From Chromatiales bacterium (GTDB taxonomy: Bacteria > Pseudomonadota > Gammaproteobacteria > SpSt-1174): a stretch of 64,000 nt of DNA. The notes beneath the pieces were generated by a model that searched no databases, had not been told where the DNA came from, and was given only the letters and a program-made list of their open reading frames with translations. The stretch's first letter is position 1; every line of letters begins with the position of its first letter. Below are positions 1-64,000 of this stretch, piece by piece. The stretch covers positions 1 through 64,000 of the forward strand of contig JABURS010000038.1 of the NCBI GenBank assembly GCA_014762505.1, given 5' to 3'. The position numbers were made by a program, and so were the translations under genes.

Positions 1-501
1 GGCGGCGGCGGTGACGATGATGGCGTCGAAGGGGGCGGCCTCGGGCCAGCCGGCGTGGCCGTCGGCATGGCGTATCTGCACGTTGGTGTAGCCCATGTCG
101 GCGAGGCGTTCGCGGGCGGACGCGGCGAGCTCGCGGATCACTTCCACGCTGTAGACCTCGGCCGCCAGTTCGGCGAGCACGGCGGTCTGGTAGCCGGAGC
201 CCGTGCCGATCTCGAGCACCCGCGCCTCGGGCGTGAGCGACAGGAGTTCGGTCATCAGCGCCACGATATAGGGCTGGGAGATGGTCTGGGCATGGCCGAT
301 GGGCAGGGGATGGTTGCCATAGGCCAGCCGCCGCTCCTCCTCGGGCACGAAGGTCTCGCGCGGGACCCGGCGCAGTGCCTCGAGGGTGCGCCCGGAGAGG
401 CCGTCCAGCCCCGTGTAGTCGGCCGTCAGGCGCATCTCGGTCTCGATCTCGGCGAGCAGGCGCTCCAGGGCCGTGGTGGTTTCCGCCGGGCCGGGGCTCA
501 C
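1..501 (-). CDS. pcm: Protein-L-isoaspartate O-methyltransferase, C-terminus cut off by window edge
   Basis: This enzyme uses S-adenosylmethionine to methylate isoaspartyl residues in damaged proteins so that they can be repaired. The reverse strand gives 167 codons of open frame. It shows [12 protein letters not shown] at residues 72-83, which is the family signature, and the SAM-binding motif [10 protein letters not shown] at 95-103. The GTG start overlaps the stop of the upstream phosphoribosyltransferase gene by four bases (GTGA), which implies translational coupling. The family usually has about 210-220 residues, so roughly the last quarter lies outside the window. The identification is firm from the motifs; the gene end cannot be seen. 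Confidence 0.95.
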
Positions 502-1118
502 TGGGTCTCCTCCCATGCCTGCATGAGCGAGAGGATGCGCTCGGTCTCCGCCGCATCCAGCGTCAGCCCGTAGTCCTCGGCGAGCCGCCGCCGCACGGTC
601 GCGTTGTCGTCCGGCGGCGGCTGCATGCGGCGCACGAAGCCGCCGATGTCCTCCACCCGGGCCCAGGGATAGATGATCCAGCGCCATTCCAGCACCTCGG
701 CGGCGTGGTAGTCGGCGTGTACCGGCGAGGTGGCCTTTTCGTGCAGGACGGCCGTGCGCACCTCGGCGGGCGCCGCTTCGAGCAGGTGCTCGCGCGCCAT
801 CACCAGGGTGTCGCCGGTGTCGTTGACGTCGTCCACCACCAGCACCCGCAGGCCCGCGATGTCGGCGGCCAGGGGATACTTCACCCAGGCGCGGGCCTCC
901 TTCTGCGCCCCGGCACCGTAGTGCTGCACCTTGATGCTGGTCATGTCGCGGATGCCGAGGAAGTCGCAGACGAAGCGTGCGGGGGCGAAACCGCCGCGGG
1001 CGATGGCCACCACCAGGTCCGGCCGGTAGCCGGAGTCGCGCACCTGGCAGGCGAGCTGGTAGCTCAGGTCGTACACGGCCTGCAGGGTGACCAGTTCGCA
1101 GTGCATCGTCGCCGGCAT
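498..1118 (-). CDS. Purine-type phosphoribosyltransferase
   Basis: This is a 206-residue type I phosphoribosyltransferase. The PRPP-binding loop is visible as [14 protein letters not shown] at residues 92-105, following an [11 protein letters not shown] segment typical of hypoxanthine/xanthine-guanine salvage enzymes. The likely reaction is transfer of phosphoribose from PRPP to a purine base in the cytoplasm, but the exact base cannot be read from the sequence. The ATG start has a GAGGA ribosome-binding site six bases upstream. It is the first gene of a two-gene minus-strand unit with pcm. Confidence 0.85.
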
Positions 1119-1248
1119 GGGGTGTCCTCGCGGGTTTCTTCCTGTGTAGCACAGTGGGGCGGACCCCGGATTGACGCGGATCAGCCGGCGAGGCTTGTCT
1201 GGGGGCGGGGGCTCTGTTAACTAGGGGTATCCCATGAAGGAGGCGCGC

Positions 1249-1566
1249 ATGATCCCCGACTACGAAGAAAAACGCAGTTTTCCGCGCATGACCCTCAACT
1301 GCGAGGCCACCCTGAGCGACCCGGCCTCGGGCGAGACCTTTCGCACCATGGTCTTGAACCTCAGCGGCGGCGGGGCCCTGTTCAACGCCGAGCACGCCTT
1401 CCGCCCGGGCATGCTGCTGGACCTGCGCGTGGATGCGGCCCTGCCCGGACGCCCGCCCTTCGAGGCGCGCATCAAGGTGATCCGCTGTGAGGCCCGCGAC
1501 CGCGGTGGGTTCCAGGTCGCCTCCCGCATCGAGGAGGTCCACGCGTCACCGGAGCCCGATGCGTGA
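1249..1566 (+). CDS. Small PilZ-domain protein, probable c-di-GMP receptor
   Basis: This 105-residue protein is a stand-alone PilZ domain. It has the RxxxR motif (R9, R13 in EKRSFPRM) and the second motif NLSGGG at 37-42, matching the D/N-x-S-x-x-G consensus for cyclic di-GMP binding. The ATG at 1249 is preferred over the in-frame ATG at 1234 because AAGGAGG, a near-perfect ribosome-binding site, lies between them, five bases before the chosen start. Its stop overlaps the GTG start of pncC, so the genes are probably co-transcribed. The output target is unknown. Confidence 0.85.
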
Positions 1567-2069
1567 GCGGTCATGACCCTCTTGCCGGACTGGCGTCCCT
1601 GGCCGAGGCCGCCGGCACCGTGCTGCAGCGCACCGGGCGGGTGGTCGTGACCGCCGAGTCCTGCACCGGTGGCTGGGTGGCCAAGCTGCTCACGGACATC
1701 GGCGGCAGCTCGGCCTGGTTCGACCGCGGCTTCGTGACCTACAGCAACGCGGCCAAGCAGGAGATGCTGGGCGTGCCGGAAGCGACCCTGACGGCATACG
1801 GGGCGGTGAGCGCGGCCACGGTCTGCGCCATGGCCGAGGGTGCGCTGGCGCACAGCAGGGGCGACCTCGCCGTCGCCATCTCGGGCATCGCCGGGCCCAC
1901 CGGCGGCAGTGCGGAAAAGCCGGTGGGGACAGTGTGGCTGGCCTGGGCGCGGCGCGGCGCGGCGGCCGAGGCGAAGCACTGTCTCTTTGCCGGCGACCGC
2001 GAGGCAGTGCGCGCACAGGCCGCCGCCGAGGCCCTGCGGGGATTGATGGCCCGTGCCGGAGACGCCTGA
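1563..2069 (+). CDS. pncC: Nicotinamide-nucleotide amidohydrolase (CinA C-terminal domain type)
   Basis: The 168-residue product is the stand-alone CinA C-terminal domain. It deamidates nicotinamide mononucleotide to nicotinic acid mononucleotide and so recycles the NMN released by DNA ligase. AESCTGG at residues 31-37 contains the catalytic serine (S33), and SGIAGPTGG is the second family signature. The GTG start overlaps the stop of the PilZ gene. The N-terminal COG1058 domain of full CinA is absent, as in E. coli PncC/YgaD. Its place just upstream of recA matches many gammaproteobacteria. Confidence 0.92.
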   Translation: MSGHDPLAGLASLAEAAGTVLQRTGRVVVTAESCTGGWVAKLLTDIGGSSAWFDRGFVTYSNAAKQEMLGVPEATLTAYGAVSAATVCAMAEGALAHSRGDLAVAISGIAGPTGGSAEKPVGTVWLAWARRGAAAEAKHCLFAGDREAVRAQAAAEALRGLMARAGDA

Positions 2070-2595
2070 GCAATCCCCGCGACAGCGCCTGTTCTTCGCG
2101 CTGTGGCCGGACGGGCGCACGCGCGAGGCCCTGGCCGGCCTGCAGGCCGCGCTGCCGGTGCGGGGCGGGCGCCCCATGCGGGTCGAGAACATCCACCTCA
2201 CCCTGGCCTTTGTCGGCGAGACCGATGCGGATACGCGCGACTGCCTGATCCGTCAGGCCGGTTCGCTCAGGCTGTCGCCGCTGCGCTTTCGTATCGAACG
2301 GCTGGGGTACTTTCCCCGTCCGCGGGTGCTCTGGGCCGGCCCACGCCAGACGCCCGAGGCGCTGGCCGGGCTGGTGGCCGCGCTCAATGCCGCGCTCGCC
2401 CCCTGCGGCTATGTGCCGGAGGCCCGGCCCTTCCGCGCCCACGTCACCCTGTTCCGCAAGGTGGTGCGGGCGCCGCGACCCCTGGCCTTCGAGCCCATCG
2501 AGTGGCCGGTGACCGACCTCTGCCTGGTCGAATCCGTGCCGGAGGCGGGCGGGGTGCGCTATGCCGTGATCGCGCGGTTTCCGCTGACGGGCTAA
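2053..2595 (+). CDS. thpR: RNA 2',3'-cyclic phosphodiesterase (2H phosphoesterase, LigT family)
   Basis: This 180-residue 2H phosphoesterase carries the two catalytic HxTx motifs, HLTL at residues 48-51 and HVTL at 130-133. Family members hydrolyse 2',3'-cyclic phosphate ends of RNA. The GTG start lies 17 bases inside the end of pncC, and this is the only plausible start that keeps the N-terminal RLFFALWP strand. It is sandwiched between pncC and recA, as in several related genomes. Its physiological role in this position is not known. Confidence 0.88.
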
Positions 2596-2630
2596 GGCCC
2601 TGCATCGAGCCGGGAAATGACCGCGGGCTT

Positions 2631-2660
2631 TTTACGCCTCGGGGTTTTTTGTGGGATAAT
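2631..2660 (+). promoter_or_regulatory. Putative sigma70 promoter of recA
   Basis: TTTACG at 2631-2636 and GATAAT at 2655-2660 are separated by 18 bases and lie about 43 bases upstream of the recA start. This is inferred by eye. No LexA-type CTG-N10-CAG box was found in the intergenic stretch; the nearest CTG/CAG pair (2670-2688) has a 13-base spacer. Confidence 0.45.
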
Positions 2661-2702
2661 CGCCGGTTCCTGAAGACAACGCACACAGACGCAGAGGACG
2701 GG

Positions 2703-3729
<1,027 letters not shown>

Positions 3730-3746
<17 letters not shown>

Positions 3747-4185
3747 GCGCGGCTGCCGCGACGCGGCCATCGACCTGCTGGCCCGTCGGGAACACGCGCG
3801 CCGCGAGCTGCACTTCAAGCTCGCCCAGCGCGGCTTCGAGGACGCGGAGATCGTCGCCGTGCTGGATGCGCTCGAGGCCGAGCGCCTGCTCAGCGACGAA
3901 CGCTACGCCGAGGCGTATGTCCATTCGCGCGAGTCGCGTGGCTTCGGTCCGCTGCGTATCCGCGCCGAGCTCCGGGAGCGGGGGGTGGACGCCGCACTGG
4001 TGGAACGCTACCTCGAACAGGACCGCGAACTCGTCGAGGCGCGCGCCCGCGAGGAGCACCGCAAGAAGTATGGAAGCCGATCCCCCGAGAGTTACAGCGA
4101 ACGCGCCCGCCAGGCGCGTTTTCTGCAGGGGCGCGGCTTTCCCAGTGATGTGATCTGGCGCGTCGTGGGCGGGTCGGAGGAATAA
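3730..4185 (+). CDS. recX: Regulatory protein RecX, apparently with a non-canonical start
   Basis: RecX binds RecA filaments and limits their activity. The frame reads a full-length RecX of about 151 residues, with the three-helix repeats [27 protein letters not shown] and [17 protein letters not shown], then a C-terminal [17 protein letters not shown]. The open frame runs back to 3637 but holds no ATG, GTG or TTG before the GTG at 3859. Starting there would delete the first helical repeat. The CTG at 3730 lies eight bases after GAGGAG (3716-3721), gives the expected N-terminus and overlaps the recA end by 17 bases. I infer CTG initiation coupled to recA; a sequencing error is the alternative. 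Confidence 0.82.
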
Positions 4186-4188
4186 TGG

Positions 4189-4218
4189 CAGCGGCCCGGG
4201 GATCGCCCGGGGCCGCTG
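4189..4218 (+). terminator. GC-rich hairpin between recX and alaS
   Basis: CAGCGGCC (4189-4196) pairs with GGCCGCTG (4211-4218), extended inwards by CGGG/CCCG around a short loop. No U-tract follows, so this may be a weak terminator, a pause site or an alaS leader hairpin. Confidence 0.45.
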
Positions 4219-4254
4219 GTGAGACTGATTGCAATCGTGAGTGTCTGAGTGTTT

Positions 4255-6876
<2,622 letters not shown>

Positions 6877-6922
6877 GCGCCCGGCACATGCCGTCTGCCC
6901 GCCCGCCCAAGCCCTCGCACGC

Positions 6923-6948
6923 GGCCGCCATGATCGCCGGCGGCCTTT
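6923..6948 (+). terminator. Probable terminator after alaS
   Basis: GGCCGCC (6923-6929) and GGCGGCC (6939-6945) form a seven-base stem followed by TTTAAGTGTTTGTTTG. The T-rich tail is interrupted, so termination may be partial. Confidence 0.55.
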
Positions 6949-6999
6949 AAGTGTTTGTTTGTTTAGTGTTTAATTACCCCCTTTTCGACACGGACCCCT

Positions 7000-8235
7000 A
7001 TGGCCCTCATCGTTCATAAATACGGCGGAACCTCGGTCGGTACCATCGACCGCATCCAGAACGTCGCCGCGCGCATCGTCAGGGCGCGCGAGGCGGGCGA
7101 CGACATCGTGGTCGTCGTCTCCGCCATGTCGGGCGAGACCAATCGCCTGATCGACCTGGCCCACGGCATCGATCCGCGTGCCGCCGGCCGCGAACTCGAC
7201 GTGCTGCTGTCCACCGGCGAGCAGGTCACCATCGCGCTGCTCGCCATGGCGCTGGAAAAGGCCGGCTGCCCGGCGCGCTCCTACACGGGCGCCCAGGTAC
7301 ACATCCTCACCGACAGCGCCCACAACAAGGCGCGCATCCGCGACATCGACGACAGCCGCATGCGGCGTGACCTCGATGCTGGTCGCGTCGTGGTGGTCGC
7401 CGGCTTCCAGGGTGTGGACGAGCACGGCAACATCACCACCCTCGGCCGCGGCGGCTCCGATACCACGGCCGTGGCCCTGGCCGCCGCCCTCAAGGCCGAC
7501 GAGTGCCAGATCTACACCGACGTCGACGGCGTCTACACCACCGACCCGCGGGTGGTCTCCAAGGCCCGTCGCCTGGACCGCATCACCTTCGAGGAAATGC
7601 TGGAAATGGCCAGCCTCGGTTCCAAGGTGCTGCAGATACGCTCGGTGGAATTCGCGGGCAAGTACAACGTGCCGCTGCGCGTACTCTCCAGTTTCGAAGA
7701 GTCGGGCCCCGGCACACTGATTACGTTCGAGGACGAGACAATGGAACAGGCGCTGATTTCGGGTATCGCATTCAACCGCGACGAGGCCCAGCTCACGGTC
7801 TCCGGCGTGCCGGACCAGCCGGGTGTGGCCTACAAGATCCTCAGTGCGGTCTCCGACCTCAATGTCGAAGTCGACATGATCGTGCAGAACGTCGGTGCCG
7901 ACGACATGACCGATTTCACCTTCACCGTGCACCGAAACGACTACGAAAAATCGCTCGAGGCCCTCAGGGGGATCGCCGGCGAGATCGGTGCGCGCGAGGT
8001 GTCGGGTGACACCCGCATCGTCAAGGTCTCGCTGGTGGGCGTCGGCATGCGCTCGCACGCCGGCATCGCCAGCAAGATGTTCGAGGTGCTGGGCAAGGAA
8101 GGGATCAACATCCGCATGATCTCCACTTCCGAGATCAAGATCTCCGTGGTGATCGACGAAAAGTACCTGGAACTGGCCGTGCGCGCCCTGCACGACGCCT
8201 TCGAACTGGAGAAGGAACCGGCCGCCAAGGCCTGA
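7000..8235 (+). CDS. lysC: Aspartate kinase with two ACT domains
   Basis: Aspartokinase phosphorylates aspartate in the first step of lysine, threonine and methionine synthesis. The 411-residue product has the amino-acid kinase signature KYGGTS at residues 7-12, the substrate loop TTLGRGGSDTTA, and two C-terminal ACT domains that sense end-product amino acids. An internal in-frame ATG at 7741 (MEQALISGIAF) has GAGG eight bases upstream, so a separate beta subunit of about 164 residues may be made, as in alpha2beta2 aspartokinases of Bacillus and some pseudomonads. That second product is inference. Confidence 0.96.
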   Translation: MALIVHKYGGTSVGTIDRIQNVAARIVRAREAGDDIVVVVSAMSGETNRLIDLAHGIDPRAAGRELDVLLSTGEQVTIALLAMALEKAGCPARSYTGAQVHILTDSAHNKARIRDIDDSRMRRDLDAGRVVVVAGFQGVDEHGNITTLGRGGSDTTAVALAAALKADECQIYTDVDGVYTTDPRVVSKARRLDRITFEEMLEMASLGSKVLQIRSVEFAGKYNVPLRVLSSFEESGPGTLITFEDETMEQALISGIAFNRDEAQLTVSGVPDQPGVAYKILSAVSDLNVEVDMIVQNVGADDMTDFTFTVHRNDYEKSLEALRGIAGEIGAREVSGDTRIVKVSLVGVGMRSHAGIASKMFEVLGKEGINIRMISTSEIKISVVIDEKYLELAVRALHDAFELEKEPAAKA

Positions 8236-8277
8236 ATGGCCCCTGCATGGCCAAATGTAGCAAGTTTGTAAAACCTG

Positions 8278-8312
8278 TATCGGGCTGGCTCACATCCAGC
8301 CCGATATTTTTT
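8278..8312 (+). terminator. Rho-independent terminator of lysC
   Basis: An 11-base perfect stem, TATCGGGCTGG (8278-8288) with CCAGCCCGATA (8296-8306), encloses a seven-base loop and is followed directly by six T residues. This is a textbook intrinsic terminator. Confidence 0.93.
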
Positions 8313-8415
8313 ACACTATAAGAAACAAAAATAAGCATAAATAACCAAGGCCCGCCCATGAGCGGTCGCCACTGCTAGCAAAGGGAAGATACCCGCAGAG
8401 CCGGGTTACCAGGGG

Positions 8416-8435
8416 CCGGGAAGGAAAGCTCCCGG
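8416..8435 (+). promoter_or_regulatory. Leader hairpin with AGGA loop upstream of csrA, possible CsrA site
   Basis: CCGGGA (8416-8421) pairs with TCCCGG (8430-8435) and presents AGGAAAGC as the loop. CsrA binds GGA triplets in hairpin loops. Two more GGA triplets lie at 8508-8510, in the ribosome-binding site, and at 8515-8517, four bases before the start codon. Autoregulation of csrA through such sites is known in E. coli; here it is inferred. Confidence 0.45.
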
Positions 8436-8519
8436 AAACGAGCCAGGCAACGGATCGAGGCACATGGATCGGCCGTTTGCCCGGCACAAGGTGATTGAAG
8501 CAAAGCAGGAGATAGGACA

Positions 8520-8717
8520 ATGCTTATTTTGACTCGTCGTGTTGGCGAAACCCTCATGATCGGTGACGAGGTCTCCGTGACCGTGCTGGGCGTCAAGGGC
8601 AACCAGGTGCGCATCGGCATCAACGCCCCCAAGGACGTCTCGGTACACCGGGAAGAGATCTACGAGCGCATCCAGCGCGAAAACGACACCCCCGGAGCCG
8701 CTGGCGGCAACCAGTAA
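8520..8717 (+). CDS. csrA: Carbon storage regulator CsrA
   Basis: CsrA (RsmA) is a small dimeric RNA-binding protein that blocks or stabilises mRNAs carrying GGA motifs, and it commonly controls motility and biofilm genes. The 65-residue product has the complete fold, starting [20 protein letters not shown] and containing [23 protein letters not shown], with the RNA-contacting residues L4 and R44 regions intact. AGGAG lies eight bases before the ATG. It follows lysC, as in Pseudomonas, but has its own 280-base AT-rich leader after the lysC terminator. Confidence 0.98.
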
Positions 8718-8727
8718 GCGCCAGCAG

Positions 8728-8757
8728 TGAAAAAGGGGTGGCAACACCCCTTTTTCA
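8728..8757 (+). terminator. Rho-independent terminator of csrA
   Basis: A 13-base stem, TGAAAAAGGGGTG (8728-8740) with CACCCCTTTTTCA (8745-8757), is closed by a GCAA tetraloop and contains the T-run in its 3' arm. It could work on both strands. Confidence 0.92.
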
Positions 8758-8790
8758 TGCCCGAACACCCCGATTTCCCCCTTCATCCCT

Positions 8791-8819
8791 TTGATTTTCC
8801 CACCCCGCCCGGGTATCCT
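8791..8819 (+). promoter_or_regulatory. Sigma70 promoter of tRNA-Ser
   Basis: TTGATT (8791-8796) and TATCCT (8814-8819) have an ideal 17-base spacer and lie about 40 bases before the tRNA. The region after the -10 box is GC-rich, as in stringently controlled stable-RNA promoters. Confidence 0.7.
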
Positions 8820-8860
8820 TGCACCTCGCTGAAACTGGCACAGCGCCAGTCCTCAGACCC

Positions 8861-8950
8861 GGAGAGATGGCCGAGTGGCTGAAGGCGCACCCCTGCTAAG
8901 GGTGTATAGGGGAAACTCTATCGAGGGTTCGAATCCCTCTCTCTCCGCCA
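8861..8950 (+). tRNA. tRNA-Ser(GCU)
   Basis: The 90-base gene folds as a class II tRNA. The acceptor stem is GGAGAGA with TCTCTCC. The anticodon loop CTGCTAA gives GCU, reading AGC/AGU. A long variable arm follows, and the T-loop is GGTTCGAATCC. The CCA end is encoded. The strong promoter upstream and the inverted repeat downstream support an independent transcript. Confidence 0.97.
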
Positions 8951-8951
8951 T

Positions 8952-8997
8952 ATAAATAGAAAGGGGCCCCCGGTTTTGGGGGCCCCTTTCTATTTAT
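8952..8997 (+). terminator. Long perfect inverted repeat after tRNA-Ser
   Basis: A 20-base perfect stem (8952-8971 with 8978-8997) encloses a six-base GGTTTT loop directly after the CCA end. It is probably the tRNA terminator, although the T content lies in the stem rather than in a following tail. A second, slightly diverged copy lies at 9151-9197. Confidence 0.75.
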
Positions 8998-9010
8998 CAG
9001 GACACAGGTA

Positions 9011-9440
9011 TTCGAACCCTCGATAGATAGACAAGATGGTTCGACCGCCGAGCGAAGCGAGGTGACGGCGACCAACGGGAGCCCATCCCTCTCTCGGCAA
9101 CCGCTCCTGCGTTGCTCTACCTCCTGCTTCCATGCAGTCGTCTCCGCCATATAAACAGAAAAGGGGCCCCGGTTTTTGGGGCCCCTTTTCTGTTTATCAG
9201 GACAGCCAGGGCTTCGAACCCTCGATAGATTAAAAAGTCTGGTTCGATCACCCGGGCGGTAGCCCGGGGGACGGGGAGCGCCAGCGACCCAATCCCTCTC
9301 TCGGCAACTGCTCCTGCGTTGCTCTCGACAATTGCTCCTGCATTGTTCTACCTTCGCCCATCCATGGGCTCGTACCTCCTGCTTCCATGCAGTCGTCTCC
9401 GCCATATAAACAAGAAGGGCCCCTCGATAGACAGCCAGGA
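9011..9440 (+). repeat. Degenerate copies of the tRNA-Ser 3' half and its terminator
   Basis: This gene-free stretch is built from pieces of the tRNA. An inverted copy of the T-arm (TTCGAACCCTCGATAG) occurs at 9011-9026 and again at 9213-9228. Direct pieces GGTTCGA (9038, 9241), ATCCCTCTCTC (9085, 9292) and TCTCCGCCATATAAA (9141, 9396) are in tRNA order but separated by inserts of about 40-45 and 93 bases. The second piece set is followed by a full terminator-like hairpin (9151-9170 with 9178-9197); the third is truncated at its terminator. No complete second tRNA exists here. Confidence 0.85.
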
Positions 9441-9463
9441 TGTCGATTCGACGGCTGCCCCCC

Positions 9464-9492
9464 TTGACGCCTCCGGCCGATCCCCTCATAAT
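9464..9492 (+). promoter_or_regulatory. Sigma70 promoter of tRNA-Arg
   Basis: TTGACG (9464-9469) and CATAAT (9487-9492) have a 17-base spacer, with the -10 box 13 bases upstream of the tRNA. Confidence 0.75.
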
Positions 9493-9505
9493 TCGCAACC
9501 TTCAA

Positions 9506-9582
9506 GCGCCCGTAGCTCAGCTGGATAGAGTACCTGGCTACGAACCAGGCGGTCGCACGTTCGAATCGTGCCGGGCGCGCCA
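9506..9582 (+). tRNA. tRNA-Arg(ACG)
   Basis: The 77-base gene has acceptor stem GCGCCCG with CGGGCGC, D-loop CAGCTGGATAGAG, anticodon loop CTACGAA giving ACG (ICG after deamination, reading CGU/CGC/CGA), T-loop GTTCGAATC, and an encoded CCA. Short minus-strand reading frames here of the APGTIRTCDRLVRSQVL type are tRNA artefacts, not genes. Confidence 0.97.
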
Positions 9583-9588
9583 TACAAG

Positions 9589-9615
9589 AAAGGCCCTCCA
9601 CTGGAGGGCCTTTTT
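9589..9615 (+). terminator. Rho-independent terminator of tRNA-Arg
   Basis: AAAGGCCCTCC (9589-9599) pairs with GGAGGGCCTTT (9603-9613) around a three-base loop, and the T-run continues to 9615. Confidence 0.9.
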
Positions 9616-9811
9616 GCGTCCGGTACGGTTCGAACGTGCGACATGGACAAAGCCACGTTCGACGAGCGAGCGAAGCCGCGAGAATGGCGGAGCGCCAGCG
9701 ACGCCAGTCCCGCCGGGGTGAGCGCAGCGAATAATCGTGCCGGGCGCGCCATATCCCAAGCCCTCCCCGTGTGGAGGGCTTTTTTGTGCCCGGCGCGGTT
9801 CGAATGTGCGG
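9616..9811 (+). repeat. Degenerate copy of the tRNA-Arg 3' half and its terminator
   Basis: Directly after the tRNA-Arg terminator comes an inverted, slightly diverged copy of the tRNA 3' region (9616-9642). A direct ACGTTCGA (9655-9662) follows, then a 71-base insert, then ATCGTGCCGGGCGCGCCA (9734-9751), which continues the tRNA exactly. A second terminator hairpin (9758-9766 with 9773-9781, then T-run to 9785) and another inverted T-arm copy (9786-9811) complete the unit. The layout is the same as that after tRNA-Ser. Confidence 0.85.
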
Positions 9812-9831
9812 CCGCATCATCGTGCGCCGTT

Positions 9832-9914
9832 CTGGATTCCGGCTTTCGCCGGAATGACGAAAGAGACGGCGGCGTGATGGATTTTCCGTCATCCCTGCGA
9901 AAGCAGGGATCCAG
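9832..9914. repeat. Inverted pair of GGATTCC..GGAATGACG-type repeats
   Basis: Two hairpin-forming modules face each other: 9832-9859, with CCGGCTTTCGCCGG at its centre, and 9887-9914, with CCTGCGAAAGCAGG at its centre. The outer ends CTGGAT and ATCCAG match. This is a REPIN- or MITE-like arrangement of a short repeat common in proteobacterial intergenic DNA. From 9915 to about 10094 I see no gene. Confidence 0.7.
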
Positions 9915-10094
9915 TCTCGAAGCCACCCACGTTAGACACTCCCGCTGGCCCAGGTGGCCCCGCCCGTTCTGAATCCTGGCCGCTGTTCAGGGATGAGTGA
10001 CGAAATAACCGGGCGATCTCTGACGATGCGTTCGCGTCGCTGCGCGCTCAACGGCGTACGCTGGACAGCCCTGATCGTGGTTCGTTACAATCCG

Positions 10095-10245
10095 TCCCGT
10101 CATTGGGGAGTAGCCGCCCGCGCAAAGCGGGGCCTGTATCAACAGACTTGGTCTTCGGGCCATGGTGCAGGCAGTCTCCGACCTGGCAAGACCTTTGACC
10201 ATGCCGCCTCCGCGTTGGCCGGAGGGGTGGTGTGGTCATCGGTAT
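10095..10245 (+). promoter_or_regulatory. yybP-ykoY manganese riboswitch
   Basis: The stretch has the conserved yybP-ykoY elements: TTGGGGAGTAGCC (10103-10115) at the 5' side, followed by a GCCCGCGCAAAGCGGGGC hairpin, and CTGGCAAGACCTTTGACC (10183-10200) at the 3' side. It sits just upstream of a Gdt1/UPF0016 gene, a known partner of this Mn2+ riboswitch. The likely action is to open expression when manganese is high. Boundaries are approximate. Confidence 0.88.
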
Positions 10246-10269
10246 GCATCCGGCCAGGGTATGTTTTCC

Positions 10270-10827
10270 ATGGAAGCCTTTCTGATCTCCACCGGTATCG
10301 TCGCGCTCGCCGAGATCGGCGACAAGACGCAGCTGCTGTCCTTCGTGCTGGCGGCCAAGTTCCGCAGACCGGTCCCCATCATCCTCGGTATCCTGGTCGC
10401 CACGCTGGCGAACCATGCGCTGGCGGGCGGCGTCGGTGTCTGGCTCACGACACTGATCACGCCCGAGATCCTGCGCTGGGTGCTGGGCCTGTCCTTTCTC
10501 GCCATGGGGATATGGATGCTGATACCGGACAAGCTGGAGGACGAGGAGGACAGGCTGCTGCGTTTCGGCGTGTTCGGCGCCACGCTCATTGCCTTCTTCC
10601 TGGCCGAGATGGGGGACAAGACCCAGATTGCCACCATCGCGCTGGCGGCCCAGTACCAGACATTGATCTGGGTGGTGGTCGGGACCACGCTGGGGATGAT
10701 GATCGCAAACGTTCCTGCCGTGCTGCTGGGCGAACGCATTGCCGGTCGCGTGCCGGTGAAGCTTGTGCATGGTGTCGCGGCCCTGGTCTTCGTGGTGCTG
10801 GGGCTGTTCACCCTGCTGGGCGGATGA
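10270..10827 (+). CDS. TMEM165/GDT1-family (UPF0016) manganese exporter
   Basis: This 185-residue inner-membrane protein has about six hydrophobic helices in two repeated halves. Each half begins with the family signature E-x-G-D-K-T: EIGDKTQ at residues 15-21 and EMGDKTQ at 113-119. Family members move Mn2+ or Ca2+ out of the cytoplasm, and the acidic motifs line the transport path. The upstream yybP-ykoY riboswitch strongly supports a manganese role. The ATG at 10270 gives the standard family N-terminus MEAFL; an ATG three codons upstream at 10261 is possible. A longer open frame from 10162 runs through the riboswitch and is not credible. Confidence 0.92.
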   Translation: MEAFLISTGIVALAEIGDKTQLLSFVLAAKFRRPVPIILGILVATLANHALAGGVGVWLTTLITPEILRWVLGLSFLAMGIWMLIPDKLEDEEDRLLRFGVFGATLIAFFLAEMGDKTQIATIALAAQYQTLIWVVVGTTLGMMIANVPAVLLGERIAGRVPVKLVHGVAALVFVVLGLFTLLGG

Positions 10828-10968
10828 GGCGATACCCGGGGCCAGGGCAGGCGGGACGGAGGCTTTCACCTCTACCCTGGCGGGGCTGGTGGTGGCAGGA
10901 GGGCCTGGCTGTTTGCCAGTCCCGGCGCTAGGATCTGGTCTCCTTCCCTTCGGTCGGTCGAGGCGCGC

Positions 10969-11331
10969 ATGCAGCTCAATCCCGTGGTGCTCACGGCGTT
11001 GCTACTGATCTGCAGCAACGTGTTCATGACCTTTGCCTGGTATGCCCACCTGAAGGAGCTCAGCGGCAAGCCGTGGATCGTCGCCGCGCTGGTGAGCTGG
11101 GGCGTGGCACTGTTCGAGTACCTGTTCCAGGTGCCGGCCAACCGGATCGGCTATCAGGTGCTCAGCGTCGCCCAGCTGAAGATGCTGCAGGAAGTGATCA
11201 CCCTGTCGGTGTTCGTGCCGTTTGCGCTCTTCTACCTGAAGGAGCCCCTGAAGCTGGATTATCTATGGGCCGCCCTCTGCCTGATGGGTGCGGTATTCTT
11301 CATGTTCCGGGGAAAGGTGTTGCCGGCCTGA
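10969..11331 (+). CDS. DUF486 family small membrane protein
   Basis: The 120-residue product has four hydrophobic segments and matches the DUF486/DMT-like family, with family features in the N-terminal TFAWYAHLKEL and the central FEYLFQVPANRIGY. It probably sits in the inner membrane like half of a small drug/metabolite transporter fold. The substrate is unknown. It lies 141 bases after the Gdt1 gene and 84 bases before a metallopeptidase gene, with no clear operon signal. Confidence 0.82.
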   Translation: MQLNPVVLTALLLICSNVFMTFAWYAHLKELSGKPWIVAALVSWGVALFEYLFQVPANRIGYQVLSVAQLKMLQEVITLSVFVPFALFYLKEPLKLDYLWAALCLMGAVFFMFRGKVLPA

Positions 11332-11415
11332 GGTATTCGCCTTGATTGCATGGGGCAGGGACGATACTGTCGGGAGTCGCTACAACCATGCTGTCCGGCA
11401 GGGGGTACAGGTACG

Positions 11416-12489
11416 TTGAAAACCTTTCGCTGCGAATGCGGCAATACGCTGTTCTTCGAGAACAGCCAGTGCTTGGCCTGTGGCCGCGAGACCGGCTTCC
11501 TGCCGGACTCGCTCACACTGAGTGTGCTCGAACCGGTGGGCGGTGGCGTGTACCGCGCCCTGCCGGGAGGCGGCCGGTATCGACATTGCGGCAATCACCT
11601 GGATCACGATGTCTGTAACTGGATGGTGCCGCAGGACGATTCTGAACGCCTGTGCCGCTCCTGTCGTCTCAACGCGGTGATCCCGAATCTCGCCGAGCCG
11701 CGCAATCACGTGCTCTGGTTCCGCACCGAGCAGGCCAAGCGACGCCTGTTGTATGGGTTGTTCCACCTGGGGCTGGATGTGCGCGGCAAGCGGGTGGATC
11801 CCCGGCAGGGGCTGGCCTTCCGTTTCATGGAGGATGCCGCCCACGATGCCGAGTTCAGCAACGCGATCACCGAGGCGCAACGGGTACTGACCGGGCATGT
11901 CGATGGCACGATCACCATCAACATTCTCGAGGCCGAACCGAGTGCACGTGAGGCCATGCGCGAGCAGATGAACGAGGAATACCGGACCCTGCTCGGACAC
12001 TTCCGGCATGAGAGCGGGCATTACTACTGGCGGCTGCTGCTGAATGACGTGCCACGGCGGGAGGCGTTCCGCGAACTGTTCGGTGACGAGCGCGAAGACT
12101 ACAAGCAGGCTTTGAAACGCTATTACGCCGAAGGTCCGTCACCCGGCTGGGAGGCGCGCCACGTGAGTGCTTACGCCAGCGCGCATCCCTGGGAGGACTG
12201 GGCGGAAAGCTGGGCGCATTACCTGCACATGGTCGACACCATCGAGACGGCAGAGGATCTCGGCTTCCATTTCGCCGACGCCTCGCCTCGGACGGGTGGT
12301 CCCGTGGATTTCGACATCCTGCTCGACGACTGGAGCCGCCTGAGCCTCGCGCTCAACATGCTCAACCGCAGCATGGGCCTGCCCGATGCCTATCCCTTCG
12401 TGGTGGCCGGCCTGGCCGCCGACAAGATCCGTTTCATCCACGAGCTGGTCAAGGCGGCGGGTGGGGCGTCACCGGGACTGCGCGCATAG
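11416..12489 (+). CDS. Zinc-ribbon and HExxH putative metallopeptidase (DUF2248/COG4307 type)
   Basis: The 357-residue product begins with a zinc-ribbon pattern: CECGN and CLACG in the first 20 residues, then HCGNHLDHDVCNW and CRSCRLN. A large C-terminal domain follows, with the zincin motif HESGH at residues 198-202 and a conserved WEDWAESWAHYLHM further on. This matches a family of predicted cytoplasmic zinc metallopeptidases. TTG at 11416 is chosen because family members start MKTF-C-C; the open frame extends upstream to a weaker ATG at 11350. It lies beside an Anbu/ATP-grasp/alpha-E set and may work with it. Activity is inferred from the motif only. Confidence 0.82.
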   Translation: MKTFRCECGNTLFFENSQCLACGRETGFLPDSLTLSVLEPVGGGVYRALPGGGRYRHCGNHLDHDVCNWMVPQDDSERLCRSCRLNAVIPNLAEPRNHVLWFRTEQAKRRLLYGLFHLGLDVRGKRVDPRQGLAFRFMEDAAHDAEFSNAITEAQRVLTGHVDGTITINILEAEPSAREAMREQMNEEYRTLLGHFRHESGHYYWRLLLNDVPRREAFRELFGDEREDYKQALKRYYAEGPSPGWEARHVSAYASAHPWEDWAESWAHYLHMVDTIETAEDLGFHFADASPRTGGPVDFDILLDDWSRLSLALNMLNRSMGLPDAYPFVVAGLAADKIRFIHELVKAAGGASPGLRA

Positions 12490-12752
12490 CCCGGTTGATC
12501 GCGCCTCGCGGCACTCCTACGACGCCTTGGGTTAATCCGTAGGTGCAATGCCGAAGCCGGAGCGAGAGTGCCGATCCCGATCGCGCCTGGCGGGCGCTCC
12601 TACGGGTGCCGGTGTCCGGATGTAGGCGCTGCGTTTATGCCCTCTGGGTGCAAGCTGCGATGCCCGTGCTTGGCCGACGTGCCATTCCTGATCGCGCCTT
12701 GCGGCGCTCCTGCAGTGCTGGCCATGATTGAGGCCGGGGCAATAACGCGTCC
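12490..12752. repeat. REP-like intergenic repeats
   Basis: Between the convergent metallopeptidase and Anbu genes are several copies of a GATCGCGCCTxGCGGxxCTCCTAC-like element (around 12498-12521, 12578-12603, 12622-12715). One copy carries the 17-base module TTTATGCCCTCTGGGTG at 12634-12650. I see no gene here. Confidence 0.75.
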
Positions 12753-13493
12753 CTACCGGTCCTTCTCCCAGTCGAACTTCGGCAGGCGTTTGAAGGCGCG
12801 CTGCAGGCCGTCGTTCCAGCTCTTTTGCAGGGACTTGTAGAAGGGCGAGGCGAGTTTCAGGTTCATGTAGCGTGGCTCGTCGAGGCTGTCGGTGGCGTAG
12901 ATCGCCAGTTCGAAGGGCGGGCCGACGGTGACATTGGAACGCATGGTGGAGTCTTCCGAGACCAGGGCGCAGCGGGCGGCGTCTTCCAGGCTGGTGTCGG
13001 GGGTGATGATGCGATCCAGGATCGGTTTGCCGTACTTGTTTTCGCCGATCTGCAGGTAGGGGGTCTCGGGCGAGGCACTGACGTAGTTGCCCTGCGGGTA
13101 GACGAGATAGATCTCCGGGTCGCGTCCGGCGATCTGGCCACCGACGATGAAGCTCGCCTCCAGGCTGACGCGGGCCTTTTCACTGGCCGGGGCATGCTGG
13201 CGCTGCTCTTCCTGGCTCAGCTTGCCGACGTAGTGCGCGATCTCGTGCATGTAGTCGGCCTTGCACAGGTTGAAGGCGGCGTCTTCCTGTTCCAGGTCGC
13301 GGTTGATCAGGTTGATCACCGCCTGGGTGGTGGCGAGATTGCCGGCCGAGAGAATGGTGCAGACGCGGTCGCCGGGCCAGTTGAAGCCGAACATCTTGCT
13401 GTAGGTGCTGACATAGTCGACGCCCGCGTTGGTGCGTGAGTCGGAGGCGAACACCAGGCCCTTGTTGACCTTGATGGCGAGGCAGTACGTCAT
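12753..13493 (-). CDS. Anbu-type proteasome-like peptidase
   Basis: This 246-residue Ntn hydrolase belongs to the Anbu (ancestral beta subunit, COG3484) group of bacterial proteasome homologues. After removal of Met, the product begins with Thr1, the expected nucleophile. Asp17 is in place (FASDSRT) and Lys32 (TYSKMF) corresponds to the catalytic lysine. Anbu proteins form open ring or helical assemblies; their substrates are unsettled. The start MTYCLAIKV at 13493 is chosen over the upstream frame because the nucleophile must become N-terminal. The gene faces away from the ATP-grasp gene, unlike the usual co-directional cluster. Confidence 0.93.
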   Translation of the reverse strand: MTYCLAIKVNKGLVFASDSRTNAGVDYVSTYSKMFGFNWPGDRVCTILSAGNLATTQAVINLINRDLEQEDAAFNLCKADYMHEIAHYVGKLSQEEQRQHAPASEKARVSLEASFIVGGQIAGRDPEIYLVYPQGNYVSASPETPYLQIGENKYGKPILDRIITPDTSLEDAARCALVSEDSTMRSNVTVGPPFELAIYATDSLDEPRYMNLKLASPFYKSLQKSWNDGLQRAFKRLPKFDWEKDR

Positions 13494-13603
13494 GGTTTTC
13501 TTGCCCGGTAAGCGGCTGTCCGGACGACGGCCGGGATGCAAAACGGTTGGGATCGGCGTATGGTGAATGCACACCCATACGCGAGGGGATGGTAGCACGA
13601 TCC

Positions 13604-15072
<1,469 letters not shown>

Positions 15073-15076
<4 letters not shown>

Positions 15077-15999
15077 CCATGCTCTCCCGCGTTGCCGAGA
15101 ACATCTACTGGATGGCCCGTTACATCGAGCGGGCCGAGAATACCGCGCGCCTGGTGAACGTGAATGGCAACCTGCTGCTGGACCTGCCGCGTCATGTACG
15201 CCTGGGCTGGGAGCCGCTGCTGGACATCTCGGGGAGCCGTGAACTCTTTGCCGAGCATTACCACGAGCCGGACGAGCGCAGCGTGGTGCGTTTCATGGTG
15301 ACCAACCAGAACAATCCCGGCTCGATCCTGAGTTCGCTCAACCAGGCCCGCGAGAATGCACGCACCATACGCGACATCATCCCGCGCGAGGCCTGGGAGC
15401 AGATCAACGAGCTCTACCTGCATGCCCGCGGCCAGGCGAATCGCGTGCTGTCGCGCAGTGGGCGCTTCGAGTATCTCCGGCACATCATCCTCGGCGCACA
15501 GACCATCACCGGCCTGCTGGCCGGCACCATGAACCACGACGAGGGCTACGATTTCCTGCGCATGGGGCGCAACCTCGAGCGTGCCGACATGACCACGCGT
15601 ATCGTCGACGTGCGCTCGGCCACCCTGCTGTCCGAGACCCATGAGGACCTCACGCCCTTCGAGAATATCCAGTGGGTCGGCGTGCTGAAGTCGCTGACCG
15701 GCTACCAGATGTACCGCCGCACCACCCGCATCCGGGTGCGCCGCCCCGATGTGCTGCGGTTCCTGTTCCAGGAAGCGGTCTTCCCGCGCTCCGTGGCCCA
15801 CGCCACCGGGGAGGTCGAGTCCTGTCTCTCGCACCTGCCGCTGAACGAAAAGCCGCTCAAGGCCATCGGCAGCCTGCGCCGCAAGGTGTTGCGTACAAAA
15901 CCCGACGGCCTCAGGCAGGAGCACCTGCATGAGTTCATCGACGAACTCCAGGCCGGCCTGGCACGGGTACACAACAGCATCGCCGCCAGTTATTTCTGA
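15073..15999 (+). CDS. Alpha-E domain protein (COG2307)
   Basis: The 308-residue all-helical alpha-E protein starts MTMLSRVAENIYWMARYIERAENTARL, which is the family hallmark. Its start codon overlaps the stop of the ATP-grasp gene (ATGA), so the two are translationally coupled and probably act together. The alpha-E domain has no proven chemistry; it has been proposed to partner the ATP-grasp enzyme in making or binding a peptide-like product. The transglutaminase gene that often follows is absent here; an OmpA-like gene comes next. Confidence 0.92.
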
Positions 16000-16092
16000 T
16001 ACCCCGGCACATGATCCAGGACAGTCACAGGCTGGTCCTGATGCACTACACTCCCCTGCTATCCTCACGTCCGTACCCTGGAGCAACGAACA

Positions 16093-16779
16093 ATGAAAAC
16101 AAACAGGAAACGCATTCTGCAGGCAGCCATCACCGCCAGCTTCGCCACGGCCCTGCTGGCGCCGGGCCCGGCTGTCATGGCCTCCAGCGCCTATTGGTAC
16201 GACAGTGACGGCGATCTCTGGCATAACACGCCGGGTGAATGCTGGCGCACCGGCACCTGGACGGCGGGCCAGGCCCTGCCGGAGTGCGATGGTGCTGAGG
16301 TTGCCGAGCCGGCACCGGCGCCGGCACCCCGTCCGGCGGCGCCGCGCGATTCCGACGGCGATGGCGTGATCGACAGTGCGGACGCCTGCCCGGGTACCCC
16401 GGCGGGGGTGCGTGTGGATGCCAGGGGCTGTGAGCTGCAGGAACGCATCAGCCTGGAAGGCGTCACCTTTGCCACCAACAGCGCCGTGCTGGATCCGACC
16501 TCGGTGCAGACCCTGGATGACGTGGTCACCACGCTGCGCCGTTACCCGGAGCTCAAGGTCGAGGTGCAGGGCCACACCGACTCCAGCGGCAACCGCGACT
16601 ACAACATCAGCCTGTCCCAGCAGCGCGCCGATGCGGTCCGCATGTATCTCATCAACAAGGGGATCAACGCCTCGCGGCTCACGGCCCGTGGCTACGGCCC
16701 GGATCAGCCGGTGGCCAGCAATGAGACCGCCACCGGTCGCGCGCAGAACCGGCGCGTGGAGCTGGCGATCAGCGAGTGA
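16093..16779 (+). CDS. OmpA-family outer membrane/peptidoglycan-binding protein with calcium-type repeat
   Basis: The 228-residue product has a signal peptide (KTNRKRILQAAITASFATALLAPGPAVMAS). A short domain with YWYDSDGDLWHNTPGECWRTG follows, then a Pro/Ala linker, a thrombospondin type 3-like DSDGDGVIDSADACPGT segment at about 92-108, and a C-terminal OmpA-like domain containing GHTDSSGNRDYN and ARGYGPDQP. The C-terminal domain should bind peptidoglycan in the periplasm. No N-terminal beta-barrel is visible, so it may be anchored by other means. Confidence 0.9.
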   Translation: MKTNRKRILQAAITASFATALLAPGPAVMASSAYWYDSDGDLWHNTPGECWRTGTWTAGQALPECDGAEVAEPAPAPAPRPAAPRDSDGDGVIDSADACPGTPAGVRVDARGCELQERISLEGVTFATNSAVLDPTSVQTLDDVVTTLRRYPELKVEVQGHTDSSGNRDYNISLSQQRADAVRMYLINKGINASRLTARGYGPDQPVASNETATGRAQNRRVELAISE

Positions 16780-16820
16780 GGGGGGCGTGAGGCGATAGAC
16801 GACAGGCGAAAAGTCTGATC

Positions 16821-16878
16821 GCCACAGAGGTCACAGAGGGGAGTACAAGGCGATTCCTGCTCTGTGATCTTCTGTGGC
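16821..16878. repeat. Inverted CACAGAGG repeat, possible bidirectional terminator
   Basis: GCCACAGAGGTCACAGAG at 16821-16838 is mirrored by CTCTGTGATCTTCTGTGGC at 16860-16878. It lies between the convergent OmpA-like and Hpt genes and belongs to the CACAGAG repeat family seen elsewhere in the window. Confidence 0.6.
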
Positions 16879-16941
16879 AAGCCGAATCTATACGTGATGC
16901 CGCCACCACCGCCTGACGCCATAGGGCGGGCCATGCCCGCC

Positions 16942-17274
16942 TCACCCTTCAGCCTTCACCCCCTCCCCCAGCAGCCGAATCCGCTGTGTCAGCGCATCCA
17001 GATCGGCGTCGTCGAGGGTGGTCTGCTCGCCAAGGCGGGCGGCCATTTGCTCGGCCTCGCGGGCGAGGCGGCTGATCTCGTCCAGTCCGTAGCTGCCGGC
17101 GGAGCCGGTGAGGTTGTGCAGCTGGCGCTGCAGCGGTTCGAGGCTGTCGCGGTGCCCGCTGCGCAGTGCATCGAGCAGGCCGTCCAGTTCGGCGAGCCGC
17201 CCGGGAAGACGGGCCAGGTAGTCGGCATGCAGGGCGGCCAGGCGCTGCTGCAGTGCGTCCCCCCCGTCAGCCAT
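16942..17274 (-). CDS. Hpt-domain phosphotransfer protein
   Basis: The 110-residue product is a single histidine phosphotransfer domain. The phosphorylatable histidine is H53 in QLHNLTGSAGSYG, the standard Hpt signature. Its start overlaps the end of the upstream response regulator gene by eight bases, so the two are co-translated. It probably passes phosphate between a hybrid kinase elsewhere and the neighbouring receiver protein. No kinase gene is present nearby. Confidence 0.88.
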   Translation of the reverse strand: MADGGDALQQRLAALHADYLARLPGRLAELDGLLDALRSGHRDSLEPLQRQLHNLTGSAGSYGLDEISRLAREAEQMAARLGEQTTLDDADLDALTQRIRLLGEGVKAEG

Positions 17275-17656
17275 GCAGCCTCGTCCAGATCGTGCGGATG
17301 GTGCCGGCCAGGGTCATGGGGTCGAAGGGTTTGGCGATCACGTCCACGGCCCCCATGGCCTTGTAGGTCTCCACTTCGCTGGTCTGCACCTTGGCCGTGA
17401 TGAACACCACCGGGGTATCGGTGGCGCCGGTCTGGTTGCGCAGGGCCGTCAGGGTGGCGGGGCCGTCCATGTCGGGCATCATCACGTCGAGCAGGATGAG
17501 GTCGGGGTCGAACTGGTCGACCCGGTCGAGCGCCTCGGCCCCGGAGCCGCAGATCTCCACGGTAAACCCGCCGACCGTCTCCAGGGCGATGCGGCCGATC
17601 GTCTGGATGTCGGGCTCGTCCTCCACGTAGAGGATGCGCTGGAAATCGGTGTGCAT
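17267..17656 (-). CDS. Single-domain response regulator (CheY-like)
   Basis: The 129-residue product is a receiver domain with the acidic pocket VEDEPD near the N-terminus, phospho-acceptor D57 in LILLDVMMPDMDG, and the conserved lysine in IAKPFDP. ATG at 17656 is chosen because GAGG lies five bases upstream; the open frame extends further but the extra residues do not resemble a domain. It lacks an output domain and is coupled to the Hpt gene, which suggests a phosphorelay pair. Confidence 0.9.
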   Translation of the reverse strand: MHTDFQRILYVEDEPDIQTIGRIALETVGGFTVEICGSGAEALDRVDQFDPDLILLDVMMPDMDGPATLTALRNQTGATDTPVVFITAKVQTSEVETYKAMGAVDVIAKPFDPMTLAGTIRTIWTRLHG

Positions 17657-17779
17657 GAGAACCTCGATCAGGGCGTGCAGGGCGCCTGAACGACGCCGTA
17701 TGACGTTTTCCGCACTATACCATCGCCCCGGAGCGGCAAATGTAAAACAATGTAAGCGTTTCCGGGCCTCCGCCATGGC

Positions 17780-18466
17780 TCAGGCGAGCTGCTCCAGGCG
17801 GTAGCCGTAGCGGTATACCGAGGTCAGGCGCCAGCCGTTGTCCGGTTCGAGCTGCAGTTTCTTGCGTATGCGGCTGATGTGGGTGTCGACGGTGCGGGTG
17901 TTGAATTCCGGGCCACGCTGCCAGACGTTTTCCAGGATATCGGTACGGGAAAGCACGTGGTTGGTGTTGCGAAAGAGGAAGGCGGCCAGCTCGAATTCCG
18001 TGCCTGTCACCCGGATCTCCTGGCCAAGCCGGGTGATCCGGCGATGGCTGAAGTCGATGCTGTAGTCGCCATAGGTGAGCACGTCGTGATGGGAGGTGCC
18101 GGCCTCCAGCCGCCGGCCCAGGGCGTTGATGCGCGCCACCAGTTCCTTGTGTTTCAGGGGCTTGCTCATGTAGTCGTCGGCCCCGGTCTCCAGGGCCTGC
18201 ACGATGTCTTCCTCCTCGTCACGCACGGTCACGAAGAGCACCGGGGTGGGCCATCCCATCTGTCGCCTCACCCAGTCGAGGATCTCGATCCCGCTGGTGT
18301 CCGGCAGCTCCCAGTCCAGGATGAAGAGGTCGAAGTCCGTCTCCTGTGTGTGCTGCCGGAAGGCGGCGCCGTTGGCGAAGGCCTGGCTGCTGTGTCCGGC
18401 CTCTTCGAGCCAGAGCGAGATCAGGTCCGACTGGTCCTTATCGTCCTCCAGAATCGCAATACGCAC
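17780..18466 (-). CDS. OmpR/PhoB-family response regulator
   Basis: This 228-residue transcription factor has an N-terminal receiver with phospho-acceptor D51 (LFILDWELPDTSG) and conserved lysine in MSKPLKH, followed by a winged-helix DNA-binding domain ending RTVDTHISRIRKKLQL and SVYRYGYRLE. It lies upstream of the CheY-like and Hpt genes on the same strand, about 120 bases away. No sensor kinase gene is adjacent, so its partner and target genes are unknown. Confidence 0.93.
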   Translation of the reverse strand: MRIAILEDDKDQSDLISLWLEEAGHSSQAFANGAAFRQHTQETDFDLFILDWELPDTSGIEILDWVRRQMGWPTPVLFVTVRDEEEDIVQALETGADDYMSKPLKHKELVARINALGRRLEAGTSHHDVLTYGDYSIDFSHRRITRLGQEIRVTGTEFELAAFLFRNTNHVLSRTDILENVWQRGPEFNTRTVDTHISRIRKKLQLEPDNGWRLTSVYRYGYRLEQLA

Positions 18467-18696
18467 GCACTCCTCCTTGCTGGTTGCGCCCGGGGTAATC
18501 TACGCTGCCTGCGGGATGGCCGGGGCCGTGCAGGTGGTGTTCCCTGGCGTTGGCGCTGGCCTGAAAACAGCGTAACATTCTGTATTCCCGGAAGAAAGCA
18601 CAGGGCTTCCGGCGCGGGTTCAGGGAGGGACGCGGCCAGTGGCCGCGCGTCGGGGCTATACTGGAAAAAGACGACCATCCCCCCGAGAAGAACTTA

Positions 18697-18993
18697 ATGA
18701 GCAAGCGCCGGGACAAGACCGTCATCAATGATACCGATACGCGGCAGTCGACCACCGAGATCCGGGCGTCGATCCGGCGCGCCCTCGAGCAAATGCAGGC
18801 CTCCCAGGGTACCGGCGAGTTCCCCCTGCTGAAGGACCGGCGCAGCGGCGAAGACCGGCGAGGCTGGCAACCCATGCCAGCCCTGCCATTTACCGACAGC
18901 CACGGCGTCCTGGTGACCCGGGATCGTCGCCACATTCCTGACCGTCGCGTCAGCAATATCGACGTTTCCTGGAAAGACCGGGAAAAGGACTAG
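18697..18993 (+). CDS. Small hydrophilic protein with DRR-type repeats, unknown function
   Basis: I do not recognise a family for this 98-residue protein. It has a short helix-forming N-terminal part (TTEIRASIRRALEQMQ) and then two similar basic segments, KDRRSGEDRRGW and RDRRHIPDRRVSNI, the second resembling a linker seen in some signalling proteins. It is highly charged, soluble and without cysteines. It ends 26 bases before the FHA gene and may be co-transcribed with it. It faces away from the OmpR-type regulator. Confidence 0.65.
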   Translation: MSKRRDKTVINDTDTRQSTTEIRASIRRALEQMQASQGTGEFPLLKDRRSGEDRRGWQPMPALPFTDSHGVLVTRDRRHIPDRRVSNIDVSWKDREKD

Positions 18994-19019
18994 CCGCAAC
19001 AGCGGGCACAGACGATTAC

Positions 19020-20105
19020 ATGGGCGTACTGGACGAACTCAAGCAGCGGGCCGAGCAGCTCAAGGCCGAGGAGGCGCGCGCCGCCGAGCAGCAGGCCGAG
19101 CGCCTGGCGCAGGCGCGCGACGTGCTCTCGCCGACCCTGGCGCGCCTGCATGCCTATCTCGCAGAGCTGGTGCAGCAGCTGGAGGTCGTGCAACCCAAGG
19201 TGCCGGTGGATTTTCGAATCCGTGATGTCGGCGTACTGGAGGGCCTGCTGCAGGGCGGTTACCGGGTCTCGCGTGACGGTGACGCGCAGAGTACACAGCG
19301 CGTCAGCTTCTCCTGTCTGCTGGAGAGCAGGCGCCATTACCGTTTCGAGCTGAGCATTCCCGGACAGGTCGACAACTGGCTCACGCAGTTACGCGCGCAG
19401 GGACTCAAGGTGGATCATGCGCAGGTACTGGAAGAGAACAGCATCGGTCACCGGGTCTGGATCAATATCGCGGGTCACGTACCGGTGCGCTTGCGCTTCG
19501 AGGCCGACATCGGCAACGAATCGATTCTGCTGCTGATCCAGAACTACGAAGAGATGGGCGAGTCCCGCCATCGCATCCGCCCGGAACAGATCGATGAGGC
19601 CTTTTTCGACGAACTTGGGCGCTACATCCTGCGCAAGCCCAACCGGTTTCTGAAGCTGGAGGTCCCGGCCGAGGTGCGAGACCGCTTACGGCGTCGCATC
19701 GAGGAGGACCAGAAACGCAAGCGTGACGAGCTGGGTGGGCCGGTGGGCGCACTCTCGGCGCGTATCCGGTCACTCTTCAAACGGCATTATGTCCTGCAAC
19801 TGCGTCTGGGTGACAAGACCATCCGTACCGACGACCAGGCGGATGGTCTTGTGCTTGGTAGGGGTGACAACTGCGACCTGGTGGTGAATGCCAGCCATGT
19901 GTCCCGGCGTCATGCCCGCATCGAGTGGCGGATGGGGGACTTCGTACTCATCGACGAGAGCCGCAACGGCACCTATGTCACTACCCCCGAGCGGGAAAAC
20001 GTCCATCTGCGCCGTGACGAGATCGTGCTCGTCGGCAGCGGCATCATCAGCCTCGGTGCGCCCATCGGCGCGGATAGCGAGCACCTGATCCACTATTCGG
20101 TCTGA
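19020..20105 (+). CDS. FHA-domain protein with coiled-coil N-terminus
   Basis: The 361-residue protein starts with a charged coiled coil (about residues 1-55, KQRAEQLKAEEARAAEQQAERL). A middle domain of about 200 residues follows that I cannot assign, and a C-terminal FHA domain closes the protein from about 262. The FHA motifs are GRGDNCDLVV, SHVSRRHARIE and NGTYV. FHA domains bind phosphothreonine, so the protein probably links to Ser/Thr phosphorylation or to secretion-type assemblies. No kinase is nearby. No signal peptide is seen. Confidence 0.85.
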   Translation: MGVLDELKQRAEQLKAEEARAAEQQAERLAQARDVLSPTLARLHAYLAELVQQLEVVQPKVPVDFRIRDVGVLEGLLQGGYRVSRDGDAQSTQRVSFSCLLESRRHYRFELSIPGQVDNWLTQLRAQGLKVDHAQVLEENSIGHRVWINIAGHVPVRLRFEADIGNESILLLIQNYEEMGESRHRIRPEQIDEAFFDELGRYILRKPNRFLKLEVPAEVRDRLRRRIEEDQKRKRDELGGPVGALSARIRSLFKRHYVLQLRLGDKTIRTDDQADGLVLGRGDNCDLVVNASHVSRRHARIEWRMGDFVLIDESRNGTYVTTPERENVHLRRDEIVLVGSGIISLGAPIGADSEHLIHYSV

Positions 20106-20111
20106 CAAGTC

Positions 20112-20396
20112 GCGTAGGAGCTGCGTTTATGCCCTCTGGGTGCGAGCTGCGATGCCCATGTCTGGTCGCAGTGCTAACCCCGATCGTGCCTTGCGGCGCT
20201 CCTACGGGTGCCGATGTTTCGCGTAGGAGCTGCGCAAGCTGCGATACCCATGCTTGGGTGACGTGCCTTCCCCGATCGCGCCTTGCGGGCGCTCCTACGG
20301 GTGCCGGTGTTTCGCGTAGGAGCTGCGCAAGCTGCGATCTCCGTACTTTTCCTATCGCGCCTTGCACCCAGAGGGCATAAACAGCGCACCTACGAA
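20112..20396. repeat. Cluster of REP-like repeats between FHA gene and motB
   Basis: This 300-base gene-free stretch between convergent genes holds alternating GTAGGAGCTGCG..AAGCTGCGAT and GCGCCTTGCGGCGCTCCTAC elements in opposite orientation. Two copies carry the 17-base module TTTATGCCCTCTGGGTG (20126-20142 on plus, 20365-20381 on minus). They could fold into long hairpins and terminate both flanking genes. Confidence 0.8.
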
Positions 20397-20417
20397 GGTT
20401 TGCGGCTTGTAACTTTA

Positions 20418-21275
20418 TCACCGCCCTTCGTGCTGGATCGCTTCTTCCGTGCGCTTGTTCATCACGATGATGCTGATGCGCCGGTTGATGGGGTTGTAGG
20501 GGTCTGCCTTGTCGAACAGGACGGAAGAGGCCAGGCCGACCACGCGTCCGACCTTGTCCTGCTGCAGGCCGCCGGCGACCAGTTCGCGACGGGCGGCGTT
20601 GGCGCGGTCGGCCGAGAGTTCCCAGTTGCCGTAGTTCTCGCCGGGGTAGGGGCGGGCATCGGTATGGCCGGTGATGCTGATGTGGTTGGGTACGTCGTTG
20701 ATCACCTGGGCGATGTCGTGGAGGATCTCGCGGGTATAGGGCTGCAGGCGGGCGCTGCCCACGGCGAACATGGAACGGTTTTCCTTGTCGACGATCTGGA
20801 TGCGCAGACCTTCGGGGGTGATGTCCAGCAACAACTGGTCCTTGAAGGGCTGTAGCGCCTGGCTCTTCTCGATGGCGGCCTCAAGCTCGGCCAGCAATTC
20901 TTCCAGCCTGCGCTCCTCGGCCTGCTCGGCCAGCTTCTCGATGGTCTCCTCGTCCATGCTCTCCGGGGAGGGCGGTTCGCTGTAAAGCTCCATGGAACCA
21001 CCGTGGTCGATCATGCTGGTGCTGGCGCCGCCCGGCCCGTCGATGGCATTCGGCGAAGGCCTGGGGCTGGCACCAAAGGTGGGCGACGGATTCTCGAAGT
21101 ACTCGGAGATGGCGGCCTTCTGCGTCTCGTCGGTGAAGCCCAGGATCCACAGCAGCAGGAAGAAGGCCATCATGGCGGTGGCGAAGTCGGCGAAGGCGAT
21201 CTTCCACGCGCCGCCGTGGTGGCCGCCCTTCTTGACGACCTTCTTGACGACGATTGGTTGTTTCTTGTCCTCCAT
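20418..21275 (-). CDS. motB: Flagellar motor stator protein MotB
   Basis: MotB is the peptidoglycan-anchored stator subunit of the flagellar motor. The 285-residue product has a basic N-terminus, one transmembrane helix (AFADFATAMMAFFLLLWILGF) with the proton-carrying aspartate D30, a periplasmic linker, and a C-terminal OmpA-like domain with ITGHTDARPYPGENYGNWELS. It follows motA by 19 bases on the same strand. The pair is separated from the main flagellar cluster by about 6.7 kb of other genes. Confidence 0.95.
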   Translation of the reverse strand: MEDKKQPIVVKKVVKKGGHHGGAWKIAFADFATAMMAFFLLLWILGFTDETQKAAISEYFENPSPTFGASPRPSPNAIDGPGGASTSMIDHGGSMELYSEPPSPESMDEETIEKLAEQAEERRLEELLAELEAAIEKSQALQPFKDQLLLDITPEGLRIQIVDKENRSMFAVGSARLQPYTREILHDIAQVINDVPNHISITGHTDARPYPGENYGNWELSADRANAARRELVAGGLQQDKVGRVVGLASSVLFDKADPYNPINRRISIIVMNKRTEEAIQHEGR

Positions 21276-21294
21276 CGCTTCCGCCTGAGACTGA

Positions 21295-22152
21295 TCAGCC
21301 CCGCTGGCCCTTGAGATGCTCCTCGAGCTCCTGGAAGCTCGGGCGCAGGCCGGAAGCCATGGTCTTGCGACCGAACTCGACGGCTACCTGCGGGCTGTAG
21401 CCCTGCACGTTGGCGAGGATGCAGGCCTTGAGGCAGGTGAGGAACCGGGTCTCTTCCTCGGCGCGGCGTTCCAGGGCCGTGCTCATGGGGCCGACGAAGC
21501 CGTAGGCCAGCAGGATCCCGAGGAAGGTGCCCACCAGGGCCGCCGCCACCTTGCCCCCGATCTGCTCGATGGGCCCGCCGATGGATTCCATGGTGTTCAC
21601 GATACCGAGCACAGCAGCCACGATACCGAAGGCGGGCAGGGCATCGGCGACACGCTGCACGGCATGTCCGGGCTCGGCAACTTCGTGGTGATGGATCTCG
21701 AGTTCGACATCCATGAGGTTGTCGAGCTCGAAGGAGTTCATGCTGCCGCTGACCACCAGGCGCATGTAGTCGGAGATGAATTCCACGGCATGGTGGTTCT
21801 TTAGGATGCGGGGGTACTTCTGGAAGACCGCGCTTTCCTCCGGTTCCTCGATGTCGGATTCGATCCCCATCAGGCCCTCCTTGCGCGCCTTGCTGAAGAG
21901 GTCGTACATCAGGCCCAGCAGGTCCATGTAGTCCTGTTTCTTGTAGACGGAGCCACCCAGCAGCGAGGGAATGCCCTTTATGACCTGCATCACCACTTTC
22001 ATCGAATTGGAGATGATGAAGGCACCCAGTGCGGCACCGCAGATAATGACGATTTCGAAGGGCTGCCAGATGGCCAGCAGTTTTCCTCCGTGAGCCATGA
22101 AGCCGCCGAGGACGGACACCATGACGACAATGGCGCCAAGAATCAGGTTCAC
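21295..22152 (-). CDS. motA: Flagellar motor stator protein MotA
   Basis: MotA forms the pentameric ring around MotB and couples ion flow to rotation. The 285-residue product begins with a hydrophobic helix (MNLILGAIVVMVSVLGGFMAHGG), has a second near 32-55 and two more around GIVAAVLGIVNTM and AALVGTFLGILLAYGFVGP, with the large cytoplasmic loop between. It is the proton-type MotA with length typical of E. coli. No sigma28-type promoter was found in the 221-base gap upstream, which it shares with a divergent HDOD gene. Confidence 0.95.
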   Translation of the reverse strand: MNLILGAIVVMVSVLGGFMAHGGKLLAIWQPFEIVIICGAALGAFIISNSMKVVMQVIKGIPSLLGGSVYKKQDYMDLLGLMYDLFSKARKEGLMGIESDIEEPEESAVFQKYPRILKNHHAVEFISDYMRLVVSGSMNSFELDNLMDVELEIHHHEVAEPGHAVQRVADALPAFGIVAAVLGIVNTMESIGGPIEQIGGKVAAALVGTFLGILLAYGFVGPMSTALERRAEEETRFLTCLKACILANVQGYSPQVAVEFGRKTMASGLRPSFQELEEHLKGQRG

Positions 22153-22373
22153 GAACAGGTTCTCCGTGTTGTTGCGGTCTGTCGTTCCAGCGTCTCGCGG
22201 CAGGGCGGTCGCCGGATCAGGGGGCCATGATACCCAAGATTCACGGGCAACGGATACCCGCGATTGGCAGACCGGGCATTCCCGTGTAGCGGTAAAGTTG
22301 CATCAAACGTGCGAGATTCGTTCATAATAACCCAGCAGCACCTTCAGTTTTTGCGAGTATCGAGCGCCAGTCC

Positions 22374-23804
22374 ATGTCCGAAGAAGATCTGCAGTCTCGT
22401 GTAGAAGACGCCCTGCGTACCGAGCTTCCCATCCTGCCCGAGACGCTTGCCCACATCGAGGCCCTGCGCGCCCGGGACGACATGGCGATGCGCGAGATCG
22501 GCCAGGAGCTGCTGCTCGATCCCGGGATGGCCCTCAAGCTGCTGCAGACGGCGAATGCACATCGCCAGCGCCATTTCCACGAGGACGTGGTCGACCTGGA
22601 CAAGACCGTGATGCTGCTCGGCCTGGAGCGCGTGACCGGCATGGCCCGCGAGCTGCCGACCATCGCGGCGCCACTGGACACCCATGTCCAGACCCAGCTG
22701 CGGCGGCTCTACGCCCGTTCCTGGCTGGCCTCGCTCATCTGCGAGGACTGGGCTCGCCACCGGCACGATATCGCCCCCCAGGAGGTGGCGCTGGCCGGCC
22801 TCTTCTCTCATATCGGCGGGATCACCCTCTGGCTTCAGTCTCCCGGGCAGATGATGCAGCTCGAGGCGCTGCGTCAAACCCCGGGCGCCACGCCGGAGGA
22901 GGCCGAGTATGTGGTGTTTGGCGGCAGTATCGAGTGTTTCGGTCACGCGCTGGCCAGGGCGTACGGCCTGCCGCAGCTTGCAGTGGAGAGCCTGTCCTCC
23001 CGCTATGCTCAGGAATCACGCACCCTGGGTGTGATGCTGGCCGCCCAGGTCGCCTACCAGGCCACCCACGGCTGGCAGGCGACGCATTGCCGGGCCCTGC
23101 TGGACATGGCCCGGCAGTACCTCGACCTGCCCTGGGAGGCGTTTGTCGAGCGCAGCAACCGGGTGCTGGAGCGTTTCAACCAGCGCGCCGGCCACTACGG
23201 CATCCGTCCGCTGGCGCTCCTGGGAGACGAGCCACCTGCCGTTGGCACCGCGCACGAGGCGCCGGCGGCCTTTTGTCTCGCCCCCCGTGGCGATCGTCTG
23301 GCCACGGCCGTGGCCACCCTGTCTCGCGGGGAAGGCGAAGCCGGCGGCTATCTGGCACAGGCCCTGGACCTGATGCGCGATGCCCTGGGACTCAACCGCC
23401 TGTTCTTTGCCCGCCGGCTCGCCGATGGCACCCTGGCCCCCGAGGCCCTGGTCGGCACGGATTATGAACCCGACTTCAACCACCTGCGGTTCTCCCCGGA
23501 GCCGGCCAACCTCTTCAGTGCGCTGATGCAGAAGCCCTCGGCGGTCTGGGTCAACGAGGACAATGCCCGCAAATACTGGGGTCATGTACCTGCCACATTG
23601 CGCGCGCTGCTCGACGGGCCCTCCTTCATGGCCATGTCGGTGTTTGTCGATGGCGAACCCTACGGCCTGCTGTATGCCGACCGTCGCAACCCGGCCTGCC
23701 GGCTGGATGCGCGCAGCTTCGACACCTTCAAACGCCTGGTGGCCATGCTGGCCCGTCGCCTGGAGCAGCTGCTGCCGGCCGACAGGCGGCCATTCGCCGA
23801 CTGA
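22374..23804 (+). CDS. HDOD-domain protein with GAF-like C-terminus
   Basis: The 476-residue protein has an N-terminal HDOD domain (about residues 15-215: LPILPETLAHIEALRARDDMA, ELLLDPGMALKLLQTAN, VVDLDKTVMLLGLERV, LAGLFSHIGGI). From about 320 it continues with a region resembling a GAF-type sensor (LNRLFFARR, PYGLLYADRR). HDOD proteins are non-catalytic relatives of HD phosphodiesterases used in signalling. The role here is unknown; the location between motA and a radical SAM gene gives a weak hint of motility or stress signalling. Its stop overlaps the next start. Confidence 0.85.
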   Translation: MSEEDLQSRVEDALRTELPILPETLAHIEALRARDDMAMREIGQELLLDPGMALKLLQTANAHRQRHFHEDVVDLDKTVMLLGLERVTGMARELPTIAAPLDTHVQTQLRRLYARSWLASLICEDWARHRHDIAPQEVALAGLFSHIGGITLWLQSPGQMMQLEALRQTPGATPEEAEYVVFGGSIECFGHALARAYGLPQLAVESLSSRYAQESRTLGVMLAAQVAYQATHGWQATHCRALLDMARQYLDLPWEAFVERSNRVLERFNQRAGHYGIRPLALLGDEPPAVGTAHEAPAAFCLAPRGDRLATAVATLSRGEGEAGGYLAQALDLMRDALGLNRLFFARRLADGTLAPEALVGTDYEPDFNHLRFSPEPANLFSALMQKPSAVWVNEDNARKYWGHVPATLRALLDGPSFMAMSVFVDGEPYGLLYADRRNPACRLDARSFDTFKRLVAMLARRLEQLLPADRRPFAD

Positions 23805-24892
23805 TGGCGAAGAGGACGGGATCCGGTCTGAAGGGGCGTGGGGCGCAGAGCAACCGCGACGGGCGCTTCGAGTCGCTGGAACACGTGCCCTTCGCCGATG
23901 GCTGGGACGGGGCGGAGGAAGACCTCGCCCCCCTGCGCACGGAGCTGATCGAGGATCGGGCGCGCAGCGTGATCACGCACAACGACTCCCCGGATATCCC
24001 CTTTCGCCAGTCGATCAACCCCTACCGGGGCTGCGAGCATGGCTGCAGCTACTGCTTCGCCCGACCCAGCCATACCTACCTCGGTCTTTCCGCCGGTCTC
24101 GATTTCGAGAGCCGGCTGTTCTACAAGCCCCGGGCGGCCGAGCTGCTGGCAAGTGAGTTGCGCCGTCCCGGCTATCGCTGTGAACCCATTGCCCTGGGCG
24201 TGAATACCGATGCCTACCAGCCGGTGGAGCGGCGCCTGCAGATCACCCGGCAGCTGCTCACGGTGATGCGCGACTTCGGCCAGCCGGTTTCCCTCATCAC
24301 CAAGTCGGCGCTGATCGAACGCGATCTGGACCTGCTGGCGCCCATGGCCGCCGATGGGCTGGCCGAGGTGATGATCTCCATCACCACCCTGGATACAGAT
24401 CTCGCCCGGCGCATGGAGCCGCGCGCCGCCTCGCCGGTACGGCGCCTGCAGACGATCGCCCGGCTGGCCGGGGCGGGTGTGCCGGTGGGGGTGCTGGTCG
24501 CCCCGATCATCCCCGGGCTCACGGATCACGAGATCGAGGCCATCCTGGCGGCGGCGGCAGAGGCCGGGGCGGGGGAGGCGGGCTACGTGATGCTGCGCCT
24601 GCCGCATGAGCTGCGTGAACTGTTTCCGGAGTGGCTGGAGGCCCAGGTGCCGCTGCGCGCCGGCCACGTGATGAGCCTGCTGCGCGACCTGCGCGGCGGG
24701 CGGGCGAACGACCCGCGCTTCGGCAGTCGCATGCGTGGCGAGGGGCCCCTGGCCGACCTGGTGGCCCAGCGCTTTGCGGTGGCCACCAGGCGCCTGGGAC
24801 TCAACCGCAGTCAGCGCATCCGCCGGCTCGACTGCACGCGCTTCGCGCCGCCGCCCCAAAGCGGCGACCAGCTCGGGCTGTTCGAATCATGA
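23804..24892 (+). CDS. PA0069-family radical SAM protein
   Basis: The 362-residue product is a radical SAM enzyme with a C-x3-C-x2-C cluster motif, CEHGCSYC, with cysteines at 77, 81 and 84. It belongs to the spore-lyase-like group annotated as PA0069-type, shown by SINPYRGCEHGCSYCFARPSH. Its substrate is unknown. Its start overlaps the HDOD stop by one base and its stop overlaps the start of the following glycosylase gene, so the three are likely expressed together. The pairing with a DNA glycosylase may point to DNA repair, but this is a guess. Confidence 0.88.
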   Translation: MAKRTGSGLKGRGAQSNRDGRFESLEHVPFADGWDGAEEDLAPLRTELIEDRARSVITHNDSPDIPFRQSINPYRGCEHGCSYCFARPSHTYLGLSAGLDFESRLFYKPRAAELLASELRRPGYRCEPIALGVNTDAYQPVERRLQITRQLLTVMRDFGQPVSLITKSALIERDLDLLAPMAADGLAEVMISITTLDTDLARRMEPRAASPVRRLQTIARLAGAGVPVGVLVAPIIPGLTDHEIEAILAAAAEAGAGEAGYVMLRLPHELRELFPEWLEAQVPLRAGHVMSLLRDLRGGRANDPRFGSRMRGEGPLADLVAQRFAVATRRLGLNRSQRIRRLDCTRFAPPPQSGDQLGLFES

Positions 24893-25434
24893 AGACCCTG
24901 CCGGACTACCTGGCGCCAGGGCTCGACATCGTCTCGGTAGGCCTCAATCCGTCCGTGAATGCGGCCCGGGCCGGCTTTTACTTCGCCACGCCCCAGAACC
25001 GCTTCTGGCGCGCCCTGAATGCCTCCGGTCTGCCCGCTGCACCCCTTGAACCTGGTGTCGCGGCCATGGAGACCCTGTTCGCGCGCGACCGTATCGGTTT
25101 TACCGATGTGGTCAAGCGTCCGACCCGCAGCGGCTCGGCCCTGCGCGCGGCCGATTTTCGTGCCGAGGCGCCGCGCCTGAACGAGAAGCTGCTGGGCTGT
25201 GCGCCGCGTATCGTCTGGTTCCATGGCAAGGTGGCCTGGCGACAGTTCCTGGTGCATGCCGGGTATGCGGAGGCGGCCGGTGACTGGGGGGAGCAGGGGG
25301 TGCGTATCGGCGAGGCGCGGGTGTTCGTGAGTCCCAACCCGAGTCCGGCCAACGCGCAGTTCTCGCTGGCGGTCATCACCCAGGCCTATCGTGAACTGGC
25401 GCGTTTGCGCGAGACACTGACAGGCACTGCATGA
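24889..25434 (+). CDS. Mismatch-specific uracil/thymine-DNA glycosylase (MUG/TDG type)
   Basis: The 181-residue enzyme belongs to the uracil-DNA glycosylase superfamily, MUG/TDG branch. It has the active-site motif GLNPS at residues 18-22 and the intercalation motif S148-PNPSPAN near the C-terminus. It should remove uracil or damaged pyrimidines from mispairs with guanine. The ATG overlaps the stop of the radical SAM gene (ATGA). The length is close to E. coli Mug. Confidence 0.88.
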   Translation: MKTLPDYLAPGLDIVSVGLNPSVNAARAGFYFATPQNRFWRALNASGLPAAPLEPGVAAMETLFARDRIGFTDVVKRPTRSGSALRAADFRAEAPRLNEKLLGCAPRIVWFHGKVAWRQFLVHAGYAEAAGDWGEQGVRIGEARVFVSPNPSPANAQFSLAVITQAYRELARLRETLTGTA

Positions 25435-25440
25435 AAACGA

Positions 25441-25465
25441 ACACGCCCGCGCGAGGCGGGCGTGT
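25441..25465. terminator. Terminator shared by the glycosylase gene and gltA
   Basis: ACACGCCCGC (25441-25450) pairs with GCGGGCGTGT (25456-25465) around GCGAG. On the minus strand the stem is followed by TCGTTTTC, so it suits the end of gltA best. Confidence 0.8.
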
Positions 25466-25487
25466 CCGAGGGCGGTAGCCGGCCGGC

Positions 25488-26789
25488 TCAGCCGCGCTGG
25501 TCGATGGGCACATACTCGCGCGCGGCCTCGCCCGTGTAGAGCTGACGCGGACGGCCGATGCGTGATTCCGGGTCCTCCATCATCTCGTTCCAGTGCGAGA
25601 TCCAGCCCACGGTGCGGGCCAGGGCGAAGATCACGGTGAACATGTTCAGCGGGATGCCCATGGCACGCAGGATGATGCCGGAATAGAAATCGACGTTCGG
25701 GTAGAGCTTGCGCTCCTGGAAGTACTCGTCCTCCACGGCGATCCGCTCCAGCTCCAGCGCGATCTCGAACAGTGGCTGATTCTCAGTGCCGAGATGGGCC
25801 AGCAGCTCGTGACACATCTTGCGAATGATCTTCGCGCGCGGGTCGTAGTTCTTGTAGATGCGATGCCCGAAGCCCATCAGGCGGAAGGGATCGTCCTTGT
25901 CCTTCGCGCGGGCCACGTAGTCCTCGACCTTGCCGCCGGATTCCACGATCTCCTCCAGCATGCGGATCACGGCCTCGTTGGCCCCGCCATGCAGCGGTCC
26001 CCACAGCGAGGCGATGCCGGCGGAGACCGCGGCGAAGGGATTTGCCTCGGAGCTGCCGGACAGGCGCACGGTGGAGGTCGAGGCATTCTGTTCGTGATCG
26101 GCATGCAGGATCAGGATCAGGTCCATCGCCCTGGTGAAGAGCGGGTCCGGTTTGAAGTCCTCGGTGGGCACCGCGAACATCATGCGCAGGAAGTTCTCGG
26201 TGTAGCTCAGCGCGTTGTCCGGGTACATGAAGGGCTGGCCCAGCGAGTACTTGTAGCTCCAGGCCGCGATGGTCGGCATCTTGGCAATCAGGCGATGGGC
26301 CGCGATCTCGCGCACGCGCGGGTTGTGCACGTCGCTGGAGTCGGCGTAGAAGGCCGACAGCGCGCCGACCACGCCCACCATGATGGCCATCGGGTGGGCA
26401 TCGTGGCGGAAGCCGTCGTAGAAGCGGCGTACGGCTTCCTGCACCATAGTGTGCTCGGTGATGATGGTGTCGAACTCGTCGAGCTCCGACTTCGTCGGCA
26501 TGTGGCCGTAGAGCAGCAGGTAGCAGGTCTCGAGATAGCTGCTCTTTTCGGCGAGCTCCTCGATCGGGTAGCCGCGGTACATCAGCACGCCCTGCTCGCC
26601 ATCGATGAAGGTGATGGCGCTGCGGCAGCTGGCCGTGGACATGAAGCCCGGATCATAGGTGTAATACCCGAGTTCGCGGGACAGCCCGCGTACGTCGATG
26701 GCCGGGGCACCCATGTTACCCCGCAGCACCGGGAGCTCGATCTGCTTGCCGGTGGCGTTGTCGGTCACCGTCACTGTGTCCTTGCCCAT
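25488..26789 (-). CDS. gltA: Citrate synthase (type II)
   Basis: Citrate synthase condenses acetyl-CoA and oxaloacetate in the first step of the TCA cycle. The 433-residue product is a typical gammaproteobacterial type II enzyme, with [20 protein letters not shown], the catalytic [15 protein letters not shown] and [14 protein letters not shown] segments. The start MGKDTVTV is chosen because AGAGG lies about nine bases upstream; the frame extends eight codons further without support. It is monocistronic, with convergent genes downstream. Confidence 0.96.
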
Positions 26790-26932
26790 CGCTAGACACC
26801 TCTGCTTATTCAAGTCTGGTTGACGACGGTCATCCCGGCGCTGCCGGATGCCGGTGGAAAGTGGTATATGCTACCAGAGTAGACCATGAAACGCCCGGTC
26901 ACGGGCGGTCCGAGAATGACGATGGAGGGTGG

Positions 26933-27205
26933 ATGTCAAAGCCGACCGACGACGAGCTGAAGCAGGCCCTGGCGGAGGCCGCCCGCATGCGCGAGCAGGG
27001 GCAGGACCCGCAGCACATCGCCAGGGCGCTGCTCAATCTGCATTACCGCCAGCGCTACCTGGAAGACGTGCTGGTGGCCGCTGAACACTACCTGCGCGGC
27101 CAGGGCGAACAGGATCATGCGCGACTGGTGCGGGCCATCGAGCACTATCACGAGGCCGATACGCGGACGACGGGGAGAGACGAGGAGACGGGGTGGCTGG
27201 CGTGA
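26933..27205 (+). CDS. Small conserved-looking helical protein, unknown function
   Basis: I do not recognise this 90-residue protein with certainty. It is mainly helical and polar (DDELKQALAEAARMREQG, HIARALLNLHYRQRYLEDVLVAAEHYLRGQG), and resembles short hypothetical proteins next to gltA in other gammaproteobacteria. ATG at 26933 is preferred because GGAGG lies four bases upstream; the frame continues back to 26861 without a ribosome-binding site. It is divergent from gltA. Confidence 0.6.
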   Translation: MSKPTDDELKQALAEAARMREQGQDPQHIARALLNLHYRQRYLEDVLVAAEHYLRGQGEQDHARLVRAIEHYHEADTRTTGRDEETGWLA

Positions 27206-27290
27206 AGCCGGGTTCAATCGCCACAGAGGTCAGAGCGCCCATAGAGTAGGCGCGGCGCATCGTTCGGTGTGCAGCTGTGTCAATGGGCCT

Positions 27291-27365
27291 GTAGGAGCGC
27301 CGCAAGGCGCGATTGCCCTACCAGGCGAAGCTGTCGTCCCTGTTCGCGCCTTGCGGCGCTCCTAC
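27291..27365. repeat. REPIN-like inverted pair
   Basis: A 21-base element starting GTAGGAGCGCCGCAAGG (27291-27311) is perfectly inverted at 27345-27365, with a 33-base spacer. It lies between convergent genes and may form a long hairpin. Confidence 0.8.
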
Positions 27366-27440
27366 GAGTCTCCTTCTCTCATGTGGACTGTGTGCCCGCT
27401 TTGTGGCGCAAAGACCCTCTGGTACCGCATCCGGCCGGGC

Positions 27441-28673
27441 TCAGGCGTTGAGCATGGCCTTGATGCCGTTGATCTCGCCCTCGGCCTCCTGCAGTACCTC
27501 GATGCGCCCTTCGTCGTTGGCGTCGCCCAGGCCGAGCTTGGCGAAGACGGGCATGTCGTTGAGCGCCGGTAGCTGGGGTTCCATCGGGGTGCCGACCAGG
27601 CTGTAGCGACGGGCGGCGAGCACGATGTCGGTATAGTCGGCTGCCTCGCCGGTGTCGCGGCGCCAGTTGCCGGCGGCATCGACCACGCTGGTGATCTCCG
27701 GGTCGAAGTTCCAGAATTTCATCACCAGCACGCCGATCGGTGCGCAGAGCTTCCCGATGACGGCATCGAGTTCGTCCGGGGTCGGGTCGAGGCCGGATTT
27801 CTCCACGTACTGCAGGATGGGTACACCGCCGATGGCATGGAGCAGGCCGGCCAGCAGGGCGCGTTCCGGGTCGAAGGGCTTGCCGACGCGGCGGGCGATG
27901 ATGTAGCTCAGCGCCGAGACGTGCACGCTCTGCTCCCAGAGCTGGTGCATGCGTTTCTTGATGGCCGGCGATTTCACCTGGAAGCTCTGGCGCATGGCGA
28001 TGGTGGTGGCCAGGCTCTGGGTGGTCTTCAGGCCAAGACGCACCAGCGCGTCCTTCACCGTATTGATCTCGCTGCTGCCGCGAAACAGCGGGCTGTTGGC
28101 CGCATGCAGGACGGCCCCCGCCACGGCGGCGTCCATCTGGATGATCCTGGCGATCTCCGGGATGCCGGTATCCGGGTCGCTGGCGGCCTCGCGCAGGCGC
28201 AGGGCCACTTCCGGCATGGCCGGCAGTTCCAGTTTTTCGGCCTGGTAGGCGGCATAGATCTCGGCGAACACCGCGCTCTCGGTCTCGCTGACCTCGACCT
28301 CGGCCTCGACCTCGTAGCCGGACAGGTTCTCGTCGTTGAGCAGCTTGCTGAACAGTGCCTTGTCCACCCGCAGCAGTCTGCCCGTCGTCTCGGCAATGGC
28401 GAAGTCATGCTGTCCGCGATCGGAGAAGAGGGGCAGGTTGGCCCGCGGTGTGCCGCCCTCGACCGTGCCGGCGATCTGTCCCTGCGAGGCCATACCGAGC
28501 TTGCCCTCGAGCAGGTAGAGCATGTGCGCGGCCTCGTCGCGTGCCGACAGGCGCGCACCTGGTGACAGTTCCTGCACGCTGGCGTTGGCGGCAAGGGCGG
28601 AACGGTTGGCTTCGCTCAGTTCCTTGATCGGGATGAGCTGCGGAAAGACGCTGCTGGCCAGTTGTTCGGTCAT
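27441..28673 (-). CDS. HDOD-domain signalling protein with cyclic-nucleotide-binding-like N-terminus
   Basis: The 410-residue product has an N-terminal segment of about 110 residues that looks like a degenerate cNMP-binding domain (GARLSARDEAAHMLYLLEGKL, RLLRVDKALFSKLLND). An HDOD domain follows (LPAMPEVALRLREAASDPD, IIQMDAAVAGAVLHAANSPLF, VKDALVRLGLKTTQSLA, ALLAGLLHAIGGVPIL). It is the second HDOD protein in the window. Its position just downstream of the flgM-flgN-flgZ group on the same strand suggests possible motility signalling, but this is not shown. Confidence 0.85.
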   Translation of the reverse strand: MTEQLASSVFPQLIPIKELSEANRSALAANASVQELSPGARLSARDEAAHMLYLLEGKLGMASQGQIAGTVEGGTPRANLPLFSDRGQHDFAIAETTGRLLRVDKALFSKLLNDENLSGYEVEAEVEVSETESAVFAEIYAAYQAEKLELPAMPEVALRLREAASDPDTGIPEIARIIQMDAAVAGAVLHAANSPLFRGSSEINTVKDALVRLGLKTTQSLATTIAMRQSFQVKSPAIKKRMHQLWEQSVHVSALSYIIARRVGKPFDPERALLAGLLHAIGGVPILQYVEKSGLDPTPDELDAVIGKLCAPIGVLVMKFWNFDPEITSVVDAAGNWRRDTGEAADYTDIVLAARRYSLVGTPMEPQLPALNDMPVFAKLGLGDANDEGRIEVLQEAEGEINGIKAMLNA

Positions 28674-28812
28674 GGTATCGGGTGCGCTGGTTGTGGTTGT
28701 TATTCCGGGCCGGACCCTGCTTGCTCGTGCCGGGTGGTACCCGCAGGTCGTTTATACTACGCGTGGGCCGATTTTCACAGCAAGACGGGGTTTTTCGGCG
28801 CGATTGATGCGA

Positions 28813-29559
28813 TCAGCGGGCAGTGCGCCGACGCATCTCGTCACGCTCGAGCATGTACACGCAGCGTTGCACGGCGCGCTCATGCTGTGGGTGCAGTTCG
28901 ATGAACTGCAGGCCGGCCACGAGTTCGCGCCGTTCCTCGTCGCGCTTGATGAAGCGCACCTCCAGCTGGCAATCGATCACGCCCACGCCCGGCAGGTCCA
29001 CCGTGCAATGCGGCAACTGCATGCCCTGCTCGATGGGGGCGTTCAGGGGGAAGGATGCGCCCACGCCGCCAATGGAAAGATCGCGCATCTGGCCGGCAGC
29101 CAGGGCGGGGTTGTCCTGGTCGCCGACCTTGAGCGGCGCCTGCGTGCCGAGCCCGACGTGAATCCGGTAGTGGTTGCGCTTCTGGCCGTGAAAGATCAGC
29201 GAGGGCATTGGAGCGCGATACCAGGCGATGCCGCGTTCCTCGCCGAACTCGCGGATGTCGACCTCGAAGTAGATGCCCACGCCTTTTACCCGCCCGAACA
29301 CGCTGCAATGGCCGGTCTGGCGCAGCAGCTCGTGCCCTTCACGCGGGGTGAGTTCGTCCAGGGTGATGAGGTCGCGGTCGGTGTCGATGGCGAGCACGGC
29401 GCTGTTGTAGGTGGCGTCGTGGCCGGGCAGGCCGATGGTGACCAGGGCGCGGTGTTCGATGAGTTGCTTGACGAGATTGACGATGCGCAGTCGTTCTTCG
29501 ACGACGTCGGTGTTCTGCTGCAAGGTCAGCCAGACGCCGGACGGGTCTTTCTGATCCAT
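28813..29559 (-). CDS. flgZ: Flagellar brake protein YcgR/FlgZ (c-di-GMP receptor)
   Basis: YcgR/FlgZ binds c-di-GMP through its C-terminal PilZ domain and slows the flagellar motor. The 248-residue product has the N-terminal YcgR domain (LRIVNLVKQLIEHRALVTIGLPGHD) and a PilZ domain with QKRNHYRIHVGL at about 128-139, giving the RxxxR motif, and DLSIGGVGASF. The ATG at 29559 starts the family N-terminus; the longer frame upstream is not supported. It is the last gene of flgM-flgN-flgZ, the order seen in Pseudomonas (PA3351-PA3353). Confidence 0.92.
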   Translation of the reverse strand: MDQKDPSGVWLTLQQNTDVVEERLRIVNLVKQLIEHRALVTIGLPGHDATYNSAVLAIDTDRDLITLDELTPREGHELLRQTGHCSVFGRVKGVGIYFEVDIREFGEERGIAWYRAPMPSLIFHGQKRNHYRIHVGLGTQAPLKVGDQDNPALAAGQMRDLSIGGVGASFPLNAPIEQGMQLPHCTVDLPGVGVIDCQLEVRFIKRDEERRELVAGLQFIELHPQHERAVQRCVYMLERDEMRRRTAR

Positions 29560-29645
29560 GGTGTTGTCCGTTCCCGGGGGATGCGTCAGGGCCGACGCTC
29601 CCGTTATCGTTGTTATGGTGTGTGCCGGTGGTCGGTCCGGCGACG

Positions 29646-30140
29646 TCAGGCCTCGGCGATGCTGCGGCTGCGGCCGATGCTTCGCGTGTGGCCGTCGGCG
29701 CCATAGGTCGACGTGCCGGTGGTCTCCCCGCGCAGCACGTCGAGTGCGAACTGCACCTGGCGCTGACTCAGCTCGACCAGTCCACCGTTGGTCAGGTTCT
29801 GAGTCTCGCATTCATGCAGCAGCGCGGCAAGCCGTTGCCAGCTGCGTGCCAGCCCGCCGCTGCCGTCCAGCCGGGCCAGCAGGGCATCGAGGCCCGCGCT
29901 GTCGGCCGTCAGGTGCTGCGCCGCCAGCGTCTCGCGCAGCTGCCGGTCGGCCTCGGCGAGTTCGGCCAGCAGCACCTGCTTGTCGGCGAGCAGCCGGCCG
30001 AGGTCGTCAGGGGCCTCGGTGGTCACATGGGTGAGGAGGTCGTATTCCCGTGTCAGCAGGGCATGCAGGCGTTCGGCCAGGGCGGTCTGCGCCGAGAGCA
30101 GGGCGGTGAGGGTGTCGCGTGGTGAGGAGTGGGAGGCCAT
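29646..30140 (-). CDS. flgN: Flagellar export chaperone FlgN
   Basis: FlgN is the cytoplasmic chaperone that escorts the hook-filament junction proteins FlgK and FlgL to the export gate. The 164-residue product is almost wholly helical, with the typical N-terminal region LTALLSAQTALAERLHALLTREYDLL and KQVLLAELAEADRQLRETL, and a low-complexity C-terminus. AAGGG lies seven bases before the ATG. It follows flgM by ten bases. Confidence 0.9.
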   Translation of the reverse strand: MASHSSPRDTLTALLSAQTALAERLHALLTREYDLLTHVTTEAPDDLGRLLADKQVLLAELAEADRQLRETLAAQHLTADSAGLDALLARLDGSGGLARSWQRLAALLHECETQNLTNGGLVELSQRQVQFALDVLRGETTGTSTYGADGHTRSIGRSRSIAEA

Positions 30141-30150
30141 GCGGTTGCCC

Positions 30151-30462
30151 TTAGAGCTCGTCCTCGATACGCATCAGCTGGTCGGCGATGCGGGTGGCGT
30201 CGATCTGGTACTCGCCGTTGGCGATGGCGGCGCGCAGGGCCTCCACGCGGTTGTTGTCGACCACCGGCTGCTTGCGGACCTCGGCCTCGAGCTCGCGCAG
30301 CTGCTGGGCGGTCTGGGTCAGGGTGACGCGGTCACCGGCGGCGGGCTGGCGGGTCTCGCCCTCGGCCTTGCCGGGCGCCTGGCCTGCCGGTCCCTGGGTG
30401 CGGTTGCCGTCGCCGATTCTCGGCGGCTGGCTATTGTTCAAGTCATTGATTTTAATGGACAT
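30151..30462 (-). CDS. flgM: Anti-sigma28 factor FlgM
   Basis: FlgM holds sigma28 (FliA) inactive until the hook is finished, when it is exported. The 103-residue product has a disordered N-terminus (MSIKINDLNNSQPPRIGDGN) and a C-terminal sigma-binding region with DRVTLTQTAQQLRELE and RVEALRAAIANGEYQIDATRIADQLMRIE. A strong sigma28-type promoter lies 42 bases upstream, giving the usual negative feedback loop. Confidence 0.95.
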   Translation of the reverse strand: MSIKINDLNNSQPPRIGDGNRTQGPAGQAPGKAEGETRQPAAGDRVTLTQTAQQLRELEAEVRKQPVVDNNRVEALRAAIANGEYQIDATRIADQLMRIEDEL

Positions 30463-30503
30463 GGTATTCGGCCTCCTCGATTACGCGGTCCTCACAGGGC
30501 AGT

Positions 30504-30530
30504 GTATCGGCCGCGCCGGTGAAATCTTTA
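30504..30530 (-). promoter_or_regulatory. Sigma28 promoter of flgM-flgN-flgZ
   Basis: Read on the minus strand this is TAAAGATT-N11-GCCGATAC, a near-perfect FliA (sigma28) promoter. It lies between flgA and flgM, so flgMNZ can be expressed late without flgA. Confidence 0.88.
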
Positions 30531-30574
30531 GTAAAAATGTGTCCCGTCTTCGTCGGTCGGTACATGCTGTCGCC

Positions 30575-31411
30575 TCAAGGGTTCATCCGCACCGTGCCGT
30601 CGGCACTCACCACGCCTTCCACCACCCGCTCGGAACGCAGGTTACGCACCCGGATGCGCTCGCCGGCGGCGCCGTCCGACAGGGCCTTGCCGCTGGCACG
30701 GATCTCCACCCCCCCGCCGCCGGCCACCAGTGTGACCACCTGGCCGCGGCGGATCAGGTTGGGGGCCTGTACGGAACCGCGATCGATCACATGGCCGGTG
30801 GCCAGGGGGCGGCGTACGTCCATGCCCAGCACCTCGTCCAGCGAGGTGAGAAAGCCGCCGGGCAGGCGCGTGATGTCGCGTTCCTCCAGGCGCACGTCCG
30901 CCTGGCCGAGTGATTCGCCGCGGGCCAATGGCCGGGCGGCCACGGCCACGTCCGCGTAGATGCGGGCCGTGACCTGGGCGAAGAGGTTCCAGGGCGTGCT
31001 GCCGGTGCAGCGGACGCCGATGGTGCTGGTGCCGCCGATGCGCCCGCCGGCCGGCAGATAGGCCTCCAGCGGCACATCGCAGGCCGCCAGGCGCAGGCGC
31101 GGGTCCAGCGGGATGGATTCGATCTCGTAGCGGTAGCCCTGTTGTTCCAGATAGGCCGCCGCGTGGTCGCGGGCCGCCTCGCGAATGCTGGCGTGGTCCT
31201 GCAGGGCCGAGGCCGGCAGTGGTGCGGCCGGCATCAGCAGGGCGAGCAGGGCCAGGGCACCGGCCAGGCGACGGGAACTTGACGCTTTCCTCCGTACCCG
31301 GTCATCGCGCGCGGCGACCGTCGCGGAAATCTTGACGCCTGTCTGCCGCCGGCGATGATTTTCCGCACAGGCGTGCAAGCTCGCGGATTTTCTGGAGGTT
31401 TTCTGCATCAT
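30575..31411 (-). CDS. flgA: Flagellar P-ring assembly chaperone FlgA
   Basis: FlgA is the periplasmic chaperone that helps FlgI assemble into the P-ring. The 278-residue product has a C-terminal SAF-type domain (VAVAARPLARGESLGQADVRLEERD, DRGSVQAPNLIRRGQVVTLVAGGGGVEIRASGKALSDGA). The signal sequence (LAGALALLALLMPAAPLPASA) lies unusually far in, after about 45 polar residues. No ATG, GTG or TTG closer to the signal was found, so the long n-region is either real or the true start is non-canonical. Two adjacent ATG codons, 31411 and 31408, are equal candidates. It is divergent from cheV. Confidence 0.92.
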   Translation of the reverse strand: MMQKTSRKSASLHACAENHRRRQTGVKISATVAARDDRVRRKASSSRRLAGALALLALLMPAAPLPASALQDHASIREAARDHAAAYLEQQGYRYEIESIPLDPRLRLAACDVPLEAYLPAGGRIGGTSTIGVRCTGSTPWNLFAQVTARIYADVAVAARPLARGESLGQADVRLEERDITRLPGGFLTSLDEVLGMDVRRPLATGHVIDRGSVQAPNLIRRGQVVTLVAGGGGVEIRASGKALSDGAAGERIRVRNLRSERVVEGVVSADGTVRMNP

Positions 31412-31509
31412 CAGGCGACGCTGTCGTGAATTCCGTGTATAAAATGACTGTTCATGGATCGAATCCCCCGTACTGGTTTTGCATCTGGACTTGCAAGTTG
31501 CGTGCCGAT

Positions 31510-31536
31510 TCAAGCTTGTGTGGTGGCAGCCGATAC
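31510..31536 (+). promoter_or_regulatory. Sigma28-type promoter of cheV-cheR
   Basis: TCAAGCTT-N11-GCCGATAC matches the FliA consensus (TAAAGTTT-N11-GCCGATAA) well at the -10 box and at six of eight -35 positions. It lies 40 bases before the cheV start. Confidence 0.72.
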
Positions 31537-31576
31537 AGGGCAACACAGAACAACCAAACGATCCAGGAGCGATGAC

Positions 31577-32509
31577 ATGGCAGGCGTACTCGATGGCGTG
31601 AACCAGCGTACCCAGCTGGTGGGCCAGAACCGGATGGAGCTGTTGCTCTTCAGGCTGGGCGGCCGGCAGCGCTTCGGCATCAACGTATTCAAGGTGCGCG
31701 AGGTCATTCCCTGTCCTGCATTGACCCGGCATCCGAATGCCAGCGCGGTGGTGCGCGGCATGGCCAACATCCGCGGGCAGACGCTGCCGGTGATCGATCT
31801 TGCCCAGGCCCTGCGCATGCGGCCGATCGAGAATCCCCGCGAGCACTTCGTCATTCTCACCGAGTTCAACCGCAGCGTGCAGGGCTTCCTCGTGGATGGT
31901 GTGGACCGCATCGTCAACATGAACTGGGAAGAGATCAAGCCGCCGCCCAAGGGCATGGAGCACAAGGGCTACATGACGGCCGTCACCCGCGTGGACGATG
32001 AGCTGGTGGAGATCGTCGACGTGGAGAAGGTGGTGGCCGAGGTCATCGGCATGAAGATGGAGGTCTCCGACTCCGTGCGCGAGCAGGTGCGCCACGGCGG
32101 GCGCGCCAGGCGCCGCGTGCTGGTGGCGGATGATTCCACGGTGGCGATCAACCAGGTTCGGCGCGCGCTCGAACAGGTGGAGATCGAATGCGTGCTGGTG
32201 CGCAACGGGCGCGAGGCCCTGGAGCAGCTGCGACGCTGGGCAGAGGCCGGGGACGTGCGCGACGAGATCGACATGCTGGTGTCCGATATCGAGATGCCGG
32301 AGATGGACGGCTACACGCTGACCACGGAGATCCGGCGCGACCCGAAGCTCAAGGACCTGCCGGTGATGTTGCATTCCTCGCTCAGCGGCGTGTTCAATAC
32401 CTCCATGGTGGAAAAGGTGGGGGCCAACTACTGGCTGTCCAAGTTCAAGGCCGACGAGATGGCGCAGACCGTCCTGGACCACGTCCAGGCGGAAGAGGCG
32501 GCCGAGTGA
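31577..32509 (+). CDS. cheV: Chemotaxis coupling protein CheV (CheW-receiver)
   Basis: CheV combines a CheW-like coupling domain with a receiver domain and tunes receptor-kinase signalling. The 310-residue product has a CheW domain (ELLLFRLGGRQRFGINVFKVREVI, IRGQTLPVIDLAQAL) and a C-terminal receiver with phospho-acceptor D237 in LVSDIEMPEMDGY. CAGGAG lies seven bases before the ATG at 31577; the frame extends upstream without support. cheR follows after 87 bases, the layout of Pseudomonas PA3349-PA3348. Confidence 0.95.
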   Translation: MAGVLDGVNQRTQLVGQNRMELLLFRLGGRQRFGINVFKVREVIPCPALTRHPNASAVVRGMANIRGQTLPVIDLAQALRMRPIENPREHFVILTEFNRSVQGFLVDGVDRIVNMNWEEIKPPPKGMEHKGYMTAVTRVDDELVEIVDVEKVVAEVIGMKMEVSDSVREQVRHGGRARRRVLVADDSTVAINQVRRALEQVEIECVLVRNGREALEQLRRWAEAGDVRDEIDMLVSDIEMPEMDGYTLTTEIRRDPKLKDLPVMLHSSLSGVFNTSMVEKVGANYWLSKFKADEMAQTVLDHVQAEEAAE

Positions 32510-32596
32510 GTCGTCCGGTTTCAATCCACGCATGAATTTCCCGGTGTTGTCAGTCGGGGAAGCCGTCCGGTGTCCGTTCCCATGCCAGGAGTTGCC

Positions 32597-33433
32597 GTGG
32601 TAGCCGACAGAACGCTGTCGCCAGAAGAGTACAGGATCTTCCAGGAATTCCTGCAGAAGACCTGCGGCATCGTGCTTGGTGAAAACAAGCACTACCTCGT
32701 CACCAGTCGGCTGATCGGCCTGCTGGAGGAGTTCGGCGTGAGTTCGGTGAGCGAGCTGCTGGCGCAGCTGCGTACCGGCCGTGCCTCCGCCCTGCAGGAC
32801 CGGGTGATCGAGGCCATGACCACCAACGAGACTTTCTGGTTTCGTGACGGCTTCCCCTTCGAGATCTACCGGAACCAGCTCCTGCCCGAGCTGGCGGCGA
32901 AGAACGGTTCCAGCGTGAAGATCTGGTGCGCGGCCTGTTCCACCGGTCAGGAGCCGTATTCTCTGAGCATCGCCACCCAGGAATACCTGCAGGCCCAGCC
33001 CGGTCGTCTCAAGGCCCCGGTGCAGATCGTCGGCACCGACATCTCGCCAGCGGTGCTGCGCGAGGCGGCCACCGCTCGTTACGATGTCCTCTCCATCGCG
33101 CGCGGGCTGTCGCCGGAGCGCAAGCAGCGTTACTTCACCGCCACCCCCGAAGGCCGGTTCGAGGTGCGTCCCGAGATCCGCCAGCGGGTGAGCTTCCGCG
33201 CACTCAACCTGCTGCAGAGCTATTCCGCCATGGGGAAGTTCGACATCATCTTCTGCCGCAACGTGCTCATCTACTTCTCAGTCGACCTCAAGCGCGACAT
33301 CGTCGAACGCCTGGGGCAATGTCTCAATCCCGGCGGCATCCTCTTCCTCGGCGCCTCCGAGTCCATGGCCGGCCTGTCCTCCTCCTTCGAGATGGTGCGC
33401 TGCAATCCAGGCGTGATGTACCGGAAAAAATAG
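32597..33433 (+). CDS. cheR: Chemotaxis protein methyltransferase CheR
   Basis: CheR adds methyl groups from SAM to glutamates of chemoreceptors during adaptation. The 278-residue product has the N-terminal helical domain (FQEFLQKTCGIVLGENKHYLV, MTTNETFWFRD) and the SAM-binding domain (IWCAACSTGQEPYSLS, IVGTDISPAVL, FCRNVLIYFS). GTG at 32597 is chosen because AGGAG lies five bases upstream and the length then matches Pseudomonas CheR; an ATG at 32582 and a GTG at 32570 are alternatives. Confidence 0.95.
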   Translation: MVADRTLSPEEYRIFQEFLQKTCGIVLGENKHYLVTSRLIGLLEEFGVSSVSELLAQLRTGRASALQDRVIEAMTTNETFWFRDGFPFEIYRNQLLPELAAKNGSSVKIWCAACSTGQEPYSLSIATQEYLQAQPGRLKAPVQIVGTDISPAVLREAATARYDVLSIARGLSPERKQRYFTATPEGRFEVRPEIRQRVSFRALNLLQSYSAMGKFDIIFCRNVLIYFSVDLKRDIVERLGQCLNPGGILFLGASESMAGLSSSFEMVRCNPGVMYRKK

Positions 33434-33507
33434 TCGCAAGCCGCAAGTTCAACAAAATGGCGGGCAACGTCCGCCACAAACGACTTGCGACTTGTAACTT
33501 GCGACTC
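33434..33507. repeat. Inverted ACTTGCGAC iterons after cheR
   Basis: TCGCAAGCCGCAAGTT (33433-33448) faces CGACTTGCGACTTG and AACTTGCGACTCG (33480-33507). They can form a hairpin after cheR. Related direct iterons occur near 49455-49487 and 61375-61402, each upstream of another motility-related gene. Confidence 0.6.
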
Positions 33508-33513
33508 GCTCCC

Positions 33514-33540
33514 TAAAGTTTTTCCCATCACGGCCGCTAG
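33514..33540 (+). promoter_or_regulatory. Sigma28-like promoter upstream of flgB
   Basis: TAAAGTTT-N11-GCCGCTAG has a perfect -35 box, the right spacer and six of eight -10 bases. It lies about 170 bases before flgB and upstream of the stronger sigma54-type site. Confidence 0.5.
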
Positions 33541-33648
33541 TTTGTCTGACACCTGCCTTGCCGCCAGGCGGCGGATTTTTGCCGCTTTGCTTGCCGCCCA
33601 CATGGCGGACTCTGTCTAACCCCCTGTTTTTTCTCGCATGTCATCCTC

Positions 33649-33664
33649 TGGCACGGCTCTTGCT
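33649..33664 (+). promoter_or_regulatory. Sigma54 promoter of the flgB operon
   Basis: TGGCAC-N5-TTGCT is an exact sigma54 (RpoN) consensus, with GG at -24 and GC at -12. It lies 46 bases before the flgB start, so the leader is about 35 bases. Activation by FleR, as in Pseudomonas, is inferred. Confidence 0.93.
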
Positions 33665-33709
33665 GCTGCCCAGTCGAGCCCGACGTTTCCGGTCGGAGGA
33701 GAGAACGAC

Positions 33710-34105
33710 ATGCGACTGAGCATCGACAACCATTTCGGTATCCACGACGACGCACTCAAGCTGCGTTCGCAGCGCATGGAACTGATGGCATCGAACCTCG
33801 CCAACGCCGACACCCCCGGTTACAAGGCCCGCGACATCGATTTTCGCGCTGCACTGAGCGAGGCACAGGCGTCGCAGGGTGTGAACCTGCGTACCACGCA
33901 TGCCTTGCACATGCCGGTGGCCGATGGCGTGCTCGGGGCCGAGGTCAAGTACCGCGTGCCCACGCAGCCCTCCCTGGACGGCAACACCGTCGACCCGCAG
34001 CTCGAGAATGCCGCCTTTGCCGAGAACGCCGCGCGTTACGAGGCGACCATGAGCTTCCTCAACAGCAAGATCAACGGCCTGCGCAGCGTACTGCGGGGAG
34101 AGTAA
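33710..34105 (+). CDS. flgB: Flagellar basal-body rod protein FlgB
   Basis: FlgB forms the proximal part of the rod in the periplasm. The 131-residue product has the family motif ELMASNLANADTPGYKARDIDF at about 25-46 and the helical C-terminus YEATMSFLNSKINGLRSVL. GGAGGAGAG lies just before the ATG at 33710; the longer frame upstream overlaps the sigma54 promoter and is rejected. It is the first gene of a continuous flgBCDEFGHIJKL unit. Confidence 0.97.
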   Translation: MRLSIDNHFGIHDDALKLRSQRMELMASNLANADTPGYKARDIDFRAALSEAQASQGVNLRTTHALHMPVADGVLGAEVKYRVPTQPSLDGNTVDPQLENAAFAENAARYEATMSFLNSKINGLRSVLRGE

Positions 34106-34108
34106 TCC

Positions 34109-34525
34109 ATGGCATCGTTTTCCATCTTCGATATCTCCGGCTCGGCCATGAGCGCCCAGTCGGTGCGCCTCAACACGGTGGCCAGCAACATGGCCAACGT
34201 CGATGTGGTCAGCCCCACGCCCGAGGGCGCCTACAGGGCCAAGCAGCCGGTATTCCAGGCCGTGCTCGACAGCATGGGTCAGAACACGGGCAAGGTACCG
34301 GTACGCGTCACCGGGATTCGCGAGAGTCAGGCCGAGCCCATGCAGGAATACGCGCCCAGTCATCCGCAGGCGAATGCCGAGGGCTACATCTATCGCTCCA
34401 ACGTGAACGTGGTGGAGCAGATGGCCGACATGATGTCCGCCTCGCGCAATTACCAGACCAACGTGGACGTGCTCAATACCGTGAAGCGGTTGATGCTGAG
34501 CACCCTGCGTCTCGGCCAGCAGTAA
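34109..34525 (+). CDS. flgC: Flagellar basal-body rod protein FlgC
   Basis: FlgC is a rod subunit next to FlgB. The 138-residue product begins with the typical IFDISGSAMSAQSVRLNTVASNMANVDVVSP and ends with SNVNVVEQMADMMSASRNYQTNVDVLNTVKRLML. It starts three bases after the flgB stop, so translation is probably coupled. Confidence 0.97.
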   Translation: MASFSIFDISGSAMSAQSVRLNTVASNMANVDVVSPTPEGAYRAKQPVFQAVLDSMGQNTGKVPVRVTGIRESQAEPMQEYAPSHPQANAEGYIYRSNVNVVEQMADMMSASRNYQTNVDVLNTVKRLMLSTLRLGQQ

Positions 34526-34534
34526 GGAGTCCTC

Positions 34535-35206
34535 ATGACCAGCATCGACAACAGCCAGCTCTACACCGAACTCGGTTATGCCAACCGCTTGGACGGCGGC
34601 AAGAAGGATCGCCTGGGACAGGAGGATTTTCTCAACCTCATGACCGTGCAGCTCGCCAACCAGGACCCCTTCAAGCCGATGGAAAGCGGTGACTTCCTCG
34701 GCCAGCTCGCCCAGTTCGGCACCGTGTCCGGGATCGAGGACCTGCAGAAGTCCTTCAGCTCGCTGTCGGGTTCGCTGGCCTCCAACCAGGCGCTGCAGGC
34801 GGCCTCGCTGCTGGATCGCGAGGTGCTGGTGCCGGTGCAGTCGGCGCCGACGAATGCCGATGGCACGATCAGCGGTGCGGTGGACGTGCCCTATCCGGCC
34901 ACCGACGTGGTGGTCGGCATCTACGACCAGGCGGGCCAGGAAGTTCGCCGCATGACGCTGGGTCCGCAGGGTGCCGGCTTTGCCGAATTCACCTGGGATG
35001 GTCGCAACAACCGGGGCGAGGTGATGCCTGCCGGTGAATACACGCTGCGCGCCGAGGTGAACTCGGCCGGCAAGACCGAGGCCTCTGATGTGATGGTGGC
35101 CGCGCGGGTGGAGAGTGTGTTGATGGATAGCCGGGCCGGCGGACTGTCGCTGGACGTCACCGGACTGGGTAATGTCGCTTTCGCCGATGTGCGAAAGATC
35201 GGTTAA
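34535..35206 (+). CDS. flgD: Flagellar hook assembly scaffold FlgD
   Basis: FlgD caps the growing hook and directs addition of FlgE. The 223-residue product has the export and cap region QEDFLNLMTVQLANQDPFKPMESGDFLGQLAQFGTVSGI, then the FlgD Tudor/FnIII-like C-terminal part (YDQAGQEVRRMTLGPQGAGFAEFTWDGRNNRGEVMPAGEYTLR). AAGGAG precedes the ATG. It lies nine bases after flgC. Confidence 0.96.
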   Translation: MTSIDNSQLYTELGYANRLDGGKKDRLGQEDFLNLMTVQLANQDPFKPMESGDFLGQLAQFGTVSGIEDLQKSFSSLSGSLASNQALQAASLLDREVLVPVQSAPTNADGTISGAVDVPYPATDVVVGIYDQAGQEVRRMTLGPQGAGFAEFTWDGRNNRGEVMPAGEYTLRAEVNSAGKTEASDVMVAARVESVLMDSRAGGLSLDVTGLGNVAFADVRKIG

Positions 35207-35223
35207 TCGCGGAGGGTTGAGAT

Positions 35224-36477
35224 ATGCCGTTTCAAATCGCACTGAGTGGCCTGAGCGCCGCATCCTCTGACCTCAAGGTCACGGGCAACAACATCGCCAA
35301 CGCCAGCACCGTCGGCTTCAAGGAGTCGCGTGCCGAGTTCGCCGATGTCTTCGCCGTCTCCTTCGGCGGTATCAGCAACACGGCCATCGGCGGTGGCACG
35401 CGCCTGGCGGCCGTCACCCAGCAGTTCACGCAGGGTAACGTCGACCCCACCGGCAACGGCCTGGACATCGCTGTCAACGGCCAGGGCTTCTTCGTCTACA
35501 ACAACAACGGCGTGAACAACTACAGCCGCAACGGCGCCCTGCAGGTGGACCGTTCCGGCTACCTGGTGGATGCGCAGAACCGTCGCCTGCAGGTGTACGA
35601 GGCGCTGGACCCGTCGGGCAGCGTGTTCAATACCGGTACGCTGAGCGATCTGCAGCTTTCCACCAATGCCGGCCAGCCGGCGGCGAGCACGGCCATTAAT
35701 GCCACGCTGAACCTGCAGGCGGACGATGCCGCCACGGGTGCGGCCGGGGCCGATATCGATCCCGCCGACCCGAACACCTTCAACTACTCCACCTCGGTGA
35801 CGGTGTACGACTCGCTGGGCATCTCGCATACCGTCAACATGTACTTCCAGAAGACGGCCGCCAACACCTGGGACGTGCGTGCCCAGCTCAACTCGCCGGG
35901 TGGTGTGACGACCGATCTGCCGATCGGTGGTAACCAGGAAAGTGCGGTGACCTTCAATGCCGATGGCAGCATCAATACCGGCGGCCTGATCGATTTCGAT
36001 GCAGTTAACCTGGCCGGTATCACCGGCGCCGATCCGCTGGATCTCGAACTGGATCTCGGCAACAGCACCCAGTATGGCGCGGGCTACAACGTCAGCGCGC
36101 TGGTGCAGGACGGCTACACCACCGGCCGCCTGAGCAGCATCGATATCGATGAAGAGGGCGTGGTCTTCGCGCGCTTCACCAATGGCCAGGCCGAGGCCCT
36201 GGGCAAGGTGGCGCTGGCCAACTTCTCCAACCCGCAGGGACTGCAGCAGCTGGGTGACAATTCCTGGGGCGAGACCTTCGCCGCCGGTGCACCGCAGCTC
36301 GGCGAGGCCGGCTCGGCCAGTTTCGGTCTGATCCAGTCGGGTGGCCTGGAGACCTCCAACGTCGACATCGCCCAGCAGCTGGTCAAGCTCATCACCGCGC
36401 AGCGCAACTACCAGGCGAACGCGCAGGTGATCAGCACGGCCGATACGGTCACGCAGACCATCATCAACATCCGCTAG
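35224..36477 (+). CDS. flgE: Flagellar hook protein FlgE
   Basis: FlgE builds the hook that joins rod and filament. The 417-residue product has the conserved ends of the axial family: SGLSAASSDLKVTGNNIANASTVGFKESRAEFADVF at the N-terminus and SNVDIAQQLVKLITAQRNYQANAQVISTADTVTQTIINI at the C-terminus, with the hook-specific D1/D2 region between. The length is typical. CGGAGG lies before the ATG. Confidence 0.97.
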   Translation: MPFQIALSGLSAASSDLKVTGNNIANASTVGFKESRAEFADVFAVSFGGISNTAIGGGTRLAAVTQQFTQGNVDPTGNGLDIAVNGQGFFVYNNNGVNNYSRNGALQVDRSGYLVDAQNRRLQVYEALDPSGSVFNTGTLSDLQLSTNAGQPAASTAINATLNLQADDAATGAAGADIDPADPNTFNYSTSVTVYDSLGISHTVNMYFQKTAANTWDVRAQLNSPGGVTTDLPIGGNQESAVTFNADGSINTGGLIDFDAVNLAGITGADPLDLELDLGNSTQYGAGYNVSALVQDGYTTGRLSSIDIDEEGVVFARFTNGQAEALGKVALANFSNPQGLQQLGDNSWGETFAAGAPQLGEAGSASFGLIQSGGLETSNVDIAQQLVKLITAQRNYQANAQVISTADTVTQTIINIR

Positions 36478-36495
36478 GTCACGAGGTAGCCCACC

Positions 36496-37236
36496 ATGGA
36501 TCGCATGCTCTATGTCGCGATGTCCGGCGCTCGGGAGACGATGCTGGCGCAGGGCGTCAACGCGCATAACCTCGCCAACATCAGCACCACGGGTTTTCGC
36601 AAGGACCTGGAGAGCTTCATGTCCCTGCAGGTGCGCGGTCCGGTGTTCGAGAGTCGCGCCTACGCGCTGGAGCAGGGGCAGGGCGTGGACTTCACGCCCG
36701 GACCGATCCAGCAGACGGGGCGCGATCTCGATGTGGCCATTCAGGGTGACGGCTTCATCGCCGTGCAGGCCCCGGATGGCACCGAGGCCTACACCCGTGC
36801 CGGCGACCTGCGCGTGAGCAGCGCCGGCATCCTCACCAACGGAGCCGGCCATCCGGTGCTGGGCGAGGGCGGTCCGATCGCCATTCCCGAGTACGAGACG
36901 CTTACCATCGGCGCCGATGGCACGATCAGCGTACGCGGTCTCGGTCAGCCCAGCAATGCGCTGGCGGTGGTGGATCGCATCAAGCTGGTGAATCCGCCGC
37001 TGGAAGAACTGCAAAAGGGTGAAGACGGCCTGCTGCGCATGGCCGATGGTCAGCCCTTCCCGCCGGATGCCCAGGTGCAGCTGGTGGGTGGTGCGATCGA
37101 GGGCAGCAACGTGAACGGCGTGGACGCGATGGTGGACATGATCCAGCTCGCCCGCCAGTACGAGCTGCAGGTGAAGATGATGAAGACGGCCGAACAGATC
37201 GACGAGTCGGCCTCGCAACTGATCCGCTTCGGCTAG
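36496..37236 (+). CDS. flgF: Flagellar basal-body rod protein FlgF
   Basis: FlgF is a proximal rod protein of the same axial family as FlgE and FlgG. The 246-residue product has [38 protein letters not shown] at the start and [33 protein letters not shown] at the end. It lies 18 bases after flgE with no promoter motif between, unlike Pseudomonas where flgF starts its own operon. Confidence 0.96.
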
Positions 37237-37259
37237 GACGAGGCAGGGGAGATAACGAC

Positions 37260-38045
37260 ATGAATCCTTCGATGTGGGTAGCCAAGACCGGTCTTGATGC
37301 GCAGCAGACGCGCATGAACACCATCTCCAACAACCTGGCCAACGTGAATACCACCGGCTTCAAGCGCGACCGCGCGGTATTCCAGGACCTGATCTACCAG
37401 AACATCCGCCAGGTCGGCGCGCAGAACACGCAGGACACCCAGCTGCCCACCGGGCTTGCGCTGGGCACCGGCGTGCGCACCGTCGCCACCGAGAAGCTGC
37501 ATACCCAGGGCAACCTCACCCAGACCGGCAACTCGCTGGACCTGGCCATCTCCGGGCGCGGTTTCTTCCAGATCCTGATGCCCGACGGCAACATCGCCTA
37601 CACGCGCGATGGTTCCTTCCAGCTGAATGCCGATGGCCAGATGGTCACCTCCAACGGCTACCAGCTGGAGCCGGCCATCAACGTGCCGCAGGGTGCGCAG
37701 ACCATCACCATCGGCGAGGACGGCATCGTCACCGTGCAGATCGCCGGCGACAACGCGCCGGCCCAGATCGGCCAGGTGCAGATCAGCGACTTCATCAACC
37801 CCTCCGGCCTGCAGCCCATCGGCAACAACCTGTTCCTGGAAACCGCTGCCAGTGGCGCCCCGCAGACCGGCAACCCCAACATAAACGGTCTGGGTGCGGT
37901 GAATCAGGGCATGCTGGAGACCTCGAACGTGAACGTGGTGGAAGAACTGGTGAACATGATCGAGACGCAGCGCGCCTACGAGATGAATTCCAAGGCCATC
38001 TCCACCGCCGACCAGATGCTGCAGTTCATCAACCAGACCATCTAG
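37260..38045 (+). CDS. flgG: Flagellar distal rod protein FlgG
   Basis: FlgG forms the distal rod crossing the periplasm. The 261-residue length is the family standard. Typical segments are [60 protein letters not shown] and [47 protein letters not shown] precedes the ATG. Confidence 0.98.
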
Positions 38046-38080
38046 GCCTGACCATCCAGGCATGCACTGAGGCCATAACG

Positions 38081-38755
38081 ATGAAACCCTTCGCCCTACT
38101 CCTGCTGCCCCTGGCCCTGCTGGCCAGCGGCTGCTCCACCATGAACGCGCGCATGGACGAGCCCAAGCTGTCGCGTCCGCAGGTGGCCGAACAGCCGGCG
38201 CCGGAGGCGAACGGTTCCATCTATCAGGCCCGGCAGTCCATGTTCCTCTACGAGGATGCGCGCGCCCGCAACGTGGGCGACATCCTCACCGTGGTGCTGG
38301 TGGAACGCACCCAGGCAAGCAAGTCGGCCAGCACCTCCACCTCCAAGGATTCCTCGGTGGGCATGGCCGCGCCGAGCATCTTCGGCGAGCCGATCACGCG
38401 CAATGGCCGGGCCATCCTCAGCGCCGACATCGAGGGCTCGCGCAGCTTCGACGGCGAGGGCGGCAGCAGCCAGCGCAACCAGCTCGACGGCGCCATCACC
38501 GTGGTCGTGGTGGACGTGCTGCCCAACGGCAACCTGGTCGTCGAAGGCGAGAAGTGGATCGGCATCAACCAGGGCGAGGAACAGATCAAGGTCACGGGCG
38601 TGGTGCGTCCGCAGGACATCCAGAACGACAACAGCGTGATCTCCACCAAGCTCGGCAATGCCAACATCGCCTATCGCGGCAAGGGCGCACTCGCCGATGC
38701 CAACGCGCAGGGCTGGCTGTCGCGCTTCTTCAACAGCCCCATCTGGCCCTTCTGA
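38081..38755 (+). CDS. flgH: Flagellar L-ring protein FlgH
   Basis: FlgH forms the outer-membrane L-ring. The 224-residue product has a lipoprotein signal with lipobox LLASGC, so the mature protein starts at a lipid-modified cysteine near residue 18. Family segments are [56 protein letters not shown] and [22 protein letters not shown]. It precedes flgI by 13 bases. Confidence 0.97.
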
Positions 38756-38768
38756 GGCGGAACCCGAC

Positions 38769-39875
38769 ATGAACGCAACGCTACGCATCATCACGCTCTG
38801 CCTGCTGCTGATCGGCGCTGGCGCCGCCCAGGCCGAACGCATCAAGGACCTGGCCAGCGTGGCCGGGGTACGCAGCAACCAGCTGGTCGGTTACGGCCTG
38901 GTGGTCGGCCTCGACGGTACCGGCGACCAGACCACCCAGGCGCCGTTCACCACGCAGAGCCTGCAGAACATGCTGCAGCAGCTCGGTATTACGCTGCCGC
39001 CGGGCAGCAACCCGCAGCTCAAGAACGTCGCCGCGGTGATGGTCACGGCCGACCTGCCGCCCTTCGTCAAGCCGGGCCAGACCATCGACATCACCGTCTC
39101 CTCCATCGCCAATGCCAAGAGCCTGCGTGGCGGCACCCTGGTGCTCACACCGCTCAAGGGGGCCGACGGGCAGGTCTATGCCGTGGCCCAGGGCAACCTG
39201 GTGGTGAGCGGCTTCGGCGCGGAAGGCGCCGACGGTTCCAGCATCTCGGTCAACATCAAGAGCGCAGGCCGCATCCCCAATGGCGCCACGGTGGAGCGCG
39301 CCGTGCCCAGCGCCTTCAGCCAGGGCGACAGCCTGGTGCTCAACCTGCATCAGCCGGACTTCACCACCGCGCACCGCCTGGTGGATGCCATCAACGAGAC
39401 CATGGGGCAGGGCACGGCCCAGGCCCTGGACGGCGCCTCGGTGCGGGTGCTCGCACCGCAGGACAGTTCGCAGCGCGTCTCCTATGTCTCCATGCTGGAG
39501 AACCTCGAACTGCAGCCGGGCGATGCGCCCGCGCGCGTCATCGTCAACTCGCGTACCGGCACCGTGGTCATCGGCAGCAACGTGCGCGTGATGCCGGCGG
39601 CCATCTCCCACGGCAGCCTCACCGTCACCATCTCCGAGAGCCTCGGTGTCAGTCAGCCCGGTCCGCTCGCCGGCGGCGAGACGGCGGTGGTGCCGCAGTC
39701 GCAGGTGGAGATCGCCGAGGAAGACAACCGCATGTTCCTGTTCCAGCCGGGTGTCACCCTGGATGAGATCGTGCGCGCCGTGAACCAGGTGGGGGCCGCA
39801 CCGGGCGACCTCGCGGCCATCCTCGAGGCCCTCAAGCAGGCCGGTGCCCTGCGCGCGGAGCTGGTGGTGATCTAG
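38769..39875 (+). CDS. flgI: Flagellar P-ring protein FlgI
   Basis: FlgI forms the P-ring in the peptidoglycan layer. The 368-residue product has a cleavable signal peptide ([18 protein letters not shown]) followed by [33 protein letters not shown], the family hallmark, and a C-terminus with [40 protein letters not shown]. The ATG at 38769 starts the signal peptide; the longer upstream frame overlaps flgH and is rejected. FlgA is its chaperone. Confidence 0.97.
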
Positions 39876-40882
39876 TGGTCGCGGACTTCCAGGCAGCGCA
39901 GAACTACACCGACCTTGGCGGCCTGGCCGCGCTCAAGGCCGGTGCGCGCGAGCGCAGCCCGGAGGCCCTGCGCGAAACGGCACGCCAGTTCGAGGCGCTG
40001 TTTCTGCAGATGATGCTGCAGTCCATGCGCGAGGCGGCCGGCAGCATCGGCGGCGAGGACAAGCTGCTCGACAACGACCAGGTGCAGCTCTACCAGGAGA
40101 TGTACGACAAGCAGATCGGGCTCAGGCTCGCCCAGGGCGGCGGTATCGGCCTGGCCGACGTGATCTACCGCCAGCTGGGCGGCGAGGCCGCCGGGGCTGG
40201 CAATGCACCGGGCGCGCCGATGGCCGACGCCCGGGCCGTACCGGCGCGCACGGCCATGCCGGGCTTCGCCCAGCGCCTGGCCGTGCTCGGCGCCGGGCAG
40301 CCGGCCGCGGCCACGCCGTCGGCCGCCCCGGTGTCCCCGGCGGTCACGGCCGACTGGCAGCCGCAGGATGCGCAGCAGTTCGTGGCCGACGTCTGGCCAC
40401 ATGCGCAGCGTGCGGCCCAGGCCCTGGGCGTGGCACCCGAGGTGCTGGTGGCCCAGGCGGCACTGGAATCCGGCTGGGGCCGGCACCAGATCCGCCATGC
40501 CGATGGTGCGGCCAGCTTCAACCTGTTCGGTATCAAGGCCGACGGTCGCTGGGCTGGCGAACGGGTGGGCGTCTCCACCCTGGAATACGTTGACGGCGTG
40601 GCCGAGCGTCAGCGTGCCGAGTTCCGCAGCTACGGCAGCCTGGGAGAGGCCTTCGACGACTATGCCCGCTTCATCCAGGACAACCCGCGCTACGGCGAGG
40701 CCCTGAGCCGCGCCACCGATGCCCGCGGCTACGTGGAGGGGCTGGCCCGCGCCGGCTATGCCACCGATCCGCGCTATGCCGAGAAGATCCTCGGCATCCT
40801 CGAGCGCCCCGAGTTCGCCGCCCGCGTGGCGGCCGTGACGGATACCCCGCTCAAGTCTGCGGGCCAGCCGCCGCTAACCTGA
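39875..40882 (+). CDS. flgJ: Flagellar rod cap and peptidoglycan hydrolase FlgJ
   Basis: FlgJ caps the rod through its N-terminal domain and opens a hole in peptidoglycan with its C-terminal glucosaminidase domain. The 335-residue product has the rod-cap part (residues about 1-100, RQFEALFLQMMLQSMREAAG), a Pro/Ala linker, and the hydrolase part with AQAALESGWGRHQI, FNLFGIKADGRW and YVDGVAERQRAEFRSYGS. The GTG start overlaps the last base of flgI. Confidence 0.96.
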   Translation: MVADFQAAQNYTDLGGLAALKAGARERSPEALRETARQFEALFLQMMLQSMREAAGSIGGEDKLLDNDQVQLYQEMYDKQIGLRLAQGGGIGLADVIYRQLGGEAAGAGNAPGAPMADARAVPARTAMPGFAQRLAVLGAGQPAAATPSAAPVSPAVTADWQPQDAQQFVADVWPHAQRAAQALGVAPEVLVAQAALESGWGRHQIRHADGAASFNLFGIKADGRWAGERVGVSTLEYVDGVAERQRAEFRSYGSLGEAFDDYARFIQDNPRYGEALSRATDARGYVEGLARAGYATDPRYAEKILGILERPEFAARVAAVTDTPLKSAGQPPLT

Positions 40883-40949
40883 TCCAGTGAGGGTTTACGC
40901 ATGCGATCGCAACCCATGATGACAGGCATCCGGCAGGAGGAGGACAGCC

Positions 40950-42851
40950 ATGGCTGACCTCTTCGGCATCGGCACGTCTGCGCTCAGCGCCTTCCAGCGC
41001 GCGCTGGCCACCACCGGCCACAACATCAGCAACGTCAACACCGACAGCTACAGCCGGCAGCGCGTGGAGCTGATCAACCGGCCGGGCAATGCCGCCGGCA
41101 ACGGCTTCATCGGCACGGGCGTGGATTCCAGCACCGTGCGCCGCATGTTCGACCAGTTCGTGCAGCAGAACCTGGTACAGGGACATTCGGCCTACGAACA
41201 GCAGCAGATGCTTTACAGCATGGCCAGCCAGGTCGACAGCCTGCTGGCCGATCCGGATACCGGCCTGTCCACCGGGCTGCAGAACTTCTTCGGCACCCTG
41301 CACGAACTCGCCGACGATCCGACCTCCACGGCCGCGCGCCAGCTCGTGCTCACCGAGGGCGAGACGCTCGCCAACCGCTTCAACTACCTCTACGACCAGC
41401 TGGAGCAGTTGCGCAGCCGCGCCAACAATCAGATCCGCACCACGGTGGACGAGATCAACGGCATTGCCGCGTCCATCGCCGACGTGAACCGCACCATCGG
41501 CGATGCCTATGCCGCCGGTGGCGGTCAGCCGCCGAACGACCTGCTGGACAAGCGCGACGCACTGGTCACGCAGCTCGCCAAACTGGTTTCGGTGCAGACC
41601 TTCGAGCAGGACAACGGCGCGCTCAATGTCTTCATCGGCAACGGCCAGGCCCTGGTGGTCAATGCCGAGGCGCGCCAGCTCGGCGCCGGCCCGCTCGGCC
41701 CGGACATCAACCAGCTCGACATCGGCGTGGCCTCCGGCGGCGCCACCATCGACATCACCGACTTCATCAGCGGCGGCCGCCTGGGTGGCCTGCTCGAGTA
41801 CCGCGACAGCGTGCTCGACCCGACCGAGAATGCCATCGGCCGCGTGGCCATCGGCCTGGCCAGCGTGTTCAACGAGCAGCACCAGAAGGGCATGGACCTG
41901 GACGGCGACCTCGGCCAGGCCTTCTTCACCGTTCCCACTGCCACCGTGCTGCCGGATACCGGTAATGGCTCGACGCTGAACGTGACCATCGCCGACGTCA
42001 GCCGGCTGACCACGGATGACTACGAGCTGCGTTTCGATGGCGCCAACTGGAACCTCACGCGCCAGAGCGACGGCCAGCCCGTGGCCATGACCGGCACCGG
42101 CACGGCCGCCGATCCGTTCCTGGTCGACGGCCTGGCGATGGAGGTGGGCGGTGCACCCGCCGCGGGGGATGTGTACGTCATCCGCCCGACCCGTGCCGGC
42201 GCCCGCCAGCTCGACACCCTGCTGACCAACGTGCGAGACATCGCCGCCGCCTACCCGGTGCAGGGGCAGGCCGACATCGGCAATACCGGCAGCGCCACGA
42301 TCGATGGCTTCGAGATCCTGGACGCCACGGACCCGAACCTGCGCACCGCCGTCACGCTGACCTATGACGCGGGCACCGGTGAATTCTCGGATGGCACCAA
42401 CACCTATCCCTATACCAGCGGCGGCAACATCGACATCAACGGCTGGCGGGTGAGAATCACCGGCACGCCGCAGGACGGCGACGTCTTTAGCTTCACCGAC
42501 AACACCGGCGGGGTGGGCGACAACCGCAACGCCCTGGCCCTGGTGGCGCTGCAGAACACCAACACCCTGGGGGCCAATGCCACCGGAACGCCCTCGGCCT
42601 CCTTCGGCGAGGCCTATAACGAACTGGTGAGTGACGTCGGCACCCGGACGCGCAGCGCCGAGATCGCCAGCAACGCCCAGAAGGGCCTGCTGGACCAGGC
42701 CCAGTCACGGCGCGAGGCCGTCTCGGGCGTGAACCTCGACGAGGAGGCCGCCAACCTGCTGCGTTTCCAGCAGGCCTACCAGGCGGCCGCACAGATCATC
42801 AGCATCGCCAATCAGAACTTCCAGACGCTCATCACTGCGGTAGGTCGATAG
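40950..42851 (+). CDS. flgK: Flagellar hook-associated protein 1 FlgK
   Basis: FlgK is the first hook-filament junction protein. The 633-residue product has the N-terminal FGIGTSALSAFQRALATTGHNISNVNTDSYSRQRVEL and C-terminal SGVNLDEEAANLLRFQQAYQAAAQIISIANQNFQTLI, both typical, with a variable middle. AGGAGGAGGA precedes the ATG. No separate promoter was found in the 67-base gap after flgJ. FlgN is its export chaperone. Confidence 0.97.
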   Translation: MADLFGIGTSALSAFQRALATTGHNISNVNTDSYSRQRVELINRPGNAAGNGFIGTGVDSSTVRRMFDQFVQQNLVQGHSAYEQQQMLYSMASQVDSLLADPDTGLSTGLQNFFGTLHELADDPTSTAARQLVLTEGETLANRFNYLYDQLEQLRSRANNQIRTTVDEINGIAASIADVNRTIGDAYAAGGGQPPNDLLDKRDALVTQLAKLVSVQTFEQDNGALNVFIGNGQALVVNAEARQLGAGPLGPDINQLDIGVASGGATIDITDFISGGRLGGLLEYRDSVLDPTENAIGRVAIGLASVFNEQHQKGMDLDGDLGQAFFTVPTATVLPDTGNGSTLNVTIADVSRLTTDDYELRFDGANWNLTRQSDGQPVAMTGTGTAADPFLVDGLAMEVGGAPAAGDVYVIRPTRAGARQLDTLLTNVRDIAAAYPVQGQADIGNTGSATIDGFEILDATDPNLRTAVTLTYDAGTGEFSDGTNTYPYTSGGNIDINGWRVRITGTPQDGDVFSFTDNTGGVGDNRNALALVALQNTNTLGANATGTPSASFGEAYNELVSDVGTRTRSAEIASNAQKGLLDQAQSRREAVSGVNLDEEAANLLRFQQAYQAAAQIISIANQNFQTLITAVGR

Positions 42852-42853
42852 CC

Positions 42854-44065
42854 ATGCGCGTATCCACCAATGAAATCTTCCGTCTGGCCACCAATGGCGT
42901 CCTCGACCAGCAGGGCGCGATCACCCAGACGCAGCAGCAGCTCTCCAGCGGCAAGCGCATCGTGCAGCCCTCGGATGACCCCACCGGCGCCACCCAGGCG
43001 CTGGAACTGCGCACCGCGATTGCCACCACCCAGCAGTACGAGCGCAATGCCGAACTGGTGCGCTCGCGCCTGGCCCAGGAGGAGAACACCCTGACCTCCG
43101 CGGTGGGCAACCTGCAGCGGGTACGCGAACTCATCGTGCAGGCCAACAACGACTCGCAGACCAGCGAGTCGCGCAAGTCGCTCGCCTCCGAGGTACGCCA
43201 GGCGCTGGACGCCATGCTCGAGCTGGCCAATACCCGCGATGCCAATGGCGAATACATCTTCGCCGGCTTCAGGTCCCAGACCGAGCCCTTCGCACTCGAT
43301 GGCGCCGGCGGGGCGAACTACTACGGCGACGACGGCCAGCGCATGCTGCAGGTGAGCGCGGTGCGCCAGATCCCCATCAGCGATTCCGGCACGCGCGTGT
43401 TCCGCGACATCCAGAACGGCAACGGCGTCTTCCGCACGCAGGACGACCCGGCCAACGCCGGTACCGGCATCATCAGCGGGGGCTCGTTGACCGACCCCGG
43501 CACCTATGTGCCGGACGACTACACCATCAGCTTTACCGAGACACCGACGGGGCTCGAATACAGCATCACCGGTGTGGTCAGCGGGGCCGTGGTCAGCAAT
43601 GTGCCGTTCGTCGAAGGCGCCGATCTCGGCATCCCGGGCATCCAGCTCAGCATCGAGGGCACGCCCGCCGACGGCGACAGCTTCAGCGTCACGCCCAGCC
43701 AGCGCCAGGACATCTTCACCACCTACCAGACCCTGATCGCCGACCTGGAGACCACGCGCGGGAACAGCGCCGATCTGGCCGAGTTCCACAACGCCATGAA
43801 CCGCGCGCTGGGCGACATCGACCAGGCCCTGGGCAACCTCATCGACGTGCGTTCCACCATCGGCTCGCGCCTCAACGCCGTCGACGCCCAGACCGACATC
43901 AACGAAAACCAGATCCTCAGCCTGCAGAAGACCCTCTCCGGCGTCGAAGACCTCGACTACGCCGAGGCCATCAGCCGCTTCCAGCAGCAGCTCGTCACCC
44001 TGCAGGCCGCCCAGCAGTCCTTCGTGAAGATCCAGGGGCTGTCGCTGTTCAATTTCATCCGTTAA
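42854..44065 (+). CDS. flgL: Flagellar hook-associated protein 3 FlgL
   Basis: FlgL is the second junction protein and links FlgK to flagellin. The 403-residue product resembles flagellin at its ends: MRVSTNEIFRLATNGVLDQQGAITQTQQQLSSGKRIVQPSDDP, and a C-terminus with LSGVEDLDYAEAISRFQQQLVTLQAAQQSFVKIQGLSLFNFI. It starts two bases after flgK and ends the flgB operon; a tandem repeat array follows. Confidence 0.97.
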   Translation: MRVSTNEIFRLATNGVLDQQGAITQTQQQLSSGKRIVQPSDDPTGATQALELRTAIATTQQYERNAELVRSRLAQEENTLTSAVGNLQRVRELIVQANNDSQTSESRKSLASEVRQALDAMLELANTRDANGEYIFAGFRSQTEPFALDGAGGANYYGDDGQRMLQVSAVRQIPISDSGTRVFRDIQNGNGVFRTQDDPANAGTGIISGGSLTDPGTYVPDDYTISFTETPTGLEYSITGVVSGAVVSNVPFVEGADLGIPGIQLSIEGTPADGDSFSVTPSQRQDIFTTYQTLIADLETTRGNSADLAEFHNAMNRALGDIDQALGNLIDVRSTIGSRLNAVDAQTDINENQILSLQKTLSGVEDLDYAEAISRFQQQLVTLQAAQQSFVKIQGLSLFNFIR

Positions 44066-44080
44066 CCCGGAAAAGTCTCT

Positions 44081-44840
44081 GCGCCACAGAGGACACAGAG
44101 GCCACAGAGAAAAACGGAGGTTCGTAGGAGCGCTGCAAGGCGCGATGCCCATGCATGACAACGTGCCACCCTTGTCGCGGCTCGCACCGCTCCTACGCGA
44201 ACGAGTGCAGCGGTTCATAGGGCGGCCCGCGGCCGCCGTGCCGGTGGTTAGGGGAAGACCCATGCGCCACAGAGGCCACAGAGAAAAACGGTGGTTCGTA
44301 GGAGCGCTGCAAGGCGCGATCAAGGATGGCAAACAAGCCAGGCATGGGCATCGCGGCTTTCGCCGCTCCTACGCGAACGAGCGCAGCGGTCCATAGGGCG
44401 GCCCACGGCCGCCGTGCCGGTGGCAGGCAGGACTGTCCAATGCGCCACAGAGGCCACAGAGGCCACAGAGGAAAACGGTGGTTCGTAGGAGCGCTGCAAG
44501 GCGCGATCAAGGATGGCAGACAAGCCAAGCATGGGCATCGCGGCTTTCGCCGCTCCTACGCGAACGAGCGCAGCGGTCCATAGGGCGGCCCACGGCCGCC
44601 GTGCCGGTGGCAGGCAGGACTGTCCAATGCGCCACAGAGGCCACAGAGGCCACAGAGGAAAACGGTGGTTCGTAGGAGCGCTGCAAGGCGCGATCAAGGA
44701 TGGCAGACAAGCCAAGCATGGGCATCGCGGCTTTCGCCGCTCCTACGCGAACGAGTGTAGCGGTTCATAGGGCGGCCCACGGCCGCCGTGCCGGTGGCAG
44801 GCAGGAAGGTCCAATGCGCCACAGAGGACACAGAGCAGGC
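44081..44840 (+). repeat. Tandem array of 178-187 bp repeats
   Basis: Counting from each GCGCCACAGAGG, units begin at 44081, 44264, 44442 and 44629, with a partial fifth at 44816, giving lengths of 183, 178, 187 and 187 bases. The last two full units are almost identical. Each unit contains a run of CACAGAGGC, a GTAGGAGCGCTGCAAGGCGCGAT element, an inverted CGCTCCTACGCGAACGAG element and a CATAGGGCGGCCCACGGCC palindrome. Short reading frames in both directions repeat with the units and are not genes. Confidence 0.9.
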
Positions 44841-44843
44841 CCG

Positions 44844-45070
44844 GCACCGTAGGAGCCGAGCCCCCTCGGCGATAACACCCATGCCGGCTGCATCCCCCAT
44901 CGGCCAGGGGGCTGGCCTCCTACATTTCCATGCCAAACACCGGCATTGTGGGAGCCGAGCCCCCTCGGCGATAACGTCTTCCCGATCTCCTCTGTGTACT
45001 CTGTGCCCTCTGTGGCTGAATCAAGCCTTCCCCGGGCCGGCGGGCATGGCCCGCCCTATGAAGGAAATTC
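44844..45070. repeat. GTAGGAGCCGAGCCCCCTCGG repeats and CACAGAG remnants before fliC
   Basis: Two copies of a GAGCCGAGCCCCCTCGGCGATAAC element lie near 44853 and 44953, with an inverted GGCCAGGGGGCTGGCCTCCTAC-type partner between them. CTCTGTG runs follow at 44991-45023, and a GGCGGGCATGGCCCGCCCTATGAA palindrome near 45040. I see no gene from flgL to fliC. Confidence 0.7.
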
Positions 45071-45128
45071 ACGGATAATCAACAACCTGCGATTTATCCG
45101 CCCCGCGAAAATTTTTTCAACAAACCCC

Positions 45129-45155
45129 TAAAGATCCCCCAAACCCCGCCGATAA
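45129..45155 (+). promoter_or_regulatory. Sigma28 promoter of fliC
   Basis: TAAAGATC-N11-GCCGATAA matches the FliA consensus almost perfectly. The start codon of fliC lies about 90 bases downstream, giving a leader of about 80 bases. Confidence 0.93.
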
Positions 45156-45244
45156 ACTCCTCGAAGGCGGTAGAAACCTGCCGCCAGGCATGAACGGTTC
45201 ACCGTCTTTGTTTGGCGGTAGGAAACTTTACGAGGAGTACCATC

Positions 45245-46603
45245 ATGGCACAGGTCATCAACACCAATATTCTCTCGCTGACCGCTCAGCGTAATCTGAA
45301 CAACTCGCAGGGCGCCCTGGCGACCTCGCTGGAACGTCTGTCCTCCGGTCTGCGCATCAACAGCGCGAAGGACGACGCCGCCGGCCTCGCCATTGCCGAG
45401 CGTTTCACCACCCAGATCCGTGGCCTGAACCAGGCCATTCGTAACGCCAACGACGGCATCTCCTTCGCCCAGACGGGTGAGGGCGCACTGTCCACCATCG
45501 GTGGCAACCTGCAGCGTATCCGTGAACTGGCGGTGCAGTCGATCAACGACACCAACTCGTCCTCGGATCGTCAGGCACTGAACAACGAAGTCAGCCAGCT
45601 CATCGCTGATGTTAACCGTGTGGCCAACTCCACCCAGTTCAACGGGCAGAATGTGCTCGATGGTTCGCTGAGCAACCTGACCTTCCAGGTCGGTGCCAAT
45701 CAGAACCAGACTATTCAGGTTGATGGTGTGGATGCACGCGGTTCTCAGTTGGGTGCGCGTATCTCGACGAGTGGTTCATTTACGAGTACCGCTATTGCTG
45801 CTGCAACCAATGATTTTTCTCTGAACGGGATCACCATTGATCTTTCTTCCGCGACCACTACGAATGATGTCGTCAATGCCGTAAATGCCGTTCAGGCGGA
45901 TACCGGTGTCCAGGCATTGAAGGCTACCTCAGTTGATACTGGTGAGCTTGCAGTTACTACAACTGGTGTTGTTTCTATAAATAGTGTTCAGGTCAACGTA
46001 GATAGTCTTGATATAACTGCAACGGTTGATGCAATTAACGCAGTTACCAACCAGACTGGTGTTACTGCGAGAGCAGAAGGCGCTGGTATCGCTCTCAGCA
46101 ATAACGATGGCAGTGATATTGTCATCGACAACACAGGTACTGGTCAGTTGGGTGGTGTAGCCACAAGTGAAACTTATCAGGCCGGTGTCGTCCTGGCCGG
46201 TGCGGTAGCAGATGGTGCGTTTACTGCAGCCAACGGTGGTCTCACTGATGTTGCAGGGACCCTCTTTGGTGCGGCTACGCAGACCGATAACACCCTGAAC
46301 CAGGTGGATGTTCTCACGGGTACCAATGCCAACGATGCACTGCTGACCCTGGACTTCGCCCTGCAGCAGGTCACCGGCCTGCGTGCCGAGCTGGGTGCGG
46401 TGCAGATCCGCTTCGAGTCCACCATCGCCAACCTGTCGGTTGCTTCGGAGAACCTGTCCGCTGCCCGCAGCCGTATCCAGGATGCGGACTTCGCGGCCGA
46501 GACGGCGGAGCTGACCCGTGCGCAGATCGTCCAGCAGGCGGGCATCTCGGTGCTGTCGCAGGCCAATGCCCAGCCGCAGAACGTGCTGGCCCTGCTGCAG
46601 TAA
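45245..46603 (+). CDS. fliC: Flagellin
   Basis: Flagellin builds the filament. The 452-residue product has strongly conserved ends: AQVINTNILSLTAQRNLNNSQGALATSLERLSSGLRINSAKDDAAGLAIAERF and the C-terminal FESTIANLSVASENLSAARSRIQDADFAAETAEL plus a terminal LALLQ. The central surface-exposed part (about residues 175-345) is Thr/Ala/Asn-rich and visibly more AT-rich than its flanks. GAGGAG lies seven bases before the ATG. It is the only flagellin gene in the window. Confidence 0.98.
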   Translation: MAQVINTNILSLTAQRNLNNSQGALATSLERLSSGLRINSAKDDAAGLAIAERFTTQIRGLNQAIRNANDGISFAQTGEGALSTIGGNLQRIRELAVQSINDTNSSSDRQALNNEVSQLIADVNRVANSTQFNGQNVLDGSLSNLTFQVGANQNQTIQVDGVDARGSQLGARISTSGSFTSTAIAAATNDFSLNGITIDLSSATTTNDVVNAVNAVQADTGVQALKATSVDTGELAVTTTGVVSINSVQVNVDSLDITATVDAINAVTNQTGVTARAEGAGIALSNNDGSDIVIDNTGTGQLGGVATSETYQAGVVLAGAVADGAFTAANGGLTDVAGTLFGAATQTDNTLNQVDVLTGTNANDALLTLDFALQQVTGLRAELGAVQIRFESTIANLSVASENLSAARSRIQDADFAAETAELTRAQIVQQAGISVLSQANAQPQNVLALLQ

Positions 46604-46659
46604 CGGCGGATCTAACCTGGTAGGTTAGTGATGTAAGCTGCGAGACAGCGGAGCGGAAC

Positions 46660-46681
46660 GATCCCGGGGCAACCCGGGATC
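46660..46681 (+). promoter_or_regulatory. Perfect hairpin between fliC and flaG
   Basis: GATCCCGGG and CCCGGGATC form a nine-base stem closed by a GCAA tetraloop. No T-run follows, so this may protect or attenuate the fliC transcript rather than end it. A smaller CTAACCT/AGGTTAG hairpin lies at 46613-46629. Confidence 0.55.
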
Positions 46682-46714
46682 GCCTCGCGCCGGGTCTCAC
46701 CAGAGGTGAGCATC

Positions 46715-47104
46715 ATGAAGGAAGTCATCACACAGCAGATTACCGTTGGCATGACGGGTTCGACTGCCTCGCAGGCCTCGGGCAACCGCCCGGCGGCACG
46801 CGAGGTTTCGTCGTTGCCCGGCACGCAGGCAACGGGCGGCAATCCGTCGCCGCGCGAGGGGCAAGGCGTTTCCGCCGAGCAGGTCTCGCAGGCGGTGAGC
46901 GATCTCAACGACTATGTTCAGTCGGTGGGGCGCGACCTCCAGTTTCAGGTCGACGAGGACAGTGGCCGGAGCATCATCCGGGTGCTGGATTCGCAGACCC
47001 AGGAGGTGATTCGCCAGATTCCGTCGGAAGAGGCGCTGGCCCTGGCCCGCACCCTCAGCCAGACGGAATCGCTCAGCAGCATGGGCTTCAAGGTCGAGGC
47101 CTGA
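46715..47104 (+). CDS. flaG: FlaG family protein
   Basis: FlaG proteins are encoded next to flagellin in polar flagellates and affect filament length. The 129-residue product has a disordered N-terminus and the conserved C-terminal part LNDYVQSVGRDLQFQVDEDSGRSIIRVLDSQTQEVIRQIPSEEALALA. AGAGG lies eight bases before the ATG at 46715; a GTG three codons upstream overlaps that site and is less likely. It precedes fliD, as in Pseudomonas. Confidence 0.93.
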   Translation: MKEVITQQITVGMTGSTASQASGNRPAAREVSSLPGTQATGGNPSPREGQGVSAEQVSQAVSDLNDYVQSVGRDLQFQVDEDSGRSIIRVLDSQTQEVIRQIPSEEALALARTLSQTESLSSMGFKVEA

Positions 47105-47119
47105 GTCTGGCCAGATATT

Positions 47120-47134
47120 TGGCATGAAGCCTGC
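47120..47134 (+). promoter_or_regulatory. Sigma54-type promoter of fliD
   Basis: TGGCAT-N5-CTGC keeps GG at -24 and GC at -12 with exact spacing and lies 39 bases before fliD. The fliD operon is a FleQ/sigma54 target in P. aeruginosa, which supports the call. Confidence 0.65.
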
Positions 47135-47172
47135 AAAGGCAAACCAGTCATTCACATGGGTTGCATAAGGTT

Positions 47173-48516
47173 ATGGCGGGAATTGCATCACTGGGCGTAG
47201 GTTCCGGGCTGGATCTCAACTCGCTGGTACAGGGGTTGCTGGCCGCGGAGCGTGACCCGGTCGTGAACCGGCTGGATCGCCAGGAAGCGAAGCTGCAGGC
47301 GCAGCTTTCCGCCTACGGTAGCCTGAGGAGCGGCCTGTCCGGTCTTCAGGATGCCCTTACAGCGCTGGGCGAGGTGGGTACGGGCCGTACCGCCTCGTCG
47401 AGCAACACCCAGGCCCTGTCGGTGAAGGCGGATGACACCGCGCCGACCGGGACCTACAGCGTGCAGATCACCGAGCTGGCCGAGGCCGCCTCGCTGGCCA
47501 GTGGCGGCTTTGCCGATCCGGCCGATGTGGCCGGGGCCGGCAGCCTGACGCTGGATTTCGGTGACGGGCGTTCGGAAACGCTCGATTTCACCGACGCCAA
47601 CACCTCCTTCGAATCCATCCGCGACGCGATCAACGACGCGGACATCGGCGTGAACGCGGTGATCGTGAACGACGGCAGCAGCTACCGGCTGATGCTGACC
47701 TCCACCGAGACCGGGCTGGACAACGCCGTCAGTGCCTCGGTGTCGGGCTTTACCGATGCCGGCATGACCGGCGGCTTTACCGTGGCCACCGCGGCAAAGG
47801 ATGCCCAGCTCTCCGTCAACGGCCTGGCCGTGACCAGCGCCACCAACACCGTTTCCGACGTGATCCCGGGCGTGACCCTCACGCTCAAGGACAAGACCGA
47901 CGGCACTGCGGCCGCGGTGACCGTGAGCCTCAACAAGGGCGCGGTGAGTTCGGCGGTGGACAAGTTCGTGAAGGCCTACAACGAACTCTCCGATCAGCTG
48001 GGCAAGCTCACGAACTACAATGCAGATACCGGCCAGGCGGCCATCCTGGTGGGCGACAGCACGGCACGCGGCCTGCAGTCGCGGCTCTCCGGTGCCCTGA
48101 TCGGCCGGGTGGAGTCCACTAGCCAGGCCTTCGACAACCTGGTGGAGCTGGGTATCACCACCGGCGCCGACGGCAAGCTGAAGTTCGATTCCACGGCGCT
48201 GGGCACGGCGCTGGACGAGGACTTTGCCGGCGTGGTGGACCTGGTCAACAACTTCGCCACCGGGCTCGAGGAGCAGGTGGGTTCCTACCTGGGTGACGAA
48301 GGCCTGCTGAACGCCCGCACCGACGGTATCCAGGCGCGCATCGACGACATCGGCGAGCAGCGCGTGCAGCTGGATTACCGCCTGCAGCAGATCGAGGCGC
48401 GCTACGTGAAGCAGTTCACCGCGCTGGACACCCTGGTCGCACAGCTCAACCAGACCAGCACCTATCTCACCTCGCAGCTGGCCAATATTCCGGTACCGGG
48501 GCAGAGCAGGAAGTAA
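47173..48516 (+). CDS. fliD: Flagellar filament cap protein FliD
   Basis: FliD caps the filament and folds incoming flagellin. The 447-residue product begins MAGIASLGVGSGLDLNSLVQGLLAAERDPVVNRLDRQEAKLQAQLSAYGSLRSGLSGLQDAL, the family N-terminus, and ends with a coiled coil (YRLQQIEARYVKQFTALDTLVAQLNQTSTYLTSQLANI). ATG at 47173 is preferred to TTG at 47161 because it starts the conserved region, although neither has an ideal ribosome-binding site. Confidence 0.96.
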   Translation: MAGIASLGVGSGLDLNSLVQGLLAAERDPVVNRLDRQEAKLQAQLSAYGSLRSGLSGLQDALTALGEVGTGRTASSSNTQALSVKADDTAPTGTYSVQITELAEAASLASGGFADPADVAGAGSLTLDFGDGRSETLDFTDANTSFESIRDAINDADIGVNAVIVNDGSSYRLMLTSTETGLDNAVSASVSGFTDAGMTGGFTVATAAKDAQLSVNGLAVTSATNTVSDVIPGVTLTLKDKTDGTAAAVTVSLNKGAVSSAVDKFVKAYNELSDQLGKLTNYNADTGQAAILVGDSTARGLQSRLSGALIGRVESTSQAFDNLVELGITTGADGKLKFDSTALGTALDEDFAGVVDLVNNFATGLEEQVGSYLGDEGLLNARTDGIQARIDDIGEQRVQLDYRLQQIEARYVKQFTALDTLVAQLNQTSTYLTSQLANIPVPGQSRK

Positions 48517-48576
48517 CGCTAATCCGCCCTCCGTTCAACGGGTGGCGGTTCTGACAGAACGGCGAGAGGACGCAAC

Positions 48577-48987
48577 ATGAACTACAGCACCCGCAGCAAT
48601 GCCCTCAACCAGTACCGCCAGGTGAACGTGCACGGCAGCGTGCCCGAGGCCTCGCCGTACCAGCTGGTGCAGCTGCTGTTCCAGGGCGGTCTCGACCGCC
48701 TCGCCACGGCCAAGGCCTGCATCGCCGAAAACGACATCGCGGCCAAGGCACGGAACATCACCAAGGCGCTGAACATCATCGGCGAGCTGCGCGGCAGCCT
48801 CGATCTCGAGGTGGGCGGCGAGCTGGCGGCCAACCTCGACAACCTCTACGAGTACATGGGCCGCCGCCTGGTGGAGGCCAACCTGCACAGCGACGTGGCC
48901 ATTCTCAACGAGGTGTCCTCGCTGCTCGGAGAGATCAAGAGCGCCTGGGAGGCCATCCCGGCCGACCAGCGCGAGCCGCGCCGCTAG
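48577..48987 (+). CDS. fliS: Flagellin export chaperone FliS
   Basis: FliS binds the C-terminus of flagellin and prevents early polymerisation. The 136-residue helical product shows NQYRQVNVHGSVPEASPYQLVQLLFQGGLDRLATAKACI and KALNIIGELRGSLDLEVGGELAANLDNLYEYMGRRLVEAN, both typical of the family. It lies 60 bases after fliD in the same operon. Confidence 0.96.
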   Translation: MNYSTRSNALNQYRQVNVHGSVPEASPYQLVQLLFQGGLDRLATAKACIAENDIAAKARNITKALNIIGELRGSLDLEVGGELAANLDNLYEYMGRRLVEANLHSDVAILNEVSSLLGEIKSAWEAIPADQREPRR

Positions 48988-49001
48988 GTCGTACCGCCGG
49001 T

Positions 49002-49313
49002 TTGCCCACCCCCGCCGACCAGCTCACCCGGGCCCTGGCCCAGACCCGCGACATGCTCGCGGCCGCCGGGGCGGGGGAGTGGGACACCCTCACCCGCCTG
49101 CAGGCCGAGCGCGATCCCCTGATCCGCGAGGCCCTGGCCGCCCCCGAGATCCTCGGCCCTGCCGAACAGGCCCTGGCGGAGGAACTCCTCGCCCTCAACC
49201 GCCAGCTCGAAGACCAGACCCGCCAGGCCCTCGACACCCAGGGCGACGCCACCCGGGAAATCATGCGCGGCCGACGGGCAATGGACGCCTACGGGCGCTA
49301 CGGCGGTTCGTAG
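49002..49313 (+). CDS. fliT: FliT-like flagellar chaperone
   Basis: The 103-residue helical protein lies 14 bases after fliS, where FliT is normally encoded. It has the FliT-like pattern MLAAAGAGEWDTLTRLQAERDPLIREAL and LLALNRQLEDQTRQALDTQGDATREIMRGRRAMDAYG. FliT binds FliD for export. The TTG at 49002 is the earliest start; similarity begins close to it. The family is poorly conserved, so the name rests partly on position. Confidence 0.78.
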   Translation: MPTPADQLTRALAQTRDMLAAAGAGEWDTLTRLQAERDPLIREALAAPEILGPAEQALAEELLALNRQLEDQTRQALDTQGDATREIMRGRRAMDAYGRYGGS

Positions 49314-49487
49314 GCGCGCCGTTTATGCCCTCTGGGTGCAAGGCGCGATGCCCATGCGAGGCCTGGCTGCCACCCCATGATCGCGCCTCGCAGCGCTCCT
49401 ACGAACCCCCGTCTTTCTCTGTGCCCTCTGTGCCCTCTGTGGCGTATAGACTTGTGATTTGTGACTTGCGACTTTTAACCTGCGACC
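49311..49487. repeat. REP-like pair, CTCTGTG run and ACTTGCGAC iterons
   Basis: A GTAGGCGCGCCG element carrying the 17-base TTTATGCCCTCTGGGTG module (49322-49338) faces a GCGCCTCGCAGCGCTCCTACGAA element ending at 49404. CTGTGCCCTCTGTG runs (49419-49443) and GACTTGTGATTTGTGACTTGCGAC iterons follow, just upstream of the next gene. Confidence 0.75.
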
Positions 49488-49490
49488 CTG

Positions 49491-50033
49491 ATGACTCCGC
49501 TCGATAACGGCCTGCTGCTCTCCGCCTCCCTGCGCCTCGGCCTGCAGGTGATCGATGCCTTGCCGCCGGTGGCCGAACGCGAGGCCCTGGCGCGGCAGAA
49601 CGAGCGGGTCTTGCGCGGCCTGCTGGCGCTGGAGGAGTCGCCGGAACGGGGCGAGGACGAGGAGGGGCTGCACCCGGAGCTGCAGCGGCTGGACCTGAAG
49701 CTCGGGTTGCTCATGGAACTGGTGGGCGAGCTGCTGGGCCGGGAGCTGGAGCTCCCCCCATTCCACGCCCTGCGCTTCAACGCCCACGGCCTGGCCTGCG
49801 AGCTGGACACCGCACCGCCGCCATCCGGCAGCTTGCTGGCGCTGGAACTCTACCTGCACGACAGCCTGCCCCGGCCCCTGCGCCTCTACGGCGAGGTGCT
49901 GCCCCACAGCCCGGGCCCCGACAACCTCCTCGTCGCCTTCCGCGACCTGCCCGACACCCTGGCCGACCTCATCGAAAAACACATCTTCCGCCAGCACCGC
50001 CGCGAGATAGCGCGACGGCGTGAGGGGAGGTGA
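49491..50033 (+). CDS. Probable atypical (tPilZ-like) c-di-GMP-related protein
   Basis: The 180-residue protein has a long heptad-type helix (EREALARQNERVLRGLLALEE, LDLKLGLLMELVGELLGRELELP) followed by a beta-rich PilZ-like part (FNAHGLACELDTAPPPSGSLLALELYLHDSLPRPLRLYGEVL) and FRDLPDTLADLIEKHIFRQHRREIARR. This resembles the tetrameric atypical PilZ group described in Xanthomonas, which lacks the RxxxR motif, as here. Its place between fliT and fleQ suggests a flagellar role. Whether it binds c-di-GMP cannot be judged from the sequence. Confidence 0.7.
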   Translation: MTPLDNGLLLSASLRLGLQVIDALPPVAEREALARQNERVLRGLLALEESPERGEDEEGLHPELQRLDLKLGLLMELVGELLGRELELPPFHALRFNAHGLACELDTAPPPSGSLLALELYLHDSLPRPLRLYGEVLPHSPGPDNLLVAFRDLPDTLADLIEKHIFRQHRREIARRREGR

Positions 50034-50040
50034 TAGGCGC

Positions 50041-50269
50041 CAGGCCGAAAGTCTATGCGCCACAGAGGGCACATAGCTCACAGAGGTGATCGGGGGAGGG
50101 GTTTAACTCTGTGCCCTCTGTGTGCTCTGTGGCCAAACCATCTCCTTAATCGCCTCTCGACCATGTAGGAGGCCAGCCCCCTGGCCGATGGGGGCATATC
50201 CGGCTGGGCGTCATCGCCGAGAGGGCTCGGCTCCTACGGGCGCCAGACCGGCTCTGTGCCCTCTGTGGC
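50041..50269. repeat. CACAGAG and GTAGGAGGCCAGCCCCC repeats
   Basis: CGCCACAGAGGGCACATAG at 50056 and its inverse (50110-50133, CTGTGCCCTCTGTG type) bracket a 40-base spacer. A GTAGGAGGCCAGCCCCCTGG element at 50165 faces GAGAGGGCTCGGCTCCTAC ending at 50237. No gene is seen. Confidence 0.75.
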
Positions 50270-50601
50270 TCATCCCCGCGTCGTGCCCGGTGCCTGTGCG
50301 GGCGGTGGGGTTCGTTTTTCGTCCATCCAGTCTTCGTGCGCATGTCGAACGCGGATGATGAAGGGTGACCTGGTTTCATCGACGATGTAGATCACCAGGT
50401 GTGCGCCAAATGGGTAAACGCGTACGGGAGGGGTGATTTCCTGGCGCTCTCTGGCGGCATAGGGGTTTTCGGCGAGGAAAGTGAAACACTCGGCGAGTGC
50501 ATCATGGTAGGCCTCGGCCTGGCGCAGACCGAAGCGGCGCGCGCCCTGATGAAAATCTCCAGGATGTCGTCTTCCGCCTTTCGGCTTAGCTGGTATCCCA
50601 T
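50270..50601 (-). pseudogene. parE: ParE-family toxin gene broken by a one-base frameshift
   Basis: Two frames together make a ParE/RelE-type toxin. The first gives MGYQLSRKAEDDILEIFIRA from the ATG at 50601. Near base 50556 the similarity moves to a frame reading GARRFGLRQAEAYHDALAECFTFLAENPYAARERQEITPP and FGAHLVIYIVDETRSPFIIRVRHAHEDW to the stop at 50270. A single missing base restores one frame, so the toxin is probably inactive, unless this is a sequencing error. It lies 13 bases after the antitoxin gene. Confidence 0.85.
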
Positions 50602-50614
50602 CCCTGGGCATTCC

Positions 50615-50848
50615 TCAGATCAGTTCGCGGGCGGCCTGTTTGAGTGCATCCATGGAACGATCACCGGGGCCGCTCTGGAGCCCTTCGGTGATCAGGGCCT
50701 GCATCTGTGCAATCTTCGCTGCCTGATCCTGGTCGCGCCGGATCAGGTCGCGGACATAGTCGCTGGCGTTGCTGTAACGCCCGGACTTCGCCTGCCGCTC
50801 GACCCAGTTTTTCATCGCATCGGGCAGCGAGATATTCATGGTTGCCAT
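50615..50848 (-). CDS. parD: ParD-family antitoxin
   Basis: The 77-residue product is a ribbon-helix-helix antitoxin: TMNISLPDAMKNWVERQAKSGRYSNASDYVRDLIRRDQD is the DNA-binding part and the remainder is the toxin-binding tail. It is intact and in frame, directly before the damaged parE. ParD normally represses its own operon and neutralises ParE. The pair sits inside the flagellar cluster among repeats, which suggests insertion by recombination. Confidence 0.9.
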   Translation of the reverse strand: MATMNISLPDAMKNWVERQAKSGRYSNASDYVRDLIRRDQDQAAKIAQMQALITEGLQSGPGDRSMDALKQAARELI

Positions 50849-51593
50849 GGTTTACGACCTCCTGGGGATGAATATTGGCAGGATATGGCAAAGATTGCCA
50901 TGACTGGGAGGCAGGGAAGGCGCGCAACGCCCGGTTTCTCACTTGCGGCGGCCATGGGCCGCCCTATGTTTTTCCACCACAGAGGGTACAGAGAACACAG
51001 AGGTGATCGTGAGAGGGATTCAACTCTGTGCCCTCTGTGTGCTCTGTGGCCAAACCATCTTCTTATCGCCTCTGGCCCATGAAGGAGGCCAGCCCTCTGG
51101 CCGATGAGGGGCATCCGGCTGGACGTCATCGCCGAGAGGGCTCGGCCTACGAGCCCCAGACCTGCTCTGTGCCCTCTGGATGCTAGCCGCGATGCCCATG
51201 TCGGGCCTGGGTGCCATCCCTTGATCGCGCCTTGCAGCGCTACGAAGCCCCCGTCTTTCTCTGTGTTCTCTGTGCCCTCTGTGGCGCATCGACTTTCACC
51301 ACGCCAGGTGTCCTACGCCTCACTAACACGCATGCCGCATACATCAATAAACCGCTTATTGTGAAAAATTGTGAAGTTCATCATGTAACGGTTGTCAAAA
51401 ACGTGACGCCTCCCTAGCCTAGGCCTTGAAGAACACGAACGAGCCGGATTTCTGGCGCCAACCCGGCGTCCCGGCCGCCAGATATCCCGTCGGAAATGAC
51501 GAAACACACACAGGCAAGGGAGCTTGCCGAGTCTGGCATGGGCATCCCCCGGTAGAGGGGAGCAGAACAAAGACCCGGGAGTGAGGATTTGGC
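50849..51593. repeat. Repeat-rich leader region upstream of fleQ
   Basis: This gene-free stretch repeats elements seen before: CACAGAGGGTACAGAGAACACAGAGG at 50979 facing CTGTGCCCTCTGTGTGCTCTGTGG at 51027, a GAAGGAGGCCAGCCCTCTGGCC element at 51079 with its partner ending near 51150, and a REP-like copy with CTCTGTG runs at 51165-51291. From about 51340 the sequence becomes AT-richer, with TTGTGAAAAATTGTGAAG, and probably holds the fleQ promoter, but I cannot place it reliably. Short reading frames here overlap repeats and are not supported. Confidence 0.7.
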
Positions 51594-53012
51594 GTGAATT
51601 CATTGCAAGCTTCCCGTGTGCTGGTGATCGACAACGATACCGAGCGGGCCCTGGCCCTGCGTGCCGTGCTGGAGTTCGTCCACTGCGAGGCGGTGGTGAC
51701 CAGGGCCGACGGCTGGCAGGGCGGGGCGGCCGACCCGGACGACTACCTCATGGCCTTCGTCGGCGATTGTGGTGCCGAAGAGGACCTGCAGCAGACGGTG
51801 CAGGCGTTGTCGCGCTGGGGCGCGGACCTGCCACTGTGTACCGTCAAGGAACAGGTCGGCCAGCTGCCCGTCGAAATGCAGGACCGCCGCATCTGCTGCA
51901 CCCCGGAATACCCCTTTCGTTACGCCGATCTCACCCAGTGCCTGCAGCAGGCGCGGGTGATGCGCGAGCGCCTGCAGGCGGGGCGCGACCCCGAGCTGTT
52001 CCGCGTGCTGGTGGGCGTGAGCCCGGCCATCGACGGTGTGCGCTCCTTCATCGAGCGCGTGGCGCGTACCGACGCCACGGTGCTGGTGCAGGGCGAGACC
52101 GGCACCGGCAAGGAGGTGGTGGCGCGCAACATCCACTATCACTCCGATCGCCGCGACAAGCCCTTCGTCGCCGTGAACTGCGGCGCCATCCCCCCGGACC
52201 TGCTGGAGAGCGAGCTCTTCGGCCACGAGAAGGGGGCCTTCACCGGCGCCATCAGCGCCCGCCAGGGCCGCTTCGAGCTGGCCGAGGGGGGCACGCTGTT
52301 CCTGGACGAGATCGGCGACATGCCGCTGATGATGCAGGTGAAGATCCTGCGTGTGCTGCAGGAACGCACCTTCGAGCGCGTGGGCAGCAACAAGAGCATG
52401 AAGACCAACGTGCGCATCGTCGCCGCCACGCACCGCGACCTGGAGGCCATGATCGGCGAGGGCCAGTTCCGCGAGGACCTCTACTATCGCCTCAATGTCT
52501 TTCCCATCGAGATGCCGCCGCTGCGCGAGCGGGCCGAGGACCTGCCGTTCCTGATCGAGGACCTCTGCCACCGCATGGCGGCCGACGGCCGCGGTGACGT
52601 GCACCTCACCCATGGGGCGATCGGCACGCTGGCCCGCTATCCCTGGCCCGGCAACGTGCGTGAGCTGGCCAACCTGCTGGAGCGCCTGGCGATCCTGCAT
52701 CCCCACGGCCAGGTGGATGTGGCCGACCTGCCGGCCCGCCTGCTCAAGGCGGTGGGCGAGGAGGTGCCGGCGCCGGCGGCCCGCCCCTCGGCCATGCCGG
52801 CCATGAGCGGTGCGCGCCTGCCGCCCGGCGGCATCGACCTCAAGGAACACCTCGGCGAGCTGGAGATGGGACTGATCCGCCAGGCCCTGGACGAGGCCGA
52901 TGGCGTGGTGGCGCGCGCCGCCAAACTCCTGGGCATGCGTCGCACCACCCTGGTGGAGAAGATGCGCAAGTACGACATCTCCCGCCCGGACGAGATGGCC
53001 GAGGCCAACTGA
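51594..53012 (+). CDS. fleQ: Flagellar master regulator FleQ (sigma54 activator)
   Basis: FleQ activates sigma54-dependent flagellar genes and in Pseudomonas also responds to c-di-GMP. The 472-residue product has an N-terminal degenerate receiver ([27 protein letters not shown]) without a clear phospho-acceptor, an AAA+ domain with Walker A GETGTGKE at 167-174 and the sigma54-contacting GAFTGA, and a FIS-type C-terminus ([24 protein letters not shown]). The GTG start follows a GAGGA site. It heads fleQ-fleSR-fliE, the Pseudomonas order. Confidence 0.96.
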
Positions 53013-53080
53013 CGGAAATTTGACTGCCCGTCACCCCTGTCCAAATAGCTAACCCCTTGTTTTAACAGTATTTGAAAGTT

Positions 53081-53095
53081 GGGCACGGTTCTTGC
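53081..53095 (+). promoter_or_regulatory. Sigma54 promoter of fleSR
   Basis: GGGCAC-N5-TTGCT keeps the -24 GG and -12 GC with exact spacing and differs from consensus in one base. It lies about 87 bases before fleS. FleQ should activate it, as in P. aeruginosa. Confidence 0.85.
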
Positions 53096-53181
53096 TCCAG
53101 TATCCCCAGGGGCAAGAACCTGCCCCCGGCAGGCCAAGACCGGCCGCCGGGGACGACAAAAACCCGACGAGGCAGATACTG

Positions 53182-54369
53182 TTGCAACCGGATCACGCAC
53201 AACTCGCCGAGGCCTTCGCGGCCTTCAACTCGCTTTCGAGCCAGCTCGCGTCCAGCTACGCGGCGCTGGAGCGGCGCGTGGCCGAGCTGAGCGAGGCCCT
53301 GGCCGACGCACGCAGCGAGCGGCTGCTGGAGCTGCAGGCCCGCGAAGCCCTGGCCCGGCGTCTGGAACGCCTGATGGCCGCGCTGCCGGGCGGTGTGCTG
53401 GTGCTGGATGCCGCGGATCGCATCATCGATGCCAATCCGGGCGCCGTGGCCCTGCTGGGCGAACCCCTGCTTGACGAATCCTGGGCGGCGGTGCAGCGCC
53501 GCGCCTTCGTCGCCACGGCGATGGGGGGCGACCGGGTACTGGCCGACGGCCGCCGCCTCAACCTCTCCCTGAGCCTTCTGGGCGACGCCGACGAGCGCGT
53601 GGTGCTGCTCTCGGACGTCACCGATTCCCGCCGCATCCAGACCGAACTCGACCGCAAGCAGCGGCTCGCCGCCATGGGCGAGATGGTGGCGGGCCTGGCC
53701 CACCAGGTGCGCACACCGCTGGCGGCCTCGCTGCTCTATGCCGAACAGCTCGCTGCGCCGCTGGACACCGCACGACGCCAGCACCTGGGCGAGCGCCTGT
53801 CCGGACGACTGCGTCACCTCGACCGCCTGGTGAACGACATGCTGCTGTTCGCCCGCGGGGATGCACAGGACCTGGCCCCGGCCACGGCGCGCGAGCTCAT
53901 CGAGGCCGCGCTGGCCAACCTGGCCCCGCTGCTGCCGGCCGGCCTCAGTCCGGTGCTGGCCGGCGATGCCCTGGATACCCCCCTCGAGGTCAACCGCGAG
54001 GCGCTGATCGGCGCGCTCACCAACCTCGGCATGAACGCCCTGCAGGTGGCCGGCGAGCGGGCGGGGCTGGTCTTCGAGGCGAGGGCGGAGGGCGAGACCC
54101 TGTGCCTCGCTGCCCTGGACGAGGGGCCGGGGCTGGCCGATGCCGAGCGCATCTTCGAACCGTTTTACTCCACCCGCCGCGACGGCACGGGCCTGGGCCT
54201 GGCCGTGGTGCGTGCGGTGGCCGAGGGCCACGGCGGCGTGGCCTTTGCCGAGAACCGGGCACGGGGCGGGGCCTGCGTGGGCCTGCGCCTGCCGCTGGCC
54301 CGGCGCCACACCCTCCTGCCGAGCGGCACCCAGCCCTCGGCCAGACAACAACAATCCGCAACGAGGTGA
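53182..54369 (+). CDS. fleS: Flagellar sensor kinase FleS
   Basis: FleS is the cytoplasmic kinase that phosphorylates FleR to switch on hook-basal-body genes. The 395-residue product has a coiled coil (LSSQLASSYAALERRVAELSEALADARSE), a PAS domain (LMAALPGGVLVLDAADRIIDANPGAVALLG), the H-box with phospho-acceptor H174 in GLAHQVRTPLAASLLYAEQL, and an ATPase domain with NLGMNALQVAG and GTGLGLAVVRAVAEGHGG. TTG at 53182 is chosen because GAGG lies about nine bases upstream; the ATG at 53092 lies in the sigma54 promoter. Confidence 0.94.
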   Translation: MQPDHAQLAEAFAAFNSLSSQLASSYAALERRVAELSEALADARSERLLELQAREALARRLERLMAALPGGVLVLDAADRIIDANPGAVALLGEPLLDESWAAVQRRAFVATAMGGDRVLADGRRLNLSLSLLGDADERVVLLSDVTDSRRIQTELDRKQRLAAMGEMVAGLAHQVRTPLAASLLYAEQLAAPLDTARRQHLGERLSGRLRHLDRLVNDMLLFARGDAQDLAPATARELIEAALANLAPLLPAGLSPVLAGDALDTPLEVNREALIGALTNLGMNALQVAGERAGLVFEARAEGETLCLAALDEGPGLADAERIFEPFYSTRRDGTGLGLAVVRAVAEGHGGVAFAENRARGGACVGLRLPLARRHTLLPSGTQPSARQQQSATR

Positions 54370-54373
54370 TTCC

Positions 54374-55693
54374 ATGTCGCGATCCACAATCCTGATCGTG
54401 GAAGACGATGACGCCCTGAGAGAGGCGCTCTCCGACACCCTGACGCTGGCCGGTTACCCGGTCACGGCCGTGGGCGATGCCGAGGCGGCCCTGGCGGCGC
54501 TGCGCGAGGCGTCGGTGGGCATGCTGTTCAGCGACGTGCAGCTGGGGGCGATGGACGGCTTCGAGCTGCTGCGGCGGGTGCGCCACCTGCGCCCCGACCT
54601 GCCGGTGGTGCTGATGACGGCCTACGGCACCATCGAGAAGGCGGTGCAGGCCATCCGCGACGGGGCGACCGACTACCTGGTGAAGCCCTTCGAGGGCCGC
54701 GTGCTGGTGGAGATGGCGGAGCGCTACCTGCCGGCGGCCGCGGCGGCCAGTGCGCCCCGCCTGGTGGCGGAAGACCCGCGCAGCCTGGAGCTCGTGGCCC
54801 TGGCCGAACGCGTGGCCGCCTCGGAGGCGACGGTGATGATCACGGGCGAGTCCGGTACCGGCAAGGAGGTCTTCGCCCAGTACATCCACGACCACTCGGC
54901 GCGTGCCGGCGGTCCCTTCGTGGCCATCAACTGCGCGGCCATTCCCGAGAACATGCTCGAGGCCATGCTCTTCGGCCACGAGAAGGGGGCCTATACCGGC
55001 GCCCACGAGGCGCGCCGCGGCAAGTTCGAGCAGGCCAATGGCGGCACCCTGCTGCTGGACGAGATCTCCGAGATGGACCTCGGTCTGCAGGCCAAGCTGC
55101 TGCGGGTGCTGCAGGAGCGGGAGGTGGAGCGCCTGGGCGGCCGCCAGCCGGTGCCGCTGGACGTGCGCGTGATCGCCACCTCCAACCGCAACCTGCAGGA
55201 GGAGGTGGCCGCCGGCCGCTTCCGCGAGGACCTGTTCTATCGCCTCACGGTCTTCCCGCTGCAGCTACCGCCGCTGCGCGAGCGCCTGGCCGACGTGCTG
55301 CCGCTGGCGCGCGCCTTCGTCGGCCGTCACGGCCAGCGCTTCACGCTCTCGGCCGGTGCCGAACAGCGCCTGCTGGAGCACCGCTGGCCGGGCAACGTGC
55401 GCGAGCTCGACAACGTGATCCAGCGTGCCGTGATCCTCGCGGCCGGCCCGCAGATCGAGGCGGCCGACATCCGCTACGTGCCGGTGGCCGGGGCCAGTCA
55501 CGACCAGGCGCCGCGCATCGAGTCCTCGCTGGATTCCAGCCTGAAGAACCGCGAGAGCCAGGTGATCATCGAGGCCCTGAAGGCCGGCAACGGCAGCCGC
55601 AAGCAGGCCGCCGAACGCCTGGGCATCAGCCCGCGCACGCTGCGCTACAAGCTCGCACGCATGCGCGAGGCCGGCATCGCGATTCCGGGCTGA
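54374..55693 (+). CDS. fleR: Flagellar response regulator FleR (sigma54 activator)
   Basis: FleR is the receiver-AAA+-FIS activator partnered with FleS. The 439-residue product has phospho-acceptor D54 ([13 protein letters not shown]), a conserved lysine in LVKPFEG, Walker A GESGTGKE, a GAYTGA loop for sigma54 contact, and a C-terminal FIS helix ([26 protein letters not shown]). The ATG lies four bases after fleS. Its probable targets here are the sigma54-type sites before flgB and fliK. Confidence 0.95.
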
Positions 55694-55716
55694 GACGAAC
55701 GCAAGGGGAGACGACC

Positions 55717-56052
55717 ATGAGCAACGACATCCAGATCAACCAGGTGCTGCAGCAGATGCGCGCCATGGCGGCCCAGGCCGGCACGCAGGCCGAACGGGCC
55801 GGCGCCGTGCCGGGGGCGGGCGAGGGACAGGTGGACTTCGCGGCCCTGCTCAAGCAGTCCATCGACAGCGTGAACCAGACCCAGCAGACCGCCGGCGCCA
55901 TGACCCGCGCCTTCGAGCGGGGCGATCCCAACGTGGACCTGGCGGAGGTGATGGTCTCCATGCAGAAGGCGAGTCTCTCCTTCGAGGCCATGAAGCAGGT
56001 GCGCAACCAGCTGCTCAAGGCCTACCAGGACATCATGAACATGCCGGTGTAA
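55717..56052 (+). CDS. fliE: Flagellar hook-basal body protein FliE
   Basis: FliE joins the MS-ring to the rod and is exported early. The 111-residue product has the typical VDFAALLKQSIDSVNQTQQTAGAMTRAFERGDPNVDLAEVMVSMQKASLSFEAMKQVRNQLLKAYQDIMNMPV. AAGGGGAG precedes the ATG. Only 23 bases separate it from fleR, so any separate promoter must lie within fleR; I did not find one. Confidence 0.97.
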   Translation: MSNDIQINQVLQQMRAMAAQAGTQAERAGAVPGAGEGQVDFAALLKQSIDSVNQTQQTAGAMTRAFERGDPNVDLAEVMVSMQKASLSFEAMKQVRNQLLKAYQDIMNMPV

Positions 56053-56089
56053 GCGGCAGGCAACCTAACGCGAGCGGAATCGAAACCCT

Positions 56090-57721
56090 ATGGCAATCGT
56101 CGATGCAAACAATCTCCCCGCCCAGTTGCAGGGTCAGCTGCAGGGCCTGAACCGCCTGTCGGCCGTCCGCCAGGTGGGGCTGATCGTCGGCCTGGCCGCC
56201 ACCATCGCGCTGGGCGTGGCCATCGTGCTCTGGTCGCAGGAGCCGAATTACGGCCTGCTCTATGCCAATCTCAGCGACAGGGACAAGGCGGCGGTGATGG
56301 ACGGCCTCACCCAGGCCAACATCCCCTACAAGCTCGATGCCGCCAGCGGGGCGATCACCGTGCCGGCGACCCAGGTGCACGATGCCCGCCTGCGGCTGGC
56401 CACCATGGGGCTGCCGCAGGGTTCGGAGACCGGCTACGAGCTGCTGGACAAGTCGCAGGGCTTCGGCACCTCGCGCATGGCCGAACTCAGCCGTCACCAG
56501 CGTGCACTGGAGGGCGAGCTGGCCCGTTCCATCATGGCGCTGTCGGCAGTGGACAGCGCCCGCGTGCACCTGGCCATCCCCAAGCAGACCGTGTTCGTGC
56601 GCGAACGCAGCAAACCCTCGGCCTCGGTGGTGGTGCACCTCTACCCGGGCCGCGTGATGGACGAATCCCAGATCGCCGGCATCGTGCACCTGGTGGCCTC
56701 CAGCGTACCCGAGCTCGAGGCCGAGCGCGTGACGGTGGTGGATCAGAAGGGCCAGCTGCTCACCACGCGCCTGGCCAGCAGCGACATGATCATGAGCGAC
56801 CAGCACTTCAAGTACACCCAGCGCCTGCAGAACGCCTACGCCGAGCGCGTGCTGGGCATCCTCGAACCCATCGTGGGCGAGGGCGCGGTGAAGGCGCAGG
56901 TGGCGGTGGACGTGGACTTCACCACGGTGGAATCCACCAGTGAGACCTATGATCCGGTGGAGACCGCCGTACGCAGCGAGCAGATCCTGGAGCAGGAGAC
57001 GGTTGGCGCCGAGACCGGTGGCGTACCCGGCGCGCTGGCCAACCAGCCGCCGCCCGCCGGGGTGGTGGGCGAGGAGCCGGAGCCGGCTGCCGGTGCCCCG
57101 CGCAGCGCCAGCAACCGGGTGGTGCGCAACTACGAGATCGACCGCACCATCAGCCACAGCCGTGGCGTGCCCGGCACCGTGCGCCGCCTGTCGGTGGCCG
57201 TGGTGGTGGACAACAAGCCGGGGCCGGACGGCGAGCTCGTCCCCTATACGGAGGAAGAGCTGCAGCGCCTGACCACGCTGGTGAACCAGACCGTGGGTCT
57301 GGATGCGGCACGTGGTGATACCATCAACATCGTCAACGCGCCCTTCGTGCGCGGCGGCGAGGAACTGGCCCCGCTGGAGCCGACACCGCTCTGGAAGGAG
57401 CCGTGGCTGTGGGATCTGGCCCGTCAGGGCGCCGGCGTGCTGGGCGTGCTGTTCCTGCTGCTGTTCGTGCTGCGTCCGGTGTTGCGCGCCCTGGCCGAGC
57501 GCGGCCGCGAGCCGCAGCGCGTGGCCGTGACCGACGAGCAGGGCCAGCTGCCGCCGGGCATGGGCGGACAGGACGGAGGCAGCGCGCAGAAGGCCCTGGC
57601 CCAGCTGCGCGCCGGCGGCGACTACGAGGACCAGCTGGCGGCGGCCCGCTCGCTGGCGCAGGAGGACCCCAAGCGCGTGGCGCAGGTGATGAAGACATGG
57701 GTAGCGGAGGGTGAGTCCTGA
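56090..57721 (+). CDS. fliF: Flagellar MS-ring protein FliF
   Basis: FliF forms the inner-membrane MS-ring. The 543-residue product has two transmembrane helices, at about 24-46 (VGLIVGLAATIALGVAIVLW) and 443-463 (QGAGVLGVLFLLLFVLRPVL), flanking the large periplasmic part (PNYGLLYANLSDRDKAAVMDGL, ALEGELARSIMALSAVDSARVHLAIPKQTVFVRE). The C-terminal FliG-binding tail contains QLAAARSLAQEDPKRVAQVMKTWV. Confidence 0.97.
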   Translation: MAIVDANNLPAQLQGQLQGLNRLSAVRQVGLIVGLAATIALGVAIVLWSQEPNYGLLYANLSDRDKAAVMDGLTQANIPYKLDAASGAITVPATQVHDARLRLATMGLPQGSETGYELLDKSQGFGTSRMAELSRHQRALEGELARSIMALSAVDSARVHLAIPKQTVFVRERSKPSASVVVHLYPGRVMDESQIAGIVHLVASSVPELEAERVTVVDQKGQLLTTRLASSDMIMSDQHFKYTQRLQNAYAERVLGILEPIVGEGAVKAQVAVDVDFTTVESTSETYDPVETAVRSEQILEQETVGAETGGVPGALANQPPPAGVVGEEPEPAAGAPRSASNRVVRNYEIDRTISHSRGVPGTVRRLSVAVVVDNKPGPDGELVPYTEEELQRLTTLVNQTVGLDAARGDTINIVNAPFVRGGEELAPLEPTPLWKEPWLWDLARQGAGVLGVLFLLLFVLRPVLRALAERGREPQRVAVTDEQGQLPPGMGGQDGGSAQKALAQLRAGGDYEDQLAAARSLAQEDPKRVAQVMKTWVAEGES

Positions 57722-58716
57722 TGGCCGATATGACCGGAGCCGATCGCGCCGCGATCCTCTTGATGAGTCTGGGCGAGGCCGACGCCGCCGCCGTGCTCAA
57801 GCACATGGGGCCGAAGGAGGTGCAGAAGGTGGGCGCCGCCATGGCCACCCTGCAGAACATCTCCAAGACCCAGGCCAGCGGTGTGCTGGAGCACTTCGTG
57901 CGCGAGGTCTCCGAGCAGACCGCGCTGGGCGTGAGCTCCGACGAATACGTGCGCAACGTGCTGGTCTCGGCCCTGGGTGAGGAAAAGGCCGGCGGGCTGA
58001 TCGACCGCATCCTGCTCGGGCGCAACTCCAAGGGCCTGGAGGCGTTGAAGTGGATGGACCCGCGCGCCGTGGCCGAGATCGTGCGCCTGGAGCATCCGCA
58101 GATCATCGCCATCGTGCTGTCCTACCTGGACGCCGATCATGCCGCCGAGGTCATCACCCATCTGCCGGACAAGGTGGTGGCCGACGTGGTGATGCGCATC
58201 GCCACCCTGGACGGCATCCAGCCCAGCGCCCTGCAGGAGCTCGACCAGATCCTGGAGAAGCAGTTCTCCGGCAACTCCAGCGCCAAGACCTCCAGTGTCG
58301 GCGGCGTGAAGCCCGCGGCCAGCATCATGAACTTCATGGATTCCTCGATGGAGGAGCGCATCATGGGCATGATCGCCGAACAGGACGAGGAGCTCAGCCA
58401 GCGCATCCAGGACCTCATGTTCGTGTTCGACAACCTGATGGACGTGGACGACCGGGGCATCCAGATGCTGCTGCGCGAGGTGCAGACCGACACCCTCATC
58501 ATCGCCCTCAAGGGGGCCGACGATGCCCTCAAGGAAAAGATCTTCAAGAACATGTCCAAGCGTGCGGCCGAGGCCCTGCGCGACGACCTCGAGGCCAAGG
58601 GCCCGGTACGCCTCAGCGACGTCGAGGCCGCGCAGAAGGAGATCCTCACCGTCGCCCGCCGCATGGCGGACTCCGGCGAGATCGTCCTCGGCGGTGGCGG
58701 CGACCAGATGGTGTAG
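57721..58716 (+). CDS. fliG: Flagellar motor switch protein FliG
   Basis: FliG is the rotor component that meets MotA and transmits torque. The 331-residue product has the N-terminal FliF-binding part (DRAAILLMSLGEADAAAVLKHMGPKEVQKVG), the middle armadillo-like region, and the C-terminal torque domain with MFVFDNLMDVDDRGIQMLLREV and MSKRAAEALRDDLEAKGPVRLSDVE. Its ATG overlaps the fliF stop by one base. Confidence 0.98.
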   Translation: MADMTGADRAAILLMSLGEADAAAVLKHMGPKEVQKVGAAMATLQNISKTQASGVLEHFVREVSEQTALGVSSDEYVRNVLVSALGEEKAGGLIDRILLGRNSKGLEALKWMDPRAVAEIVRLEHPQIIAIVLSYLDADHAAEVITHLPDKVVADVVMRIATLDGIQPSALQELDQILEKQFSGNSSAKTSSVGGVKPAASIMNFMDSSMEERIMGMIAEQDEELSQRIQDLMFVFDNLMDVDDRGIQMLLREVQTDTLIIALKGADDALKEKIFKNMSKRAAEALRDDLEAKGPVRLSDVEAAQKEILTVARRMADSGEIVLGGGGDQMV

Positions 58717-58767
58717 CGGCATGGTCGTCATTCCCCGTCCAGAGCCAGCAGAGCCGGTGCAGCCGTC

Positions 58768-59409
58768 ATGAGTTCCAAGATCATCTCCCGCGAGGAGGGC
58801 GAAGACATCCGCCCCTGGAGTGCGCCCCGGGTCGAGGGCTCGCATGTGGTGGGCGGCCGCCTGGTGCAGGACGAATCCACCCTCGTCACCGCCCAGCGCA
58901 TCGAGGAGATCGAGCAGGAGGCCTGGGAGGCCGGGCATGCCCGCGGGCTCAAGGACGGCCAGGCCGAGGCACGCGCGCAGGCCGCCCGCGAGGTGCAGGC
59001 CCTGCGCGGCATCCTGGACCAGCTGGCCGAGCCGCTGGCCGTGCTGGACGAGACGGTGGAGGAATCCCTGCTGGAACTGGTGCTGGCCGTGGCGCGGCAG
59101 GTGATCCGCCGCGAGCTGCGCACCGATCCGGGCCAGATCGTGGCCACGGTGCGCGAGGCCCTGGAGGCCCTGCCGGTGGCGCAGCGCGAGATCGTCATCA
59201 AGCTGCACCCGGAGGATGCCGTGCTCGTGCGCGAACACCTGGGCGAGGGCCGGCCCCGCTGGACCATCGAGGAAGACCCGACCCTCACCCGTGGTGGCTG
59301 CCGCGTGGCCTCCGAGAGCTCGCGGGTGGACGCCACCGTGGAACGGCGCCTGAATGCCATCGCCGCCAGCCTGCTGGGCGGCGAGCGCGAGGAAGACAGC
59401 GGTGGCTGA
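58768..59409 (+). CDS. fliH: Flagellar export ATPase regulator FliH
   Basis: FliH holds the FliI ATPase at the export gate and restrains its activity. The 213-residue product has a Glu/Gln/Ala-rich helical middle ([34 protein letters not shown]), including the GxxxG-type pattern, and a conserved C-terminal part ([62 protein letters not shown]). It overlaps fliI by eight bases. Confidence 0.94.
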
Positions 59410-60814
59410 TCCAAAGACCCGCGACGCCGGCTACTGGCGCGAGCGCCTGGCGGCCCGCGCCGGGCGCCTGGCCGAGCCCGTGCGCCTGCAGGCCGAGGGG
59501 CGCGTCACCCGCATGGTGGGGCTCACGCTGGAGGCCGTGGGCCTGGAGGTGCCGGTGGGCGGGCGTTGCCTGATCCGGCTGCCGGCCGGCGGCGAGATCG
59601 AGGCCGAGGTGGTGGGCTTTTCCGGCGACCGGCTGTTTCTCATGCCCGTGGGCGATATCAGCGGGCTCACCCCCAATGCCCGCGTCATCCCCCTGCAGCA
59701 CAGCTACCGTGTCCCGGTGGGTGACGGCCTGCTCGGGCGCGTGATCGATGCCGCCGGCCGGCCGCTGGACGGCAAGGGTCCCATCGACGCCCAGCAGCAC
59801 GTGCCGCTGGCCGGGCGCGCGGTCAACCCGCTGGCCCGTGCGCCCATCCGCGAACCGCTGGACGTGGGGGTGCGTGCCATCAATGCCCTGCTGTCGGTGG
59901 GCCGCGGCCAGCGCATGGGCCTGTTCGCCGGCAGCGGCGTGGGCAAGAGCGTGCTGCTCGGCATGATGACCCGCTACACCGAGGCCGACATCGTAGTGGT
60001 GGGCCTGATCGGCGAGCGTGGCCGCGAGGTGAACGAGTTCGTGCAGAACATCCTCGGCCCCGAGGGCATGGCCCGCGCCGTGGTGGTGGCGGTGCCGGCC
60101 GACAACCCGCCGCTGATGCGCCTGCACGGGGCCATGCTCGCCACCGCCGTGGCCGAGCACTTCCGCGACCAGGGCCACAAGGTGCTGCTGCTGATGGATT
60201 CCCTCACGCGCTTTGCCCAGGCCCAGCGCGAGATCGCGCTCGCCATCGGTGAACCGCCGGCCACGCGCGGCTATACTCCCTCCGTGTTTGCCCGAATTCC
60301 CCAGCTCGTGGAGCGCGCCGGCAACGGTGACCGTGCCGACGGCGGCTCCATCACGGCCTTCTACACCGTGCTCACCGAGGGTGACGACCACAACGACCCC
60401 ATCGCCGATGCCGCACGCGCCATTCTCGACGGCCATATCGTGCTCTCGCGGGACATCGCCGACAGCGGCCGCTACCCGGCCATCGACATCGAGGCCTCGG
60501 TGAGCCGCGTGATGACGGAGATCGTCGATGCGCGCCACCAGGCCGCCGCGCGCCGCTTCAAGCAGCTCTATTCCACCTACGAACAGCACCGCGACCTGAT
60601 CAGCGTGGGCGCCTACCAGCGCGGCGCCGACCCGCGCGTGGACGAGGCCATCGAGTTCCACCCGCGGCTCGTCCAGTTCCTGCAGCAGGACATGCGCGAG
60701 GCCGTGGGCATGGAAGACAGCCGCCAGCAGCTCGAGGGCATGCTGCGTCCGCGCGAGCCCGAGGAGACCCCGCCCGGCCGCCAGGTCGCCACGCTTGAGG
60801 GTGTGCGCCGGTGA
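59402..60814 (+). CDS. fliI: Flagellum-specific ATP synthase FliI
   Basis: FliI is the ATPase of the flagellar type III export system. The 470-residue product has Walker A GSGVGKS at 177-183, [17 protein letters not shown], and the DELSEED-like and SRV regions of the F-type beta fold ([35 protein letters not shown]). GTG at 59402 is chosen because it overlaps the fliH end and lies after a GAGGAAG site; an ATG at 59354 deep inside fliH is rejected. Confidence 0.97.
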
Positions 60815-61254
60815 GCCGCGGCCTGAAACGCCTGGAGCCCGTGCAGCGCCTCAAGCAGTCGCGCGAGCGCGACGCCGCGCGCGCCCTGGGCGAGCGCCAG
60901 CAGGCCCTGGCCGCCGAGCAGCAGCGCCTGGAGGAGCTGCTGCGCTACCGCGAGGACTACCTAGCCCGCTACCAGGCCACCCTGGACCGCGGCGGCCTGG
61001 CCGTCGCGGCCCTGCAGGAATACCGCGTCTTCCTCGACCGCCTCGATCAGGCCATCGCCCAGCAGCAGGACGCCATCGAAATAACCGCCCGGACCCGCGA
61101 CCAGAGCCGCGACCAGTGGCTCGCCACCCGCGTCGATTCACGCGCCATCGACAAGGTCGTCGCCAGCCGCCGCCGCGAACTCGAACACCAGGGCCGCAAG
61201 CGCGAACAGGCCGAGATGGACGAACACGCCGCCCGCCCGAAGCGTGAAGGGTGA
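60811..61254 (+). CDS. fliJ: Flagellar export chaperone FliJ
   Basis: FliJ is a coiled-coil stalk protein that links the export ATPase to the gate and recycles chaperones. The 147-residue product is helical and highly charged ([74 protein letters not shown]), as typical of the family. The GTG start overlaps the fliI stop (GTGA). Confidence 0.92.
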
Positions 61255-61402
61255 GGGGTATCTAAAGGCGTTTTAGCCACAGAGTTCACAGAGGACACAG
61301 AGTAAAACCTCTCTCCTTCAACCTCTGTGTGCTCTGTGCCCTCTGTTGCGATTGGGTTTGTTCGCCTAACGACCTCACGACTTGCGACTTGTAACTCGTG
61401 AC
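61255..61402. repeat. CACAGAG inverted repeat and ACTTGCGAC iterons
   Basis: AGCCACAGAGTTCACAGAGG at 61275 faces CTCTGTGTGCTCTGTGCC at 61323 with a 30-base spacer. CGACTTGCGACTTGTAACTCG (61379-61399) follows, just before the sigma54 site of fliK. No gene is present. Confidence 0.7.
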
Positions 61403-61412
61403 TTCCTCCCCC

Positions 61413-61427
61413 TGGCACGCATCCTGC
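61413..61427 (+). promoter_or_regulatory. Sigma54 promoter of fliK
   Basis: TGGCAC-N5-CTGCT has the full -24 box and GC at -12 with correct spacing, 41 bases before the fliK start. In Pseudomonas fliK belongs to the FleR-dependent class. Confidence 0.88.
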
Positions 61428-61467
61428 TTTTACTCCAGCAGGAAACGATGCGAGACTACGCAACACC

Positions 61468-62496
61468 ATGACGCCCTTTGCCTTCAACCTGTCTGCCACC
61501 GGCGCCCTGCCGTCCTCCGGGACGGGCGGGGCGGTGGGCGTGGCGACGCCGGAGGGCGGCGCGGAATCGGCGCTGGGGGCCTTTGCGGCCCTGTTCCAGA
61601 GCCTGGGGGCCGGGCAGGCAATGCCCACGGCCCTGCCGTCCGCCGGGGCGGAGGGCGAGGCGGCCGTCCTGGCCGGTGGCTTGCCGCCGGCCGGCAAGAT
61701 CTTGCCGGGGCTTGCCGCCTTCAGCGGGCTGGCGGCGGGGCGGCAGCCGCTGGCCACGGGCGAGACGGCGACCGATGCCGGTCTGACGGCCGGCCTGGGC
61801 GAGCTGCTGTCGTCCATGGACGAGGAGTCGCTGGCCACCCGCCTGGCGGCGGCGCGTGACGGGGTGCGCCCGGATGGGGATTTCGCCCGCCTGATCCTGG
61901 CGGCCCGTCTGGCCGGTGCCGAGGCACGCACGCCCGATGCCGCGCTGAGCAGCGCCGAGCCGACCACGCTCACGGCCCTGCAACCGGCCACGGGCGAGGG
62001 GCGGGGCAGCGAGCCGGCTGCGGCCGCGCGCCACCTGCCGCCGCTGAACCCCCCCCTGCAGCACCCGGACTGGAACAACGACTTCGCCAACCGCATCGCC
62101 TGGCTGGCCAACAACCGGGTGCAGGCGGCCGAGATACGCTTGAATCCGCAGCACCTGGGGCCCATCGAGATCCAGGTCCGCATGGATGGCGATCAGGCCA
62201 ACCTGGTGTTCGGTACGACCCATGCCCAGGTGCGCGATGCCATCGAGGCGGCGCTGCCGCGCCTGCGCGAGATGTTCGCCGCCCAGGGGCTGGACATGGG
62301 CAGCGTGGACGTGGACCTGCGTGACGGCGGCGCCCCGGCCTTCGCCGATCTCGGTCGCGAGGCGGGTGGCGGCGGCAGCAGTGACGGCCATGGCGAGCAG
62401 GCCGGCGAGGATGTCCGTGCCTCGGGTGCCGAGCCCGCCCTGGCCGCTGCCCCCGGCGCCGTGGTCAGCCAGGGGCTGCTGGACCTGTTCGTCTGA
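61468..62496 (+). CDS. fliK: Flagellar hook-length control protein FliK
   Basis: FliK measures hook length and switches export specificity. The 342-residue product has a long Ala/Gly/Pro-rich N-terminal part and the conserved C-terminal hook-length domain (NDFANRIAWLANNRVQAAEIRLNPQHLGPIEIQVRMDGDQANLVFGTTHAQVRDAIEAALPRLREMFAAQGLDMGSVDVDL). It is separated from fliJ by 213 bases with its own promoter. fliL does not follow. Confidence 0.93.
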   Translation: MTPFAFNLSATGALPSSGTGGAVGVATPEGGAESALGAFAALFQSLGAGQAMPTALPSAGAEGEAAVLAGGLPPAGKILPGLAAFSGLAAGRQPLATGETATDAGLTAGLGELLSSMDEESLATRLAAARDGVRPDGDFARLILAARLAGAEARTPDAALSSAEPTTLTALQPATGEGRGSEPAAAARHLPPLNPPLQHPDWNNDFANRIAWLANNRVQAAEIRLNPQHLGPIEIQVRMDGDQANLVFGTTHAQVRDAIEAALPRLREMFAAQGLDMGSVDVDLRDGGAPAFADLGREAGGGGSSDGHGEQAGEDVRASGAEPALAAAPGAVVSQGLLDLFV

Positions 62497-62526
62497 CGCC
62501 CGCTGCCGCTAATCCCCGAGAAACTG

Positions 62527-62553
62527 TCAAGTAATCCGGCCTTCGGCCGATAA
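62527..62553 (+). promoter_or_regulatory. Sigma28 promoter of the chemoreceptor gene
   Basis: TCAAGTAA-N11-GCCGATAA has a perfect FliA -10 box and a recognisable -35 box. The spacer and -10 box also form a CGGCC-TTC-GGCCG palindrome that may serve fliK transcription. The start codon lies about 100 bases downstream. Confidence 0.82.
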
Positions 62554-62653
62554 TTTCCTCACGGGCAGGCTATAAGCCTGCAGTCGAACATTAAATCCGC
62601 GCCGGCAATGTACCGGGGTGGCCTGGCGGTGTGCATCCTCAGGAGACCGAACA

Positions 62654-64000
62654 ATGCTTTCACGCTTCAAGATCCGTACCCGTATCATCGCCGGCTTCGT
62701 GCTGGTGCTGGCCATCACCCTCGGCGCCATGCTGCCCATCATGCTGCAACAGTTCAGCCAGCTGGAGCGCCAGTCCAACCAGCGCCAGCTCGAGTCGACC
62801 TATACCAGCGTGATGTCGGCGATCCGCGCAGAGGCCCGCCAGGCCGAGGCGCTCAGCGCCCTGGTGGCCAACATGCCGGAGGTCACCGCGGCCATGGCCA
62901 ACGACGACCGGACGCGCCTGGCCGAGCTGATGGTGCCGACCTTCGCCACCATGAAGTCACAGTACGGCGCCCGGCAGTTCCAGTTCCACACCCCCCCGGC
63001 CACCTCCTACCTGCGCGTGCACAAACCGGAGAAATACGGCGACGACCTCTCGTCCTTCCGCCTGACCGTGGTCGAGACGAACCGGGCGCAGCGGCCCGTG
63101 CAGGGCCTGGAGCGCGGGGTGGCGGGTCTGGGCATCCGCGGCGTGGTGCCGGTATTCCACGAGGGTGCCCACCTGGGCTCGGTGGAGTTCGGCCTGTCCT
63201 TCGGCCAGCCCTTCTTCGACAAGTTCAAGGAAGAAAACCCGGGCATCGACGTGGCCCTGCACGTGGCGCGTGACGGCAAGTTCGAGACCTTCGCCTCCAC
63301 CCTGGGCGAGTCGCTGCTCACGCCTGCGGATTACCAGTCCGCCATGCGCGGCCAGCCCAGCATGCATGATGCCGTGCTCGACGGCCGCCCGGTGGCCCTC
63401 TATGGACGTGCCGTGCACGACTTTTCGGGCAACCCCATCGGGGTGCTGGAGATCGCGATGGACGTGAGCGCGAACGCCGCGCTCATCAACGAGGCCAGCC
63501 GCACGGTGCTGGGCGCCGGCATCGTCGCCCTGGTCATCGCCCTGCTGGTGGCCCTGTTCATCACCCGCAGCATCGTGCGCCCGCTGTGCGTGGCCTCGCT
63601 GCGCATGGGCGACATCGCGGTGGGCGAGGGCGACCTCACCCAGCGCCTGGAGGTGCACGGCCGCGACGAACTCGCGCAGCTCGGCAACAACTTCAACAAG
63701 TTCGTGGCCCGCGTGCACGAGCTGGTGAAGCAGGTGGCCGGTGCCACCGCGCAGCTGGCCGCGGCGGCCGAGGAACTCACCGCCACCAGCGAGCAGACCC
63801 GCAGCAACGTGGCGCGCCAGCAGTCCGAGACCGACCAGGTGGCCACCGCCATGAACGAGATGACGGCCACCGCCCAGGAGGTGGCGCGCAACGCCGCCGA
63901 TGCCGCCGATGCCGCCTCGGGTGCGGATGGCGACACCCGCAACGGCCAGCGCGTGGTGAACCAGACCATCAGCGCCATCCGCGAGCTGGTCGGCGAGGTG
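62654..64000 (+). CDS. Methyl-accepting chemotaxis protein, cut off by window edge
   Basis: The open frame continues to the window end (449 codons). It has a first transmembrane helix at about 10-31 (IIAGFVLVLAITLGAMLPIML), a periplasmic sensor of about 250 residues containing KFKEENPGIDVALHVARDGKFETF and AVHDFSGNPIGVLEIAMD, which resembles a Cache-type fold, a second helix at about 284-306, a HAMP domain (GEGDLTQRLEVHGRDELAQLGNNFNKFV), and the start of the signalling coiled coil with TSEQTRSNVARQQSETDQVATAMNEM. AGGAG lies eight bases before the ATG. The ligand is unknown; the kinase-binding hairpin is outside the window. Confidence 0.95.
   Translation, partial: MLSRFKIRTRIIAGFVLVLAITLGAMLPIMLQQFSQLERQSNQRQLESTYTSVMSAIRAEARQAEALSALVANMPEVTAAMANDDRTRLAELMVPTFATMKSQYGARQFQFHTPPATSYLRVHKPEKYGDDLSSFRLTVVETNRAQRPVQGLERGVAGLGIRGVVPVFHEGAHLGSVEFGLSFGQPFFDKFKEENPGIDVALHVARDGKFETFASTLGESLLTPADYQSAMRGQPSMHDAVLDGRPVALYGRAVHDFSGNPIGVLEIAMDVSANAALINEASRTVLGAGIVALVIALLVALFITRSIVRPLCVASLRMGDIAVGEGDLTQRLEVHGRDELAQLGNNFNKFVARVHELVKQVAGATAQLAAAAEELTATSEQTRSNVARQQSETDQVATAMNEMTATAQEVARNAADAADAASGADGDTRNGQRVVNQTISAIRELVGEV

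Follow-up and report, generated by a model that had tools for sequence, protein, structure and literature searches.

The locus considered here raises the question of why a tRNA gene should be followed by a second, interrupted copy of its own 3' end. Within the window, by which is meant the whole stretch of 64,000 nucleotides analysed, the genes run in the order alaS - lysC - csrA - tRNA-Ser - tRNA-Arg, and both tRNA genes are trailed by such copies. An earlier note had described the arrangement behind tRNA-Arg(ACG) and had read the breakpoint common to independent tRNAs as the mark of a general process acting at T-loops. Its layout of the Arg unit proved correct to the base in coordinates, in the 71-base insert, in the 18-nt continuation and in the second terminator with its inverted copy. 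Table 1 presents an overview of the features; within the Arg unit, TTCGA lies at 9658-9662.

Table 1. Features of the tRNA-Ser and tRNA-Arg region of the window.
Feature	Position	Strand	Remark
csrA	8520..8717	+	65 aa; synteny anchor
tRNA-Ser(GCT)	8861..8950	+	ARAGORN; Rfam RF00005
tRNA-Ser terminator T1	8952..8997	+	20-bp perfect inverted repeat
Inverted T-arm copy, Ser unit 1	9001..9027	+	89% complementary
GGTTCGA, direct T-stem/T-loop copy to position 58, Ser unit 1	9038..9044	+	
40-nt hairpin insert, Ser unit 1	9045..9084	+	contains GAGCGAAGCGA
First piece of direct tRNA-Ser 3'-end copy	9085..9095	+	ATCCCTCTCTC
Secondary insertion within acceptor copy	9096..9140	+	GGCAACCGCTCCTGCGTTGCTCT...
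Second piece of direct tRNA-Ser 3'-end copy	9141..9149	+	TCTCCGCCA
Ser array terminator T2	9151..9197	+	
Inverted T-arm copy, Ser unit 2	9200..9229	+	
GGTTCGA and 44-nt hairpin insert, Ser unit 2	9241..9291	+	GAGCGCCAGCGA at 9276
Direct 3'-end copy, Ser unit 2	9292..9404	+	split by secondary insertion at 9303-9395
Third Ser unit	9406..9442	+	decayed start
tRNA-Arg(ACG)	9506..9582	+	ARAGORN
tRNA-Arg terminator T1	9589..9613	+	
Inverted copy of T-arm and part of acceptor of tRNA-Arg	9616..9642	+	5' strand of predicted stems P1 and P2
T-stem 5' strand and T-loop, copied directly as far as position 58	9654..9662	+	CACGTTCGA; 3' strand of P2
71-nt hairpin domain of Arg unit	9663..9733	+	ends GAATA; sequence reading
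Exact copy of tRNA-Arg positions 59-76	9734..9751	+	ATCGTGCCGGGCGCGCCA; 18/18; 3' strand of P1; CCA end
Arg unit terminator T2	9758..9787	+	
Second inverted T-arm copy	9786..9812	+	truncated second Arg unit

By sequence reading, the 71-nt Arg domain includes the elements TGGCG-GA-GC-GCCA-GC-GA-CGCCA, CCC-GCC-GGG and GC-GCA-GC. The tRNA-Ser(GCT) gene carries two units and the start of a third, and its direct 3' copy is split once more, inside the acceptor strand, into pieces of 11 and 9 nt by a second repeat, which corrects the earlier description. This second repeat reads GGCAACyGCTCCTGCGTTGCTCT... and is located at 9096-9140 and 9303-9395 of the window and at G000:C33:91877-91917. Its core occurs five times genome-wide and only in the Ser-GCT and Ser-GGA arrays, a confinement that suggests exchange between arrays at different loci.

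The units belong to a known kind of element of which those in the window are divergent new members, and the finding is both real and genome-wide. They are almost certainly of the TLR/RtT kind (tRNA-linked repeats; RtT in Rfam). According to the literature cited in PMC8144298 (Egan and Landy 1978; Rudd 1999), TLRs have been known from E. coli since 1978 as the 178-bp repeats of tyrT. That source counts 22 copies at 10 loci in E. coli, in all of which 18-19 bp repeat the 3' end of the preceding tRNA or rRNA without a mismatch, and describes them as being without known function. The E. coli elements (tyrT repeats, rtT/RttR RNA, argVYZQ spacers) have in common with the present ones a 3'-end copy of 18-19 bp, a break in the T-loop, an inverted T-arm in tyrT, tandem copies and a hairpin domain in which (G)AGTA is followed across the break by ATCC. 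In the tyrT repeats the anatomy is the same, inverted T-arm included, and the break falls between TTCGA and ATCC; rtT RNA is annotated as spanning +8 to +178, its 3' end lying exactly at the copied CCA. The tRNA-Arg(ACG) locus is itself syntenic, as the orthologous E. coli locus alaS - csrA - serV - argVYZQ carries TLRs at argV, argZ and argQ, beside csrA and serV. The differences from E. coli are that most units here come after a strong intrinsic terminator, that about a quarter of the tRNAs, four Ser genes included, have units, and that the inserts in the window are divergent (the Ser ones being short) and fall below RF00391 detection.

The Rfam model RF00391 spans the same stretch as the units here, beginning with the inverted arm and closing with the copied CCA, and it recognises some units of this genome and none in the window. 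At a gathering cut-off of 45 bits it matches the tRNA-Tyr unit with 63.8 bits (G000:C6:461-587), and below the cut-off it matches both Gln-TTG units (35.4 bits) and the Ser-GGA unit (30.4 bits); elsewhere it scores 64.9 bits at a Lysobacteraceae tRNA-Tyr and 56 at a Thioalkalivibrio tRNA-Ser. Window positions 8500-10200 remained without an RF00391 match even when E was relaxed to 5, for which reason the units there are classed as TLRs and not as RF00391 members. Their tie to the TLR/RtT kind runs through their anatomy and through a model, R1, which was built without the window units and finds all three of them: the Arg unit at 9620-9751 (44.0 bits, E 1e-9), Ser unit 1 at 9002-9102 (41.2 bits) and Ser unit 2 at 9204-9309 (38.5 bits). 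One E. coli tyrT unit and three units of this genome were in the training set, so R1 matches to those four are not independent. In the E. coli regions chosen, R1 finds the units at argV, argZ and argQ and the 5S-linked unit of rrnB, and it gives no match in the metT, argX, leuQPV and leuU regions.

The earlier note had proposed scanning all tRNA loci, and had named a single local duplication as the alternative should the pattern be absent elsewhere. When the 2.77 Mb genome was scanned, units or partial units were found behind 11 of 44 tRNA genes, on several contigs, and dozens of other genomes have them as well. One local duplication is therefore ruled out, since the units are scattered over contigs and match different tRNAs, and the notion of a general process at independent tRNAs with a common breakpoint is borne out. 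The tRNAs concerned are Ser (GCT, CGA, GGA and one TGA), Arg (ACG and CCG), Phe, Glu, Gln TTG, Gln CTG and Tyr; the Gln CTG unit is without an inverted copy and the Tyr unit is decayed. Two-unit arrays are present at Glu, Gln-TTG, Ser-GGA and Arg-CCG. Across the 44 tRNAs, the match to an inverted T-arm within 110 nt downstream is bimodal, with tRNAs that have units at 15-18 of 18 and the remaining ones at 9-13; upstream of the tRNAs, as a control, 12 is the highest value. All 15 genome-wide matches of R1 lie directly downstream of tRNAs. The inverted and direct copies best match the host tRNA or another tRNA for the same amino acid, the exceptions being the Tyr unit, which is decayed, and the direct copy at Ser-GCT, which is split. 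The sequence GAGCGNNAGCGA was also considered as a dispersed genome repeat and rejected, its 27 genome-wide matches being equalled by the 27 in a reversed control; 12 of them are within units downstream of tRNAs. In the insert region of one tRNA-Phe locus on the minus strand (L033), the GAGCGTCAGCGA motif is oriented opposite to that of the other motif-bearing units.

The dominant breakpoint across loci is 58/59. Among the matches listed, the first matching base of the copy is 58 or 59 at 70 of the 105 tRNA loci where the 3' end recurs, a set that includes some plain neighbouring tRNAs. Two parts of the earlier interpretation have nevertheless to be given up. What it called an insert is not an interruption and is instead the conserved hairpin domain of the TLR/RtT family. 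Furthermore, the process is not specific to T-loops: the 5S-linked TLR of E. coli rrnB has the same layout, GAGTAGG followed by hairpins and then AACTGCCAGGCAT, with its flank and 3' end copied from 5S rRNA, a gene without a T-loop. The RrA, RrB and RrF sRNAs between rrn T1 and T2 likewise resemble the present units in their succession of RNA gene, T1, hairpin domain, copied 3' end and T2, and differ in having 5S rRNA as the host gene, with no T-loop; their expression comes from read-through of T1. No clear inverted copy of a 5S arm was found in the rrn-linked unit (11/18). What TLR units have in common is a stable RNA's 3'-terminal strand.

Comparison of sequences further places TLR units behind the tRNAs of diverse Gammaproteobacteria and of another class within Pseudomonadota. 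Of 369 genomes of the class, 65 have an RF00391 match, which exceeds the cut-off in 23. R1 has matches in 80 out of 398 genomes of the phylum, some of them from a family in a different class; similar named loci such as L084 suggest that this class is probably Alphaproteobacteria. At 18 of the best 19 R1 loci looked at, the match adjoins a tRNA whose 3' end is repeated, and typical cases break at 58/59. In a scan of named genomes with follow-up loci, the inverted copy lies mostly at +25 to +60 and the direct copy mostly at +130 to +185 in many taxa; the exact-pattern scan is biased to GGTTCGAATCC tRNAs, and its counts of tRNAs and taxa are not frequencies. Closer to home, two congeners have units behind the same tRNAs in 8 of 8 testable cases, and at Glu and Phe the congener has lost the second 3'-end copy. 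Another genus of the family keeps the inverted copy only at three Ser tRNAs and has six weaker R1 matches.

Within these arrays the terminators are homogenised. T1 and T2 are alike within a genome and different between congeners at Arg-CCG, as seen in both genomes, and the same likeness within a locus is found in the congener at Ser-CGA and Arg-ACG. Behind tRNA-Arg(ACG) the congener G001 has two complete units (G001:C30:12769-12901 and 12598-12730), where the present genome has one and a stub. In E. coli, between 1 and 14 tyrT-like places were counted per genome. The likeness of T1 and T2, the difference in unit number at Arg-ACG and the copy range in E. coli are consistent with tandem recombination and concerted evolution. 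Such tyrT-like places also occur on E. coli plasmids (18), and at the sensitivity used they are absent from 715 of 5,426 E. coli genomes.

The explanation favoured here, which is moderately probable as a whole chain, is that TLR units give rise to a small read-through RNA whose CCA end is cut by tRNA-processing enzymes, and that recombination homogenises the arrays. Sequence comparison establishes the anatomy, a link in this genome exclusively with tRNAs, the match with the host tRNA, recurrence across Pseudomonadota and the homogenisation of T1 and T2. A unit comprises, in order, a terminator, an inverted tRNA arm, GGTTCGA, the hairpin domain and a copy of positions 59-76 with CCA, and further units are added in tandem behind the stable-RNA gene, each opening with its own terminator. 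Leaky read-through of T1 would place the unit in the tRNA precursor, where the inverted copy may pair with the 3'-end copy to give an acceptor/T-like helix ending in CCA. Cleavage by tRNA-processing nucleases could then set free a small RNA, some 110-170 nt long, in the manner of E. coli rtT. Recombination between the 3'-end and terminator repeats would duplicate, delete and homogenise units, such that each array tracks its own tRNA. In E. coli, RrB is made by read-through of a T1 that is 87% efficient (PMC8144298), and both E. coli RrB and Thioalkalivibrio RtT at 10 °C are reported to be transcribed and processed to small RNA (PMC8144298, PMC8092127). A crude scan across taxa detected T1 in only about half of the units, and therefore read-through of a terminator is not universal.

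Predicted folds are compatible with such an end. Pairing of the inverted copy is possible both with the direct copy further downstream, giving P1, and with GGTTCGA, giving P2; for the Arg unit of the window, P1 is predicted at 13 bp and z is -2.57 under RNA parameters. A typical insert folds as a row of hairpins, usually four, ending in (G)AGTA with ATCC after the break, and the median z of the minimum free energy is -2.6 over 61 non-redundant inserts. A MAFFT/RNAalifold consensus misaligned the stems and retained only 8 pairs, and compensatory changes can be seen by eye between Thioalkalivibrio-type units. A covarying tandem-GA motif has been described in RtT (PMC7657543), and it fits the GA-GC-GNNA-GC-GA hairpins seen in the units.

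Among the rival explanations, the one that survives best is fail-safe termination or insulation, whereby T2 and the hairpins stop leaky tRNA transcription and the released RNA is waste. The order T1, unit, T2 in the window and in rrnB would suit this role, as would the report that rrnB T2 terminates 100% of transcription (PMC8144298). For insulation, however, a duplicated terminator would suffice, with no need of a copied CCA end, an inverted arm or a hairpin domain, and many units are without a detectable terminator. Insulation is unlikely as the full account of the units.

It is also possible, if rather improbable, that the inserts were selected or generated as single-stranded DNA hairpins and not as RNA. 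Loops of the form GNA or GNNA on the tRNA-sense strand are best known from very stable single-stranded DNA mini-hairpins, and they make up 57% of the hairpin loops in the 61 non-redundant inserts as compared with 7% in shuffles. They account for 14 of 96 loops in the terminator region, taken as the 55 nt that immediately follow the tRNA. In the inserts of 83 parsed TLR units most hairpin loops are GNA; the 106 GNA triloops divide into GAA (43), GCA (40), GGA (17) and GTA (6), and UNCG tetraloops are not among the common loops of these units. G-U pairs are rarer than expected, at 3.8% against 7.3% in shuffles, which selection at the RNA level does not predict and which thus counts against an RNA. 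It is this scarcity, together with the excess of GNA/GNNA loops, that gives rise to the single-stranded DNA reading. Against it speaks the fold of the Arg unit, which is more unusual with RNA parameters than with DNA parameters (z -0.25). If the units did act as single-stranded DNA, TLRs could be very small repeats that target tRNA and 5S genes and spread or are renewed through single-stranded DNA, and their ends would be rebuilt from the host gene each time.

About equally improbable as the whole explanation is template switching during replication, in which the nascent strand would fold back at the terminator and copy the tRNA arm in reverse, followed by tandem slippage. The T-arm, terminator and inverted arm do form one long near-palindrome centred on the terminator, and copy number changes in the arrays; yet template switching offers no source for a conserved hairpin domain common to E. 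coli and other genera, leaves its fixed place at 58/59 unexplained and does not suit those units, such as Gln-TTG, that have no terminator before the inverted copy. It may still explain the origin of the inverted copy. Both fold-back replication at the terminator and T2-based insulation are partial rivals to the processed read-through RNA.

The T-loops and 3' ends of tRNAs are classic attachment sites, and the 18-nt repeats of the 3' end could accordingly be leftover att sites of small elements since lost. The block of positions 59-76 is like the att identity blocks generally known in tRNAs, and tandem 3'-end copies occur at many tRNAs. Such scars are nonetheless very unlikely, as what lies between the repeats is a conserved structured domain of near-constant period and not the random remains of islands, the units are orthologous between congeners, and the 5S-linked member has no tRNA site, so that the break is not confined to places of tRNA integration. 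Least probable of all is an RNA that sequesters CsrA, an idea prompted by the in vitro binding of RrB to CsrA (PMC8144298) and by the csrA gene at 8520-8717 beside these tRNAs, given that the 19 tRNA-linked TLRs scored below 0.01 for CsrA binding (PMC8144298), that only 17 of the 106 GNA triloops are GGA, and that the nearness of csrA is not special to the TLRs because csrA-tRNA synteny is also found in E. coli.

The comparison sharpens the definition of a TLR to an inverted host arm, a break at 58/59, a hairpin domain with GNA loops, a CCA end and homogenised terminators, and it shows such units behind tRNAs of many kinds, across Gammaproteobacteria and in one further class of Pseudomonadota. 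With a sharper definition and a wide spread, old questions become testable, namely the role of the RNA and how units keep matching their own tRNA. For annotation, T-arm repeats near tRNAs need not be the scars of phages, and antisense ORFs over them should be treated as spurious. In the window, long antisense ORFs cover the tRNAs and units at 8896-9498 and 9248-9892 on the minus strand, and their peptides, for example GERGIRTLDRVSPIHP and ARPARFERATAWF, are likely to enter databases as spurious hypothetical proteins. Further downstream, at 10093-10260 on the plus strand, lies a Mn2+ riboswitch (yybP-ykoY, RF00080, 87.7 bits) upstream of an ORF (MFSMEAFLISTGIVALAEIGDKTQ...) that presumably encodes a membrane protein resembling the UPF0016/GDT1 type.
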